Positions 1-51,822 of a stretch of DNA of 51,822 nt are shown piece by piece (the first letter of the stretch is position 1; each line of letters begins with the position of its first letter). A program made the translations under genes and the position numbers. Origin of the DNA: Rhodobiaceae bacterium (lineage in GTDB: Bacteria > Pseudomonadota > Alphaproteobacteria > Rhizobiales > TMED25); assembly GCA_002699615.1 (NCBI GenBank), contig PAAM01000019.1, positions 20,936 to 72,757 of the forward strand, in the 5' to 3' direction. Below the pieces are notes generated by a model. It was given only the letters and a program-made list of their open reading frames with translations, ran no database searches and had not been told where the DNA came from.

Positions 1-618
1 TATTGTAGCGTCACTTCCAGATCGCACAACTTTTGCAGTTCCAAGTGTATCAACATGTTCACCTACTGGTACTTCACCCTTTGTTGCATAAAGTGATTTA
101 TGTTCAAAAAAAATAACGGGGTCTTCGTCTCTTATAGATGCCGCCAATAAACCCTTCACATCCGCTGGAGTAGAAGGGGCAACAACTTTTATACCAGGGA
201 TTGCCATCGCCCAATTTTCAATTGATTGTGAATGCTGTGCTCCAAAACGCGAGCCCCCTCCATTACCTGTTCTGACAACAAGTGGGCACTTCAGCTGACC
301 ATCTGACATATACCGAGATTTGGACATCTCATTCGCTACAAAATCCCAACAAACCGCCAAAAAGTCTGAGAACATTATTTCTGCAATAGGCCTCATACCA
401 GTCATAGCTGCACCCATCGCTGCGCCAAGAATAGCTTGCTCTGATATTGGTGTATCAATGACTCTTTTAGGTCCAAATTTATCAAAAAGCCCGACTGTTG
501 CTTTAAAAACACCGCCAGCCCTTGCCACGTCTTCCCCAATAAAGGCGACATTTTCATCGCGCTCCATTTCCTGAGCAATAGCCGCCGCAACAGCTTCTCT
601 GTATGTTAGTTGCGCCAT
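1..618 (-). CDS. 2-oxoacid dehydrogenase E1 component, beta subunit (partial)
   Basis: This is the transketolase-like beta half of a thiamine-diphosphate E1 enzyme (pyruvate, acetoin or branched-chain 2-oxoacid dehydrogenase type), which pairs with the alpha subunit encoded just upstream. The translation starts MAQLTYREAVAAAIAQEMER and continues with the family-typical GEDVARAGGVFKAT, DTPISEQAILGAAMGAAMTG and GNGGGSRFGAQHSQS segments. The start codon is ATG at 618-616, overlapping the end of the alpha gene by 13 bp, which implies translational coupling. The C-terminal part runs off the left edge: 206 codons are visible and the family is usually about 325-340 residues. The true substrate cannot be read from these residues. 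Any E2/E3 genes would lie outside the window. Confidence 0.9.
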   Translation of the reverse strand, partial: MAQLTYREAVAAAIAQEMERDENVAFIGEDVARAGGVFKATVGLFDKFGPKRVIDTPISEQAILGAAMGAAMTGMRPIAEIMFSDFLAVCWDFVANEMSKSRYMSDGQLKCPLVVRTGNGGGSRFGAQHSQSIENWAMAIPGIKVVAPSTPADVKGLLAASIRDEDPVIFFEHKSLYATKGEVPVGEHVDTLGTAKVVRSGSDATI

Positions 619-1619
619 GCCCATCCTCCATCTGCGTAGACATTTGTTGTTAATATTTCTTCAGGTGGAATCGGTGAATTTTTAGCCTCTTCTGTTGCCT
701 CATCAACAACTTTCTTTATATTTTCTTCTATCCCATTAATAACCTTCTGCTGAACTCCAAATTCAATGAGTCTTTTGCGGTACCTTATTATTGGGTCGTT
801 ATTTTTTTTCCAATGATCTAGCTCCCCATCAGGTCTATAGGACCCCGGATCAGCACGGCTATGACCAGATTGCCTGTATGTTTTGCACTCAATCAATGAT
901 GGGCCGTCACCAGAACGAGCTTTTGCGTATGCCGCTTGAGCAGTTCTATATACTTCATCGGCATCATTACCATCAATAATGATACTCTCCAATCCATAGG
1001 CTGAGGCTCTATCCGCGGCAGGATTTTTAACAGAGGTTATGGACTCAATCGGTGTATATTCCATATAATTATTATTTTCGCAGACAAAAACAACGGGTAA
1101 CTTATATACTACAGCATAGTTCAGTGCTTCATGAAAGGCTCCAATGTTAGTGGTTCCATCTCCAAAGAATACTGTTGCGACATCATCATGCCCCATGTAT
1201 TGAGCTCTCCATGCCGAGCCAACGGCCATTGGTAAATGCGCCCCAATTATTGCATATGAACCCATAACACCTTTGCTAGTGTCAGTTAAATGCATTGAGC
1301 CACCCTTGCCTCTCATTAAGCCACAATCTCTTTGCATTAACTCACCGAGAACACCAACAACTGATGCCCCTCTTGCAAGAGTGTGAGCGTGACCACGATA
1401 GGTACAGAAGCTTTTATCATTTTTCTGCATTGCAGTTGCAAATCCAGCCGCAATTGCTTCTTGCCCGAGTGACAAATGGCTTGTTCCCTTTACAAGATTT
1501 TCAAGGAATAAATCATATGCTCTTTGTTCGGCAAAACGAATAAGATATTGAGAATCGTAGAGCTCTAATCTCTTTTTTTCATCAATATCATCATTTTTCA
1601 GGGTTTTCTTTTTTGGCAT
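606..1619 (-). CDS. 2-oxoacid dehydrogenase E1 component, alpha subunit
   Basis: This is the thiamine-diphosphate binding alpha subunit (337 aa, normal length) of a pyruvate/acetoin-type E1 alpha2beta2 enzyme, which decarboxylates a 2-oxoacid and passes the acyl group to a lipoyl E2. The TPP/Mg motif is present as GDGTTNIGAFHEAL through CENNNY (about residues 155-190). The phosphorylation-loop-like region YRQSGHSRADPGSYR (about 265-280) and the N-terminal SQYLIRFAEQRAYDLF also fit. A GGTGA ribosome site lies 5 nt before the ATG. It is the fifth gene of a minus-strand operon (hydrolase, cyclase, TPP enzyme, M24 protein, E1 alpha, E1 beta). In this context it could process a 2-oxoacid or acetoin-like product of the upstream enzymes, which is inference. 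Confidence 0.92.
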   Translation of the reverse strand: MPKKKTLKNDDIDEKKRLELYDSQYLIRFAEQRAYDLFLENLVKGTSHLSLGQEAIAAGFATAMQKNDKSFCTYRGHAHTLARGASVVGVLGELMQRDCGLMRGKGGSMHLTDTSKGVMGSYAIIGAHLPMAVGSAWRAQYMGHDDVATVFFGDGTTNIGAFHEALNYAVVYKLPVVFVCENNNYMEYTPIESITSVKNPAADRASAYGLESIIIDGNDADEVYRTAQAAYAKARSGDGPSLIECKTYRQSGHSRADPGSYRPDGELDHWKKNNDPIIRYRKRLIEFGVQQKVINGIEENIKKVVDEATEEAKNSPIPPEEILTTNVYADGGWAWRN

Positions 1620-1633
1620 CTCATCACCAGCAA

Positions 1634-2938
1634 TTAGTATCTATTTGCAATTGGCAGATCTTCTGCAGGAAATAATGAAATAACCTTACAGCCTTTATCA
1701 GTAACAACAACTTCTTCTTCAATTCTGGCTGCCGATACACCGTCTTTTGCAGGACAATATGTTTCTAATGCAAAAACCATACCTGTTTTTATTTCCATTG
1801 GGTTTTCTAATGATACCAGCCGCGAAATGATTGGTCTCTCATGTAATGCCAAACCAAGACCATGACCAAACTGCAAACCAAATGCTTGCATTTCGCTGTC
1901 AAAACCAAATTCTTCGGCTTTTGGCCAAGCTTTTGCAACCGTATCGGTTGAAACGCCAGGTTTTATTAGTTCGATAGCTTTATCTAACCACTCCCTGCAT
2001 TGGATGTAGGCATCATTTTGTTCAGATGTTGCCGTTCCAACGTTAAAAGTCCTATAATAACATGTTCTATAGCCCTGATAGGATTGGAGAATATCAAAAA
2101 ATGCTTGGTCTCCGGGTCTAAACATACGATCAGTAAAATTATGGGGATGCGGGCTACATCTTTCACCAGAAATTGCGTTTATTGCCTCTACATCATCGGA
2201 GCCCATCTCATAGAGCATTTGATTAGAGAGAGCTACGATATCATTTTCTCTCACACCAGGTTTTAGTTCTTCATAAATCATATGATATACCCCATCAACC
2301 ATTGTTGCTGCTTGATTGAGCAGGGTAATTTCGTCAATATTTTTAATCTCCCTCGCATCTAACATCACCTGTTGACCATCAACAATATTCATTCCAGCAT
2401 TTTGCAGCTCAAAAAACATTGCAGTTTCAGCAATATCAAGACCAATTGGCATATCAGCAACGCCAGCTTGTTTTAAATAACTCATTATTTCTTCTGCATG
2501 CGATTTCATCAAGCCAACTGAGGGTGGAACGGTTCCTCGCATTCCAGTCATACCCGCTAAGCATCTATTTGGGTCAAGCCAATCACAATTAAGTTGATGG
2601 TGCACTGCTGCAGATCCAAAATCCCAAACAAATGGTTCCTCATCTCCGGCAAGTAATGCAAACCGACAAAGCTTATCTCTCTCCCACTCACCAATTTTTG
2701 TTCCAGTGATGTACCTAATATTATTCACATCAAATAATATTAAAGCACCAAGTCCCGAATTTTTCAGTGCATTTTTTGCTCTCGACAGCCGATATTTTCT
2801 CAAACGCTGAAAATCAACTCTTGTTTCAAAGTCTACTTGCTTAAATCCTGGTGATGCCAGAGCCCGATCCCACTGCCAATTTTGATTCGCATCTTCTGGC
2901 CTTAATATTCTCGGTGTAAAAACGCTTTTATCAGTCAT
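1634..2938 (-). CDS. M24-fold (creatinase/aminopeptidase P) protein with altered metal site
   Basis: 434 aa protein with an N-terminal creatinase-like domain (about 45-190) and a C-terminal pita-bread M24 domain (about 205-430). M24 enzymes normally bind two metals through Asp, Asp, His, Glu, Glu. I see D282, H359 (in FGHGLG), E392 (in ALETY) and E407 (in RIEEEV). The second Asp, expected 11 residues after the first, is C293 (in RTCYYRTF). The usual D-x-G is also D-I-L. It may therefore be a C-N or C-S lyase or hydrolase of the creatinase or DMSP-lyase DddP type rather than a Xaa-Pro peptidase, but I cannot name its substrate. It sits 14 bp upstream of E1 alpha and 94 bp downstream of the TPP enzyme, in the same orientation. 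Confidence 0.8.
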   Translation of the reverse strand: MTDKSVFTPRILRPEDANQNWQWDRALASPGFKQVDFETRVDFQRLRKYRLSRAKNALKNSGLGALILFDVNNIRYITGTKIGEWERDKLCRFALLAGDEEPFVWDFGSAAVHHQLNCDWLDPNRCLAGMTGMRGTVPPSVGLMKSHAEEIMSYLKQAGVADMPIGLDIAETAMFFELQNAGMNIVDGQQVMLDAREIKNIDEITLLNQAATMVDGVYHMIYEELKPGVRENDIVALSNQMLYEMGSDDVEAINAISGERCSPHPHNFTDRMFRPGDQAFFDILQSYQGYRTCYYRTFNVGTATSEQNDAYIQCREWLDKAIELIKPGVSTDTVAKAWPKAEEFGFDSEMQAFGLQFGHGLGLALHERPIISRLVSLENPMEIKTGMVFALETYCPAKDGVSAARIEEEVVVTDKGCKVISLFPAEDLPIANRY

Positions 2939-3032
2939 TGTTATTACTTTCTAAATTGATTTAATCTCGATTAATCCCAGAGTTATTTATATATCAATAA
3001 ATTTGGATTAGTAAGATAAAATTTAAAAAAAT

Positions 3033-4721
3033 TTACTGTGTATACGCAAGAGGAGCAAGGGCATCTACATCTGTCACAACGTCAAGTACCACGCACTTGT
3101 CAAGTGCAATTGCTTTTTCTAGTGCAGGAGCGAAATCTTTCGGATCTTCTACCCTTATTGCTTCGGCACCCATATGCTTTGCAATATGAGCAAAGTTAAC
3201 ATTATTAAATGTCCACATTTCCCTCGCCTTATCTGTTTGAGTACCGCCGTATACTCTATCAAATCCCCTCTTTGATTGATTACCGGCGCCGTTATTATTT
3301 ACGACAATCACAGCATTAATTCCCCATCGAACTGCCGTTTCAACTTCAGCAATATGATACCAGAAACCCGCATCCCCAGTGAAACATATGACGGGTCTTT
3401 CTGGAACTGCACACTTAACGCCCAAGGACGCAGGAAAGGCCCATCCAAGATGTCCGGCTGATCTAATGTAATTCTGTCCGGAGGATTTTAAATCAAACAT
3501 TCCACCCATCCACATGCCACCATGTCCTGTATCTACAACAACAAATGAATTATCGGGTAAGTTCATAGATAGCTCGTAGCAAATCCTTTCAGGTCTGATT
3601 GGAATATTTTTGGATTGTAGCAATGGACGAAATTCATCATACCAATCTTTGCAATAACCTTGCACTTCTTCAATCCATGGAGTCCTTTTTTCTACGGTAG
3701 TTTCATCTGCAAATTTTATCATCTCCTCTAAAGCCATTTTTGCATCTGACATAATGCCAACCTCTAATGGGTAATTTCTACCTAAGACCTCAGGATCAAT
3801 ATCTACATGAATAGCCTTTATTCCAATTTTTGGTACTGTCCAAAAATTTGTTACCATCCCACCCAAATCAGTTCCAATAAATATCGCAAGGTCCGCGGCC
3901 AGTACAGATTTATTTGCGGAACCTCTTGAGTAGGTCCCGACTACACCAACATTGAGTGGGTTATTTGCATTTATTACATCTTTCCCATTCAGTGACGTCG
4001 CAACGGGAATTTTAAGTTTTTTTGAAATTTCATCAATTAAATCACCTGCCTTGGACCACCTGACCCCTCCACCAACAACGAAAATTGGCTTGCTTGCACT
4101 ATTGATAATATCCATAGCTCTTTTAATCTCATTTACGTCAGGTTTTGGACGATATGGTGGTACGCAGATTGCTCTCTCGTCAATCGATCTCGATATACTT
4201 TCGTCAAATATTTCTTGATCTACCTGACCTTCATTTCCTTTAAATTGCAAATGAACTGGACCTGGGGATCCCGATACCGCCACTCTAAAGGCTTGGTTGA
4301 GCATATCTGGGAATCTATTCGCACTGTCTACTGTTGCATTAAGCTTTGTAACTGGTTCAAATGCAGGTATATCATCAACTTCTTGATAAGCTTTTTTAAA
4401 TTTTGTTGCTTGGTCGCGCCCTCCAGTTAGAGCAATAACTGGTGACTTTGCGAGCCAGGCATCTCTGAGACCAGCCGCGAGATTTAAAGCCCCAATAATT
4501 TGAGCTGCACACACACCTGGCTTTCCAGATGCACGCGCATAGCCATCAGCCATGTAAGCCGCTGAAGCTTCACCGTGTGCATGAATTCTTCTGACATTAG
4601 AAATAGTTTCTAACTCAGCCATTGTCGTTCTAAGTACTGCCGGAACGTGAAATATATCCGTAACACCATAATCTTGAAGCATTCTTGCTAAAACCTTTGC
4701 GCCTGTTAACTCATTACTCAT
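3033..4721 (-). CDS. TPP-dependent acetolactate synthase/decarboxylase-like enzyme
   Basis: 562 aa protein with the three-domain architecture of the acetohydroxyacid synthase/benzoylformate decarboxylase superfamily. The N-terminal PYR domain carries the catalytic Glu in HAHGEASAAYMADGYARASG (about 48-67). The central domain contains FVVGGGVRWSKAG. The C-terminal PP domain has the Mg/TPP motif as GDAGFWYHIAEVETA through VVNNNGAGN (about 450-480). Here GDA replaces the commoner GDG, which is tolerated in the family. A GAGGT ribosome site precedes the ATG. It lies 14 bp downstream of the cyclase-family hydrolase. In indole-acetate degraders an isatin hydrolase is found next to a TPP-dependent isatinate decarboxylase, so a decarboxylase role on the product of the cyclase is a reasonable hypothesis, not shown by sequence. 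Confidence 0.85.
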   Translation of the reverse strand: MSNELTGAKVLARMLQDYGVTDIFHVPAVLRTTMAELETISNVRRIHAHGEASAAYMADGYARASGKPGVCAAQIIGALNLAAGLRDAWLAKSPVIALTGGRDQATKFKKAYQEVDDIPAFEPVTKLNATVDSANRFPDMLNQAFRVAVSGSPGPVHLQFKGNEGQVDQEIFDESISRSIDERAICVPPYRPKPDVNEIKRAMDIINSASKPIFVVGGGVRWSKAGDLIDEISKKLKIPVATSLNGKDVINANNPLNVGVVGTYSRGSANKSVLAADLAIFIGTDLGGMVTNFWTVPKIGIKAIHVDIDPEVLGRNYPLEVGIMSDAKMALEEMIKFADETTVEKRTPWIEEVQGYCKDWYDEFRPLLQSKNIPIRPERICYELSMNLPDNSFVVVDTGHGGMWMGGMFDLKSSGQNYIRSAGHLGWAFPASLGVKCAVPERPVICFTGDAGFWYHIAEVETAVRWGINAVIVVNNNGAGNQSKRGFDRVYGGTQTDKAREMWTFNNVNFAHIAKHMGAEAIRVEDPKDFAPALEKAIALDKCVVLDVVTDVDALAPLAYTQ

Positions 4722-4735
4722 TTCATACCTCTACA

Positions 4736-5707
4736 TTACTTAATTGCTATTGGGTTTATGGGAGTACCCACAGCCCCTGTGATTGGAATTGATGGTGCTA
4801 CTAGCAAAAATTCATAAATATTATCCTCAAAACAATCTTCGGCCAGCTCCTTAAGATAAAACATTTCACCCATTGTCATACCCTGGATTGGTATTGTTAT
4901 CCAATGCCATGGTTGATTTATTCCTTCCTCACTCTGGTTTGGTCGGACCTCACACCCCCACGTATCAGAAGCTAATGCAGCAAGCTCAGTTCTTTGAACC
5001 CAATCGATAGTATCAAAACCCATACCAGGAGCATCTCCTCCAGGAAATCCGTCCCACGACTCTCTGTTTAGGCAATCTTCCATTTGCCCCGTTCTTACAA
5101 TAACGAAGTCTCCCTTTTTAATCTGAATACCCTGCTTTTCCGAGGTCAGATCAAGATCCTCGCAAGTTATCGCATAACCGTCCTCAAGCCGTTCTTTGCC
5201 TAATGCTCTGGCGACATCTAATAAAACACCTCGTCCTACCATTTTATCTCTTGTTTTTTCAATTCCACACTTTTGCGCGCCCGCAGACGTAACCTCCCTG
5301 CAATCATAACCATTCCACATTTTATCTTCATAAAAAACATGTCCAAGCCCATCCCAATGTGTGCAGCCGTGCGTTGGTAAAAAAACAGTGTCATCTGCAG
5401 CTCTTATGCCCCTCTTATCAAGCACACCCGAATACGCATCGGTTCCAGTCCTCAGCATTGAATGTATCGGATTAGTTCTACCCATAGCTGGATATTTAGT
5501 CTTCGCACCCTGCGGACCTTTGTAATCAAAATTTAAAGCTAAGGATATTACCTTACCTTTTTTCACAAGCTTTGCAGCATTTATTATCTCATCAACGCCA
5601 ACATAATTGAGTGTCCCCACCTCGTCATCAGCGCCCCATTTTCCCCAGTTCTTATATTTTTCTGCAGCTTCTGCAATATCAGCTCTTGTTATTTTTTTTC
5701 CTGACAT
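4736..5707 (-). CDS. cyclase-family metal-dependent hydrolase (isatin hydrolase/kynurenine formamidase-like)
   Basis: 323 aa protein of the cyclase family (PF04199), metal hydrolases that open cyclic amides or hydrolyse formamides. The signature H-x3-H-x-D-x3-H is seen as HGCTHWDGLGH near residues 115-125, followed by a second conserved section with IVRTGQMED. At 323 aa it belongs to the longer branch of the family, while isatin hydrolases and bacterial kynurenine formamidases are nearer 210-260 aa, so the exact reaction is open. A perfect GGGAG ribosome site stands 6 nt before the ATG. It is the second gene of the operon, 18 bp after the alpha/beta hydrolase and 14 bp before the TPP enzyme. 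Confidence 0.87.
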   Translation of the reverse strand: MSGKKITRADIAEAAEKYKNWGKWGADDEVGTLNYVGVDEIINAAKLVKKGKVISLALNFDYKGPQGAKTKYPAMGRTNPIHSMLRTGTDAYSGVLDKRGIRAADDTVFLPTHGCTHWDGLGHVFYEDKMWNGYDCREVTSAGAQKCGIEKTRDKMVGRGVLLDVARALGKERLEDGYAITCEDLDLTSEKQGIQIKKGDFVIVRTGQMEDCLNRESWDGFPGGDAPGMGFDTIDWVQRTELAALASDTWGCEVRPNQSEEGINQPWHWITIPIQGMTMGEMFYLKELAEDCFEDNIYEFLLVAPSIPITGAVGTPINPIAIK

Positions 5708-5725
5708 TTATTTCTCCCTTTTACG

Positions 5726-6793
5726 TTAATTACATATTATCGATGACAGCCAATCAGCTGATTGATTACGATATTTGTATATTCTATTATTTGCAACATG
5801 CGAGCCATCTTCTATAAAGTTATAAGTCACATCTCCTTTTACTGCTTCTGCCAGAAGTTTCGACTCTTCTGGCGGCACTACCCTGTCTAATCCTCCCCCA
5901 ACAATATAAAGAGGGCAAGTTATATTTTTGGCACACTCCGATAAATCCATCCTATTCGCAAATTCACGAGCTTCATCGTCATTCTCACACTTACTTCTAT
6001 AAATGAATGCCTCTTTGGTAAGACCTGGTATTCTATCATACACATTTTTCCAATTAAATGGACCGGTAAGAGAAATACAAGCGCTAATCCTATCATCATA
6101 GGAAGCCGCCCGAGGTGCGTAATAACCCCCAAGGCTAACACCCCATATTGCAACCTTAGTGGAGTTTAAATCACTTCGATTCTCAATAAAGTCAATTACA
6201 GCAGACACAGGTCGCTCATATTCAGGGCAAATAGGTGATAGATACTCAGATTCACCCTGACCCGGACCATCAAAAGTTAGGGTTGCCATACCTCTATCAA
6301 GAAATACTCTCTCGTTAGTTTCCATTTCCTCTTTCGCAGAGTCTAGACCCATACACATTATTACGACTGGTGGTTTATCAATATTCTTTGGTTTTCTGAG
6401 ATTACCGAACATATTTAAATTATTCCAATTTATCGTCACGCGTTCTGCTGTAGGATCTGCAAATTTCATTGACCTCTTGTGATATTCTACCGCATATTTA
6501 TGTGTTTTTAACATTTGATCTGGATCCTGAACAAATAGAAATTTACCAAAATGGCAACAAACAGCTGCGGTATTATAATGGTCAGCCGCACTTAAATTAA
6601 ATCCATTTTTGATTGCACTATCTCCAAGTGCTGCGTGAATATGCCCCTTCTTCTCCCATTCAACGCACCAATCATCCCATTTCTTGGTTGAATTACAAAC
6701 GTCATTAAAGTCTGATAACGGAACACCATTTGAAACAAAGCGATATGACCAATGGGCTACGGCAGTAAGTAATTTTTCATCTTTATTTTGCAT
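5726..6793 (-). CDS. alpha/beta hydrolase, FrsA / 2,6-dihydroxypseudooxynicotine hydrolase-like
   Basis: 355 aa protein with a helical N-terminal region (about 1-110) and a C-terminal alpha/beta-hydrolase fold. The nucleophile elbow is GVSLGG (Ser near 218), the acid Asp is in GGGLDRVVPPEES and the catalytic His is in EDGSHVANN near the C-terminus. The motif TFDGPGQGES after the first strands and the long N-terminal helical domain match the DUF1100/FrsA group, which includes the C-C hydrolase acting on 2,6-dihydroxypseudooxynicotine in nicotine breakdown. It is the first gene of the minus-strand catabolic operon and shares an 82-bp promoter region with the divergent hydroxyacid dehydrogenase. 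Carbon-carbon bond hydrolysis of a ring-derived diketone is the likely role, by family analogy. Confidence 0.82.
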   Translation of the reverse strand: MQNKDEKLLTAVAHWSYRFVSNGVPLSDFNDVCNSTKKWDDWCVEWEKKGHIHAALGDSAIKNGFNLSAADHYNTAAVCCHFGKFLFVQDPDQMLKTHKYAVEYHKRSMKFADPTAERVTINWNNLNMFGNLRKPKNIDKPPVVIMCMGLDSAKEEMETNERVFLDRGMATLTFDGPGQGESEYLSPICPEYERPVSAVIDFIENRSDLNSTKVAIWGVSLGGYYAPRAASYDDRISACISLTGPFNWKNVYDRIPGLTKEAFIYRSKCENDDEAREFANRMDLSECAKNITCPLYIVGGGLDRVVPPEESKLLAEAVKGDVTYNFIEDGSHVANNRIYKYRNQSADWLSSIICN

Positions 6794-6875
6794 GTAAGCA
6801 ACTTTAACGATTAAATTAAATTCCTAAAATATTTTAAATACTTATAGTATATTAAATATTAGGACAATGGAAAAC
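6794..6875. promoter_or_regulatory. divergent promoter region with a short inverted repeat
   Basis: Very AT-rich 82-bp gap between the divergent hydrolase operon and the hydroxyacid dehydrogenase gene. The inverted repeat ATACT-TAT-AGTAT spans 6838-6850. TATAGT and TATATT elements that could serve as -10 boxes lie within and beside it. Promoters for both directions must lie here or overlap the coding starts, but no convincing -35 boxes are visible. Confidence 0.3.
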
Positions 6876-7835
6876 ATGTATAAAATAATAGTTGGTGGTA
6901 AAATACATCAAAAAGGTATTGATCTGCTTGAAAAAGTAGAGAATTTTGAAGTTTTGGTGCTGCCCGATGCAAGCCAAGAAACCCTCGAAAATAATATTTC
7001 AGATGCTGATGCTATATTATTAAGACTGCAGTCTTTCACGAAATCAATGATAGATAAATCACTTAAATTAAAAATACTATCAAGAAATGGTGTCGGCTAT
7101 GACCGCATCGATATTCCTGCGCTAACAAACAAAAAAATACCACTCACAATTGTAGGTGATGTTAATTCAGGAAGCGTAGCTGAACATACAATTATGTTTA
7201 TTCTTGATTTACTAAAAAATACTAAAAGGCACGACCATATGATAAGAAGTAATAATTGGAAGGATCGAGATCTGCTGATATCAAACGACTTTGAAGGTAA
7301 AAAAATATTAATAGTGGGATTTGGAAAAATTGGACAGAAAGTTGCTGGAATTGCTCATGCCTTCAATGCTAAGATAAATATATATGACCCATATATAAAA
7401 AATAGGGAAAGCTATAAACAAAGCTATACCTTCTTTGATGAATTGAATTTAGCATTTGGAGAATCGGAAATAATTACTTTGCACGCACCGGGATCGAAAA
7501 AGCCCATCATAGGGAGAGATGAGATAAAATTAATGCAACCAGATACCATTCTTGTTAATACATCGAGAGGATCACACATCGACTTAGACGCACTTTTAGA
7601 TGCTTTACGATCTGGACAAATTAGAGGGGCTGGGCTTGATGTATATCCAGAAGAACCGCCTGATATATCTAAACACGAGATATTTAATCATGAGAATATT
7701 TTATTTTCGCCGCACATTGCTGGTCTAAATAATGATTGTGCGGCAAGAATGGCAATAAATTCAGCACAAAACATAATTGATTATTTTTCTGGGAAGCTAA
7801 AACCAGAATTTACAATAAATAAAGAAATCTTATAA
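6876..7835 (+). CDS. D-2-hydroxyacid dehydrogenase (phosphoglycerate dehydrogenase-like)
   Basis: NAD-dependent D-isomer 2-hydroxyacid dehydrogenase of about 320 aa, without the C-terminal ACT/regulatory domain of SerA. The Rossmann motif is VGFGKIGQKVAG (about residue 145). The catalytic triad is visible as Arg in NTSRGSHID, Glu in YPEEPPD and His in FSPHIAG. It converts a 2-oxoacid to the D-hydroxyacid or the reverse. Two in-frame ATGs exist, at 6867 and 6876. I prefer 6876 because AGGA at 6861-6864 is too close to the first, but 6867 is possible. It diverges from the catabolic operon, which suggests a shared regulator or substrate. It is not necessarily the serine-pathway enzyme. Confidence 0.85.
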   Translation: MYKIIVGGKIHQKGIDLLEKVENFEVLVLPDASQETLENNISDADAILLRLQSFTKSMIDKSLKLKILSRNGVGYDRIDIPALTNKKIPLTIVGDVNSGSVAEHTIMFILDLLKNTKRHDHMIRSNNWKDRDLLISNDFEGKKILIVGFGKIGQKVAGIAHAFNAKINIYDPYIKNRESYKQSYTFFDELNLAFGESEIITLHAPGSKKPIIGRDEIKLMQPDTILVNTSRGSHIDLDALLDALRSGQIRGAGLDVYPEEPPDISKHEIFNHENILFSPHIAGLNNDCAARMAINSAQNIIDYFSGKLKPEFTINKEIL

Positions 7836-7853
7836 TTAATCAAAGTACCTTAC

Positions 7854-8618
7854 TTAGCTTCTTCTGAGGTGAGGATATACCTGTGATAACAGCGATCCTT
7901 CACAGTATGTCTTTTCATAAATTGCGGTGGATTGGATTAGCTCAAACCACTCGCTAACTAGGGGGGTGGAACTCCATAAATCTGATTTACCAAGATCTTT
8001 CATACGAACTATTACAGGCATTATGCATATGTCAGCAAAGGTCACGTCTGACCCAAGTAGATACGGGCCACCACTCTCTCCTAACCAACCTTCCATTCTA
8101 TCACAGGTTGCCTTAATCTTTGACATTGAGTCATTCATTTCTTTTTCAGAAAAGCCTGTACGGCCCATCCTCAAGAGAAAGTCTTTTCGTAAGGGTTTGG
8201 ACTCAGCGAGATCAATAAACTCTTTTTCTGACATATCTTGAAAATGAGGGAGGAAAGCCATATTATATGATGGTATTCTGACGGATGGCCCAGCAACTTC
8301 GTCGAAATACCTAATCATTGCCCTCATTCGCGCTACGTTTTCAGGTTTTTTTGGCCGGAGCGTTTTGAGATTTAGGTTAATATCTTCAAGGTACTCAATT
8401 ATTACAGAGCTATCTATGATTATATTATCGTCATGAACTAATGCGGGAACAACGCCATTTGGATTTATTGACAAATATTCCGGTCTTAGCTGGTCACCAG
8501 AGAAAAGATCTAAGATTTCCATACTGAAGTTTATACTTTTATAGTGAAGGGTATACCTTACCCGCTGACTGCACGTTGATTGTAGAGCATTGTATAATGT
8601 AAAATTGCCAATGTTCAT
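7854..8618 (-). CDS. glutathione S-transferase family protein
   Basis: 254 aa protein with an N-terminal thioredoxin-like GST domain (about 1-80) and an all-helical C-terminal domain. The N-terminus shows the active-site segment STCSQRVRYTLHYK (a Ser/Cys-type centre, as in zeta/theta/beta-etherase-like GSTs). The glutathione-binding section follows as NPNGVVPALVHDDN and IIDSSVIIEYLED. The C-terminal domain contains GPYLLGSDVTFADICIMP, the conserved helix N-cap region. The ATG follows directly after the stop codon of the acyl-CoA dehydrogenase, so the two are cotranscribed. A role in detoxification, isomerisation or reductive cleavage within a degradation pathway is plausible; the specific reaction cannot be read. 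Confidence 0.87.
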   Translation of the reverse strand: MNIGNFTLYNALQSTCSQRVRYTLHYKSINFSMEILDLFSGDQLRPEYLSINPNGVVPALVHDDNIIIDSSVIIEYLEDINLNLKTLRPKKPENVARMRAMIRYFDEVAGPSVRIPSYNMAFLPHFQDMSEKEFIDLAESKPLRKDFLLRMGRTGFSEKEMNDSMSKIKATCDRMEGWLGESGGPYLLGSDVTFADICIMPVIVRMKDLGKSDLWSSTPLVSEWFELIQSTAIYEKTYCEGSLLSQVYPHLRRS

Positions 8619-9821
8619 CTATTTTTTATCGTAGTGATCAAGCCCGTACATATAATTTGATGCTTTTAAGAATAAAGTTCTATTTACACCATCCGAGTGT
8701 AGCCATCCTGCCGCATCTCTGAGTAGTTTAGAGACTCCAAACTCCTTCATATAACCGTGACCACCATGGATTTCCATTGTCCATGTAGCAATTTTCCACA
8801 CGGCCTGACTCGCCATTGCTTTTGGCAATGCGCCCAATGTCCAATCCCAACCTTGTTCCTGGTTGTCAGCTAAATAACACGCTCGATGCGTATACGACCT
8901 AGCAGCATCAAGTAGCATTCTCATCTCACCTAATTGAGCTCGAATTCCATCATGCTCAATGAGGGGTTTCCCTCCTTGCACTCTTATTTTGGCCCATTGT
9001 TCGGCTTTTTCATATAGAGCGACCCCAACACCCAAGCAGCTTGATGCTGCGAATGAATTACTAGATGGAAAGAATTTTTGTAATAGTTGAAATCCCTTAC
9101 CAACTTCACCAACAATGTTTTCATCTGGAATAAAACAATCTTGAAAGATTAATTCGGCGTTATTTGCAAGATTCTCGCCTAACTTATCGTGTACACGACC
9201 AATGGTGAAACCTTCACGACCGCGCTCTAGCAAGAAGCATGTGGTGCCCTCTAGCATTGGTTTACCCTTGTCAGTTTGAACAAATAAGAGATAATAACTT
9301 GCTCTGTTACCGTTCGAAATGAAATGCTTCATTCCATTTATTACGTAGCCCCCATCAACTTTCTCAGCGGATGTCCTAAACGGAGTTGGATATGGCAAGA
9401 AATAGTTTGATGCATTATCGGGTTCAGTTATCCCAATGGCTAGAACCGCTTCTGGATCTTTTGAATATGGTATTAAAGTTCTCTCGGCCTGCTCTTCATT
9501 TAGAGCTTTCTCCATTATAGTTGCAAGTTTCATGGTTTGGGCCATCACAACAGAAACCCCCACGTCTCCAACTGCTAGCTCTTCGACTACCATCGCGGTT
9601 GTTAGTGAGTCTAAGCTTAAACCGCCATATTTTTCGGATAGCGTCATAGTGCGAAGTCCAAGTTTGTCTGCTTCCTTAACTATATCGCCGCAATATCTTT
9701 CTTCAGGTGTACCCATACCGTCTAGATCTACTGAAACAGGTTTAACAACATCATCAACAAACTTTTTAACAGTTTCTAGTATTGCTTTTTGTTCTTCGGT
9801 TTGAATAAACATTTCATGCAT
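8619..9821 (-). CDS. acyl-CoA dehydrogenase family flavoenzyme
   Basis: 400 aa FAD enzyme of the acyl-CoA dehydrogenase family with the N-terminal helical, middle beta and C-terminal helical domains. Visible motifs include LSEKYGGLSLDSLTTAMVVEE, AIGITEPDNASNYF (the ITEP flavin/substrate segment), FISNGNRA and the C-terminal IHGGHGYMKEFGVSKLLRDA. The catalytic base is normally the Glu of YEGT. Here the aligned segment reads HSDGVN, with D377 at the Glu position, so catalysis may differ from ordinary beta-oxidation enzymes. The start is probably ATG at 9821, with a second ATG at 9812. It is the first gene of a two-gene operon with the GST and diverges from the polyamine-type transporter. Confidence 0.9.
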   Translation of the reverse strand: MHEMFIQTEEQKAILETVKKFVDDVVKPVSVDLDGMGTPEERYCGDIVKEADKLGLRTMTLSEKYGGLSLDSLTTAMVVEELAVGDVGVSVVMAQTMKLATIMEKALNEEQAERTLIPYSKDPEAVLAIGITEPDNASNYFLPYPTPFRTSAEKVDGGYVINGMKHFISNGNRASYYLLFVQTDKGKPMLEGTTCFLLERGREGFTIGRVHDKLGENLANNAELIFQDCFIPDENIVGEVGKGFQLLQKFFPSSNSFAASSCLGVGVALYEKAEQWAKIRVQGGKPLIEHDGIRAQLGEMRMLLDAARSYTHRACYLADNQEQGWDWTLGALPKAMASQAVWKIATWTMEIHGGHGYMKEFGVSKLLRDAAGWLHSDGVNRTLFLKASNYMYGLDHYDKK

Positions 9822-9900
9822 TGATCATCTTCCCTTAAATGAATTTATGTACTTAATATATATAGTAATTTCTGAGTAGAAAACAAACGAAAAAATAAAT

Positions 9901-9937
9901 TTGACATAAAGTTAAAAGCTGATATTGATTTTAACTT
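9901..9937 (+). promoter_or_regulatory. candidate promoter and operator for the ABC transporter operon
   Basis: A perfect -35 hexamer TTGACA lies at 9901-9906, and a weak -10 (TATTGA, 9923-9928) follows with 16-bp spacing. An inverted repeat with perfect 9-bp arms, AAGTTAAAA (9909-9917) and TTTTAACTT (9929-9937), brackets the -10 region across an 11-nt centre. Its position over the core promoter fits a repressor operator for the potD-like gene, whose ribosome site begins at 9972. Confidence 0.45.
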
Positions 9938-9983
9938 GGGATATCTTGAAGATTAACGAGTATTTCTGTATGGAGGTGTTTAA

Positions 9984-11054
9984 ATTCGTAATAAATATCA
10001 CATATCTAGAAGAAATTTTTTAGCCGGTACATCCGCTACAGCAATCGGCCTTACCCTATCACCATTTAACTTACTAGCCAATGAGCAAAAACAACTCAAT
10101 TTTTATAACTGGGATGATTATATTGGTGAGGATACACTGTCTGACTTTTCTGATTTTACCGGAATAAAGACGCAAATTGACTTTTTTGCAGATAACGATG
10201 AATTATTCTCAAAACTAAGGGAAGGTAACCCTGGCTATGATATAATCGTTCCCTCTGATATATATGTAGAAAAAATGGTCAAAGCTGGAATGCTAGAGAG
10301 GATAAACCAAGATAAGATATTAAATCTTGAGAATATTGATAAAAAATTTTTGAACCCAACATTTGATCCCAACAGAGATTACTCAATACCGTATATGTGG
10401 GGTACAATCGGCATTGGCTATGATAAAAAAAGAGCTGGCAATCCCCCTAACTCTTGGTCATATATGTATGAGTCAGATACTTACTCAGGAAATATTTCGC
10501 TTCTATCTGAGGCGACTGATGTAATTGCATGCGCCCTAAAGTATTTAGGCTATTCTGCAAATACACGAAACCCAAGAGAATACAGTGAGGCAGAAGAATT
10601 ATTAATTAATCAGAAAAAACATATCAAAGTTTTTGCTGAAGATAATGGTCAAGATTTACTTGCCTCTGGAGATGTTATCTTGGCTCAAGAATATAACGGC
10701 GATATCGCTCAGGTTATGCTTGAGGATGATAACATCAGCTATATCGTACCGAAAGAGGGTAGTATAATTTGGGAGGATTGCCTTTGTATACCTAAAGACG
10801 CACCACACAAAGAAAATGCTCACAAGTTCATTGATTTTATTCTGCGTGCTGATATTGGCGCAGAGCTGGCGGACTACATTCAATATGCAACCCCAAATAG
10901 AGCTGCAAAAGATTTAATGGATGATGAATATAAATCAAACCCTGCTATATTTCCACCAGATGAGACTGTAAAATTATGCGAAAATATGCTTTACCAAGGA
11001 GAAGAAGTAAGTAGGATGATCCAAGATACTTGGACTCGTATACTTGCTTCATGA
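9984..11054 (+). CDS. potD: polyamine-type ABC transporter substrate-binding protein (PotD/PotF-like), ATT start
   Basis: Periplasmic binding protein of the spermidine/putrescine family, 356 aa. The mature part opens LNFYNWDDYIGEDTL and has DIIVPSDIYVEKMV and YSIPYMWGTIGIGYD, all typical of PotD. An ATG-based reading would begin only at 10275 and lose about 97 conserved residues. The open frame extends to the stop at 9981-9983. The first codon after it, ATT at 9984, lies exactly 7 nt downstream of a GGAGG (9972-9976). From there the protein begins with a twin-arginine signal (HISRRNFLAG, then a hydrophobic stretch ending LLA). No ATG, GTG or TTG exists in frame before the RR motif. The start is therefore ATT, unless an assembly error hides an ATG. 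It is the first gene of the potDBCA-like operon. Confidence 0.9.
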   Translation: MRNKYHISRRNFLAGTSATAIGLTLSPFNLLANEQKQLNFYNWDDYIGEDTLSDFSDFTGIKTQIDFFADNDELFSKLREGNPGYDIIVPSDIYVEKMVKAGMLERINQDKILNLENIDKKFLNPTFDPNRDYSIPYMWGTIGIGYDKKRAGNPPNSWSYMYESDTYSGNISLLSEATDVIACALKYLGYSANTRNPREYSEAEELLINQKKHIKVFAEDNGQDLLASGDVILAQEYNGDIAQVMLEDDNISYIVPKEGSIIWEDCLCIPKDAPHKENAHKFIDFILRADIGAELADYIQYATPNRAAKDLMDDEYKSNPAIFPPDETVKLCENMLYQGEEVSRMIQDTWTRILAS

Positions 11055-11086
11055 GTTACTCATGATCGCATTTGAAAGACATAATT

Positions 11087-12016
11087 ATGGCTAGTTGGGC
11101 AGTGAGGAGCAAATTTTTCCTCCTCCTACTTTTGCCTGGTCTATCGTGGCTCATTATCTTTTTTTTAATCCCGTTACTTATCGTTTTTTCAATGAGCTAC
11201 GGTCAAAAAGTAGACATAATTGATATTGATTACAATTGGAATTTGCAAAACTACGTTCGTGCAATGGATGGTATCTATTTATTGACACTATTTAAATCAT
11301 TGTTAATTAGTGTCATCACAACCTTTTTTTGTCTACTTATCGCAACTCCGGTTGCTTTCTATATTAGCTTCTCATCATCAAAAATAAAATCAATTCTATT
11401 GGTTTCTATATTGCTTCCACTGTGGACTAACTTGCTAATTAGAACATACTCACTCATCGCGTTACTCAGAACAAAAGGGCATGTGAATAATACCTTGGAA
11501 AACATATGGGAGTCTACTAACCATCTTTTAAGCTTCTTGCGTTTGGCAAACTATAATTTAATTGGCGAAAGTTTCATTCCTCTAAGTTTGATGCATAATA
11601 ACTTTTCCGTAATCCTTGGTTTGTGTTACATTTATGTTCCTTTTATGATAATCCCAATTTATCTTGTATTAGAGAAGATTGACAGAAATATTCTTGAGGC
11701 AAGTTATGATTTAGGGGCAAGTCATAAGACAACTTTTTTCAAAGTAATCTTACCAAATATTAGTGTTGGAATTGCGTCGGGTATAATCTTAGTATTCATC
11801 CCGTGCCTTGGCTCTTTTATCATTCCGGACTTACTGGGTGGGGCTGACTCACAAATGATTGGAAACATAATTGAAAGACAATTTAAATCTGCAAATGACT
11901 GGCCCTTCGGCTCCGCGCTATCATTTATTTTGATTTATATAACAATAATAATTTTAGGACTCAGATATGTCTGCACTAAACTTTACTCACGACTTTACCA
12001 AAGAGGTATTTCATGA
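11087..12016 (+). CDS. potB: polyamine-type ABC transporter permease (PotB-like)
   Basis: Inner-membrane permease with six predicted hydrophobic segments, about 310 aa. The N-terminal segment FFLLLLLPGLSWLIIFFLIP and the EAA-loop motif ILEASYDLGASHKTTFFKVILP, which contacts the ATPase, are clear. The start is ambiguous: TTG at 11072 gives five extra residues, while ATG at 11087 has a GAAAG upstream and is preferred. It overlaps the next permease by 4 bp (ATGA). Substrate class is inferred from the operon partners. Confidence 0.88.
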   Translation: MASWAVRSKFFLLLLLPGLSWLIIFFLIPLLIVFSMSYGQKVDIIDIDYNWNLQNYVRAMDGIYLLTLFKSLLISVITTFFCLLIATPVAFYISFSSSKIKSILLVSILLPLWTNLLIRTYSLIALLRTKGHVNNTLENIWESTNHLLSFLRLANYNLIGESFIPLSLMHNNFSVILGLCYIYVPFMIIPIYLVLEKIDRNILEASYDLGASHKTTFFKVILPNISVGIASGIILVFIPCLGSFIIPDLLGGADSQMIGNIIERQFKSANDWPFGSALSFILIYITIIILGLRYVCTKLYSRLYQRGIS

Positions 12017-12852
12017 GTAAAAGAATGCGACACTACACTCCAATCAATTATACAAAAAATGGCACTCTCAAATTAATAACACTCATATTTCTTGTAATTT
12101 TGTACCTGCCTATAATTAATCTAATTGTATTTAGCTTCAATGACTCAAAGAGAAACATTGTGTGGAGGGGATTTACCAGTAAGTACTATGAAAAATTATT
12201 CGAAAATGAGATGCTTTTTCTTGCTTTCTCAAACTCTATCACAATTGCAATAATTTCAACAATTATTTCAATTTTTTTAGGCCTAACAACCGCCATAGCA
12301 CTCTGGAAATTCAATTTTTATTTAAAAAAATATTACGATATTGCCCTGTTATTTCCCATAATAATTCCAGAAATTTGTATGGGTATATCAATGCTGGTTT
12401 TCTTTAGTTATATTAACTGGCCAAATTTCCAATTATGGCCATTAAATTTATCAGGCATAATCATTGCACATGTCTCATTCATTTTTCCCTTTGTTGCGAT
12501 TATAATCAGAGCAAGATTATCAATGTTGAATAGTGAAATTTTAGAGGCAGGCCAAGATCTTGGTGCAAATAAATATCAAGTAACTAGAAAAATAATAATT
12601 CCATTCATCCGCCCTGCGCTTGTAGCATCCTTCCTTCTTGCTTTCACTCTATCACTTGATGATTTTGTCATTACTTTTTTTACATCAGGCCCAAATAGTG
12701 TAACGCTTCCAGTTAAAATTTATTCAATGGTCAGATTTGGAATTAGTCCAGAAATAAATGCTATATCAACATTACTGATTTTGATAATTATAGTTTGTAC
12801 TTACTTTGCAATTAGTTTTTTATCGAAAAGTAATAGAGAGTTGGCAAAATGA
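12013..12852 (+). CDS. potC: polyamine-type ABC transporter permease (PotC-like)
   Basis: 279 aa inner-membrane permease, partner of the PotB-like protein. It shows about six hydrophobic segments, an N-terminal LYLPIINLIVFSFNDS typical of PotC/PotI, and the EAA motif ILEAGQDLGANKYQVTRKIIIP before the last membrane spans, followed by SLDDFVITFF. Start and stop overlap both neighbours as ATGA, so translation of the three cytoplasmic or membrane components is coupled. Confidence 0.9.
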   Translation: MSKRMRHYTPINYTKNGTLKLITLIFLVILYLPIINLIVFSFNDSKRNIVWRGFTSKYYEKLFENEMLFLAFSNSITIAIISTIISIFLGLTTAIALWKFNFYLKKYYDIALLFPIIIPEICMGISMLVFFSYINWPNFQLWPLNLSGIIIAHVSFIFPFVAIIIRARLSMLNSEILEAGQDLGANKYQVTRKIIIPFIRPALVASFLLAFTLSLDDFVITFFTSGPNSVTLPVKIYSMVRFGISPEINAISTLLILIIIVCTYFAISFLSKSNRELAK

Positions 12853-13937
12853 CGGAAAAGAAAACTTCCATTGAATTAAAAAAATTAAATAAGAGCTTTG
12901 GTGATATTGACGCAGTAAATGATGTTTCTCTGAAGATCACCGAAAGCGATTTTTTTACCATATTAGGTCCATCAGGTTGCGGAAAATCAACCATCCTACG
13001 ATTAATAGCCGGACTCGAAGTACAGGACAGTGGCTCGATTATCATAAATAATAGGGATTGTAGTTTTGTCCCTGCGAACGAAAGGCCAGTTAATATGGTC
13101 TTTCAATCATATGCATTGTTTCCACATCTAAATGTGCGTGAAAATATTGAATTTGGACTAAAATTAAAAAAAATAAGTGGTAAAGATATAAAAATACGAG
13201 TTGAAGAAATACTCGAGCTTGTAAAAATGGATGGTTACGAGTTCAAACTACCGTCGGAACTTTCAGGCGGTCAAAGACAAAGGGTAGCTCTTGCCCGAGC
13301 GATTGTGAATAAGCCCCAGATCTTACTTTTAGACGAACCACTATCAGCATTAGACGCAAACTTAAGAATGGAAATGCAACAAGAACTTGTGAATATACAA
13401 CGCAATCTAAAAATGACATTTATGCTTGTGACTCATGATCAAGATGAAGCACTCTCAATATCATCAAAAATTGCAATTATGGAAAATGGTAAAATAATTG
13501 AAACAAATACTGCAACAAATATGTATGAATATCCTTCAAAAAAATTTAGCGCAGAATTCCTGGGGCGAATAAATATAATAGATGGTACTTCATCAGTAAT
13601 TGACAATAAAATGATTTTTAATAGCTATGCATTTGGAAAAATTAATCTCAAACACAATATTAAATTGCCGAAAAATGGCTTGCTCGGTATTAGACCTGAA
13701 AAAATTATCATTGATACTGAAACAAACAAGCACAGAAACAGGGTTGGCATGAACGGTGTAATAACCAATTGGACCTACTATGGTGATATCAGCTACATAA
13801 CAATTGAGTTAAAGAATAAAACAAAATTTTATATCAATGTTCAAAATATCCATAGAAACTCATTACAAGAGCTAAATTTAGGAAAAAAACTATCTGCTTC
13901 ATTTGACATAAATGATCTTATAATTTTGGAAAAGTAA
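12849..13937 (+). CDS. potA: polyamine-type ABC transporter ATP-binding protein (PotA-like)
   Basis: 362 aa ATPase of the polyamine/opine/iron importer group. Walker A is GPSGCGKST (about 38-46), the Q-loop lies in MVFQSYALFPH, the signature is LSGGQRQRVALARA, Walker B is ILLLDEPLSALD and the H-loop is LVTHDQDEA. The C-terminal TOBE-like domain includes GLLGIRPEKIII. It ends the four-gene operon. Gene order (binding protein, permease, permease, ATPase) and the TOBE tail support polyamine or amine-like cargo, but the cargo is not proven. Confidence 0.92.
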   Translation: MTEKKTSIELKKLNKSFGDIDAVNDVSLKITESDFFTILGPSGCGKSTILRLIAGLEVQDSGSIIINNRDCSFVPANERPVNMVFQSYALFPHLNVRENIEFGLKLKKISGKDIKIRVEEILELVKMDGYEFKLPSELSGGQRQRVALARAIVNKPQILLLDEPLSALDANLRMEMQQELVNIQRNLKMTFMLVTHDQDEALSISSKIAIMENGKIIETNTATNMYEYPSKKFSAEFLGRINIIDGTSSVIDNKMIFNSYAFGKINLKHNIKLPKNGLLGIRPEKIIIDTETNKHRNRVGMNGVITNWTYYGDISYITIELKNKTKFYINVQNIHRNSLQELNLGKKLSASFDINDLIILEK

Positions 13938-13959
13938 TACTTTCCTATGATAAAAATTT

Positions 13960-13968
13960 TGCTATAGT
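13960..13968 (+). promoter_or_regulatory. candidate extended -10 promoter for the amidohydrolase gene
   Basis: The sequence TGCTATAGT (13960-13968) matches an extended -10 (TGn plus TATAGT) 33 bp before the amidohydrolase start codon. A good ribosome site (AGGAATGGG) follows. No clear -35 is seen, as is usual for extended -10 promoters. Confidence 0.35.
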
Positions 13969-14001
13969 ATTAAAACTCAAAACAAGATTAGGAATGGGAA
14001 A

Positions 14002-14976
14002 ATGTCGATATTTGATACTGAAAAGGTAATTGCAATTGAGGAACATTACATAGACCCGAATGTTACAAAACTGCAAGAGGAAAGCACGAAGAATACCAAA
14101 ATAAGAAATCCTAAAATGGTCGCTAGAATGGAAGATTTTGGTGGCGAGAGAATCGAAGAAATGGACGCAGCCGGCATTGATATTCAAATCCTATCGATAG
14201 CACCTCCGGGGATCCATAACTTGCCTTTAGATATTGCAGTTGACGCAGCTAAAATGACAAATGATTACCTAGCAAAAAAAATATCAGAAAACCCAAAAAG
14301 ATTCAGAGCTTTCGCATCATTACCAATGCAAAATCCAGAAGCGGCCGCGAAAGAGCTTGAGAGATCTGTTAAAGATCTAAACTTTATTGGTGGTATGATT
14401 CACGGCCTAACTAACTCACGATTTGACGACGGAAAGGAATCCTGGCCGGTATATGAAACTGCTGCAAAACTTGATGTACCCATATATTTACATCCCGGTA
14501 TGCCGCACCATGAAGTCAGAAAAACTTATTATCAAGATTACACAGAAGAATTTGCTCTGTTCCAGCAAGCAGCATGGGGCTATACAGTGGAAACAGCAAC
14601 AATGGCAATTCGGCTTGTCTTATCAAGGGTATTCGAGAAAATACCAAATCTAAAAATAATTTTAGGACATCTTGGTGAGACTTTGCCCTTCTTGTTATGG
14701 AGAGTTAACCATAATTTAAAAAGACCTGGTAACGCTCCAATAGAATTTAGAGAAGTTTTTTGTAATAATTTTTATGTTACAACAAGTGGTAATTTCTCCG
14801 ATCCGGCCCTTCTGTGCTGTATGCAAGAAATGGGAGTTGATAGAATATTGTTTGCTATCGACTGGCCCTTTATAGACAACAAGCTTGGCGCAGATTGGTT
14901 TGAAAATATCTCAATATCAAAAGAGGATAAGGTTAAGATACTGAATGGTAATGCTTCACGAATATTTAAACTATAA
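14002..14976 (+). CDS. amidohydrolase-2 family protein, gamma-resorcylate/dihydroxybenzoate decarboxylase-like
   Basis: 324 aa TIM-barrel protein of the amidohydrolase-2 (ACMSD-related) family, whose members non-oxidatively decarboxylate aromatic acids. The N-terminal metal site reads IAIEEH, with E13 and H15 in the E-x-H arrangement of gamma-resorcylate decarboxylase rather than H-x-H. The other expected ligands are His in YLHPGMPH (about 171) and Asp in LFAIDWPF (about 290). The conserved GHLGETLPFLLWRVNH is also present. Release of CO2 from a hydroxybenzoate or similar acid is the likely reaction. It lies 64 bp after the transporter operon with its own promoter candidate, and is convergent with the minus-strand operon that follows. 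Confidence 0.87.
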   Translation: MSIFDTEKVIAIEEHYIDPNVTKLQEESTKNTKIRNPKMVARMEDFGGERIEEMDAAGIDIQILSIAPPGIHNLPLDIAVDAAKMTNDYLAKKISENPKRFRAFASLPMQNPEAAAKELERSVKDLNFIGGMIHGLTNSRFDDGKESWPVYETAAKLDVPIYLHPGMPHHEVRKTYYQDYTEEFALFQQAAWGYTVETATMAIRLVLSRVFEKIPNLKIILGHLGETLPFLLWRVNHNLKRPGNAPIEFREVFCNNFYVTTSGNFSDPALLCCMQEMGVDRILFAIDWPFIDNKLGADWFENISISKEDKVKILNGNASRIFKL

Positions 14977-14993
14977 CTTAATATATCAAAAAA

Positions 14994-15596
14994 CTATAAT
15001 TCTGGAACATCCAAGCCTACCCCAACAACCTCGTCTTCGATTGGCACTCTAAATGCATCATTAAATAGATTAAGAGAGACCATGACCGTTGCAGTCAGAG
15101 CTATCTCAACCATCTGCTTTGGTGTGAAGTGGTTCTTAAAATTGTCGGCAACTTTATTTGGAATATTTGATGCATCAATCATCATATGATCAACGAAACT
15201 AAGAGCTGCCTTCTCTGCCTCTGTAAATGCATCGTTATTATCCGAGTCTTGGATGTTCTTAATTTTATCCTCATCAACACCTAATCTTCTTAGGTGCTCT
15301 ATTTGGTGAGTCGAACAATAAAAACATGTATTCCTTGTTGCAACTTTATATCTAATTAGCGCTTTAAAAGGCTTGGCAAGTTCACCTAACTCCCACGTTG
15401 ACTGCCAGTAGTTGCGCGACGCCATGCCAAAATCATCAGAATGAGCCATTGCCCGCGCGCTATTGTTTATTCTAGAACTTCCTTTAGCCTCATTTAAATC
15501 TTTGATCAGTGACATAAACTGTGAGCTGAACTTTTCGTTAGGTAATAATGGAACCAATGTATTTCCATTTAAATTCTTATCAAGTTGACTTTTCAT
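14994..15596 (-). CDS. carboxymuconolactone decarboxylase / AhpD-like protein
   Basis: About 200 aa all-helical protein of the CMD/AhpD family. The redox or acid-base centre is present as RNTCFYCSTHQIEHL (C-x-x-C-x-x-H) near residues 95-110. Members are either carboxymuconolactone decarboxylases or thiol peroxidase partners, and the CxxC points to the AhpD-like type. Two ATGs are possible, at 15611 and 15596. I chose 15596 because GGGAG at 15605-15609 is 8 nt upstream. It is the last gene of a six-gene minus-strand operon, directly after the TPP enzyme. Confidence 0.83.
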   Translation of the reverse strand: MKSQLDKNLNGNTLVPLLPNEKFSSQFMSLIKDLNEAKGSSRINNSARAMAHSDDFGMASRNYWQSTWELGELAKPFKALIRYKVATRNTCFYCSTHQIEHLRRLGVDEDKIKNIQDSDNNDAFTEAEKAALSFVDHMMIDASNIPNKVADNFKNHFTPKQMVEIALTATVMVSLNLFNDAFRVPIEDEVVGVGLDVPEL

Positions 15597-15611
15597 TTTT
15601 TTTTCTCCCAT

Positions 15612-17243
15612 TTATACTGCACTAGGCATCCTAAGATATTCACTGCCATCTAAATTTACGATAATAGAGACTGGCTTATTTAACTGCAATGCCATCTTTA
15701 TCCCCTGAACCAACTCTGAGACATTATCAGCCTCTATGGCATCTATCCCAAAGCTCTCGACAATTTTTTTATATTCAATTTTTTCAAAGCTAGTTGACTC
15801 AGTATTATATCCTTTTTTTAGTTGCTTAGATTTTACTTGCGTCAGACCATTATCAACCATTATTACTTGTATCATTGCAATGTTTAATCGCCGCCATGTT
15901 GCAAGCTCTCCTGCATACATTAAGAAGCCACCGTCGCCGACGAATGAAATGACTGGTGCACTTGGTAACGCCAATTTAGCACCCATGGCGGCGCCAAGTG
16001 AAAAGCCCATCGGCGAGAGCCCATTTGATACAAAATATTTTAAAGGCAGGTTTGTCAACCAAGCTTGGGATGCGAGTGATTTATGTGCCCCAGCATCGGC
16101 AGCTATTATAGTTTCCTCTGGAACGACCTTCCTAATCTCTTTATATACTGCTTGCGGCGCTATTCCACTTGACTCTTTATACTCCGAGCTTATCCCTAAT
16201 TCAAAATTATGAATCTTTTCGAAGCAGTCCTTTGCTTTCTCTAACCAATCTGAGTCTGTTTCTCTCTCCTCTAATAAGTTTTGTAGCGAGCGCAAAGTTT
16301 CGGCCATATTACCTTTTAATCCAACACTTACAGGCTGAAATGTTCTATCATTCACATCAGCGTCATCTATTGATATAATTGGTACTTCTGATTTATATGG
16401 TCTTATAATATCCCAACCATCCAGTCCAACTGTAATTATTAAATCAGCCTCTTTAAGCATCTCGTCGATGGGAGTCCCAAACCAACCATACATACCTAAA
16501 TAAAGTGAGTCATTACATGGGATGTTACCTACAGCTTGCAAGGTTACGCAGGCTGGTGAGTCGATTTTATGCATAAATAATAGTAATTCATTTGATATTT
16601 TCGATGCTACAGAACCAACACCAGCAACCATAATCGGCTTTTTAGATGCATTAATCAAATCGATGGCTTTATTTATAGATTTTTTATCTACGGTTATTGA
16701 TTTGTTGGCACTTGTTATTATTCTATCAATCTCAGAGTCATCAATATCGATCTCGGTAATTGCCTGCACTGGTGAGATTGGAAGGTAGACAGCTCCTGGA
16801 CGTGGATCTATCGCTATATTATATGCCCTATCTAAAAGAGTAGTTGCATTAGCTGATGTTAACTCTTCAGATAGTTTTGTAATCAATCCACCAAATGCTA
16901 CTAATGGAACTTCTTGATGTGGATTTTTTGATAAAAGTTCAGGATCTATTATTGCAGAGAAAACAATTATAGGCCTTCGGTCAAGATGAGCTGAAGCAAT
17001 ACCCGACGCGAGATTTGTTATACCAGGCCCTTTAGTAACAATTACAACACCCGGTATACCCGTTATTTCACCATATGTAGATGCCATATATGCCGCAGTA
17101 TTCTCATGATGAGTCAATACATAGTTTATACCTTGATCTGAAAATGCATTAATTAAATTAATTGTATCGCTGCCAGGTGTCCCAAATACTTGCTTCACAC
17201 CTCTCTTCTTTAAATATTTCGCAATAAAATCACAAGTGTACAT
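15612..17243 (-). CDS. TPP-dependent acetolactate synthase-like enzyme (second copy type)
   Basis: 543 aa member of the acetohydroxyacid synthase-like TPP family, clearly different in sequence from the enzyme at 3033-4721. The opening VFGTPGSDTINLINAF, the catalytic Glu in THHENTAAYMASTYGE (about 41-56) and the C-terminal Mg/TPP motif GDGGFLMYAGELATWRR through VMVDNG-type residues are all present. The biosynthetic ALS is usually paired with a small regulatory subunit. None is here, so a catabolic decarboxylase, carboligase or C-C lyase is more likely. It overlaps the DUF35 gene by one base (TAATG), indicating tight coupling. Confidence 0.85.
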   Translation of the reverse strand: MYTCDFIAKYLKKRGVKQVFGTPGSDTINLINAFSDQGINYVLTHHENTAAYMASTYGEITGIPGVVIVTKGPGITNLASGIASAHLDRRPIIVFSAIIDPELLSKNPHQEVPLVAFGGLITKLSEELTSANATTLLDRAYNIAIDPRPGAVYLPISPVQAITEIDIDDSEIDRIITSANKSITVDKKSINKAIDLINASKKPIMVAGVGSVASKISNELLLFMHKIDSPACVTLQAVGNIPCNDSLYLGMYGWFGTPIDEMLKEADLIITVGLDGWDIIRPYKSEVPIISIDDADVNDRTFQPVSVGLKGNMAETLRSLQNLLEERETDSDWLEKAKDCFEKIHNFELGISSEYKESSGIAPQAVYKEIRKVVPEETIIAADAGAHKSLASQAWLTNLPLKYFVSNGLSPMGFSLGAAMGAKLALPSAPVISFVGDGGFLMYAGELATWRRLNIAMIQVIMVDNGLTQVKSKQLKKGYNTESTSFEKIEYKKIVESFGIDAIEADNVSELVQGIKMALQLNKPVSIIVNLDGSEYLRMPSAV

Positions 17244-17554
17244 TATCTCTCCTTTATTATTTTACCGATTGGGGCACCATTATGTAAATATATCTCAAGC
17301 GTGTCCCCTTCCTGCGCGGTATCTTCAATTCCAGCAGTTATATATATACCCAGAGCAGTCTCTATATTTGCAATCTTTCTTGGTATCCAATCCTTTTGTC
17401 CGAGCATATGCCGAATAACGGATATTTCTTTTACCTTTCCTTCATCAATACTTATCTTATTGAATTCAGTACTACCACATTCTGAACAAAAAAATTTTTG
17501 GGGGAATGTATATTTACTACAATTGCAACATTTTTGAATAAATAACTTATCCAT
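17243..17554 (-). CDS. DUF35 zinc-ribbon/OB-fold acyl-CoA-associated protein
   Basis: 103 aa protein with an N-terminal rubredoxin-like zinc ribbon (CCNCSKYTFPQKFFCSECGS; Cys pairs near residues 8-11 and 22-25) and a C-terminal OB fold ending TLEIYLHNGAPIGKI. Such proteins form obligate complexes with thiolase-like or HMG-CoA synthase-like partners and help bind acyl-CoA substrates. The thiolase-like partner is encoded immediately upstream. The zinc-binding Cys residues are all present. Confidence 0.87.
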   Translation of the reverse strand: MDKLFIQKCCNCSKYTFPQKFFCSECGSTEFNKISIDEGKVKEISVIRHMLGQKDWIPRKIANIETALGIYITAGIEDTAQEGDTLEIYLHNGAPIGKIIKER

Positions 17555-18697
17555 TTATATAGCCTCCAATATTGCTGCTGCAACTGTTCCACCATGTCGA
17601 TATAAAGTCATACCATAACCCGTAACAATACCAAAATTTACATCATTTAATTGTCTCTCACCAGCCCTATTTTGTAACTGTAGGACAACTTCACCAATTC
17701 CATTCAGCCCTCCTGCCATGCCGCCTGGTTGACCTGCTGAGAGCATACCACCCCATGTATTTACTGCCTGAATTTGCTCTTTCATACCTTCTAAATAGTC
17801 TCTAATTTTCTCCTCTTTTATTATCCCAAGGTCATTCAACTGCGCGAGTACAATTGCAGGATAGTCATCATAAATGCTCAGTACATCAATATCTTCAGGC
17901 GCTAATTTTGCCGATTTATAGAGCTTATGCCTAAAAGTTGTAATGCCTGTTTCTGTTCCATCGCCCTCTTGATTTTCGTAATTAAAGCTTTGCTCAAATG
18001 CCCTAATCCTGACTTGCCTTTTGAGTCTTTCATTTTCGTTTCTTGATATTATTATTGCGTAAGCACCAGCAACGACGGGCACACAATCATAACGGCAAAG
18101 GGGATCCGCAACTAATGGAGCGCTGTTATATTCTTCTTGAGTTAATTCGTTTTTGTACACAGCATATGGGTTTTTTGATGCCCAATTACGCTGGGATATC
18201 AAAAGATTAGCATAGTCACTTTTCTCTAAATTATATTTTTTCATTTGCCTTGAGGTGACTAACGAATAAACCCCGTTTGGACCACCATGACCAAGAGGTG
18301 CAAGATGATCTCGAGTCGCGCTATTATATGAATTAGCGATTTTTGCATATCCTGAAAGACCAGTCGCATCTCCAGCTAATATCAATATATTATTTGCATC
18401 TCCGGTTTTAATTGCACGAGATGCGTGCCCCAACATGTTCATTGCAGATGAGCCACCATTTGTATCTTGGAGTAACCAGCTTAAACTTAAGCCAAATCGC
18501 CAAGCTATATCAATTGCAGAGTCCGGAGCGATAGAAAATGACGCTATGGCCAGGCCATCTATTTCTTTAAGCTTCAGATTTGCATCCTCTAAAACATCCA
18601 ATACGGCATCTTTCATAAGATTCTGAACAGTTTGCTCATCATTTGGATGTCTTGTATATATGGACTGCCCGACACCAATAATTCTAGGATCAAACAT
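17555..18697 (-). CDS. thiolase-like protein lacking the catalytic Cys/His (possible acyl-CoA aldolase)
   Basis: 380 aa protein with the thiolase fold of the SCP2/lipid-transfer group. The N-terminal nucleophile region reads DTNGGSSAMNMLGHASRAI, with Ser near position 83 where thiolases have Cys. The C-terminal GGMLSAGQPGGMAGG has Q323 where the catalytic His of GHP is expected, and no second Cys motif follows. Thiolytic cleavage is therefore unlikely. Ltp2-type proteins, which also lack these residues and pair with DUF35 proteins, are retro-aldolases on steroid side-chain CoA esters. A comparable aldolase or condensing function is the best inference. The DUF35 gene begins right after its stop codon. 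Confidence 0.85.
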   Translation of the reverse strand: MFDPRIIGVGQSIYTRHPNDEQTVQNLMKDAVLDVLEDANLKLKEIDGLAIASFSIAPDSAIDIAWRFGLSLSWLLQDTNGGSSAMNMLGHASRAIKTGDANNILILAGDATGLSGYAKIANSYNSATRDHLAPLGHGGPNGVYSLVTSRQMKKYNLEKSDYANLLISQRNWASKNPYAVYKNELTQEEYNSAPLVADPLCRYDCVPVVAGAYAIIISRNENERLKRQVRIRAFEQSFNYENQEGDGTETGITTFRHKLYKSAKLAPEDIDVLSIYDDYPAIVLAQLNDLGIIKEEKIRDYLEGMKEQIQAVNTWGGMLSAGQPGGMAGGLNGIGEVVLQLQNRAGERQLNDVNFGIVTGYGMTLYRHGGTVAAAILEAI

Positions 18698-18703
18698 TAA
18701 TTC

Positions 18704-19531
18704 TTAATTTACTAGATATATTGGGATTTCGGAATGAAGCATAAGGTGCCTAGTTGCGCCACCGAATATAATTTCTCTCAAACGACTTTGAGTGTATGCA
18801 CCCTTCACAATAAGGTCAGCATCCACAGATTGACTAAAATCAAGTATGGAGTCACCAATCTTTTTTTCATCACCTGAAATTGTTACTGGCTTGGCATCTA
18901 TTCCATGAGAAGCCAATAATTCAGAAACCTGCTCGCCACTAGGACCATCAGTAATAACCTTTTCTACAGTTAAAATTGTAACATCGCTTGCTTGCTTCAG
19001 TATCGGTAAAGCAGCAAATACCGCTCTGGAACTCTCAGTTGTACAGTTCCAAGAAATAACAACTTTCTTACCAATATCAATCTGTTTATTCATCGGTATA
19101 AGCATTACAGGACGTCCGCCATCAAAAAGTGTTGTTTGAATAGAACTTAGACTCGCGCTTTGAAGCTCTTGATATGGCCTCGAAATGATGACAACATTAT
19201 AAACTCTTGAGAGGTCCCCTAAATACTTCTGATTCTCAAGCTCCTCGGATAACCACTTATATTTTAGATCTTTCAAATCAGTGTCACTTTTTTTCAAGAT
19301 ATTTATATGATCGATGAACTTCTCTTTATATTTTATTGCCTCTTCTTTGTTTTCATCATGATGTAAGGAGTCAAAAACTATCGAGCCTTCCTGCGCAATG
19401 AAGCTGTCTATCCTTTGATGGATTGCTACACCACTTACACTTGAATTATATTTTTTAGCAAGTGAAACTGCACAATCTATCAGGTGGGGTATTGTTTCAA
19501 TATATTCGAATGGTAGTAATATGTTTCTCAT
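18704..19531 (-). CDS. universal stress protein, tandem UspA domains
   Basis: 275 aa protein with two UspA-like alpha/beta domains (about 1-140 and 150-275). The first begins MRNILLPFEYIETIPHLID. The C-terminal domain has the nucleotide-loop-like GAYTQSRLREIIFGGATRHL and ends SEIPIYLVN. The G-x2-G-x9-G pattern is only partly kept, so ATP binding is uncertain. It lies between the thiolase-like gene and the Gfo/Idh gene, all in one orientation with gaps of 6 and 17 bp, hence cotranscribed with the catabolic genes. Its role in the operon is unknown. Confidence 0.85.
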   Translation of the reverse strand: MRNILLPFEYIETIPHLIDCAVSLAKKYNSSVSGVAIHQRIDSFIAQEGSIVFDSLHHDENKEEAIKYKEKFIDHINILKKSDTDLKDLKYKWLSEELENQKYLGDLSRVYNVVIISRPYQELQSASLSSIQTTLFDGGRPVMLIPMNKQIDIGKKVVISWNCTTESSRAVFAALPILKQASDVTILTVEKVITDGPSGEQVSELLASHGIDAKPVTISGDEKKIGDSILDFSQSVDADLIVKGAYTQSRLREIIFGGATRHLMLHSEIPIYLVN

Positions 19532-19548
19532 CAGAAGCTCTTAGTTCT

Positions 19549-20676
19549 TTAAAGACCTTTCATTAAATCGTTAACATCAATTGGAAGTTCAAGCTCTTTT
19601 CCGGTCTTTGACGATAGATCCATAGCCATAGTCAGCACAAGATTTCGATGGCCCTCTTCTGCTGTAGCATGCGGTGTATCTTTCCCAAGGTATATACGAC
19701 TAAACCAAGAGTTTGTTTCTTCTCTCATTGGGCCCCATAAGTCCCCATTATATATATCGCCTGGCGGAAAACTTGTCAGAAAATCAACATTCCTGGTGGC
19801 CTCTATTTGCAAACCCTCAGGCCTGTATGCAGGCCCCTGATTAAACTCTGTAGCCAAAATTACATCCCTATGGGTATCTTCAATATCAATAACACCTTTA
19901 GTTCCAACGACGCCAATCTCAAGTCCATAAACAGCTCCCGGCCAGACTTTTGGAAGTGCCCAACAAATATTCATGCTAAAAATTGTACCATCTTCCATGG
20001 TGAAAACGCCAAAAGTTGCATCTTTGGTTCCGAGCTCTGCCATAATTTTTTCTGTGGAACGCGCAAAAATTGAAACAGGTTTGGCTTGATCTCCTAGCAT
20101 CCATAAAGCCATATCTAGGCTGTGAGTGCCTGATACTACCATTGGTGTTAAATGTCTTCTATCTTGAGATAACCTTACTTCCCCCGTGGGTGCCATTTTA
20201 TTCATAAATGCTCTCACCACAACAGCAGTCGCTTCACCAATTTGCCCATTATTTATTCTCTCTTTTACAGCCAAAAAACGTCTCCTAAACCTTTGAGTGT
20301 ACCCAACAACTGCATCTACTCCGGCTTCTTGGATTGCATTTAATACTTTTAAAGACTCAACAGCGTCAGTAGCCAGTGGCTTTTCGATAAGCATTGGAAG
20401 CTTTCTTTCAACGGCTGATAGTATTGGCTCAACGTGGCTCCAAGTTGACGTGGCCACGATCACTGCATCGACCTCAGGCCGCTCAATTAGCTCTCTAAAG
20501 TTTGTTGTGAAAAAATCAGCTTTAATATCTTCTTTCAGCTTTAATCCCAAGTCTTCATTAATATCGGAAAGCCCTATCCATCCGATCCCAGGATATTCCT
20601 TAGCGAGTGTTGAACGCATCCTACCGACGACACCGCAACCAACAACTGCTAAACCTAATTTCTTCTCGCTTATCAT
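19549..20676 (-). CDS. Gfo/Idh/MocA family NAD(P)-dependent oxidoreductase
   Basis: 375 aa oxidoreductase with an N-terminal Rossmann domain (LGLAVVGCGVVGRMRS) and the family motif EKPLATD near residue 96, where the Lys is catalytic. The C-terminal alpha/beta domain forms the substrate pocket. Members oxidise sugars, inositols or other cyclic alcohols. A good ribosome site (AAGGA, 7 nt before ATG) is seen. It is the first gene of the six-gene operon and follows trmD in the same orientation after 65 bp, so the operon could be read from the trmD promoter or its own. Confidence 0.88.
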   Translation of the reverse strand: MISEKKLGLAVVGCGVVGRMRSTLAKEYPGIGWIGLSDINEDLGLKLKEDIKADFFTTNFRELIERPEVDAVIVATSTWSHVEPILSAVERKLPMLIEKPLATDAVESLKVLNAIQEAGVDAVVGYTQRFRRRFLAVKERINNGQIGEATAVVVRAFMNKMAPTGEVRLSQDRRHLTPMVVSGTHSLDMALWMLGDQAKPVSIFARSTEKIMAELGTKDATFGVFTMEDGTIFSMNICWALPKVWPGAVYGLEIGVVGTKGVIDIEDTHRDVILATEFNQGPAYRPEGLQIEATRNVDFLTSFPPGDIYNGDLWGPMREETNSWFSRIYLGKDTPHATAEEGHRNLVLTMAMDLSSKTGKELELPIDVNDLMKGL

Positions 20677-20741
20677 TATTGTATCCTTTTTAATGATTCT
20701 TCATTCTAATCAAAAATCTTAATTATTCAATTGATTTAAAT

Positions 20742-21467
20742 TTATGAGGAGTCAGGATCTTTTATTTTCTTTTGAAATTTCTCGTATAAGTCTGGTCTAT
20801 TTTTTTCTGTAGTAAGAAATGACTGACTATTCCTCCATTTATTGATTGCCTCATGATCTCCTGATAAAAGTATGTCAGGTATTTTCGATCCGTCATAATC
20901 TCTCGGTAATGTATATTGGGGATATTCAAGAAGCCCGCCCTCGAAGCTTTCGCTTTCAACGGAGGCTTTTGTGCTTAGCACCCCGTCTAACAATCTTACA
21001 CATGAGTCAATGATATTGATCGCCGCAATATCTCCATTTGTCAGAATATAATCGCCAATTGATAGCTCCAAAGCACCAGCTAACTCAATTATTCTTTGAT
21101 CAATTCCTTCAAATCTTCCACATAAAAATATGAGCCCCTCTTTTTTTACTAGCTCTTTTGTTATTTTCTGATCGTATTTGATACCTCTCGCCGCCGGTAC
21201 AATAAGTGGCCTTTTATCACCATTTAGTCGCATCTTTTTAATAATAGGAAGTACGATATCTGCTCTCATAATCATACCCGGTCCGCCACCTGCTGGTGGA
21301 CCATCGATCTTAACTTTCTTGTTATTTTGCCGCTTTTCTAGTGGAATTATATCAAGGCTCCATTTTCCTTCAGCTAAGGATTTACCAATATTACTGAACT
21401 CAAGTGGCCCAGGAAATATCTCAGGCGTTGTTGTAATTATAGATATTTTCCATGTAGAGGTACTCAT
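20742..21467 (-). CDS. trmD: tRNA (guanine-N1)-methyltransferase TrmD
   Basis: 241 aa SPOUT methyltransferase that makes m1G37 in tRNAs, preventing +1 frameshifting. The trefoil-knot motifs are clear: GGGPGM early, FLCGRFEGIDQRIIE, SIGDYILTNGDIAA and the C-terminal YPQYTLPRDYDGSKIPDILLSGDH. The usual alphaproteobacterial order is ffh, rpsP, rimM, trmD, rplS. Here rimM is absent upstream (only 109 bp separate it from rpsP) and rplS is not downstream, where a catabolic operon begins instead. Confidence 0.96.
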   Translation of the reverse strand: MSTSTWKISIITTTPEIFPGPLEFSNIGKSLAEGKWSLDIIPLEKRQNNKKVKIDGPPAGGGPGMIMRADIVLPIIKKMRLNGDKRPLIVPAARGIKYDQKITKELVKKEGLIFLCGRFEGIDQRIIELAGALELSIGDYILTNGDIAAINIIDSCVRLLDGVLSTKASVESESFEGGLLEYPQYTLPRDYDGSKIPDILLSGDHEAINKWRNSQSFLTTEKNRPDLYEKFQKKIKDPDSS

Positions 21468-21576
21468 CTTTGATTCGTGCGCAGCCTATTTTACTCAACA
21501 TAAATTCTATCAATAAAATACACCTTTATTGGGGCAATTGATATTAATAATTAATGTATTTTTGTGATAGTTTTAA

Positions 21577-22011
21577 TTATTTTTCTTTGTCTTCTGCTGG
21601 TACATCCTCAGCGGCAGGTTCTTCTGCTGGCACTTCTTCAGCAGCAGGTTCTTCTGCTGGTGCTTCTTCAGCGGCAGGTGCTTCTGCTGGTGCTTCCTCA
21701 GCAGTTTCGTCTTTATCTTTTTTTGGAATTGCTTTTTTTGGATTATTTCTTGTTGGACGTTTCGCAATATCTTCGGCGTCTAAAAATCTTAAAACTCTAT
21801 CTGTTGGTTTTGCGCCAACGCCAAGCCAATATTTTATCCTATCAATTTTTAAAGTGACTCTTTCATTGCTTTCCTTTGAAAGTAGAGGGTTATATGTTCC
21901 TAGTTTTTCGATAAATCTCCCGTCTCTTGGATTTCTGACATCTGTAACTACTATTCTATAGTATGGACGCTTCTTAGAGCCACCTCTTGCTAACCTAATT
22001 TTTAATGCCAT
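21577..22011 (-). CDS. rpsP: 30S ribosomal protein bS16 with repetitive acidic C-terminal extension
   Basis: 144 aa protein. Residues 1-85 are a normal bS16 core ([36 protein letters not shown]). After a basic linker ([17 protein letters not shown]) comes a 40-residue tail made of four decapeptide units rich in Glu, Pro and Ala. E. coli bS16 is 82 aa. Shorter tails are common in Alphaproteobacteria, but this regular acidic repeat is notable. It follows ffh in the same orientation with a 46-bp gap. Confidence 0.96.
21580..21699 (-). repeat. 30-bp tandem repeat encoding the bS16 tail
   Basis: Four imperfect 30-bp units in frame within rpsP encode [30 protein letters not shown] and [10 protein letters not shown]. 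The DNA copies are similar enough for slippage, so copy number may vary between strains. Confidence 0.85.
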
Positions 22012-22057
22012 TGCAATTCCTTCGTTTTAAAAAAATCCCGTTTATAAATAACCATAA

Positions 22058-23557
22058 TCATTTTTTTCGTCCAGTTATATTTAATAAATTAGATAATTTA
22101 TTCTGGGAGCTGGGTAATCCAGGCAATCCAGGTAATTTTGATCCCGCAGAACCACTTTGCAAATCAGATAGCATTTTTTCACTCAATTTACTATCATTTA
22201 ATTTATTTATTTCAGACTTATCTGTATTAGGCAATCCAAGATCATGATCCAACATACCCTTTTTACCAAATTTTTTCATCATATCGGATGTCTGTCTATA
22301 TAGTTTAATCAGTTTATTAATTTCTGAAACCTCTGTTCCTGACCCCATCGCAATCCTTCTCTTTCTTGATGCATTCAATATTTTTGGATTTCTTTTTTCT
22401 TTTGGAGTCATAGATGAGATTATGGCAATTTGTTTTTTAATTATTTGGTCGTTAATATTTGACTCGGCCATCTGCTTTTTCGCTTTGTTTATCCCAGGAA
22501 GCATCCCTAGAATGCCTGAAATTCCTCCCATTTTTGACATCTGCTTGAGTTGTTGTGCCATATCATCAAGATCAAATAGACCCTTTGATATTTTCTTGGC
22601 GATCTTGTTTGCTTTATCAGCGTCGATTGTATCCTTTGCTTTCTCAACAAGTGAGACAACATCACCCATTCCCAATATTCTGTTTGATATTCTATCGGGA
22701 TAAAATTCTTCAAAGTTATCTATCTTTTCTCCAATACCAGCAAATAGTATTGGCTTACCAGTTACATGCCTCATTGATAAGGCTGCCCCACCCCTTGCAT
22801 CACCATCAAGCCTTGTCAGAATTACGCCAGTCAAAGGCATTTTTTCTGAAAATGTTTTTGCAACATTTACGGCATCCTGTCCAGTAAGTGAGTCTGCAAC
22901 TAGTACAACGTTATGGGCATCGGCAACTTTGTTTACGCTGTCCAATTCATCCATTAGAGCATCATCAACATGCATTCGGCCAGCTGTGTCGAGAATAAGG
23001 ACGTCAAAACCTCCCAGTTTTGCCTCTTTGCAGGCTCTCTTTGTGATTTCGATTGGTTTTTGACCCTTTACTATTGGTAATGTCTCTATTGCATTTTCTG
23101 CCCCTAGGATTTCGAGCTGCTCTTGGGCAGCTGGCCTGCTGACATCAAGTGATGCCATCAATGTCTTCAATTTTGATTTGTTTCTTATATAATTTGCCAA
23201 TTTTGCTGATGTTGTTGTTTTACCCGAACCTTGAAGACCAACCATCATTATTATGGAGGGAGGCCCAGATCTAAGATTTAACTCTACATTTTCAGATCCA
23301 AGTAGCTCAGTGAGTTGGTCATTTACAATTTTTATTACTGTCTGGCCTGGTGATACTGACTTTATAACCTCTTCACCAATTGCTTTTTCTCGAACTTTTT
23401 CAAGAAAATCCTTTACAACCTCTAATGCGACATCAGCTTCCAGAAGCGCCCTTCGCACTTCCCTCAACGCATCGTCGACATTAGCTTCAGTTAGAAGACC
23501 TCTTCCTGTTAATTTAGAAAATACAGATGAGAGCCTATCAGACAGCGTATCAAACAT
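22058..23557 (-). CDS. ffh: signal recognition particle GTPase Ffh
   Basis: 499 aa SRP54 homologue that binds signal sequences and 4.5S RNA and docks with FtsY for co-translational membrane insertion. It has the N domain (1-90), G domain with P-loop GLQGSGKTTTSAKLA (about 107-120), DTAGRMHVD and TRLDGDARGGAA, and a Met-rich M domain including RIAMGSGTEVSEINKLIKLY, the RNA-binding helix-turn-helix. A Gly/Pro/Leu-rich segment (SAGSKLPGLPGLP) follows the M domain. It heads the ffh-rpsP-trmD unit. Confidence 0.97.
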   Translation of the reverse strand: MFDTLSDRLSSVFSKLTGRGLLTEANVDDALREVRRALLEADVALEVVKDFLEKVREKAIGEEVIKSVSPGQTVIKIVNDQLTELLGSENVELNLRSGPPSIIMMVGLQGSGKTTTSAKLANYIRNKSKLKTLMASLDVSRPAAQEQLEILGAENAIETLPIVKGQKPIEITKRACKEAKLGGFDVLILDTAGRMHVDDALMDELDSVNKVADAHNVVLVADSLTGQDAVNVAKTFSEKMPLTGVILTRLDGDARGGAALSMRHVTGKPILFAGIGEKIDNFEEFYPDRISNRILGMGDVVSLVEKAKDTIDADKANKIAKKISKGLFDLDDMAQQLKQMSKMGGISGILGMLPGINKAKKQMAESNINDQIIKKQIAIISSMTPKEKRNPKILNASRKRRIAMGSGTEVSEINKLIKLYRQTSDMMKKFGKKGMLDHDLGLPNTDKSEINKLNDSKLSEKMLSDLQSGSAGSKLPGLPGLPSSQNKLSNLLNITGRKK

Positions 23558-23671
23558 TTATCACCTTTAATTTTATCTGCAGGGGCAGTTGTAAATTATT
23601 TATGCAATAATATATTAAAATAGTTCTATTAGTCTAACAATTACTATCATAAAATGAGAAAAATAACTATA

Positions 23672-23701
23672 TTGCATATATATGCAACTTCAGCCTGAAG
23701 T
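23672..23701. promoter_or_regulatory. two abutting perfect palindromes between ffh and the aminotransferase operon
   Basis: The first is a 16-bp perfect palindrome, TTGCATATATATGCAA, at 23672-23687. It is immediately followed by ACTTCAG-C-CTGAAGT, a perfect 7-bp-arm inverted repeat at 23687-23701. A separate half-site TATGCAA lies at 23601-23607. The 177-bp divergent gap must hold promoters for both directions, so these are candidate operator sites. They are 33 bp upstream of the aminotransferase start codon. Confidence 0.5.
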
Positions 23702-23734
23702 AGTTAGAATTGAAATAAAAAAGTATAATTTAAT

Positions 23735-24853
23735 ATGGAAACGATAAACTTCGTAGATTTAAAAAAACAATACTCAGTGATAGAGAGTGATGTTAATGAG
23801 TCCTTGGCCGCAATTTTAAAAAGTGGTCAGTTTATACTAGGGCCAGTTGTTGAAAAAGCCGAAGACGCACTATCTCAATATACAAATGCAAACCACGCAA
23901 TTACCGTTTCGAGCGGAACAGACGCACTCTTTGTTAGTTTACTGGCGCTTGGAATTGGACCTGGATCAAAAGTCTTTATTCCAGCCTTCACATATACAGC
24001 AACAGCAGAAGTAATAGCACTTCTGGGCGCAGAGCCTGCCTTTGTTGACGTGGATGAGGATACTTATAACATATCATGTGATAGTTTAACTGAGAAAATA
24101 AATCATTATCAAAGATCAGAATTATCAAATTCTGCCATAATTGCAGTTGATCTATTCGGGCTTCCAGCGGATTACAATACCATTTATGATATTGCCGTAA
24201 ACTTTGGTTTACACCTAATATCTGATGCAGCTCAATCTTTTGGAGGTTCAATTGAGAACCAAAAAGTAGGAAAATTGTCTCCAGTAACAACTACAAGCTT
24301 TTACCCAACTAAGCCACTATCTTGTTATGGTGACGGAGGGGCTGTATTTACAGATGATGATGAACTAGCAATGAAAATTAAATCAATTAGATCACATGGT
24401 ATCACTGATAACCCATATGAAAATATCCGGATAGGGACGAACGCACGTTTTGACGCAATGCAAGCCGCTGTCATATTAAGTAAGCTAAAAATATTTGATG
24501 AAGAGTTAGGTAAGAGAGAAAATACCGCACAAATATATAATCAAGAGTTAAAAGGCGTAGTCAAAACTCCAACGATCACAAATCAGGTAAAATCAGCGTG
24601 GGCCCATTATACAATTAGAACAAGGGATAGAGATGAACTAAGGAAATTCTTAACGGAAAATAATATTCCAACAATGATATACTATCCAAAAGGTATGCAT
24701 GAGCAAACAGCTTATAAAAAATATCACAATGGAAATCCTCTAATAGTAAGTGAAAAGCTCTGTGGTGAAGTTTTGAGCCTCCCATTACACCCATATATGA
24801 GTGAAGATCAAGTTTATTATGTTTCAGAAAAGGTGAAAGAGTTTATTGGGTAA
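23735..24853 (+). CDS. DegT/DnrJ/EryC1/StrS family PLP aminotransferase
   Basis: 372 aa fold-type I PLP enzyme, typically an aminotransferase of nucleotide-linked oxo-sugars in surface polysaccharide synthesis. Motifs include FILGPVVEKAEDAL, SSGTDALFVSLLALGIGPG, the cofactor Asp in LISDAAQSFGGS and the Schiff-base Lys in SFYPTKPLSCYGDGGA. The C-terminal TMIYYPKGMHEQTAYKK and SLPLHPYMS match the family. It is the first gene of a plus-strand unit with dapF (2 bp gap). Whether it acts in sugar or in amino-acid metabolism is not shown by its neighbours. Confidence 0.9.
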   Translation: METINFVDLKKQYSVIESDVNESLAAILKSGQFILGPVVEKAEDALSQYTNANHAITVSSGTDALFVSLLALGIGPGSKVFIPAFTYTATAEVIALLGAEPAFVDVDEDTYNISCDSLTEKINHYQRSELSNSAIIAVDLFGLPADYNTIYDIAVNFGLHLISDAAQSFGGSIENQKVGKLSPVTTTSFYPTKPLSCYGDGGAVFTDDDELAMKIKSIRSHGITDNPYENIRIGTNARFDAMQAAVILSKLKIFDEELGKRENTAQIYNQELKGVVKTPTITNQVKSAWAHYTIRTRDRDELRKFLTENNIPTMIYYPKGMHEQTAYKKYHNGNPLIVSEKLCGEVLSLPLHPYMSEDQVYYVSEKVKEFIG

Positions 24854-24855
24854 GA

Positions 24856-25707
24856 ATGCTGAAAAGTATAAAATATCATAAAATGAACGGCGCTGGTAAT
24901 GAGTTCATTATAATAGATAACTCAGAAATTGGTTTTGCATATACTTCAAATGTGGTTAAGTCGATTTATTCTAGTTCGCCTGAAATAAATTATGACCAGT
25001 TAATTACAATTGAAAAAAGGGCAGGGCAGTACCTGGATATAAATATCTGGAATAAAGATGGCAGTACTGCAGAAGCATGTGGTAATGCATCAAGATGTGT
25101 TGCAAAGTTAATTTTTGATGAAATGGACTGTGAGTATGTTGAATTAAGATCAAAACATTGCGTACATATTTGTAAGAAGATGATTAATGGCGGTGTAACG
25201 GTAAACATGGGTCAAGCGAATACTGAATGGAAGAGCATCCCCACATTACTTGAAGTAAATGATACACTTAACTTCAATTATAATTTTGATTTTAAAGATC
25301 TTGAAGGGGTAAAATATACCAGTGTAATAAATGTTGGTAACCCACATATCATATTTTGGTTTGATAATATAGAAAATATTAAGCCACAAACGATAGGTCC
25401 ATTGGTTGAGAGTCATAAAATTTTTCCAGAAAAAATAAATGTTAGTTTCGCAGAAATAATTGACAAGAATAATATAAAGTTAGTGGTATGGGAAAGAGGA
25501 GCAGGCATTACAAAAGCGTGCGGCACCGCTGCTTGTGCGGCTGCTTATTCAGCTATGAAATTAGGACTTTCGAGTGATAATTTGAATATAAGTTTACCGG
25601 GGGGTACATTAGAGATTAATATTGACTCCGAGGGTAATATTCATAAAACTGGGCCGGTAGAACTTGAATATTCGAGTTCAATAGCTATCGAGGGTCTCTA
25701 TGAGTAA
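24856..25707 (+). CDS. dapF: diaminopimelate epimerase
   Basis: 283 aa PLP-independent racemase converting LL- to meso-diaminopimelate for lysine and peptidoglycan synthesis. The two catalytic Cys motifs are present, EACGNASRC (about residue 75) and KACGTAACAAAY (about 222), as is the N-terminal MNGAGNEFIIID. It overlaps mtaB by 8 bp. The dapF-mtaB-ftsY order is conserved in Alphaproteobacteria. Confidence 0.96.
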   Translation: MLKSIKYHKMNGAGNEFIIIDNSEIGFAYTSNVVKSIYSSSPEINYDQLITIEKRAGQYLDINIWNKDGSTAEACGNASRCVAKLIFDEMDCEYVELRSKHCVHICKKMINGGVTVNMGQANTEWKSIPTLLEVNDTLNFNYNFDFKDLEGVKYTSVINVGNPHIIFWFDNIENIKPQTIGPLVESHKIFPEKINVSFAEIIDKNNIKLVVWERGAGITKACGTAACAAAYSAMKLGLSSDNLNISLPGGTLEINIDSEGNIHKTGPVELEYSSSIAIEGLYE

Positions 25708-26938
25708 GAATTTAAATTTTATAACGTTTGGGTGCAAACTTAATGCTTTCGAGACGCAAGTTATGAAGGAAAAGGCTGAAAGTCATTTACTTGCTAACCA
25801 TAGTTTCATCAATACTTGTGCAGTAACAAACGAAGCTGTCAAGCAATCAAGAAGAGCTATAAGAAAAGAAAAGAAAAATAACCCAGCTAATAAGATTGTT
25901 GTGACTGGTTGCGCAGCTGAGCTCTACCCATCAGAATTTATTGATATGCCAGAGGTTGATATCGTTATTGGAAATGATGATAAAACCAAATCAAGTACTT
26001 TCATAAATTTAGCGCAAATTAATGGGACAGATAACGAAAAAATTGAGCTCACACACGAAGATCCCCCATTCATAAATAACTTTGATAATAGGACAAGAGC
26101 CTTCGTTCAAATACAAAATGGATGTGATCATAGGTGCACATTTTGTATAATTCCCTATGCAAGAGGAAACTCGAGATCATTAGATGAAGGGCATATAATA
26201 AAACAAGTTCAGAAACTTATTGATAAGGGCTATCAGGAGATAATATTAACAGGTGTTGACATAACTTCTTACGGAAAAGATCTTAATGGGACCATCAATC
26301 TTGGAATACTTGTTAAGAATATTATTAAAAAAACAAATAACCTTAAAAGACTAAGGATTTCTTCAATTGACTCAATAGAAATTGACGATGACTTTCTCGA
26401 GGTATTCTCAAGCGAAGAAGTAATAATGCCCCACTTGCACTTATCTCTTCAGTCCGGTAACGATCTCATTCTGAAAAGAATGCTACGCAGACACCAAACA
26501 TCAGATGCAGTAAAATTTTGTGAAAAGATCCGAAAAATAAGACCAAATAGTGTATTTGGAGCTGATATAATTGCTGGATTTCCAACAGAAACAGACGATA
26601 TGCATAGGAGTACAATGCGACACATTGATGACTGTGATATTACTTACCTACATGTATTCCCATTTTCATCAAAAACTGGAACCCCAGCATCAAAAATGCC
26701 ACAAGTTGAAAAAAATATTATTCAGAATCGAGCAAAAGATTTGAGAACTCTCGGTACGCAAAAAATGAATCTATTCTTAATGAAAGAAATTGGTAAAGAA
26801 AAAGCCATACTTATTGAAAAAAAGGGATTTGGTCGTACTGAACAATACTCAAAGGTAATAATTAATGAAGAAGGCAATCCGGGTGAAATAATTAAAAAAA
26901 AGATTATAGGTATTTCAAAGGATCAACTAATTACATAA
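25700..26938 (+). CDS. mtaB: tRNA t6A37 methylthiotransferase MtaB
   Basis: 412 aa radical-SAM methylthiotransferase that converts t6A to ms2t6A in tRNA. The N-terminal UPF0004 domain opens FITFGCKLNAFETQVM and carries further cluster Cys in FINTCAVTNEAV and VVTGCAAEL. The radical-SAM motif is NGCDHRCTFCIIPYARG (C-x3-C-x2-C, about 147-162), followed by the family's RRHQTSDAVKFC and DIIAGFPTETD. The start overlaps the end of dapF; ftsY follows. Confidence 0.94.
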   Translation: MSKNLNFITFGCKLNAFETQVMKEKAESHLLANHSFINTCAVTNEAVKQSRRAIRKEKKNNPANKIVVTGCAAELYPSEFIDMPEVDIVIGNDDKTKSSTFINLAQINGTDNEKIELTHEDPPFINNFDNRTRAFVQIQNGCDHRCTFCIIPYARGNSRSLDEGHIIKQVQKLIDKGYQEIILTGVDITSYGKDLNGTINLGILVKNIIKKTNNLKRLRISSIDSIEIDDDFLEVFSSEEVIMPHLHLSLQSGNDLILKRMLRRHQTSDAVKFCEKIRKIRPNSVFGADIIAGFPTETDDMHRSTMRHIDDCDITYLHVFPFSSKTGTPASKMPQVEKNIIQNRAKDLRTLGTQKMNLFLMKEIGKEKAILIEKKGFGRTEQYSKVIINEEGNPGEIIKKKIIGISKDQLIT

Positions 26939-26958
26939 ATAAATTTAGATAATTGGAA

Positions 26959-27882
26959 ATGAAAAATACTTGGTTCCAAAAATTAAAAAATAGTCTTACC
27001 AAATCCTCGACAGTAATTTCAGAGGGTATTACAAATATAATTTCATCACGTAAATTAGACGATGAAATACTCCAAGAGCTTGAAGATCTTTTAATAAAGG
27101 CTGATTTGGGCGTAGATAACTCAATTTCAATAATTGAAAATTTAAAAAAAGAAAAATTTAATAAAGATGTTGAAACTGATGAAATAAAAAATTTCTTGGC
27201 TGATCAGATTGAATTAAAACTAGAAGGCTCGTATTCACCATTAGATATAAAAACGTCTAAATCACCTCAAACGATAATTATCGTTGGAGTAAATGGATCA
27301 GGAAAAACGACAACAATAGCTAAGCTCGCATACCTTATGAAAAATCAGGGATCTAGGGTCATTCTGGGGGCAGCTGACACATTTAGAGCGGCAGCCACTC
27401 AACAATTAGAGATGTGGGCTGAAAAATTAAACCTTGATATTGTAAGTTTGCCTGGGACAAAGGATGCTGCTAGCGTTGCTTTTGAGACAATTAAAATTGC
27501 AACAGAAAATAATTATGATATAGCAATTATTGATACAGCGGGAAGACTTCAAAATAGGAGTGAGCTTATGGATGAGCTTGCCAAAATAATAAGAGTCCTG
27601 AAAAAATACGAACCGGAAGCCCCGCATTCAATATTACTTACACTAGATGCAACTGCAGGTCAGAATGCAATTCAGCAAGCTAAAGTCTTTAATGAAATTG
27701 CAAAAATTACTGGGCTTATCGTTACAAAGCTAGATGGCTCTGCAAAGGCTGGATATGTAGTATCAATTTCACAAGAATTAAAAATTCCAATTCACTTCAT
27801 TGGTATCGGAGAAAGCATAGAAGACTTAAGTGACTTCAATACAAAAGATTTTTCACGACTAATCGTTGGGCTTGATAAATAA
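26959..27882 (+). CDS. ftsY: signal recognition particle receptor FtsY
   Basis: About 307 aa SRP receptor GTPase, partner of Ffh. It has a short N domain preceded by only a minimal A region, then the G domain with P-loop GVNGSGKTTTIAKLAY, AADTFRAAATQQLEMWA, DTAGRLQNRSELMDEL and TKLDGSAKAGYV. The long acidic A domain of E. coli FtsY is absent, as is usual in Alphaproteobacteria. The start could be TTG at 26953 or ATG at 26959; neither has a clear ribosome site. It ends 2 bp before the marR-type gene. Confidence 0.94.
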   Translation: MKNTWFQKLKNSLTKSSTVISEGITNIISSRKLDDEILQELEDLLIKADLGVDNSISIIENLKKEKFNKDVETDEIKNFLADQIELKLEGSYSPLDIKTSKSPQTIIIVGVNGSGKTTTIAKLAYLMKNQGSRVILGAADTFRAAATQQLEMWAEKLNLDIVSLPGTKDAASVAFETIKIATENNYDIAIIDTAGRLQNRSELMDELAKIIRVLKKYEPEAPHSILLTLDATAGQNAIQQAKVFNEIAKITGLIVTKLDGSAKAGYVVSISQELKIPIHFIGIGESIEDLSDFNTKDFSRLIVGLDK

Positions 27883-27884
27883 AA

Positions 27885-28331
27885 ATGCCTGTCAGGAAGA
27901 AGCCACCAAACTCTGAAAATCCAAAAGGATCAGTATTTCTATTGTTCCACCAAGTACAACAAAAAATGGATATAGAACAAAAAAATCTTTTTCTGAAATA
28001 CGATATAACACCAAGACAATTTATTGTACTTCAAACGATTGATTTCCAACCAGGGTCTAATCAAAATGAAATTGTAAAGTCGATCAATATAGATCGATCA
28101 ACGCTTAGCAAGATTATACAAAAGCTAGAAACTAAAAATTACATATCTAGTCAACACAGAAAAGTAGATAAAAGACATAAAGAGATAGGTATTACGTCAA
28201 AAGGCAGGAACATGCTAAGAAGGCTCCAGCAGAACGTGAAGGAGCTAGAAAATAGCTTCATCAGAGAAATTGAGCTCGATACAAAAAAGAAATTTTTATC
28301 AAGTCTCAGGACATACGTAACTAATAAATAA
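27885..28331 (+). CDS. MarR family transcriptional regulator
   Basis: 148 aa winged-helix regulator. The recognition helix region QNEIVKSINIDRSTLSKIIQKLETKNYISSQ and the wing KVDKRHKEIGITSKGR match MarR proteins, flanked by dimerisation helices at both ends. It is tightly linked to ftsY (2 bp gap) and convergent with the Y-family polymerase gene. Its ligand and targets are unknown. The catabolic operons of the window are 8 kb or more away, so a link to them is not indicated. Confidence 0.88.
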   Translation: MPVRKKPPNSENPKGSVFLLFHQVQQKMDIEQKNLFLKYDITPRQFIVLQTIDFQPGSNQNEIVKSINIDRSTLSKIIQKLETKNYISSQHRKVDKRHKEIGITSKGRNMLRRLQQNVKELENSFIREIELDTKKKFLSSLRTYVTNK

Positions 28332-28359
28332 AATCACACAAAAGATATTTTTAAGAAAA

Positions 28360-29562
28360 CTACTCCCTTTCAAAAAACCCTGGGTGTTCCCTATGAATCC
28401 CAAAATTTACCATCCTTTTTCCGTAACGCATATTTAAATTATCAATAGATGTAGATAATTTTTCCCTAGTATTTTTTTCGCCTGGATATAAATTTAATAA
28501 AAATTCACCTGACCTATCTTGCAAATAAATTAATCCACTCAGCCTAACACCAACAAAGTCTACCTTTTTGGGATTTAGCATTAAGATCATTTTATCCCAT
28601 AGTTTTTTAAATTCTTTCAGAAAAAAGAATGTATCTTGGGAGAAAGAAAAAGTTATGGAGTCCTGCCAAACCCCAATATCATTTAGTCTAATAAAAATAT
28701 CTAGACGACTTGAACAGTAACTATATTTTCTGATTCGTTCGGTGGATTTTTCTAACAGCCATCTACCTACGAGGTAAGCTCTATTTGGAGAACGGTTCTC
28801 CGGCGAAAGAACCTTTGAATTACCATAACTACCTCTGTTAGATCTATTGATAGGAATATTCTCACCTTTCAGAGCTCTTACAAATCGTTCACCCTCTATG
28901 GATCTCCAAACTAACCTAGCATGACGTGGATCCATTTCACATAAATCTTTAATAGAATATATTCTCGCTCCTAAAAGCCTCCGTTTAATACCTTTGGAAA
29001 TTCCAGGAAGATCTTCTAAGGATAGGTGGTTAATCTTTCCGGGCATATTCTCTTCACATAACCATTGTAATCCATTTGGCTTTTGTAGCTTACCTGCGAT
29101 TTTCGCCAATAAAGGATTCGGTCCAATGCCTATTGATAGTCTTATTTCTTCGCCAACCTCTCTCCCAATAAGACCCTTTATCTTTGTTGATAGGTCTATT
29201 GCTTTAGAGAGTTTTGAATAACCATTACCCAAATATATTTGAAACTCATCAATGGATCTCACGCTTTCCAGTTCAGCTACGCTATCTAGTAAATATGAAA
29301 TATATCTATTGTACTTTGCATATAACTTATGCCTACTCTGTCTAAAATTAATAGCTGGACACAAGATCTTAGCCTCATAAACTCTAGTCCCTGTTTTTAC
29401 ACCATAAGCCTTCGCTTCATAACTAGCGGCTACCACGCATCCCGCATCATTATTTATAGCCGCTATGGCCACAGGCTTATTTCGCAAATTAGGGTCTAAC
29501 TGCTGTTCAATACTTGCAAAAAAACTATCCATATCAATATATAGGGTCCTAAAATTAGTCAT
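28360..29562 (-). CDS. Y-family translesion DNA polymerase (Pol IV-like)
   Basis: 400 aa protein. Palm motifs YIDMDSFFASIE (first catalytic Asp residues) and SIDEFQIYL (Asp-Glu pair) are intact, so it should be an active lesion-bypass polymerase. A helix-hairpin-helix thumb (LPGISKGIKRRLLGARI) and a little-finger domain follow. The steric-gate region and the ARLVWRSIEGERFVRALKGE segment resemble the alphaproteobacterial DinB/UmuC-like branch rather than canonical E. coli DinB. A possible weak beta-clamp peptide is LLNLY near residue 360. It diverges from a small charged protein with only 53 bp between them. Confidence 0.9.
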   Translation of the reverse strand: MTNFRTLYIDMDSFFASIEQQLDPNLRNKPVAIAAINNDAGCVVAASYEAKAYGVKTGTRVYEAKILCPAINFRQSRHKLYAKYNRYISYLLDSVAELESVRSIDEFQIYLGNGYSKLSKAIDLSTKIKGLIGREVGEEIRLSIGIGPNPLLAKIAGKLQKPNGLQWLCEENMPGKINHLSLEDLPGISKGIKRRLLGARIYSIKDLCEMDPRHARLVWRSIEGERFVRALKGENIPINRSNRGSYGNSKVLSPENRSPNRAYLVGRWLLEKSTERIRKYSYCSSRLDIFIRLNDIGVWQDSITFSFSQDTFFFLKEFKKLWDKMILMLNPKKVDFVGVRLSGLIYLQDRSGEFLLNLYPGEKNTREKLSTSIDNLNMRYGKRMVNFGIHREHPGFFERE

Positions 29563-29615
29563 TTATAATTTTTTTCTTTATTTTTTTTATTTTTGTTCTT
29601 ATTTTGTTCTATACT

Positions 29616-29918
29616 ATGGAGAAAAAAAAACAATTAAAAAATGTTGCCTTTGGTGGTGATTGGTCTGAAAAAAGCTTAGAGAATTATGAAAAAAAAATCT
29701 TCTTAAGAGAAATGAATAGAATAAAAGAATCTTGCTTCTCGAATGAGATAAGAGAAGAAGATCTGCAAAGAGTTTTATATTACATTAAAAATAACTTAGA
29801 AAAAGGCCATATATTCGCAAAATCATTCGAAGAAAAACTTAGAATAGAAGATCCTTATCTGAGAAAAACAGAGTTAATGAAGACTATAGATAATATAAGA
29901 AAATGGCTGGGAGTCTAA
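29616..29918 (+). CDS. small charged hypothetical protein divergent from the Y-family polymerase
   Basis: 100 aa, rich in Lys and Glu and predicted mostly helical, with no domain I recognise. It opens MEKKKQLKNVAFGGDWSEKS and ends DNIRKWLGV. I chose ATG at 29616; a TTG at 29604 would add four residues. No ribosome site is visible. Its close divergent position to the translesion polymerase suggests shared regulation, which is inference. Confidence 0.65.
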   Translation: MEKKKQLKNVAFGGDWSEKSLENYEKKIFLREMNRIKESCFSNEIREEDLQRVLYYIKNNLEKGHIFAKSFEEKLRIEDPYLRKTELMKTIDNIRKWLGV

Positions 29919-29935
29919 TGATTAATTATTTACAG

Positions 29936-30265
29936 TCACCCTGATTGAGTCCCAGACATAGTGAATATAATCAAAACGCCTACAGTTATTAGTCCAATGC
30001 CAATTAATGCAGCCAAATCAAGATTTTGTTTAAAATAAAAGTAACCGACAAGAGTAACTAATACAATACCTAGCCCCGACCATATTGCATAAACAATGCC
30101 AACCGCCAGATATTTCAAGGTAATCGCAGATAAGAAAAGCGCTACACAAAAAAGAGCTATAGCCAGGATAGATGGGAAGAGTTGCGTAAAACCATTAGAC
30201 ATTTTTAAAAATGTAGTACCGAGGGTTTCTGCAATTACCGCTAAAAATAAATATAACCAATGCAT
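29936..30265 (-). CDS. small multidrug resistance (SMR/EmrE-like) transporter
   Basis: 109 aa with four hydrophobic segments filling the whole length, the SMR family size. The essential membrane Glu is in the first helix (LAVIAETLGTTFLK) and the conserved AIWSGLGIVLVTLVGYFYF is in the third. It works as a dimeric proton-coupled exporter of cationic or guanidinium compounds. The EmrE/SugE subtype is not certain. It is in the same orientation as the upstream MFS gene, with a 49-bp gap. Confidence 0.92.
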   Translation of the reverse strand: MHWLYLFLAVIAETLGTTFLKMSNGFTQLFPSILAIALFCVALFLSAITLKYLAVGIVYAIWSGLGIVLVTLVGYFYFKQNLDLAALIGIGLITVGVLIIFTMSGTQSG

Positions 30266-30314
30266 CTTATAAAGATCCTACCTTTGGTATATAGTAATTT
30301 AATAATCTGAAAGT

Positions 30315-31547
30315 TCAATTATTAAGATCTTTCATATCCTTTACCTCCTTCAGACCCGGAAACAGAAACCACCAAATAATTGAAAAAGAAACTGTTAATA
30401 CTCCACCTGCCATAATCGCGGGAGCTATGCCAATAATAGTTGCGGACAAACCTGCCCTAAAGTCTCCTAATTCATTCGACCCCGTTGTTATGACAGAGTG
30501 AACTGACATGACCCTACCTCTCATATTATCTGGTGTAACAAGTTGCACTATTATCTGTCTTATGTTCATGCTAATCATATCGGATGCTCCATAAATAAAA
30601 AGTGCGACAAGTGATATCCATAATACAGTAGATAGAGCGAATGTTATTGTGGCACACCCAAAAATAATAATTGAATAAATTAACGTCCTACCAGGATATC
30701 TTAATGATGGTAATTGAGATAATATCATTGCTGCAAATAATGCACCGATTGATGGTGTTGCTCTAAGTATTCCAAGACCCTCTGGACCAATATCCAAAAT
30801 ATCAATGGCAAATATAGGCAGCATACCCATGACACTACTAAACAGCATAGCAACAATATCTATTGTCATTGTTCCAAGAACTATTTTTGATTTCCATACA
30901 TAAACAAACCCACTGAGCAAAACTTTTATATTTATCCTCTTAATTTCTCCAGATCCACTTCCAATATTCGGAAGAGATATCGCACTTAATGTTGAGATAA
31001 TGAAGCCAATTAGAGCTACTAAATAAACCCACTCATTAAAATATGCGATTAATATCCCAGCAGCAATTGGACCTGCCAGTGAACCAAACTCTTCAAAAAA
31101 ATTCACATAATGTACGGCCCTTGGAAAAATCTCAGATTTAACTAAATTCGGAAGAATCGCAAAGCTACTTGGACCTTGAAATGACATTGCTACCCCGTGT
31201 AATATCAATATCAAATAAATTGGAATGACTGAGCCATCATCTAATTTATAAACAGAGTAATATAAAAGAAACCCAGCAACAAAAATCTGAACTATATTGC
31301 ATATTATGAGTATATATCTCCTATTGTACTTGTCTGCGATAACACCTGCCGGTAAAATTAAGAAGAATTGTGGGGCAAATTGAATAAGTCCAATAAGTCC
31401 TAAAGCGAGCGGACTTCCAGTCTGTACATATATTTGCCAACCAACCGCTAAACTTATAATTTTAAGAGCGAAATGACCGAACCATGTAAGACTTATAAAC
31501 TTTAATAGATTTATATTGAGTAATACACTTTGAGAAAATTTATACAT
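30315..31547 (-). CDS. major facilitator superfamily transporter (MFS_3/EntS-like)
   Basis: 410 aa membrane protein with about 12 hydrophobic segments. The loop 2-3 motif is AGVIADKYNRRYIL, the equivalent of the MFS signature, and GRVMSVHSVI appears in the second half. The opening SLTWFGHFALKIISLAVGWQ matches the MFS_3 exporter group that includes EntS-like carriers. Substrate unknown. Likely cotranscribed with the downstream SMR gene. Confidence 0.87.
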   Translation of the reverse strand: MYKFSQSVLLNINLLKFISLTWFGHFALKIISLAVGWQIYVQTGSPLALGLIGLIQFAPQFFLILPAGVIADKYNRRYILIICNIVQIFVAGFLLYYSVYKLDDGSVIPIYLILILHGVAMSFQGPSSFAILPNLVKSEIFPRAVHYVNFFEEFGSLAGPIAAGILIAYFNEWVYLVALIGFIISTLSAISLPNIGSGSGEIKRINIKVLLSGFVYVWKSKIVLGTMTIDIVAMLFSSVMGMLPIFAIDILDIGPEGLGILRATPSIGALFAAMILSQLPSLRYPGRTLIYSIIIFGCATITFALSTVLWISLVALFIYGASDMISMNIRQIIVQLVTPDNMRGRVMSVHSVITTGSNELGDFRAGLSATIIGIAPAIMAGGVLTVSFSIIWWFLFPGLKEVKDMKDLNN

Positions 31548-31668
31548 CTATTATTGATCCAATTTATTTATTTCAGTCGCTGTGATAAAATACATATGGA
31601 TGATTCGTATGAAAGCGGCTAAAATAAATCATACATAAAGCCGAGACAGAACTTATTCAAGATTAAAT

Positions 31669-31932
31669 ATGAAACTAATATATAAATTATTAATAAGATT
31701 AACTTTGTTGTTAGGGGTTATTTCTTATCTTTTCACGGTTGGCATTGCATTTGTAAAAAATGGGTTTGTAATTGGGGTCCTGAGTGCAAGCCTCCCGTTA
31801 CTCTCAAATGCTTATTGGACATACGCATTGTGGAGTGAGTCTGATAAATTTTATCAGATATATGTTAATGGGCAAATTCTGCTTTTTTTACTCATAATAT
31901 TCAGCATTGCGCTACATAAGTTAAAATCCTAA
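31669..31932 (+). CDS. small membrane protein of unknown function
   Basis: 87 aa with three hydrophobic segments (about 5-25, 30-50 and 65-83) and a basic C-terminus. The middle SASLPLLSNAYWTYALW is loosely reminiscent of ATP-synthase-I-like small membrane proteins, but I do not assign it. It starts with ATG and has no strong ribosome site. It is convergent with the tRNA-Arg gene and divergent from the MFS gene. Confidence 0.6.
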   Translation: MKLIYKLLIRLTLLLGVISYLFTVGIAFVKNGFVIGVLSASLPLLSNAYWTYALWSESDKFYQIYVNGQILLFLLIIFSIALHKLKS

Positions 31933-31939
31933 ATTATTA

Positions 31940-32016
31940 TGGCGCACCCGGAGAGATTCGAACTCCCGACCAAGTGGTTCGAAGCCACCTACTCTATCCA
32001 GCTGAGCTACGGGTGC
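31940..32016 (-). tRNA. tRNA-Arg (anticodon TCG)
   Basis: 77-nt cloverleaf with encoded CCA at its 3' end (31940-31942). Acceptor arms GCACCCG and CGGGTGC pair perfectly, the D arm is GCTC/GAGT and the T loop is TTCGAAT. The anticodon loop is CTTCGAA, giving TCG, which reads CGA and probably CGG arginine codons. It lies alone between a small membrane protein and an SDR. Confidence 0.96.
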
Positions 32017-32052
32017 AAGATACCAAATTCAAAATCGCTAAAATTACAATAT

Positions 32053-32898
32053 CTAAAGCTTCGATGAAATTCTATCAAATAGATTATCTGTCAAAGATCT
32101 TTTCAAGTACATCATTATCACTGTCGCCCAAGTAATCCTGTATCTTATACGTGGATTACTCGCTGTACAAGCGTGAATAACAGCTTCACTAACAGCATTT
32201 GGTAATAGCTCAAAAGTAGTTTTCTTAAGTTTCTGCGCTTCTAACCTTGGAATTATTTTATTTAAATAAAGTAATTTATAGTCAGATACCTGCCAATCAA
32301 TGGACTCCTTAAAACGGATATAACTATTTTCTCGAAACTTTGTAGTAATCGGGCCAGGTTGTATTATGATTACTTTTATGTTTTCATTTTTCATTTCTAA
32401 TCGGAGGGTATCTGACAGTGCTTCAATGGCATATTTCGTCGCCGTGTAGGCACCACGATATTTTAGTGCCATAAAACCTAAAATTGATGAGTTTTGTATT
32501 ATCCTACCAGAGCCCCTCTCTTTCATGTATGGGATAACCTCTTTTGTGAGTGAATGCCACCCAAAAAAATTGGTTTCAAAGATTCCCCTCAAGGAATCCA
32601 CAGGAATATCTTCTACCAAAGCTGGCAGTCCATAGGCCCCATTATTAAATAAAACATCAATCTTACCGTCAGTTTTATCCAAGGCGAATTCCAGTCCTGA
32701 TAGAATCGATTTTTGGTTGTCATAATCAATAACGGTACTCAAGAGACCATATTTTTCTGTCAATATTTTACAATCCTCTTCTTTACGACAAGAAGCTATA
32801 ACATTCCATCCCAAATCACTTAAATCCTTTGCTACAGCTAGGCCTATCCCACTTGAGGACCCGGTGATTAAAATACTTTTCTTGTTATTATCCATCAT
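32053..32898 (-). CDS. short-chain dehydrogenase/reductase
   Basis: 281 aa classical SDR. The cofactor motif is TGSSSGIGLAV near residue 12, the structural motif is NNGAYG, the catalytic Ser is in QNSSILG and the Tyr-Lys pair is in YTATKYA. A C-terminal extension with basic and hydrophobic residues (MMYLKRSLTDNLFDRI) may associate with membranes. It has its own promoter region in the 265-bp gap shared with the divergent small hydrophobic proteins. Substrate unknown. Confidence 0.9.
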   Translation of the reverse strand: MMDNNKKSILITGSSSGIGLAVAKDLSDLGWNVIASCRKEEDCKILTEKYGLLSTVIDYDNQKSILSGLEFALDKTDGKIDVLFNNGAYGLPALVEDIPVDSLRGIFETNFFGWHSLTKEVIPYMKERGSGRIIQNSSILGFMALKYRGAYTATKYAIEALSDTLRLEMKNENIKVIIIQPGPITTKFRENSYIRFKESIDWQVSDYKLLYLNKIIPRLEAQKLKKTTFELLPNAVSEAVIHACTASNPRIRYRITWATVIMMYLKRSLTDNLFDRISSKL

Positions 32899-33051
32899 TC
32901 ACTTTAGTTAAATTTAAAAAGTTTTATTTTAGTTTTTGTTTAATAAAATTGCAATTCTCAGAAAAGGTACACTAACTGTGTATAAAAATAACCTAAAAAT
33001 TTAAATCGTGATTAAGATTTTATAAACTATTCAACAATTAGAATACCTATA

Positions 33052-33100
33052 AAGTGATGTAATTTTAATCACTTGACTATTTTTTTGGCATATTTAGACT
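33052..33100 (+). promoter_or_regulatory. candidate promoter with overlapping inverted repeat for the small hydrophobic protein pair
   Basis: A -35 hexamer TTGACT (33073-33078) and a -10 TAGACT (33095-33100) are 16 bp apart. The -35 overlaps the right arm of a perfect inverted repeat: AAGTGAT at 33052-33058, 9-nt centre, ATCACTT at 33068-33074. The arrangement suggests an operator. The predicted leader to the first start codon is about 58 nt. The rest of the 265-bp gap (32899-33163) is AT-rich with only a short TACAC/GTGTA repeat at 32968-32982. Confidence 0.4.
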
Positions 33101-33163
33101 TAAATAGTGATTCTATTTATAAGTTTAAACACTAAAAAATAGAAAATAAAGATGGGAGAAGTT

Positions 33164-33397
33164 ATGACAGCTTTATTAGACAACTTGAGAGGTATTCTAA
33201 AGAATTCTCTCGAAATAGCGCTTTGGGCGGTAGCACTGCTTACTCTACTTCAAGTTTTGTTTGGTGATAGTTTTGTATTACTATTCGGAATCGATGTACT
33301 GGGTAATATTGGTGGACTTATGGCTCAATTTGGTAGCGAAGGACTTGTTGGCTTAATAGCCGCGGGTCTTGTTGCGTACTTAATTAGCAGAAAGTAG
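33164..33397 (+). CDS. small hydrophobic protein, first of a tandem paralogous pair
   Basis: 77 aa. An amphipathic N-terminus (LLDNLRGILKNSLE) is followed by a hydrophobic helix (IALWAVALLTLLQVLF), a glycine-rich linker (DVLGNIGGLMAQFGSEG) and a second hydrophobic helix (LVGLIAAGLVAYLI) with a basic end, SRK. I chose ATG 33164 because GGGAG at 33154-33158 is 5 nt upstream; the longer reading from 33152 would bury the ribosome site. It is clearly homologous to the gene at 33490: both share Q-x-LF-x-D, V-x-GN, QF-x3-GL-x-G and IAA. I do not recognise the family. A two-helix inner-membrane protein made at high level is the best description. Confidence 0.75.
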   Translation: MTALLDNLRGILKNSLEIALWAVALLTLLQVLFGDSFVLLFGIDVLGNIGGLMAQFGSEGLVGLIAAGLVAYLISRK

Positions 33398-33453
33398 CAC
33401 AAGCACTATAATAAAGGGATTTATGGTGTTTAGCTTCTTTTAAGCACTGTAAA

Positions 33454-33475
33454 TTGTTAAACTTTTTTTTAACAA
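33454..33475 (+). other. hairpin directly upstream of the second small hydrophobic gene
   Basis: Perfect 8-bp arms TTGTTAAA (33454-33461) and TTTAACAA (33468-33475) enclose a 6-nt C/T loop. The stem ends 2 nt before the GGGAG ribosome site. It could be an mRNA stability or processing element, a translational control, or a weak attenuator. Confidence 0.5.
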
Positions 33476-33489
33476 ATGGGAGAAATAAC

Positions 33490-33705
33490 ATGTTTTCATC
33501 ACTAACTGGCACACTCAGAAGTGGCATCGACGTTGCGTTAGTTTTAGTTGGGTTAGGGGTTGTTTTGCAAATCCTTTTCCCGGATGCATTAGCATTCATT
33601 AACGCTAACGTTGCCGGAAACCTGATTGATTTAATAAATCAATTCTCAGGTGCTGGTCTAATTGGTGTGATCGCAGCATTGATTGTTGTTGACCAATTAA
33701 AATAG
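33490..33705 (+). CDS. small hydrophobic protein, second of a tandem paralogous pair
   Basis: 71 aa with the same layout as its neighbour: MFSSLTGTLRSGIDVA, a hydrophobic helix (LVLVGLGVVLQILF), a linker (NVAGNLIDLINQFSGAG) and a second helix (LIGVIAALIVVD) ending QLK. The start is ATG 33490, with GGGAG (33478-33482) 7 nt upstream; an in-frame TTG at 33454 would read through the hairpin and the ribosome site and is rejected. A strong terminator follows its stop codon by about 16 bp. Function unknown. It lacks any signal peptide cleavage site or Cys. Confidence 0.75.
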   Translation: MFSSLTGTLRSGIDVALVLVGLGVVLQILFPDALAFINANVAGNLIDLINQFSGAGLIGVIAALIVVDQLK

Positions 33706-33720
33706 TTAATTTCAATAAAT

Positions 33721-33760
33721 AAAAATGGGGGCTAATGTGTTATATTTAGTCCCTATTTTT
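33721..33760. terminator. bidirectional rho-independent terminator
   Basis: A 15-bp stem (33721-33735 with 33746-33760, two G-U pairs on the plus-strand RNA) has a GC core, A tract on the left, T tract on the right and a 10-nt loop. It serves the small hydrophobic pair on the plus strand and, with T's on both sides, probably the convergent ABC ATPase gene, whose stop codon (33753-33755) lies inside the stem. Confidence 0.85.
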
Positions 33761-34703
33761 TATCTCCTCTTATAAATTCAAGAAAAATATCCTCCAAGTC
33801 TGTTTCTTTGGAAATTATGTCTACTATTGATATATTTTGGTTTTCAAGCTGCTTCAATATATCAAAGAAATTTATTCTACTAGGTTGATACGTAATATCA
33901 ATATAACCATCACTATTGGCCTCTACAGTGCTAACCCCTTCAATTTGGATATTTAGATGATGTTGTGACATGTCAGATTTTATAGATATCTGCTTCCTAT
34001 CAAGACTATCTAGTAAATCTCTGGTTGGAGCATTCGCTACAAGGCGACCATTATTAATTATGCCAATATGATCGCAAAGTGACTGGGCTTCCTCCAAATA
34101 ATGTGTTGTAAGTAAAATAGTTGTTCCTTTACTATTTAGCTCTCTAACAAAGTCCCATAACTGGTGGCGTAACTCAATATCAACGCCAGCAGTTGGCTCG
34201 TCCAAGACAAGAACCCTAGGCTTGTGGGTTAGCGCTTTTGCGATCAAAAGTCTTCTCCTCATGCCACCGGATAACGTCCTTGAATATGAATAAGCCTGAT
34301 CCTCAAGACCCAAGATTTTTAAAAGCCCCATTGAGTCTCGATCTTTCTTTTGGATACCATATAAACCCGCCTGCGTTTCTAGCACCTCAACTGGCTTAAA
34401 AAATGGATCTAGGTTTAGCTCCTGAGGAACGATACCAATAGCTGATCTCGCTTTTCTTTTATCTTTTTCAATATCAAATCCTAAAATTTTTGCATTTCCC
34501 GACGTTTTAATGACAAGATTTGCCAGTATATTTATAAAGGTTGATTTACCTGCTCCATTTGGTCCAAGCAGTCCATATATTTGCCCTGGCTCAATTTTTA
34601 TCGAGAAGTCAATTAGGGCGTGCTTGGCGAGTTTTTTATTTTTTGGCTGATAAATCTTGTTCAATTGATTTGTTTCAATTGCATAATGTGATGTTTGATT
34701 CAT
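33753..34703 (-). CDS. ABC transporter ATP-binding protein (YadG/DrrA-like) without adjacent permease
   Basis: 316 aa ATPase of the multidrug/ABC-2 exporter type. Walker A GPNGAGKST (about 50-58), Q-loop IVPQELNLD, signature LSGGMRRRLLIAKAL, Walker B VLVLDEPTAGVD and H-loop LLTTHYLEEA are present. A C-terminal extension (about 225-316) ends ETDLEDIFLEFIRG, as in YadG/CcmA-like proteins. ABC-2 permeases usually follow directly. Here the gene ends at the convergent terminator and is divergent from polA, so its partner must be elsewhere. Confidence 0.9.
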   Translation of the reverse strand: MNQTSHYAIETNQLNKIYQPKNKKLAKHALIDFSIKIEPGQIYGLLGPNGAGKSTFINILANLVIKTSGNAKILGFDIEKDKRKARSAIGIVPQELNLDPFFKPVEVLETQAGLYGIQKKDRDSMGLLKILGLEDQAYSYSRTLSGGMRRRLLIAKALTHKPRVLVLDEPTAGVDIELRHQLWDFVRELNSKGTTILLTTHYLEEAQSLCDHIGIINNGRLVANAPTRDLLDSLDRKQISIKSDMSQHHLNIQIEGVSTVEANSDGYIDITYQPSRINFFDILKQLENQNISIVDIISKETDLEDIFLEFIRGDKK

Positions 34704-34798
34704 TGATAAAAATTTATTTTCGTTTTGATTTTTAGTAAGTCGTAGTAATCTTATAACTGTTAAATTAATAATAAATATTTACTAATAAATTAAACCAA

Positions 34799-37573
34799 AT
34801 GTCAAAGACCAACTCTAATTCTACCTTATTTTTAATTGACGGTTCAACTTTTATATTCAGAGCATATTTTGCAATGTATAAAGCATCCCAAAGTCGAGGT
34901 AGCGGTTTTACCAGATCTGACGGTACACCCACAGGTGCAGTTATGGCATTTTGTAATATGATGTGGAAGATAATAACAAATGGAATAGATGGAATACACC
35001 CTTCACATATTGCAGTCATTTTTGATACAAAAGAGAAGACATTCAGAAGTGATATTTATCCGTTATATAAGGCGAATAGAGATGCTCCACCAGAGGATCT
35101 AATACCCCAATTTCCTCTAATCCACAAAGCCGTTGAAGCTTTCAATATCAAATGTATATCTCAAATCGGATATGAAGCCGATGACCTCATTGCGACTTAC
35201 TCCAAGATTGCAACGAAAAGAAATATAAAAACAATTATAATATCTGGTGATAAAGATCTCATGCAGCTGATCGATAACAATGTAAGAATGTATGATCCCA
35301 TGCCAGGAAAAGAGCGATTTATTGATATTAATGGGGTACAAGATAAGTTTGGTGTAGCCCCAGATAAAGTCGTAGATGTTCAAGCTTTAGCTGGAGATAC
35401 AACAGATAATATACCTGGTGTACCAGGCATCGGGATCAAAATTGCCTCAGAGCTAATCAATGAATACCATACGCTTGAGGGCCTATTATCCAATGCAAAG
35501 GAAATAAGGCAAAATAAAAGAAGAGAGAATCTACTAGAATATGCAGAGGATGCGCGTATTTCTTATCAGCTTGCTTTACTGGACTCATCTGCACCAATTG
35601 AATTGGATATTGATGATTTATCAAATAATCAGCTTGATTATGACAAAATTATTTCATTCTCAAAAGAAATGGAGCTTTCAAATCTTTCGAGTCGTATAAA
35701 CAATTTCTTTTCAAAGGGTGAGTCCATACATGTAGAATCAAGCAATGCAGGTGTTGGTAATGCCACAGCGATATCAAGCAATAAAATCTCAAAAAATCAA
35801 AGTAAACATAGCGAAGACTCAAAAATTGAAATAAATTCACAAAACGCACTGGAAGAGCTGATTGGCAAAATTGCAGTCTCAGATGCTTTTTGTATTGATT
35901 TTGATATGAGCGACAAAGAAATCAAAGAAATTTCTATCTCGACCGATGGTGTATGTACTTATTTCCTTGGTGATAGTGCAAATAACCCAGGCAATCCCTC
36001 TTTTCAAGACCTAATTGAAAAAATTAACCCTTTCATGCTTGATCCAGCTATTAAAAAAATCTTTTTTGACTTAAAAAAAGTATTACCAATTCTTCAGCAC
36101 CATAAAATCGTCATTGAAGCATTTGATGATGTGTCACTGATGGCGTATGCAATTAATAACGGCAGGTTAAAAAATGACCTCAATAGTCTTTTTATTACCT
36201 ACAAAGAAAAAATAAAATGGCAAATTAGTATTGAAAATGACAGCATCGACCAGAAGATAAATTTACGGTGTTCAGACAGAGCTCCTGTAATATATAATTT
36301 ATGGGAATATTTGAGATCATATTTATTAGAATTTGACTCAATACAAGTATATGAGTCAATTGAAAAGCCGCTAGTAAAAGTACTTCAGGAGATTGAAAAA
36401 AATGGTATCAAGGCAGATCGTGAGATACTGTCTTATCTATCCGATAAATTTGGTGAGAAAATAAAAAAGATTGAACAAAATATATATAAATTAGCTGGAA
36501 CTGAATTTAATATTGCAAGCCCAAAACAACTTGGTGAGATACTTTTCGAAAATCTTAGTCTTGGCGGAGGAAAAAAAACAAAAAGTGGTACATGGGCAAC
36601 AGGGATTGATATCTTAGAAGATCTTGCGGTCGCGGGGCATAATATTGCTGAAGAGATAATTGAATGGCGCCAGCTCAATAAACTAAAGACAACGTACACA
36701 GACACCCTGCCAAATTTTATTGATGGAACAACAGGGCGCGTCCATACAAACTTTTCACAGGCACTTACTTCGACTGGCCGCCTATCATCATCTAACCCAA
36801 ATTTACAAAATATACCAATCAGGACAAGCGAGGGCAAGCTCATTCGTTCAGCATTTGTTGCAGAAAATGGTAAAACATTTTTATCTGCAGATTATAGTCA
36901 AATTGAACTCAGAGTATTATCGCATGTAGCAAATATCCAGGAACTTCAAGATGCTTTTTTAAACGACCTTGATATACATAAAATGACAGCCTCAACAATA
37001 TTTGGTATTCCACTGGATGGAGTCACAGAAAAGATGAGGTATAGCGCTAAGGCAATAAATTTTGGAATAATATATGGAATATCCGCATTTGGACTCTCAA
37101 AACAACTAAAAATACCAAGAAAAGATGCGCAGCAGTTTATCGGAGATTACTTTAATAGGTTTCCGGGAATAAAAGAGTATATGGATGCCACAGTGGAATT
37201 CGCTAGAGAATATGAACATGTCAGAACAATCTTTGGTAGAAGATGTTATTTCCCTGATATTAACTCCAAAAATCACCCTATAAGATCCTTCAATGAAAGA
37301 GCTGCAATTAATGCACCAATTCAGGGAACTGCTGCTGATATTATTAAAAGGGCTATGGTTAAAGTTTCTTCAGATATGTTGGACAAAAAAGTAGAATCAA
37401 AGATGATTTTACAAATTCATGATGAGCTTGTTTTTGAGGTTCCAGATGATGAAATCGACGTAATGAAAAATATTGTAATAAATAATATGGAGAAAGCTGC
37501 TTTGCCTTTAATCAATTTCAAAGTACCACTAAAAGTGGATACAAAGATTTCAAATAGTTGGGATTCTGCTTGA
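34799..37573 (+). CDS. polA: DNA polymerase I
   Basis: 924 aa. The 5'-3' exonuclease domain (1-295) has LFLIDGSTFIFRAYFA, GYEADDLIATY, SGDKDLMQL and GVPGIGIKIA. The polymerase domain (about 540-924) has motif A DYSQIELR (about 698), motif B RYSAKAINFGIIYG and motif C QIHDELVFEV (about 872). The middle 3'-5' exonuclease-like domain looks degenerate: the first motif reads D367-F-D369 where D-x-E is expected, and the N-x3-[F/Y]-D motif is replaced by DLKKV. Proofreading is therefore doubtful. It functions in Okazaki fragment maturation and repair. Confidence 0.96.
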   Translation: MSKTNSNSTLFLIDGSTFIFRAYFAMYKASQSRGSGFTRSDGTPTGAVMAFCNMMWKIITNGIDGIHPSHIAVIFDTKEKTFRSDIYPLYKANRDAPPEDLIPQFPLIHKAVEAFNIKCISQIGYEADDLIATYSKIATKRNIKTIIISGDKDLMQLIDNNVRMYDPMPGKERFIDINGVQDKFGVAPDKVVDVQALAGDTTDNIPGVPGIGIKIASELINEYHTLEGLLSNAKEIRQNKRRENLLEYAEDARISYQLALLDSSAPIELDIDDLSNNQLDYDKIISFSKEMELSNLSSRINNFFSKGESIHVESSNAGVGNATAISSNKISKNQSKHSEDSKIEINSQNALEELIGKIAVSDAFCIDFDMSDKEIKEISISTDGVCTYFLGDSANNPGNPSFQDLIEKINPFMLDPAIKKIFFDLKKVLPILQHHKIVIEAFDDVSLMAYAINNGRLKNDLNSLFITYKEKIKWQISIENDSIDQKINLRCSDRAPVIYNLWEYLRSYLLEFDSIQVYESIEKPLVKVLQEIEKNGIKADREILSYLSDKFGEKIKKIEQNIYKLAGTEFNIASPKQLGEILFENLSLGGGKKTKSGTWATGIDILEDLAVAGHNIAEEIIEWRQLNKLKTTYTDTLPNFIDGTTGRVHTNFSQALTSTGRLSSSNPNLQNIPIRTSEGKLIRSAFVAENGKTFLSADYSQIELRVLSHVANIQELQDAFLNDLDIHKMTASTIFGIPLDGVTEKMRYSAKAINFGIIYGISAFGLSKQLKIPRKDAQQFIGDYFNRFPGIKEYMDATVEFAREYEHVRTIFGRRCYFPDINSKNHPIRSFNERAAINAPIQGTAADIIKRAMVKVSSDMLDKKVESKMILQIHDELVFEVPDDEIDVMKNIVINNMEKAALPLINFKVPLKVDTKISNSWDSA

Positions 37574-37579
37574 TTTTAA

Positions 37580-39157
37580 CTAAATAGACGGACCCGCTCT
37601 GATTATATCAGCGTCTACTTCATTCTGAAATCTTTTGAAATTTTCAACAAACATCTCCACTAATTTTCTTGCCTGTCTATCAAAGTCATCTTTATTTGAC
37701 CATGTATCAATTGGATTCAAATAACTGCTATCACCGTTAACTAACAGTGGCACCATTAATTTAAAATATTTATCCTCCCTCATATCAGTATTATTCAAGT
37801 CATTATTTAGAGCAGCTTTCAATAGATTTCTTGTAAGTTGAATTGGCATTCTTTGACCGACACCCGCTGGGCCGCCGCTCCAGCCAGTATTAATTAACCA
37901 AGTTCTCACATTATATCTTTCCATATATTCTTTTAACAGCCTCCCATAAACAATAGGATGCCTTGGTAGGAATGGGGCAGCGAAACATGTTGAAAATGTT
38001 GCAGATGGATCAATTACGCCCCTCTCAGTCCCAGCAACCTTTGCAGTATAACCAGATAAAAAATGATATACAGCTTGATTTGAGTCTAATTTTGATATTG
38101 GTGGTATGACACCAAATGCATCACAAGTTAGCATTATGATATTTTCTGGAATACCTGCCATACCATCTTTTGATACGTTCTCCCCTACAAATGACATTGG
38201 GAATGCAGCCCTTGTATTTTCTGTTAAGCTTCCATCATTAAAGTCTAGCTCGCCACTATCTTCATCTACAACTACATTCTCTAACACTGTTGTAGATCTT
38301 CTAACAGCGTTATATATCTGCGGCTCGGCTTCTTTTGATAAATTTATGGCCTTGGCATAGGATCCATCCTCAAAATTGAATATACCTTTACTTGACCATC
38401 CATGCTCATCATCGCCAACTAATAGTCGATCAGGATCCGCAGATAATGTCGTTTTGCCTGTACCGGATAATCCAAAAAATATTGCAGTGTTTTTACCTTT
38501 TATGTCACTATTGGCTGAACAGTGCATTGGGAATATACCCTTTGGCGGTAATATATAGTTGAAATATGTAAAAACTGATTTTTTAATCTCACCCGCGTAA
38601 TAAGTACCTGCAATGAGTATTTTATTATTGGTAAAGTCACAAGCAATAGTAGTATCGGTGCGCACATCATATTTGCTTGGATCAGTTTTAAATGATGGTA
38701 AGTCGATTATTAGCAAATCTTCTTTAAAATCTTGCTGCTCAATATTTTTAGGTAAAATGAGTAAATGCTGAATGAAAAGAGCTTGCCAAGCAAATTCAGT
38801 GATTACTCTTACTTTTATTTTTTCATTTGGATCTGTTCCTGCATGCAAGTCCTGAACAAATAATTCCTTTCCCTGCATATGAGCGAGCATATCATTCTCT
38901 AGGCGATCGAAGTTATTTCTTTCAATTCTCGCATTATTACCCCACCAAACATTATTTTCAGTATCTTTATCAGCAATTATGTGCTTATCCTTTGGTGATC
39001 TACCTGTATGCTTTCCTGTATTTACTGAAAATGATCCGTCAACAGTGAGAATCCCCTCATTCAACTCTGAAGCACGTTGAATGAGCTCTGAAGCAGAGTT
39101 GTTATAATGCACATTTTTTGCTTGAGCCAAGTATTTTTTATAATTAGCCGTTTCCAA
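37580..39157 (-). CDS. pckA: phosphoenolpyruvate carboxykinase (ATP)
   Basis: 525 aa enzyme converting oxaloacetate and ATP to PEP and CO2 in gluconeogenesis. The P-loop is GLSGTGKTTLSADPDR (about 235-250), with the kinase-2 DDEHGW region, GIFNFEDGSYAK and the N-terminal TGRSPKDKH. The start is TTG at 39157-39155, fixed by GGGAG (39165-39169) exactly 7 nt upstream; no ATG is suitably placed. The divergent pckA/chvI arrangement is the alphaproteobacterial standard. Confidence 0.96.
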   Translation of the reverse strand: METANYKKYLAQAKNVHYNNSASELIQRASELNEGILTVDGSFSVNTGKHTGRSPKDKHIIADKDTENNVWWGNNARIERNNFDRLENDMLAHMQGKELFVQDLHAGTDPNEKIKVRVITEFAWQALFIQHLLILPKNIEQQDFKEDLLIIDLPSFKTDPSKYDVRTDTTIACDFTNNKILIAGTYYAGEIKKSVFTYFNYILPPKGIFPMHCSANSDIKGKNTAIFFGLSGTGKTTLSADPDRLLVGDDEHGWSSKGIFNFEDGSYAKAINLSKEAEPQIYNAVRRSTTVLENVVVDEDSGELDFNDGSLTENTRAAFPMSFVGENVSKDGMAGIPENIIMLTCDAFGVIPPISKLDSNQAVYHFLSGYTAKVAGTERGVIDPSATFSTCFAAPFLPRHPIVYGRLLKEYMERYNVRTWLINTGWSGGPAGVGQRMPIQLTRNLLKAALNNDLNNTDMREDKYFKLMVPLLVNGDSSYLNPIDTWSNKDDFDRQARKLVEMFVENFKRFQNEVDADIIRAGPSI

Positions 39158-39171
39158 AAATCTTCTCCCGT

Positions 39172-39204
39172 GATTGAATTAAAATTTTTGATATTTATTC
39201 AATC
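39172..39204. promoter_or_regulatory. inverted repeat between pckA and chvI
   Basis: Perfect 8-bp arms GATTGAAT (39172-39179) and ATTCAATC (39197-39204) are separated by 17 nt within the 97-bp divergent gap. The position next to the pckA ribosome site makes it a candidate operator, possibly for pckA control; no regulator can be named from sequence. Confidence 0.4.
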
Positions 39205-39254
39205 TAAGTTAATATAAAGCTATTTCTGAAGCAGTCAATGAAGATGAATTAGAT

Positions 39255-39935
39255 ATGCAGAAAATTATACTAATTGATGATGATCTAAATATAATTACAT
39301 CACTTGAAATGGTTTTGAAGTCTGCAGGCTTTGCTACTGAGTCTTTTACAGACGGTCTAAAAGCAATAGAGTATATCAGTAACAACAGCGCTGAAATTAT
39401 ATTACTCGATATTAAAATGCCTAGAATAGATGGATTTGAGGTGTTCACCAGAATAAGAAAATTCACAAATATACCAATCATATTTTTGACTTCGAAGGAT
39501 AGCGAAATGGATGAACTTATAGGGTTTAGGATTGGAGCAGATGATTACATCAGGAAACCCTTCTCACATAAATTACTCGTAGAGAGAATAAAATCTATCT
39601 TGAGAAGATCAATAAAAAAGATTCAAAAAATGGAAACAAACACTATTAGCCTTAGCCATCTATCAATGGATAAACCATCGATGCTATGCAAATGGAAAAA
39701 TAATTTGATTGAATTAACATCTACGGAGTTTTCAATATTAGTCTCATTAGTATCAAGACCGGGAACCATTAGAACACGAGATGATCTAATAAATGAGGCC
39801 TTTTCTGAAACACTTAGTAAAGAAGATAGGGTAATTGACAGCCATATAAAAAGGATTAGGAAAAAGTTTTTAGCTGTTGACCCTCAATTTGATCTAATAA
39901 AAACCATATATGGCGTTGGCTATAAGATAAAATAA
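39255..39935 (+). CDS. chvI: response regulator ChvI
   Basis: 226 aa OmpR/PhoB-type regulator. The receiver domain opens KIILIDDDLNIIT, with the phospho-acceptor Asp in IILLDIKMPRIDG (about 53), the Thr/Ser in FLTSKDS and the Lys in YIRKPFSHK. The C-terminal winged helix ends TIYGVGYKIK. It is followed by its kinase after 21 bp. Identity as ChvI rests on gene order (pckA divergent, chvG, ahcY) plus family. ChvI-ChvG senses acid or envelope stress in relatives. Confidence 0.88.
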   Translation: MQKIILIDDDLNIITSLEMVLKSAGFATESFTDGLKAIEYISNNSAEIILLDIKMPRIDGFEVFTRIRKFTNIPIIFLTSKDSEMDELIGFRIGADDYIRKPFSHKLLVERIKSILRRSIKKIQKMETNTISLSHLSMDKPSMLCKWKNNLIELTSTEFSILVSLVSRPGTIRTRDDLINEAFSETLSKEDRVIDSHIKRIRKKFLAVDPQFDLIKTIYGVGYKIK

Positions 39936-39956
39936 TATAATGCAAACACTTTAATC

Positions 39957-41588
39957 ATGAGAATATTTAAAATTATTCAAGGTTCTCCCGTAAGCTTATC
40001 GGCTCGAATTTTATTATTGAACTTACTAGCACTAATACTATTACTGGTTGGTATTTTGTACCTAAATCAATTTCGGCAGAGTTTAATTGAGGCAAAGGTT
40101 GAAGCTCTTGAAACACAAAGTCAAATTATATCTACCACAATTTCAGCGAGTGCAACATCAAGTAAAGGTGCAAATTTATTCGTGTTTGATCGTAACATTG
40201 CTGAGGGTGATGGATTTAATCAAAGAGTGATAAAATATCGAAACTACACAATAAATAAAAAACTTTTAGAGCAAATTATTGGGCAACTTATCGACCCAAA
40301 AACTCTGAATGCAAAGATTTATGACTCAACTAACAAACTTATCCATGAGTCCAATCAATTCTTCCTAGAGCAGAAAGTTGCAACATTTCCAATATCAGAA
40401 ATTGAAAATAAAAGTTTTTTTTGGTCTATATATAATAAGCTTATGAAGCTCTTTGCGCTTGATAGCATCAAACATCTAGATTATGTAACGGACCAGAATG
40501 CTCTTTCTAATGCATTAGATGGGAGCAAAAATATAGTAGTAAATAAAAATGAAAGCGGGCAAGCAGTTGTTCAAGTTTCCGTACCAATAATTAAATTTAA
40601 AGCAATAATTGGCTTTCTTGTTCTCTCTACGCAGAGTGATACAATTGATATGATTGTTTACGAAGAAAGAGCCGCAATAATGAAAGTATTCGCGGTCGCA
40701 TCGATAATTACTATTATCCTCTCATTGATACTATCAAATACAATTGCAAAGCCAATGAGAGAACTTGCGAAAGCTGCTGATGAAGTACGAAATAACCTAA
40801 ATTTAAGAAAAAAAATACCTGATTTCAACCGAAGAAATGATGAAATTGGAAATCTATCTAGCGCTTTAAATAATATGACTGTAACATTATTAAACAGAAT
40901 TGATACAATAGAGAAATTTTCTGCAGATGTTGCTCACGAATTACGGAATCCCCTAACATCTCTGAGGAGTGCAATAGAAGCATTTCCTGTAATTAAAAAT
41001 AAAAATGAAAGATTAGAGCTTATTCGTATCATAAAAGAAGATATTGATAGAATAGATAGATTAATTTCGGATATTTCAGAATCATCAAAGTTGGATACAG
41101 CACTCACTATGGAAGAAAGAGAGATTATAGATATCTATGAGTTTCTTTATGAACTTATCGAGCTACAAAATTCAAGATATAAAACAAATGGGATTATACT
41201 CAATCAAGATGAGAGGGGTATTAAGCTCTATTCCATAATAAATAGAGATAGATTAAATCAGGTATTTATTAATTTATTTGATAATGCGAGATCCTTCTCG
41301 AATTCTAATGATAGTATTTGCGTTACCCTCAAGAATGATGATGATGATATATTTATAGAAGTCTCAGACTTGGGTGGGGGAATTCAGGGTACAAAAATAG
41401 ATCGTATATTTGATAGATTTTATACAGATAGAGAAAAAGATACTGAGGCCAAGATGCATTCAGGGCTAGGTCTATCTATTGTTAAACAAATTGTTGACTC
41501 GCACAAAGGAGAAATCTCAGTTGAAAACTTCGAGATCGATCTGAAAAAAGGTGCAAGGTTTAAAATTAGACTCCCAAAACATACATAA
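39957..41588 (+). CDS. chvG: sensor histidine kinase ChvG
   Basis: 543 aa membrane sensor kinase. An N-terminal membrane helix (about 20-40), a periplasmic domain, a second helix (about 240-262), HAMP (NTIAKPMRELAKAADEVR), the dimerisation domain with phospho-His in FSADVAHELRNPLTSLR, and an ATPase with N-box (NQVFINLFDNARSF), G1 (VSDLGGGI) and G2 (HSGLGLSIV) are all intact. It should be an active kinase for ChvI. The hprK and PTS genes that usually follow in this clade are absent; ahcY comes next. Confidence 0.88.
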   Translation: MRIFKIIQGSPVSLSARILLLNLLALILLLVGILYLNQFRQSLIEAKVEALETQSQIISTTISASATSSKGANLFVFDRNIAEGDGFNQRVIKYRNYTINKKLLEQIIGQLIDPKTLNAKIYDSTNKLIHESNQFFLEQKVATFPISEIENKSFFWSIYNKLMKLFALDSIKHLDYVTDQNALSNALDGSKNIVVNKNESGQAVVQVSVPIIKFKAIIGFLVLSTQSDTIDMIVYEERAAIMKVFAVASIITIILSLILSNTIAKPMRELAKAADEVRNNLNLRKKIPDFNRRNDEIGNLSSALNNMTVTLLNRIDTIEKFSADVAHELRNPLTSLRSAIEAFPVIKNKNERLELIRIIKEDIDRIDRLISDISESSKLDTALTMEEREIIDIYEFLYELIELQNSRYKTNGIILNQDERGIKLYSIINRDRLNQVFINLFDNARSFSNSNDSICVTLKNDDDDIFIEVSDLGGGIQGTKIDRIFDRFYTDREKDTEAKMHSGLGLSIVKQIVDSHKGEISVENFEIDLKKGARFKIRLPKHT

Positions 41589-41619
41589 ATATTATAAAGA
41601 CTTTTACAGAATTAAAATT

Positions 41620-41628
41620 TGGTATAAT
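41620..41628 (+). promoter_or_regulatory. candidate extended -10 promoter of ahcY
   Basis: TGGTATAAT at 41620-41628 is a perfect consensus extended -10 box, 44 bp before the ahcY start codon. No good -35 is seen at 16-18 bp. The short AT-rich leader that follows has no room for an S-adenosylhomocysteine riboswitch. Confidence 0.5.
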
Positions 41629-41672
41629 TATAAGCTGTATAAAATTACTTAGAAAAAGAAAGTAAAAAAAGA

Positions 41673-43064
41673 ATGTTTACAGATTATGTGATAAAGGATA
41701 TTTCGCTCGCAGATTTCGGCGATAAAGAAATTGAATTAGCAAAAAATGAGATGCCGGGTTTAGTGGCCTTACTTGATGAGTACAAGAATCAAAAACCATT
41801 ATATGGAGCTAAAATTGTCGGCTGTCTTCACATGACAATACAAACAGCCGTTCTAATAGAAACTCTTGTTGAATTAGGGGCTCAAGTTCGATGGGCATCC
41901 TGTAATATTTTTTCAACTCAAGACCACGCAGCAGCAGCTATTGCCAGAAAGAAAATACCTGTTTTTGCATTCAAGGATGAGAGTCTTGAGGAATATTGGG
42001 AATTCGTGGACAGAATATTTCAATGGAAAGATAGTTGTCCAAATATGATATTGGATGATGGAGGAGACGCGACAATCTATATCATTCTTGGCGCAAAGTA
42101 CGAAATTGATAAATCTGTAATTGAAAACCCTCAAAATGAAGAGGAGGAAGTGCTATTTAAGCAAATAAAAAAAAGATCCGATAAAAGCCCTAACTGGTTT
42201 TCGGAGTTAAGAGACAAAATTATTGGAGTAACAGAAGAGACTACTACAGGTGTAAACAGACTAAAGATGATGGAGAATGATAACACTCTTCCTTTCTCCG
42301 CTATAAATGTTAATAATTCTGTTACAAAATCTAAATTTGATAATCTTTATGGCTGCCGTGAAAGCTTAATTGATGGGATTAGAAGAGCAACTGATATTAT
42401 GATTGCTGGTAAACTTGCTGTTGTTGCAGGTTACGGAGATGTAGGGAAAGGTTGCGCTTCATCTCTCAAATCTGCTGGAGCTCGGGTAGTTGTGACTGAA
42501 ATAGATCCTATATGCGCACTTCAGGCAGCATTAGAAGGCTTCGAGGTCAGAACGATAGATGAAGTTTCTGAAATAGCCGATATATTTGTAACTGCAACAG
42601 GTAACAAAGACATAATAACTCTTGAGCATATGAGATTGATGAAGGATAAAGCAATTGTCTGTAACATCGGCCATTTTGATGCCGAAATACAAGTATCCAA
42701 ATTAAAAAATCTAAAATGGGTTAACATTAAGCCCCAAGTTGATGAAATTGAATTCCCTGATGGGAAAAAAATAATTCTTCTTGCTGAGGGTAGGCTGGTA
42801 AACCTTGGCTGTGCTACTGGACATCCGAGCTTCATAATGAGCGCCTCTTTTACGAATCAAGTATTGGCACAAATAGAACTTTTTAATAACAAAACCAAAT
42901 ATGAAAACAAAGTTTACATGCTTCCGAAAGAGCTGGATGAAAAAGTTGCTTCACTTCATCTCAAAAAATTAAATGTCAATCTGACAACGTTAAATGAAGA
43001 GCAGAGTAATTATATTGGCATTTCTAATAATGGACCGTTTAAACCAGATCACTACAGATATTAA
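41673..43064 (+). CDS. ahcY: adenosylhomocysteinase
   Basis: 463 aa NAD-dependent hydrolase that splits S-adenosylhomocysteine to adenosine and homocysteine, sustaining methylation. Landmarks: [39 protein letters not shown], the NAD motif [44 protein letters not shown] and the C-terminal KPDHYRY, which completes the neighbour's active site. Length and insertion pattern are those of proteobacterial enzymes. Confidence 0.97.
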
Positions 43065-43157
43065 AAATATCCCCATATTAAGCTGATTTAATTTCAATAA
43101 ATAAAAAATTGATTTACTATTAATTTATCAAAGAGCTTGAGTGAGCCAATTGTCGGT

Positions 43158-45104
43158 ATGAATGATTTTTTAGTAGATATAAATAATGCGAGCAATCTGG
43201 TCTCAATAATTTTGCTGTCTTCTTTGCTTGCTTTATTTTTTATTTACCAAAAAAGAAAATTACACCTTATTTCAAGCTCCATCAAATCGATAATGCAGTC
43301 TTTTTTTATTTACATTTTTGAAACGAAATATTTTAGAAGCATCCGGGACGATAAATATAAAATACAATCCTCCAACAAAATATGCTGCGTATTAAAAAAC
43401 GGTAAGATAATTGAATTTAATGAAAATTATAAAAATTTATACATTGGCAAAACTTCATCTGAGATAATTCGTGATAATATTCAAATATTTACAATTGAAG
43501 ATTTAAAAATTGCAAATAACGGTAATACTAAAATAAAAAAAATAGTTAATGGTAAGCGGTATACTTTTATTTTAAAAAGCGAGCATCGGGGAGACTCAAT
43601 TATTATGATAGCAGAAGACAAGACCGATGAGTATGTGCGAAAACAGCTAATTGATAAACAGAATGAAACAAACCTACAATTAATGAACCGACTAAATAGC
43701 CCTGTAGCAATTTTCAGTCAGGATAGATCCCTTGTTTTTTTCAATTCAGCATTCGAGTCTTTTTCAATGATGGGATACAAATACTTAAGCAGTAAGCCAA
43801 CTGAATCAGAAATCTTAGATAGCATGAGGCAAAAAGAGATATTGCCATATCAAGCAAATTTTCAAGAGTGGAAAAAAAAACAACTAAGCATCTATGAAAA
43901 ATTAAATGATCGAGAACAGTGGTGGTATTTACAAGATGGGAGAACAATGCGTATTCTGTCACAGCCGAACCCAATGGGTGGAGTAACACATATCTTTGAA
44001 AATCATACAGAAAGACTAGCCCTCGAAAATGAAGCAAAACTCTTAGTAGAGATCCAAAAGCAGACCATTGATAGCCTATCCGAAGGTATCGTGCTTTTTG
44101 GAATTGATGGTAAAATAAAGCTTCATAATCCCAAATTCACTGAACTTTGGCAAACTAAAGACAGTATAATTGGGATGCATATTGAAGTTTTCATTAAAAA
44201 TACAGAAAAGTCAGAGATTTTTAATGAAATATACCTCAATATTGTCTCGTCAGGAGTCGATAGGAAAGAGCATAGCAATATATTAAACTGCGGGAATAAT
44301 AAAGTTATTTATTACCAGTGTTCCATCCTACCGGATAGATCAATTCTATATACTTTTACCGACGTAACGGATAGCAAAAGAATAGAAGAAGCGCTGATTG
44401 AGAAAAATAATGCGTTAACACAGGCAGATAACATTAAAACATCCTTTATGAATAATATCTCACATGAGTTAAGAGCGCCCCTACAGAATATTATTGGTTT
44501 TTCTGAATTAATTGAAGGGGTTCAAAAAAAAATTAATTCAGAAAAACAAATTTCTGATTATATAAGGGATATAAAACGTTCTGGTAATGAGCTACACCAT
44601 CAAATTAATCAAATACTTGAAATAACCGCGCTTGAGTCAGGTAAAATAGAGTCAGAATATCAAAATATTAATGGCGAGGAATTTATTAAAATTTTCCAAG
44701 ATGAGCTAAATAAATTAGATTTCATGAACATTAATTATAATCTTGCTGGCGATGGTATTAATAGTAATACATTCATAAATATTGATACAGCTCACATAGC
44801 AAGACTTTTTACAGGCTTAGTGAGACTGGTGGACCGGCACCTAACAAATGTTGATACGAAAGAATGCAAAATAAAAATGGGTATTCAACTCAGCGATAGG
44901 TCTTATAAATTTATTTTTATATTTGATGGAATTCCCCGGACACTATTCAATAATATTAATAAGTTGAACAAAGAATTTACATATATACCAGGTAGCATTG
45001 AAAATGTTATCATTGATAAATATGTTATGTTTTTCTCGGGTGATATAAGCATTACTCCAGAAACAAATCAGATTACGATCGAAATACCGGTAATTCAGTC
45101 ATGA
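43158..45104 (+). CDS. divL: DivL-like PAS sensor kinase homologue with degenerate ATPase domain
   Basis: About 648 aa: an N-terminal membrane helix (about 15-32), then at least two to three PAS regions (one with LNSPVAIFSQDRSLVFFN, then DGRTMRILSQPNPMGGVTHIFE, then SEGIVLFGIDGKIKLHNPKF), then a dimerisation domain FMNNISHELRAPLQNIIGFSEL. The PAS and dimerisation sequences and the location after ahcY and before tsaE match DivL, the cell-polarity factor that interacts with CckA and DivK. The phospho-site is His, not the Tyr of Caulobacter DivL. The ATPase domain lacks recognisable N, G1 and G2 boxes. The start could also be TTG at 43137. Its stop overlaps the next gene by 4 bp. Confidence 0.75.
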   Translation: MNDFLVDINNASNLVSIILLSSLLALFFIYQKRKLHLISSSIKSIMQSFFIYIFETKYFRSIRDDKYKIQSSNKICCVLKNGKIIEFNENYKNLYIGKTSSEIIRDNIQIFTIEDLKIANNGNTKIKKIVNGKRYTFILKSEHRGDSIIMIAEDKTDEYVRKQLIDKQNETNLQLMNRLNSPVAIFSQDRSLVFFNSAFESFSMMGYKYLSSKPTESEILDSMRQKEILPYQANFQEWKKKQLSIYEKLNDREQWWYLQDGRTMRILSQPNPMGGVTHIFENHTERLALENEAKLLVEIQKQTIDSLSEGIVLFGIDGKIKLHNPKFTELWQTKDSIIGMHIEVFIKNTEKSEIFNEIYLNIVSSGVDRKEHSNILNCGNNKVIYYQCSILPDRSILYTFTDVTDSKRIEEALIEKNNALTQADNIKTSFMNNISHELRAPLQNIIGFSELIEGVQKKINSEKQISDYIRDIKRSGNELHHQINQILEITALESGKIESEYQNINGEEFIKIFQDELNKLDFMNINYNLAGDGINSNTFINIDTAHIARLFTGLVRLVDRHLTNVDTKECKIKMGIQLSDRSYKFIFIFDGIPRTLFNNINKLNKEFTYIPGSIENVIIDKYVMFFSGDISITPETNQITIEIPVIQS

Positions 45105-46576
45105 TCCATGATGAGTATATGTTCCAAACATTATCTGATTTGCAGCAATTTGTAAAAGAACTATCCGTAATACTAAAACCGGGTGATGTGATTGCACTCA
45201 ATGGTCAAATTGGGTCTGGAAAAACAACCTTTGCCAAACTCTTAATAAATAGCCTAACCGAAACTCCTCTCGAAGAAATTAGTAGTCCAACATTTAACTT
45301 ATATCAAACATACGAGAGTGGTGCTCTAGAGATTGCACATTACGACTTTTACAGAATTGAGAGCGAAATAGAACTCTCTGAAATCGACCTTAGTGATTCG
45401 TTTGAGAACAAGATATGTATTATAGAATGGGCTGATAAATATAGCAAAATTCTCCCAAAGGATCGTATCGAGATTTTGATAGAATGCCAAGATGTGGACA
45501 GAATTTACAAAGTTAAACCGCTTGGTAAATGCAGAGAGATTATAGACAATCAAAATAAAATAAAAAACTTCCTTAATGATCTCGATATTAATTTCACTGG
45601 ATTGGAAAAGTTACCCGGGGACGCCTCCAAAAGAAAATATTTTAGGGTTACGGGCTTAAAAGATAATATGATACTCATGGACGCAACCCAAGAAAATGAT
45701 ACCCGGAGTAAAACAGGTTTATCTCAAGGTATTGATGATTTTATCATAATTGGAGAATATTTAGACAGTATTAACGTTCGTGTTCCTAAGTTAATAGCAA
45801 GAAATAAGACTGATGCTTTATTGCTTGAAGAAGATTTAGGTGAGCGTTGCTATTTAACCGCAGTAAACAGAGAGAGCTATAAGAAACTTTATAAGCCTGC
45901 AATTGAAACACTAATACACATATCTAATATTAAACATCCAAAAAATATCAGTTTAAATGCAAACGCCCATTATATGAGAGATTTTGATTTGGATATTTAT
46001 CTTAATGAAGCGGAGATATTCATCGATTATTATTGGCCTTTCGTTAATGGTAAAATCTGCAGTGAAGACAAAAAACAGGAATTTATTCATATTATGAAAA
46101 AAGCATACTCGGATCTTACGAATGACAAAACTCTAATGTTGAGAGATTTTCATTCACCAAATCTTCTGTTCTTAGAAAATGAAAAAGGTTATAAAAAATG
46201 CGCTGTAATAGACTTCCAAGATGCGCTATTAGGGCACCCTCTCTACGATTTAGTATCTCTTGCAAATGACGCAAGACTGACGATAAATGAGGATCATGAA
46301 AAATATTTAATAGAATTGTACAAAGCAGATTTCCGGTTCAATGACTACCAATTTGATAAATTATCATTTATGGAACAATATCATATCTTAGGGGTCCAGA
46401 GATCAATTAAGATATTGGGAATCTTTGCAAGACTTGCTATACTTGAGAATAACCATACTTATTTAAGTCACATGCCACGAATAATTAATTATATCAAACG
46501 AATAATGTATTCAAGTAATTTAAAAGAGCTAACAAATTGGCTTAATATGAATTTTAAGGGAATTTTCAATGTTTAG
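45101..46576 (+). CDS. fusion of TsaE (tRNA t6A ATPase) and AmgK (MurNAc/GlcNAc anomeric kinase)
   Basis: 491 aa bifunctional protein. Residues 1-150 are TsaE: P-loop GQIGSGKTT (35-43), SSPTFNLYQTY, HYDFYRIESEIELSEI and IEWAD. It is needed for t6A37 formation with TsaB/TsaD. Residues about 160-491 are an aminoglycoside-phosphotransferase-fold kinase matching AmgK: GDASKRKYFRV, EEDLGERCYL, the catalytic loop LRDFHSPNLLFL and the metal Asp in VIDFQDALLGHPLYDL. AmgK phosphorylates recycled peptidoglycan sugars for MurU. No stop or frameshift separates the halves. Such fusions are known in some Alphaproteobacteria. Confidence 0.93.
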   Translation: MIHDEYMFQTLSDLQQFVKELSVILKPGDVIALNGQIGSGKTTFAKLLINSLTETPLEEISSPTFNLYQTYESGALEIAHYDFYRIESEIELSEIDLSDSFENKICIIEWADKYSKILPKDRIEILIECQDVDRIYKVKPLGKCREIIDNQNKIKNFLNDLDINFTGLEKLPGDASKRKYFRVTGLKDNMILMDATQENDTRSKTGLSQGIDDFIIIGEYLDSINVRVPKLIARNKTDALLLEEDLGERCYLTAVNRESYKKLYKPAIETLIHISNIKHPKNISLNANAHYMRDFDLDIYLNEAEIFIDYYWPFVNGKICSEDKKQEFIHIMKKAYSDLTNDKTLMLRDFHSPNLLFLENEKGYKKCAVIDFQDALLGHPLYDLVSLANDARLTINEDHEKYLIELYKADFRFNDYQFDKLSFMEQYHILGVQRSIKILGIFARLAILENNHTYLSHMPRIINYIKRIMYSSNLKELTNWLNMNFKGIFNV

Positions 46577-47813
46577 GTCTTTTTTTCCTATACCAAGAGT
46601 TTTTTTTCCATCTGCTATATTTTGGATTGTTTTATCCACTATAATATGGTTCTGGTTGGGAAATGATATTGCAGCAATTGTTGGTATCAAGATCGAGGAA
46701 AACGCTGATCCAATAATTGGTCTCGGGTACTTTATATCTAATAAATTTATTTGGTTTTATTTATACTATCTTATAGCTACATTAATTTTCGCAGGATTCT
46801 GGTTTAGATATTCACCTCATAAATGGCAAAACTGGTCAATCTTAGGCTCATCATTGATCATCTTCTCAACATATTTCGGAGTTCAAGTTGCAGTTGCAAT
46901 CAATAATTGGAGAAGACCGTTTTTTGATGCGATCCAAAATGCTTTAGGAAACGAAATTACTGTCTATTCAGAGGACCTCTATATTCTCTTGTTTATATTT
47001 GCACAAATTGCTTTTGTGTCGCTTGCGGTATTTGTTTTGACTAGATTTTTTGTTAGCCACTATATCTTTAGATGGCGGACTGCTATGAATTTTTACTACA
47101 CAGACCAGTGGTCAAAGCTCAGAAATATTGAGGGTGCAGCGCAACGTGTTCAGGAGGACACAATGCGGTTTGCAGCTATTATGGAGGGTCTTGGAGTCTC
47201 GATCATTGATGCGGTGATGACGCTCATTGCATTCCTACCAGTCCTTCTGGCTTTGTCCGAATATGTTACGGTTTTACCGTTAGTAGGCGAAATACCTGCG
47301 CCCTTGTTAAACGCTGCAATCTTCTGGTCGTTATTTGGAACAATATTTTTAGCAATTGTGGGGATAAAGCTTCCTGGCCTGGAATTTAGGAACCAAAGAG
47401 TTGAGGCGTCACTGCGTAAGGAGTTGGTATATGGAGAAGACTACGAGGATCGAGCCACACCGCAATCAATTAATGAACTATTCAATAACGTTAGACGAAA
47501 TTATTTTCGTCTATATTTCCACTATTTATATTTTAATGTTGCAAGGAGCTTCTATTTACAAGCTGATAATATTTTTTCATATTTAATACTCATTCCAACC
47601 ATTGTAGCCGGTAAAATAACTTTTGGGATATTGCAGCAAATACTCACCGCATTTGGGCAGGTATCAAATTCTTTTCAATATATCGTAAACGCATGGCCAA
47701 CTATAATTGAACTCATTTCAATTTTTAAGCGATTACAATCATTTGAGTCAATATTATCAGGAAAAACTCTATCAAAAATTGAATTTAGTGAAGATGGTTA
47801 TAAAGAAAAATAG
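46569..47813 (+). CDS. sbmA: SbmA/BacA-type peptide antibiotic transporter
   Basis: 414 aa inner-membrane protein with about seven to eight hydrophobic segments. It strongly resembles E. coli SbmA over the whole length, for example the opening MFRSFFP, FRYSPHKWQNWSILG, FVSHYIFRWRTAMNFYYTDQW, NIEGAAQRVQEDTMRFA, KLPGLEFRNQRVEASLRKEL and NYFRLYFHYLYFNVAR. SbmA/BacA imports proline-rich peptides and related cargo driven by protons and lacks an ATPase domain, as here. It overlaps the kinase gene by 8 bp and the murU-like gene by 20 bp, so it is fully inside the peptidoglycan-recycling operon, an uncommon place. Its base composition seems slightly less AT-rich than its neighbours. Confidence 0.94.
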   Translation: MFRSFFPIPRVFFPSAIFWIVLSTIIWFWLGNDIAAIVGIKIEENADPIIGLGYFISNKFIWFYLYYLIATLIFAGFWFRYSPHKWQNWSILGSSLIIFSTYFGVQVAVAINNWRRPFFDAIQNALGNEITVYSEDLYILLFIFAQIAFVSLAVFVLTRFFVSHYIFRWRTAMNFYYTDQWSKLRNIEGAAQRVQEDTMRFAAIMEGLGVSIIDAVMTLIAFLPVLLALSEYVTVLPLVGEIPAPLLNAAIFWSLFGTIFLAIVGIKLPGLEFRNQRVEASLRKELVYGEDYEDRATPQSINELFNNVRRNYFRLYFHYLYFNVARSFYLQADNIFSYLILIPTIVAGKITFGILQQILTAFGQVSNSFQYIVNAWPTIIELISIFKRLQSFESILSGKTLSKIEFSEDGYKEK

Positions 47814-48531
47814 CCCTATAGATTGCAATCATACTGTTGGGGAGGCATTTATTCTTGCGGCGGGCTTTGGAAGAAGGCTATTACCACTTACAAAGGATGT
47901 CCCAAAACCCTTAGTCAAAATTAACCAAAAACCGATGATTGATTATATTTTTGACGCACTGGATATCATTGGTATTGAGAAAATATATATTAATACACAT
48001 TATCATTATAGGAAAATATTCGACTTTCTAGAAGAAAAAAAAATGTCAAATATTTATATTTCTTATGAAAAAACCCTTTTGGATACAGGAGGTGGAATAA
48101 AAAAAGTGATAGATACAAAATCCAATCAAGCACTGCTAATAATTAATTGTGATGCTATATTATTCAATGGCTATCCAAATTTACTTCGAGACTTACAGAA
48201 AAAATTTGATCTAGATAAAATGGATGCTCTATTAGCATTTTCGTCCCCAAAAAATGCCATCGGATACAAGGGTAATGGTGATTTTATGATCGCAGATGAT
48301 GGTATGGTTATTGAGAGTGATAGCCCGAATAAAATGGTATTTATGGGAATTTCAGTTCTCAATACAAAAAATCTAGAACTGGTTGAAAGTGATAGATTTT
48401 CTTTGGTTGAAATTTGGAATAAGCTAATTAAAAAAAAGACCTGCTTTGGTATGGTATATGAGAGTGCCTGGTATCATGCAGGGAGCACGGAAGCGATTAA
48501 TCGTGCCAACCAACATTTCGAGCAAAATTAG
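47794..48531 (+). CDS. murU: nucleotidyltransferase, MurU-like (N-acetylmuramate 1-phosphate uridylyltransferase)
   Basis: 245 aa sugar-phosphate nucleotidyltransferase. The NTP signature is LAAGFGRRLLPLTKDVPKPLV, then VKINQKPMIDY, the metal Asp region LLIINCDAILFNG and the C-terminal WYHAGSTEAI. It follows amgK (separated only by sbmA), the partner that supplies MurNAc 1-phosphate for the anabolic recycling route. I chose ATG 47794 (overlapping sbmA by 20 bp); the longer reading from TTG 47707 would add 29 residues unlike the family. Gene assignment is by context plus family. Confidence 0.87.
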   Translation: MVIKKNSPIDCNHTVGEAFILAAGFGRRLLPLTKDVPKPLVKINQKPMIDYIFDALDIIGIEKIYINTHYHYRKIFDFLEEKKMSNIYISYEKTLLDTGGGIKKVIDTKSNQALLIINCDAILFNGYPNLLRDLQKKFDLDKMDALLAFSSPKNAIGYKGNGDFMIADDGMVIESDSPNKMVFMGISVLNTKNLELVESDRFSLVEIWNKLIKKKTCFGMVYESAWYHAGSTEAINRANQHFEQN

Positions 48532-48533
48532 AG

Positions 48534-49994
48534 ATGAGTAATTTAGTATTTTATGATTTAGAAACGACAGGTAGGGGAGAAAGCCAAAAAAAAACCCGGC
48601 ATGGACAATGGGATCAAATACTTCAGGTTGGTGCAATTCTCTGCGATGAAAATTTAATCGAAAAAGACCGTTTTGAAATTAAATGTAGCCTAAATAAAAC
48701 CCTGATACCAAATCCATCAGCATTACTCGTCAACAATTTATCAATGACGACAATCCGTAATACAAATGATATTTCAAGCTATCAGCTAATGTGCAAAATG
48801 TTAAACAAGTTCAAAGAGTGGGGCCGTGCGATATATATTGGTTTTAACTCTATAGAGTTTGATGAGGAATTTTTAAGAAATTCTTTTTTTCAAAATTTAC
48901 AAAATCCGTATTTTACTCAGATAAATGGTAACCAACGAGCTGATGCACTCAATATAGCACGTGCATCTTCTGTATTTCATCCAACTAGCCTGAAGATCCT
49001 CGATATTAAAAAACAGTTTTCCTTAGAAAATTTAGCCAAAGCAAATAATATTGATCATTCAAACGCGCATGATGCTATGGCAGATGTTGAAACAACAATT
49101 GATATATGTAGAATAATAAAAAAGAAGGCCCCTGAATTATGGATAAGATCATTAGAAACTTCTTCAAAGAATGATGTTTCAAACTATGTTCAAGATAGAG
49201 ATATTCTATGCCATCACGAAGCCTACTATGGAAAAGTTTATACATACGTAACAACACATATTGGATCCTACCACAATCAAAATAAAGCGGAAATAAACCT
49301 TTTTTTTGATCTAAAAAGAGACCCGCGTGAACTTTTGGATCTTAGCAGGGCTGAATTAAAGCAATTAAATAGTGATAGTAAGACAAAGTTTCTAAGAACA
49401 CGTAGATTTAATAGGCACCCAATATTCATGGAAAAAGACTACGCGATGAGTTTTCCTCAGTATGAAAGTATTGGAATGAATGAACTTAATCAGAGGGCTA
49501 ATATTTTAAAAAATAACCATGATTTCAAGATGAAAGTTTTAGACTGGCATCAAGATGAAAACGAGAATTTTGAACAAAAAGAATCGCAGCTAGATCCATT
49601 CTGGGAAGAGAGCTTATACTCCATGGGTTTCGCGTCCAATAAAGATAAGATATTGATGGAAAAATTTCATGCCAGCGATTGGGGCCAAAAAAATATAATC
49701 TCAGAAGAATTTGAGCAAGAAGGATATAAATATTTTGCAAAAAAAATAATTTATGAACATGATTCAAGCTTATTGCTTGATAATGTTCGTGGATTAATCG
49801 AACGGGACATATCTAAAAAACTAATCAGTAGTAATACCGAGAAGTGGCTTACAATACCAGAAGCATTTGCAGCGGTTGATGATTTAAGAGATGAATATAG
49901 TGAAGATAAAGATAAATTAGCATTCCTTGAAGATTATAATAATAATCTTGAGGAGATGTATAAAGAGTTTGAAAGTAGATTATTGACTTCTTAG
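48534..49994 (+). CDS. sbcB: exodeoxyribonuclease I
   Basis: 486 aa 3'-5' single-strand DNA exonuclease. The DnaQ-fold domain (1-200) has ExoI FYDLETTG, Exo[19 protein letters not shown] and Exo[13 protein letters not shown], all catalytic acids intact. The SH3-like and helical C-terminal parts follow, with [15 protein letters not shown] and RFNRHPIF typical of E. coli ExoI. It starts 2 bp after murU. In most Alphaproteobacteria addB and addA occupy this position, so ExoI here may have replaced them in the locus. Confidence 0.92.
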
Positions 49995-50029
49995 ATTTTA
50001 ATGGTACCTTTTTAAGAAGAGGAAATTAT

Positions 50030-50350
50030 ATGGCAACAAAACAACTAACTGACGATAACTTTCAATCAGAGATTAACAATTCATCAGTTCCGGTACTTGT
50101 AGATTTTTGGGCCGAATGGTGTGGACCCTGCAAACAAATTGGCCCCATACTCGAAGAAATATCTGGAGAGTATGAGGGTAAATTAACAATCGCTAAAGTT
50201 AATATTGACGAAAATCCAATTACGCCCACAAACTTTGGCGTTCGTGGCATACCAACCTTGTTACTTTTTAAAAATTCAGAGCTTATATCAACAAAAGTTG
50301 GAGCTTTTCCGAAATCAACGCTACTAGAATGGATTGACGAAAACATCTGA
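50030..50350 (+). CDS. trxA: thioredoxin
   Basis: 106 aa disulfide reductase with the active site [13 protein letters not shown] (about 28-38), the cis-Pro in [10 protein letters not shown] and standard length. The ribosome site AAGAAGAGG precedes ATG 50030. Its stop codon directly abuts the convergent folC stop codon. The trxA-folC-accD neighbourhood is conserved in Alphaproteobacteria. Confidence 0.97.
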
Positions 50351-51661
50351 TTACTCTGAGAATCCCCTATGTATTTTCATAACATACCCCGCAAGGTACA
50401 GTGATCCACATATGAGGATTCGTGAAGTATTTTCTGGATACTTCTTTGTATGCTCAAGTGCATTATGAAGATCAGTTCCAATTATAGCAGGAATTCCCAG
50501 TGTTTTAGCATCGTCGATTATTTTTTCTGGTGTATGTGAATTACTGCTATCTGGTATGTTAATTGCTATTGTCAACTCTGTAATTTCTTTAAAAGGATCT
50601 AGGAATTCAAGACAATTCTTTGTATTTAACATACCAATAATTAGAATGAGTTTTTTATCATCTAGTAATTTCATTGAATCTGCTATTGCTGCAGCCGCAT
50701 GACCGTTGTGTCCACCATCTAACCATATTTCGTTACCAGAATTTACGTGCCTATGTAGTGGACCAAATTTTAGTAGATCTAATCTTGCTGGCCATTCAGC
50801 ATTCTTAATGCCTGCCGTAAAAGACTTCGCCGTTAAATGTATATCATCGATTGCTGCAATTGTGGCGATGGCTGTTCCAGCATTTATTATTTGGTGCCTG
50901 CCATATAGATTTGGTAGTGGCAATGACATTTGGTATTTTTCATCGTTGTAGGTAAAATTTTTGTCATAATCCCTTACAATATAATCTTTGTCCCATATTT
51001 TTGACATATTATTCTGTAAATTAATTACATCTTCAAATATTGGAAGAATACTTTCATCCTGATAAGATAAAACAGTTTTACATTTCTCTTTTATGATGCC
51101 TGCTTTCTCTGCAGCAATCTCTTCGATAGACTCTCCAAGAAAATGTTGATGGTCAATACCTATTGGAGTAATGACTGATACAAGTGGATTTTTTACAACA
51201 TTCGTAGCATCTAGCCTACCTCCTAGCCCTGTTTCAAGTATAAGAAAATCTGACTTTGTTTTTGAAAATTTTAGGAATGCTGCTGCTGTGATTAATTCGA
51301 AAATCGTAATTGGATCACCATTATTCACATACTCACATTCAAGTAATATTTCCGCTAGTGAGTCATCGTCTATATCATCTTGATACCCAATTCTTCCAAT
51401 CTTAATTCTCTCATTGAAATTAACCAAATGTGGTGATGTATATGAGTCGACCGAGTAGCCTGATGCAGAGAGAATACTTGAAATATATGTTAATGTTGAA
51501 CCCTTGCCATTCGTTCCTGCTATATGTATCACTCTCTCTATTTGATCTTGTGGATTGCCTAATTTTTTTAGCAAATTTTCAATTCTACCCAATGATAAAT
51601 CCATTACTTTTGGGTATAAATGAGCGATTCGATCCTGAAAAGATTTTATTTCAAATAACAT
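50351..51661 (-). CDS. folC: bifunctional folylpolyglutamate synthase/dihydrofolate synthase
   Basis: 436 aa Mur-ligase-family enzyme that adds glutamates to folates. The P-loop is GTNGKGSTLTYIS (about 49-60), with the folate loop SYTSPHLVNFNERI, LETGLGGRLDATNV, DHQHFLGES and the C-terminal domain WLDGGHNGHAAAAIA. Length is normal. It follows accD in the same orientation with a 17-bp gap. Confidence 0.95.
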   Translation of the reverse strand: MLFEIKSFQDRIAHLYPKVMDLSLGRIENLLKKLGNPQDQIERVIHIAGTNGKGSTLTYISSILSASGYSVDSYTSPHLVNFNERIKIGRIGYQDDIDDDSLAEILLECEYVNNGDPITIFELITAAAFLKFSKTKSDFLILETGLGGRLDATNVVKNPLVSVITPIGIDHQHFLGESIEEIAAEKAGIIKEKCKTVLSYQDESILPIFEDVINLQNNMSKIWDKDYIVRDYDKNFTYNDEKYQMSLPLPNLYGRHQIINAGTAIATIAAIDDIHLTAKSFTAGIKNAEWPARLDLLKFGPLHRHVNSGNEIWLDGGHNGHAAAAIADSMKLLDDKKLILIIGMLNTKNCLEFLDPFKEITELTIAINIPDSSNSHTPEKIIDDAKTLGIPAIIGTDLHNALEHTKKYPENTSRILICGSLYLAGYVMKIHRGFSE

Positions 51662-51678
51662 TAGATTTACTTAGGGAA

Positions 51679-51822
51679 TTATTTATTCAATAAGTGTTTG
51701 CAGATAGTTATAAGCGTATTCCGAAGATCATGCCGGTGTACTACCATATCAATCATCCCATGTTCCAGTAGATATTCTGATCTTTGAAAACCATCGGGTA
51801 ATTTCTCTTTGATTGTTTGTTC
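51679..51822 (-). CDS. accD: acetyl-CoA carboxylase carboxyltransferase beta subunit, C-terminal end (partial)
   Basis: The last 47 residues and stop of a protein cut by the right edge. The translation includes [21 protein letters not shown], the conserved C-terminal helix region of AccD (LPEGFQRSEFLLEHG in relatives), and ends HLLNK. AccD forms the carboxyltransferase with AccA in fatty acid synthesis. The zinc-ribbon and catalytic parts lie outside the window. Confidence 0.9.

Follow-up and report, generated by a model that had tools for sequence, protein, structure and literature searches.

A linked pair of small, predicted two-helix membrane proteins in a marine OCS116-type genome belongs to an unnamed family with relatives in other proteobacteria and on T4-like viral contigs

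The window analysed here is a stretch of 51,822 nucleotides from a draft genome of 1.45 Mb, for which the closest named records are of the OCS116 cluster and of Rhodobiaceae/Rhizobiales marine metagenome-assembled genomes (MAGs), and it is part of an OCS116-type (Rhizobiales) marine genome. Two adjacent small genes, A and B, lie on the forward strand of this window together with the following features:

33067 to 33073, + strand: AATCACT, an operator-like half site that overlaps the -35 box of the promoter and is near-invariant in 14 genomes
33073 to 33100, + strand: sigma-70-like promoter, TTGACT-16-TAGACT, conserved in 14 genomes
33104 to 33116, + strand: ATAGTGATTCTAT, an operator-like box placed where transcription is expected to start and near-invariant in 14 genomes
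33154 to 33158, + strand: Shine-Dalgarno sequence GGGAG of A, 5 nt before the start, duplex energy -7.3 kcal/mol
33164 to 33397, + strand: gene A, 77 aa, a member of the A-clade of the family
33384 to 33412, + strand: TTAGCA-17-TATAAT, a possible additional promoter of B that the sister genus does not preserve
33418 to 33455, + strand: intergenic hairpin with a 16-bp stem, z -4.6
33478 to 33482, + strand: Shine-Dalgarno sequence GGGAG of B, 7 nt before the start, duplex energy -7.3 kcal/mol
33490 to 33705, + strand: gene B, 71 aa, a homolog of A and a member of the B-clade of the family
33721 to 33760, + strand: terminator hairpin with a T run, z -4.2

The first-pass annotation had described the two reading frames as adjacent homologs sharing an ordered series of motifs, and both points stand, with A and B being 38% identical across 64 residues (BLASTP, single comparison, E 3e-9) and having in common QVLFGD/QILFPD (Q-x-LF-x-D), VLGN/VAGN (V-x-GN), QFGSEGLVG/QFSGAGLIG (QF-x3-GL-x-G) and IAA. 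The start of A at 33164 agrees with its relatives and represents the common N-terminus of the family; an alternative start at 33152 would precede the ribosome site. Neighbouring genes, named from their translations, comprise an SDR-like gene, a tRNA, an MFS-like gene, a convergent ABC-type ATPase and polA. A further gene for an 87-aa membrane protein (31669 to 31932) adjoins tRNA-Arg, and related genomes keep it close to the pair. A and B occur side by side in all 14 host-family genomes and are under strong purifying selection, with dN/dS of 0.04–0.12 where computable (dS not saturated), B being more conserved than A; given this universal presence and the low dN/dS, the pair is not a chance arrangement.

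Several of the features around the pair bear on its expression. The anti-Shine-Dalgarno duplex energy of -7.3 kcal/mol seen before both A and B is reached by only 5 of the 40 genes in the window, even when each is allowed its best start within 40 codons. Across the family the ribosome sites are stronger than those of other genes (median -8.6 versus -4.8 kcal/mol, p 7e-18), in a comparison favoured by the fact that the family starts were picked partly by ribosome site. Upstream, the AATCACT half site is inverted relative to a downstream AGTGATT, and the sequence surrounding it and the ATAGTGATTCTAT box varies among the 14 genomes in which both are preserved. A search of the assembly for a ATAGTGATTCTAT regulon found a single exact site, the box at this promoter, and one-mismatch sites only at control level, which implies that any regulator is either specific to the A/B unit or recognises a different site elsewhere. 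The intergenic hairpin has the same shape in 11 distinct sequences, three of its base pairs being altered on both sides. The terminator hairpin, missed by a simple scan because its loop exceeds the limit of that scan, is retained in the sister genus with a quite different sequence. The signals reported at first pass, namely near-perfect GGGAG sites, an operator-like promoter, a hairpin between the genes and a strong terminator after them, were thus all recovered, and the expression signals proved stronger than those of neighbouring genes. This arrangement resembles pufBA-type operons in its small membrane proteins, strong ribosome sites and intercistronic hairpin, which in puf operons sets subunit ratios via mRNA stability (PMC10253847). 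By analogy the intergenic hairpin may lead to more A than B being produced; A and B differ from the puf proteins, however, in having no photosynthetic function, and an effect of the hairpin here would be an extension from that system. B may also have its own promoter.

The description of the products as tandem two-helix membrane proteins agrees with both their charge pattern and structural models. In A, an amphipathic N-terminus is followed by a first membrane helix (TM1, about residues 17–33), an interfacial helix (about 45–55) and a second membrane helix (TM2, about 57–76). Among 93 members, positive charge is found in both tails and the loop is acidic, so that both ends are predicted to be inside (N-in/C-in). 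AlphaFold monomers, of moderate confidence (pLDDT 83 for A and 75 for B), consist of a long N-terminal helix, a short connection, the interfacial helix and a second membrane helix, and A, B and a phage copy alike show amphipathic character in the interfacial helix (p 0.005–0.033). The most conserved residues are G60, L61 and G63 at the start of TM2 and E17, L25 and Q30 along TM1. Such small packing residues, together with polar residues in a hydrophobic helix, are what might be expected of an oligomer.

None of the libraries searched names a family for these proteins, in line with the first-pass annotation. A and B gave no significant match to Pfam, NCBIfam, PHROGs or the sequences of PDB entries, and 46 members of the family gave nothing convincing against the same collections. 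Foldseek searches with the model of A against the PDB and against viral models returned no E value below 1, a two-helix hairpin being poorly informative in such searches, and literature searches found nothing on this protein family. The family is therefore termed unnamed with respect to three family libraries, one search by sequence against solved structures and two by fold. The best yet weak Pfam match of 9 of the 46 members was DUF6903 (PF21844; E 0.005), which was rejected as a home for the family: neither A nor B matched it, and the best score in their own genome, 9.3 bits against a cut-off of 24.2, fell elsewhere. A rotary ATPase c subunit was likewise rejected, there being no mid-helix carboxylate; TM2 has a mean of 0.01 acidic residues, and the sole conserved acid is E17 at the start of TM1.

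The profile search across alphaproteobacterial genomes proposed at first pass detected homologs in 44 of 385 sampled genomes, of which a few of the weakest, lying within long reading frames, are doubtful. A phylum-wide sample of 398 genomes added one further weak match, in a 265-residue frame. Named records with homologs are MAGs of Rhodospirillaceae/Rhodospirillales type and, in the gammaproteobacteria, marine Arenicellales and Acidiferrobacteraceae MAGs. A second bacterial family has a single gene in 6 of 6 good genomes, while adjacent same-strand pairs occur at 14 of 40 alphaproteobacterial loci, with gaps of 37–134 bases; no partner gene was conserved across bacterial lineages in the loci compared. 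Nine gammaproteobacterial MAGs (L065–L073) have a single family gene with constant neighbours, consisting, by translation, of DUF1611-like and dipeptide-epimerase-like genes upstream and an adenylate-cyclase-like gene downstream on the opposite strand. In several alphaproteobacteria (L212–L219, L223) a very divergent second paralog adjoins an ordinary copy, a pair type that differs from A/B. From translation reading only, one of contigs C17 and C25 in genome bin G000 (L233, L234) has a TonB-receptor-like gene typical of Bacteroidota and the other has terminase-like phage genes; these contigs are probably contamination or a phage contig within the MAG, for which the contamination estimate is 6%.

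A tree of 93 rows was built from only 77 columns, and many of its forks are weak. The A-type and B-type proteins nevertheless form two supported clades, each holding OCS116 and other alphaproteobacterial members, which points to one old duplication that preceded these lineages and whose products stayed linked; in one genome (L062) the gene order is reversed. The second pair type, of an ordinary and a very divergent copy, is a separate clade. The viral copies fall into a single group (89/87) placed next to the gammaproteobacterial copies (98/98), suggesting transfer between cell and phage in one direction or the other.

Relatives are encoded by 437 viral contigs, many with T4-like neighbours, and the viral copies are single rather than paired. 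Examined loci include a T4-like major head protein, scaffold, tail tube, ThyX and endolysin, and the head protein of one contig is nearest that of Pelagibacter phage HTVC008M (61%). Classified by upstream gene, the copies occupy four main places in 130 viral loci: 71 follow dUTPase and 20 follow a phosphoribosyltransferase, another 19 come after the major head protein, and 12 after ThyX. Most of the dUTPase-preceded loci have an Hsp20 gene downstream. In all, about 64 viral loci, roughly half, have an Hsp20 chaperone gene immediately after the family gene (for example L105:2217-2699), often with an M15 endolysin gene further on. On three T4-like contigs, transport clusters directly follow the family gene (L124:5267-9118; L134:5267-6526; L110:5312-9507), with genes for a BMP/PnrA lipoprotein, an NMT1-like binding protein with an ABC ATPase and permease, and an ammonium transporter. 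A candidate resident holin in phage L110 was not confirmed.

One of the viral sites lies between gp23 (capsid) and the tail-tube gene, and T4-like phages are known to concentrate auxiliary genes around gp23 (PMC8115048). In Pelagibacter phage Mosig and Methylophilales phage Melnitz-3 the junction between the head-protein gene and the next gene has no family gene, and HTVC008M has an unrelated ORF at that site. With family members as queries, tblastn returned nothing from isolate phages or plasmids even when the E limit was raised to 10; because low-complexity filtering may hide queries as hydrophobic as these, five whole isolate phage records were also searched by profile, which found nothing in either the records or their gp23 loci. 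The viral gene resembles the auxiliary genes of T4-like marine phages in having homologs on bacterial chromosomes, in residing on truly viral contigs beside gp23 or transport genes, and in being missing from five isolates of related phages; it differs from them in that the family is not in PHROGs and in that no isolate phage with a family gene was found, by BLAST searches that were possibly insensitive.

The explanation that we favour, tentatively and at somewhat below even confidence, is that A and B are abundant oligomeric N-in/C-in hairpins with a standing, non-lytic role in the membrane, and that the phage copy is auxiliary cargo. Strong ribosome sites, core presence, paralog linkage and packing residues together suggest an abundant oligomeric protein of this kind. 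A and B are paralogs within a family of inner-membrane proteins of about 75 residues, each predicted to be a helical hairpin with both ends cytoplasmic and an amphipathic helix between its membrane helices, and would be produced in quantity from a regulated transcription unit. They would most likely assemble through contacts made by TM2, which is rich in glycine, and by the conserved Glu/Gln face of TM1, with A joining B where the genes are paired and identical subunits joining each other in lineages that have one copy. Such an oligomer might then have a standing task in the cytoplasmic membrane, for instance keeping it organised or supporting membrane complexes, and the copy in T4-like marine phages would plausibly sustain that task in the infected cell. 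Within this reading, the existence of the family, its distribution, the linkage of the genes, the selection on them, the topology signals in the sequence and the cargo position are observed, while abundance, oligomerisation and role are inferred. A broader proposal, that the family is a new oligomeric proteobacterial membrane system, ion-conducting or membrane-organising, hetero-oligomeric where paired and of such importance that marine T4-like phages take it up repeatedly as cargo, is more doubtful; for heterotrophs, such a system would be the membrane equivalent of the small proteins with which cyanophages protect photosystems.

An alternative to this favoured reading, that the proteins are small helper components of some known membrane complex, such as a transporter or respiratory enzyme, with the phage copy boosting transport, is rather unlikely: some phage copies do directly precede transport genes (for an ammonium transporter or BMP lipoprotein), and the size and topology agree with those of other small helper subunits, but the bacterial genes are standalone with no conserved neighbour, and the more frequent phage context is the dUTPase site, mostly with Hsp20, instead. 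The most serious of the lytic readings holds that the phage copies are class II holins and the bacterial pair a holin/antiholin-like system forming pores. Class II holins such as S21 have two helices with N-in and C-in ends (PMC9636201), and the family, at about 70 residues, matches them in predicted topology, from the charge pattern and the models, as well as in its occurrence in phages; an M15 endolysin gene moreover lies within 3 kb downstream in 49 of the 130 viral loci. We nonetheless consider it unlikely, since the four genome positions and the absence at the gp23 site of related phages suit movable cargo, the holins of T4-like phages are described as class III with one helix (PMC9636201), the bacterial genes are core, chromosomal, often paired and strongly conserved with no constant endolysin neighbour, and members have no convincing match to holin families in Pfam or PHROGs.

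Superinfection exclusion or phage resistance, in which hosts and phages alike would block incoming phage DNA in the manner of T4 Imm, appears improbable. Imm, at 83 residues, is similar in size to the family proteins and is likewise found in the membrane and encoded by a T4-like phage, and family members occur in both hosts and phages, yet there is no profile similarity to it (hhalign probability 1.3%) and the near-universal, slowly evolving host copies are unlike defence genes. Least credible is a two-peptide bacteriocin or secreted toxin pair. The first-pass annotation had listed a two-peptide system among its possibilities, and small hydrophobic homologous proteins in tandem would suit one, but this suggestion found no support: no leader peptide, immunity gene or export gene was recognised beside the pair, which is a core chromosomal feature throughout the host family, and relatives can be found as single genes in other bacteria and in phages.

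The pair is small, standalone and easily expressed, so that its function, its partner and its state of oligomerisation can be tested directly. For the phages, the family puts a name to a frequent and unexplained cargo gene of T4-like ocean phages. The presence of the family universally in at least two streamlined bacterial groups, and on hundreds of marine phage contigs, suggests a membrane function that is important to both.
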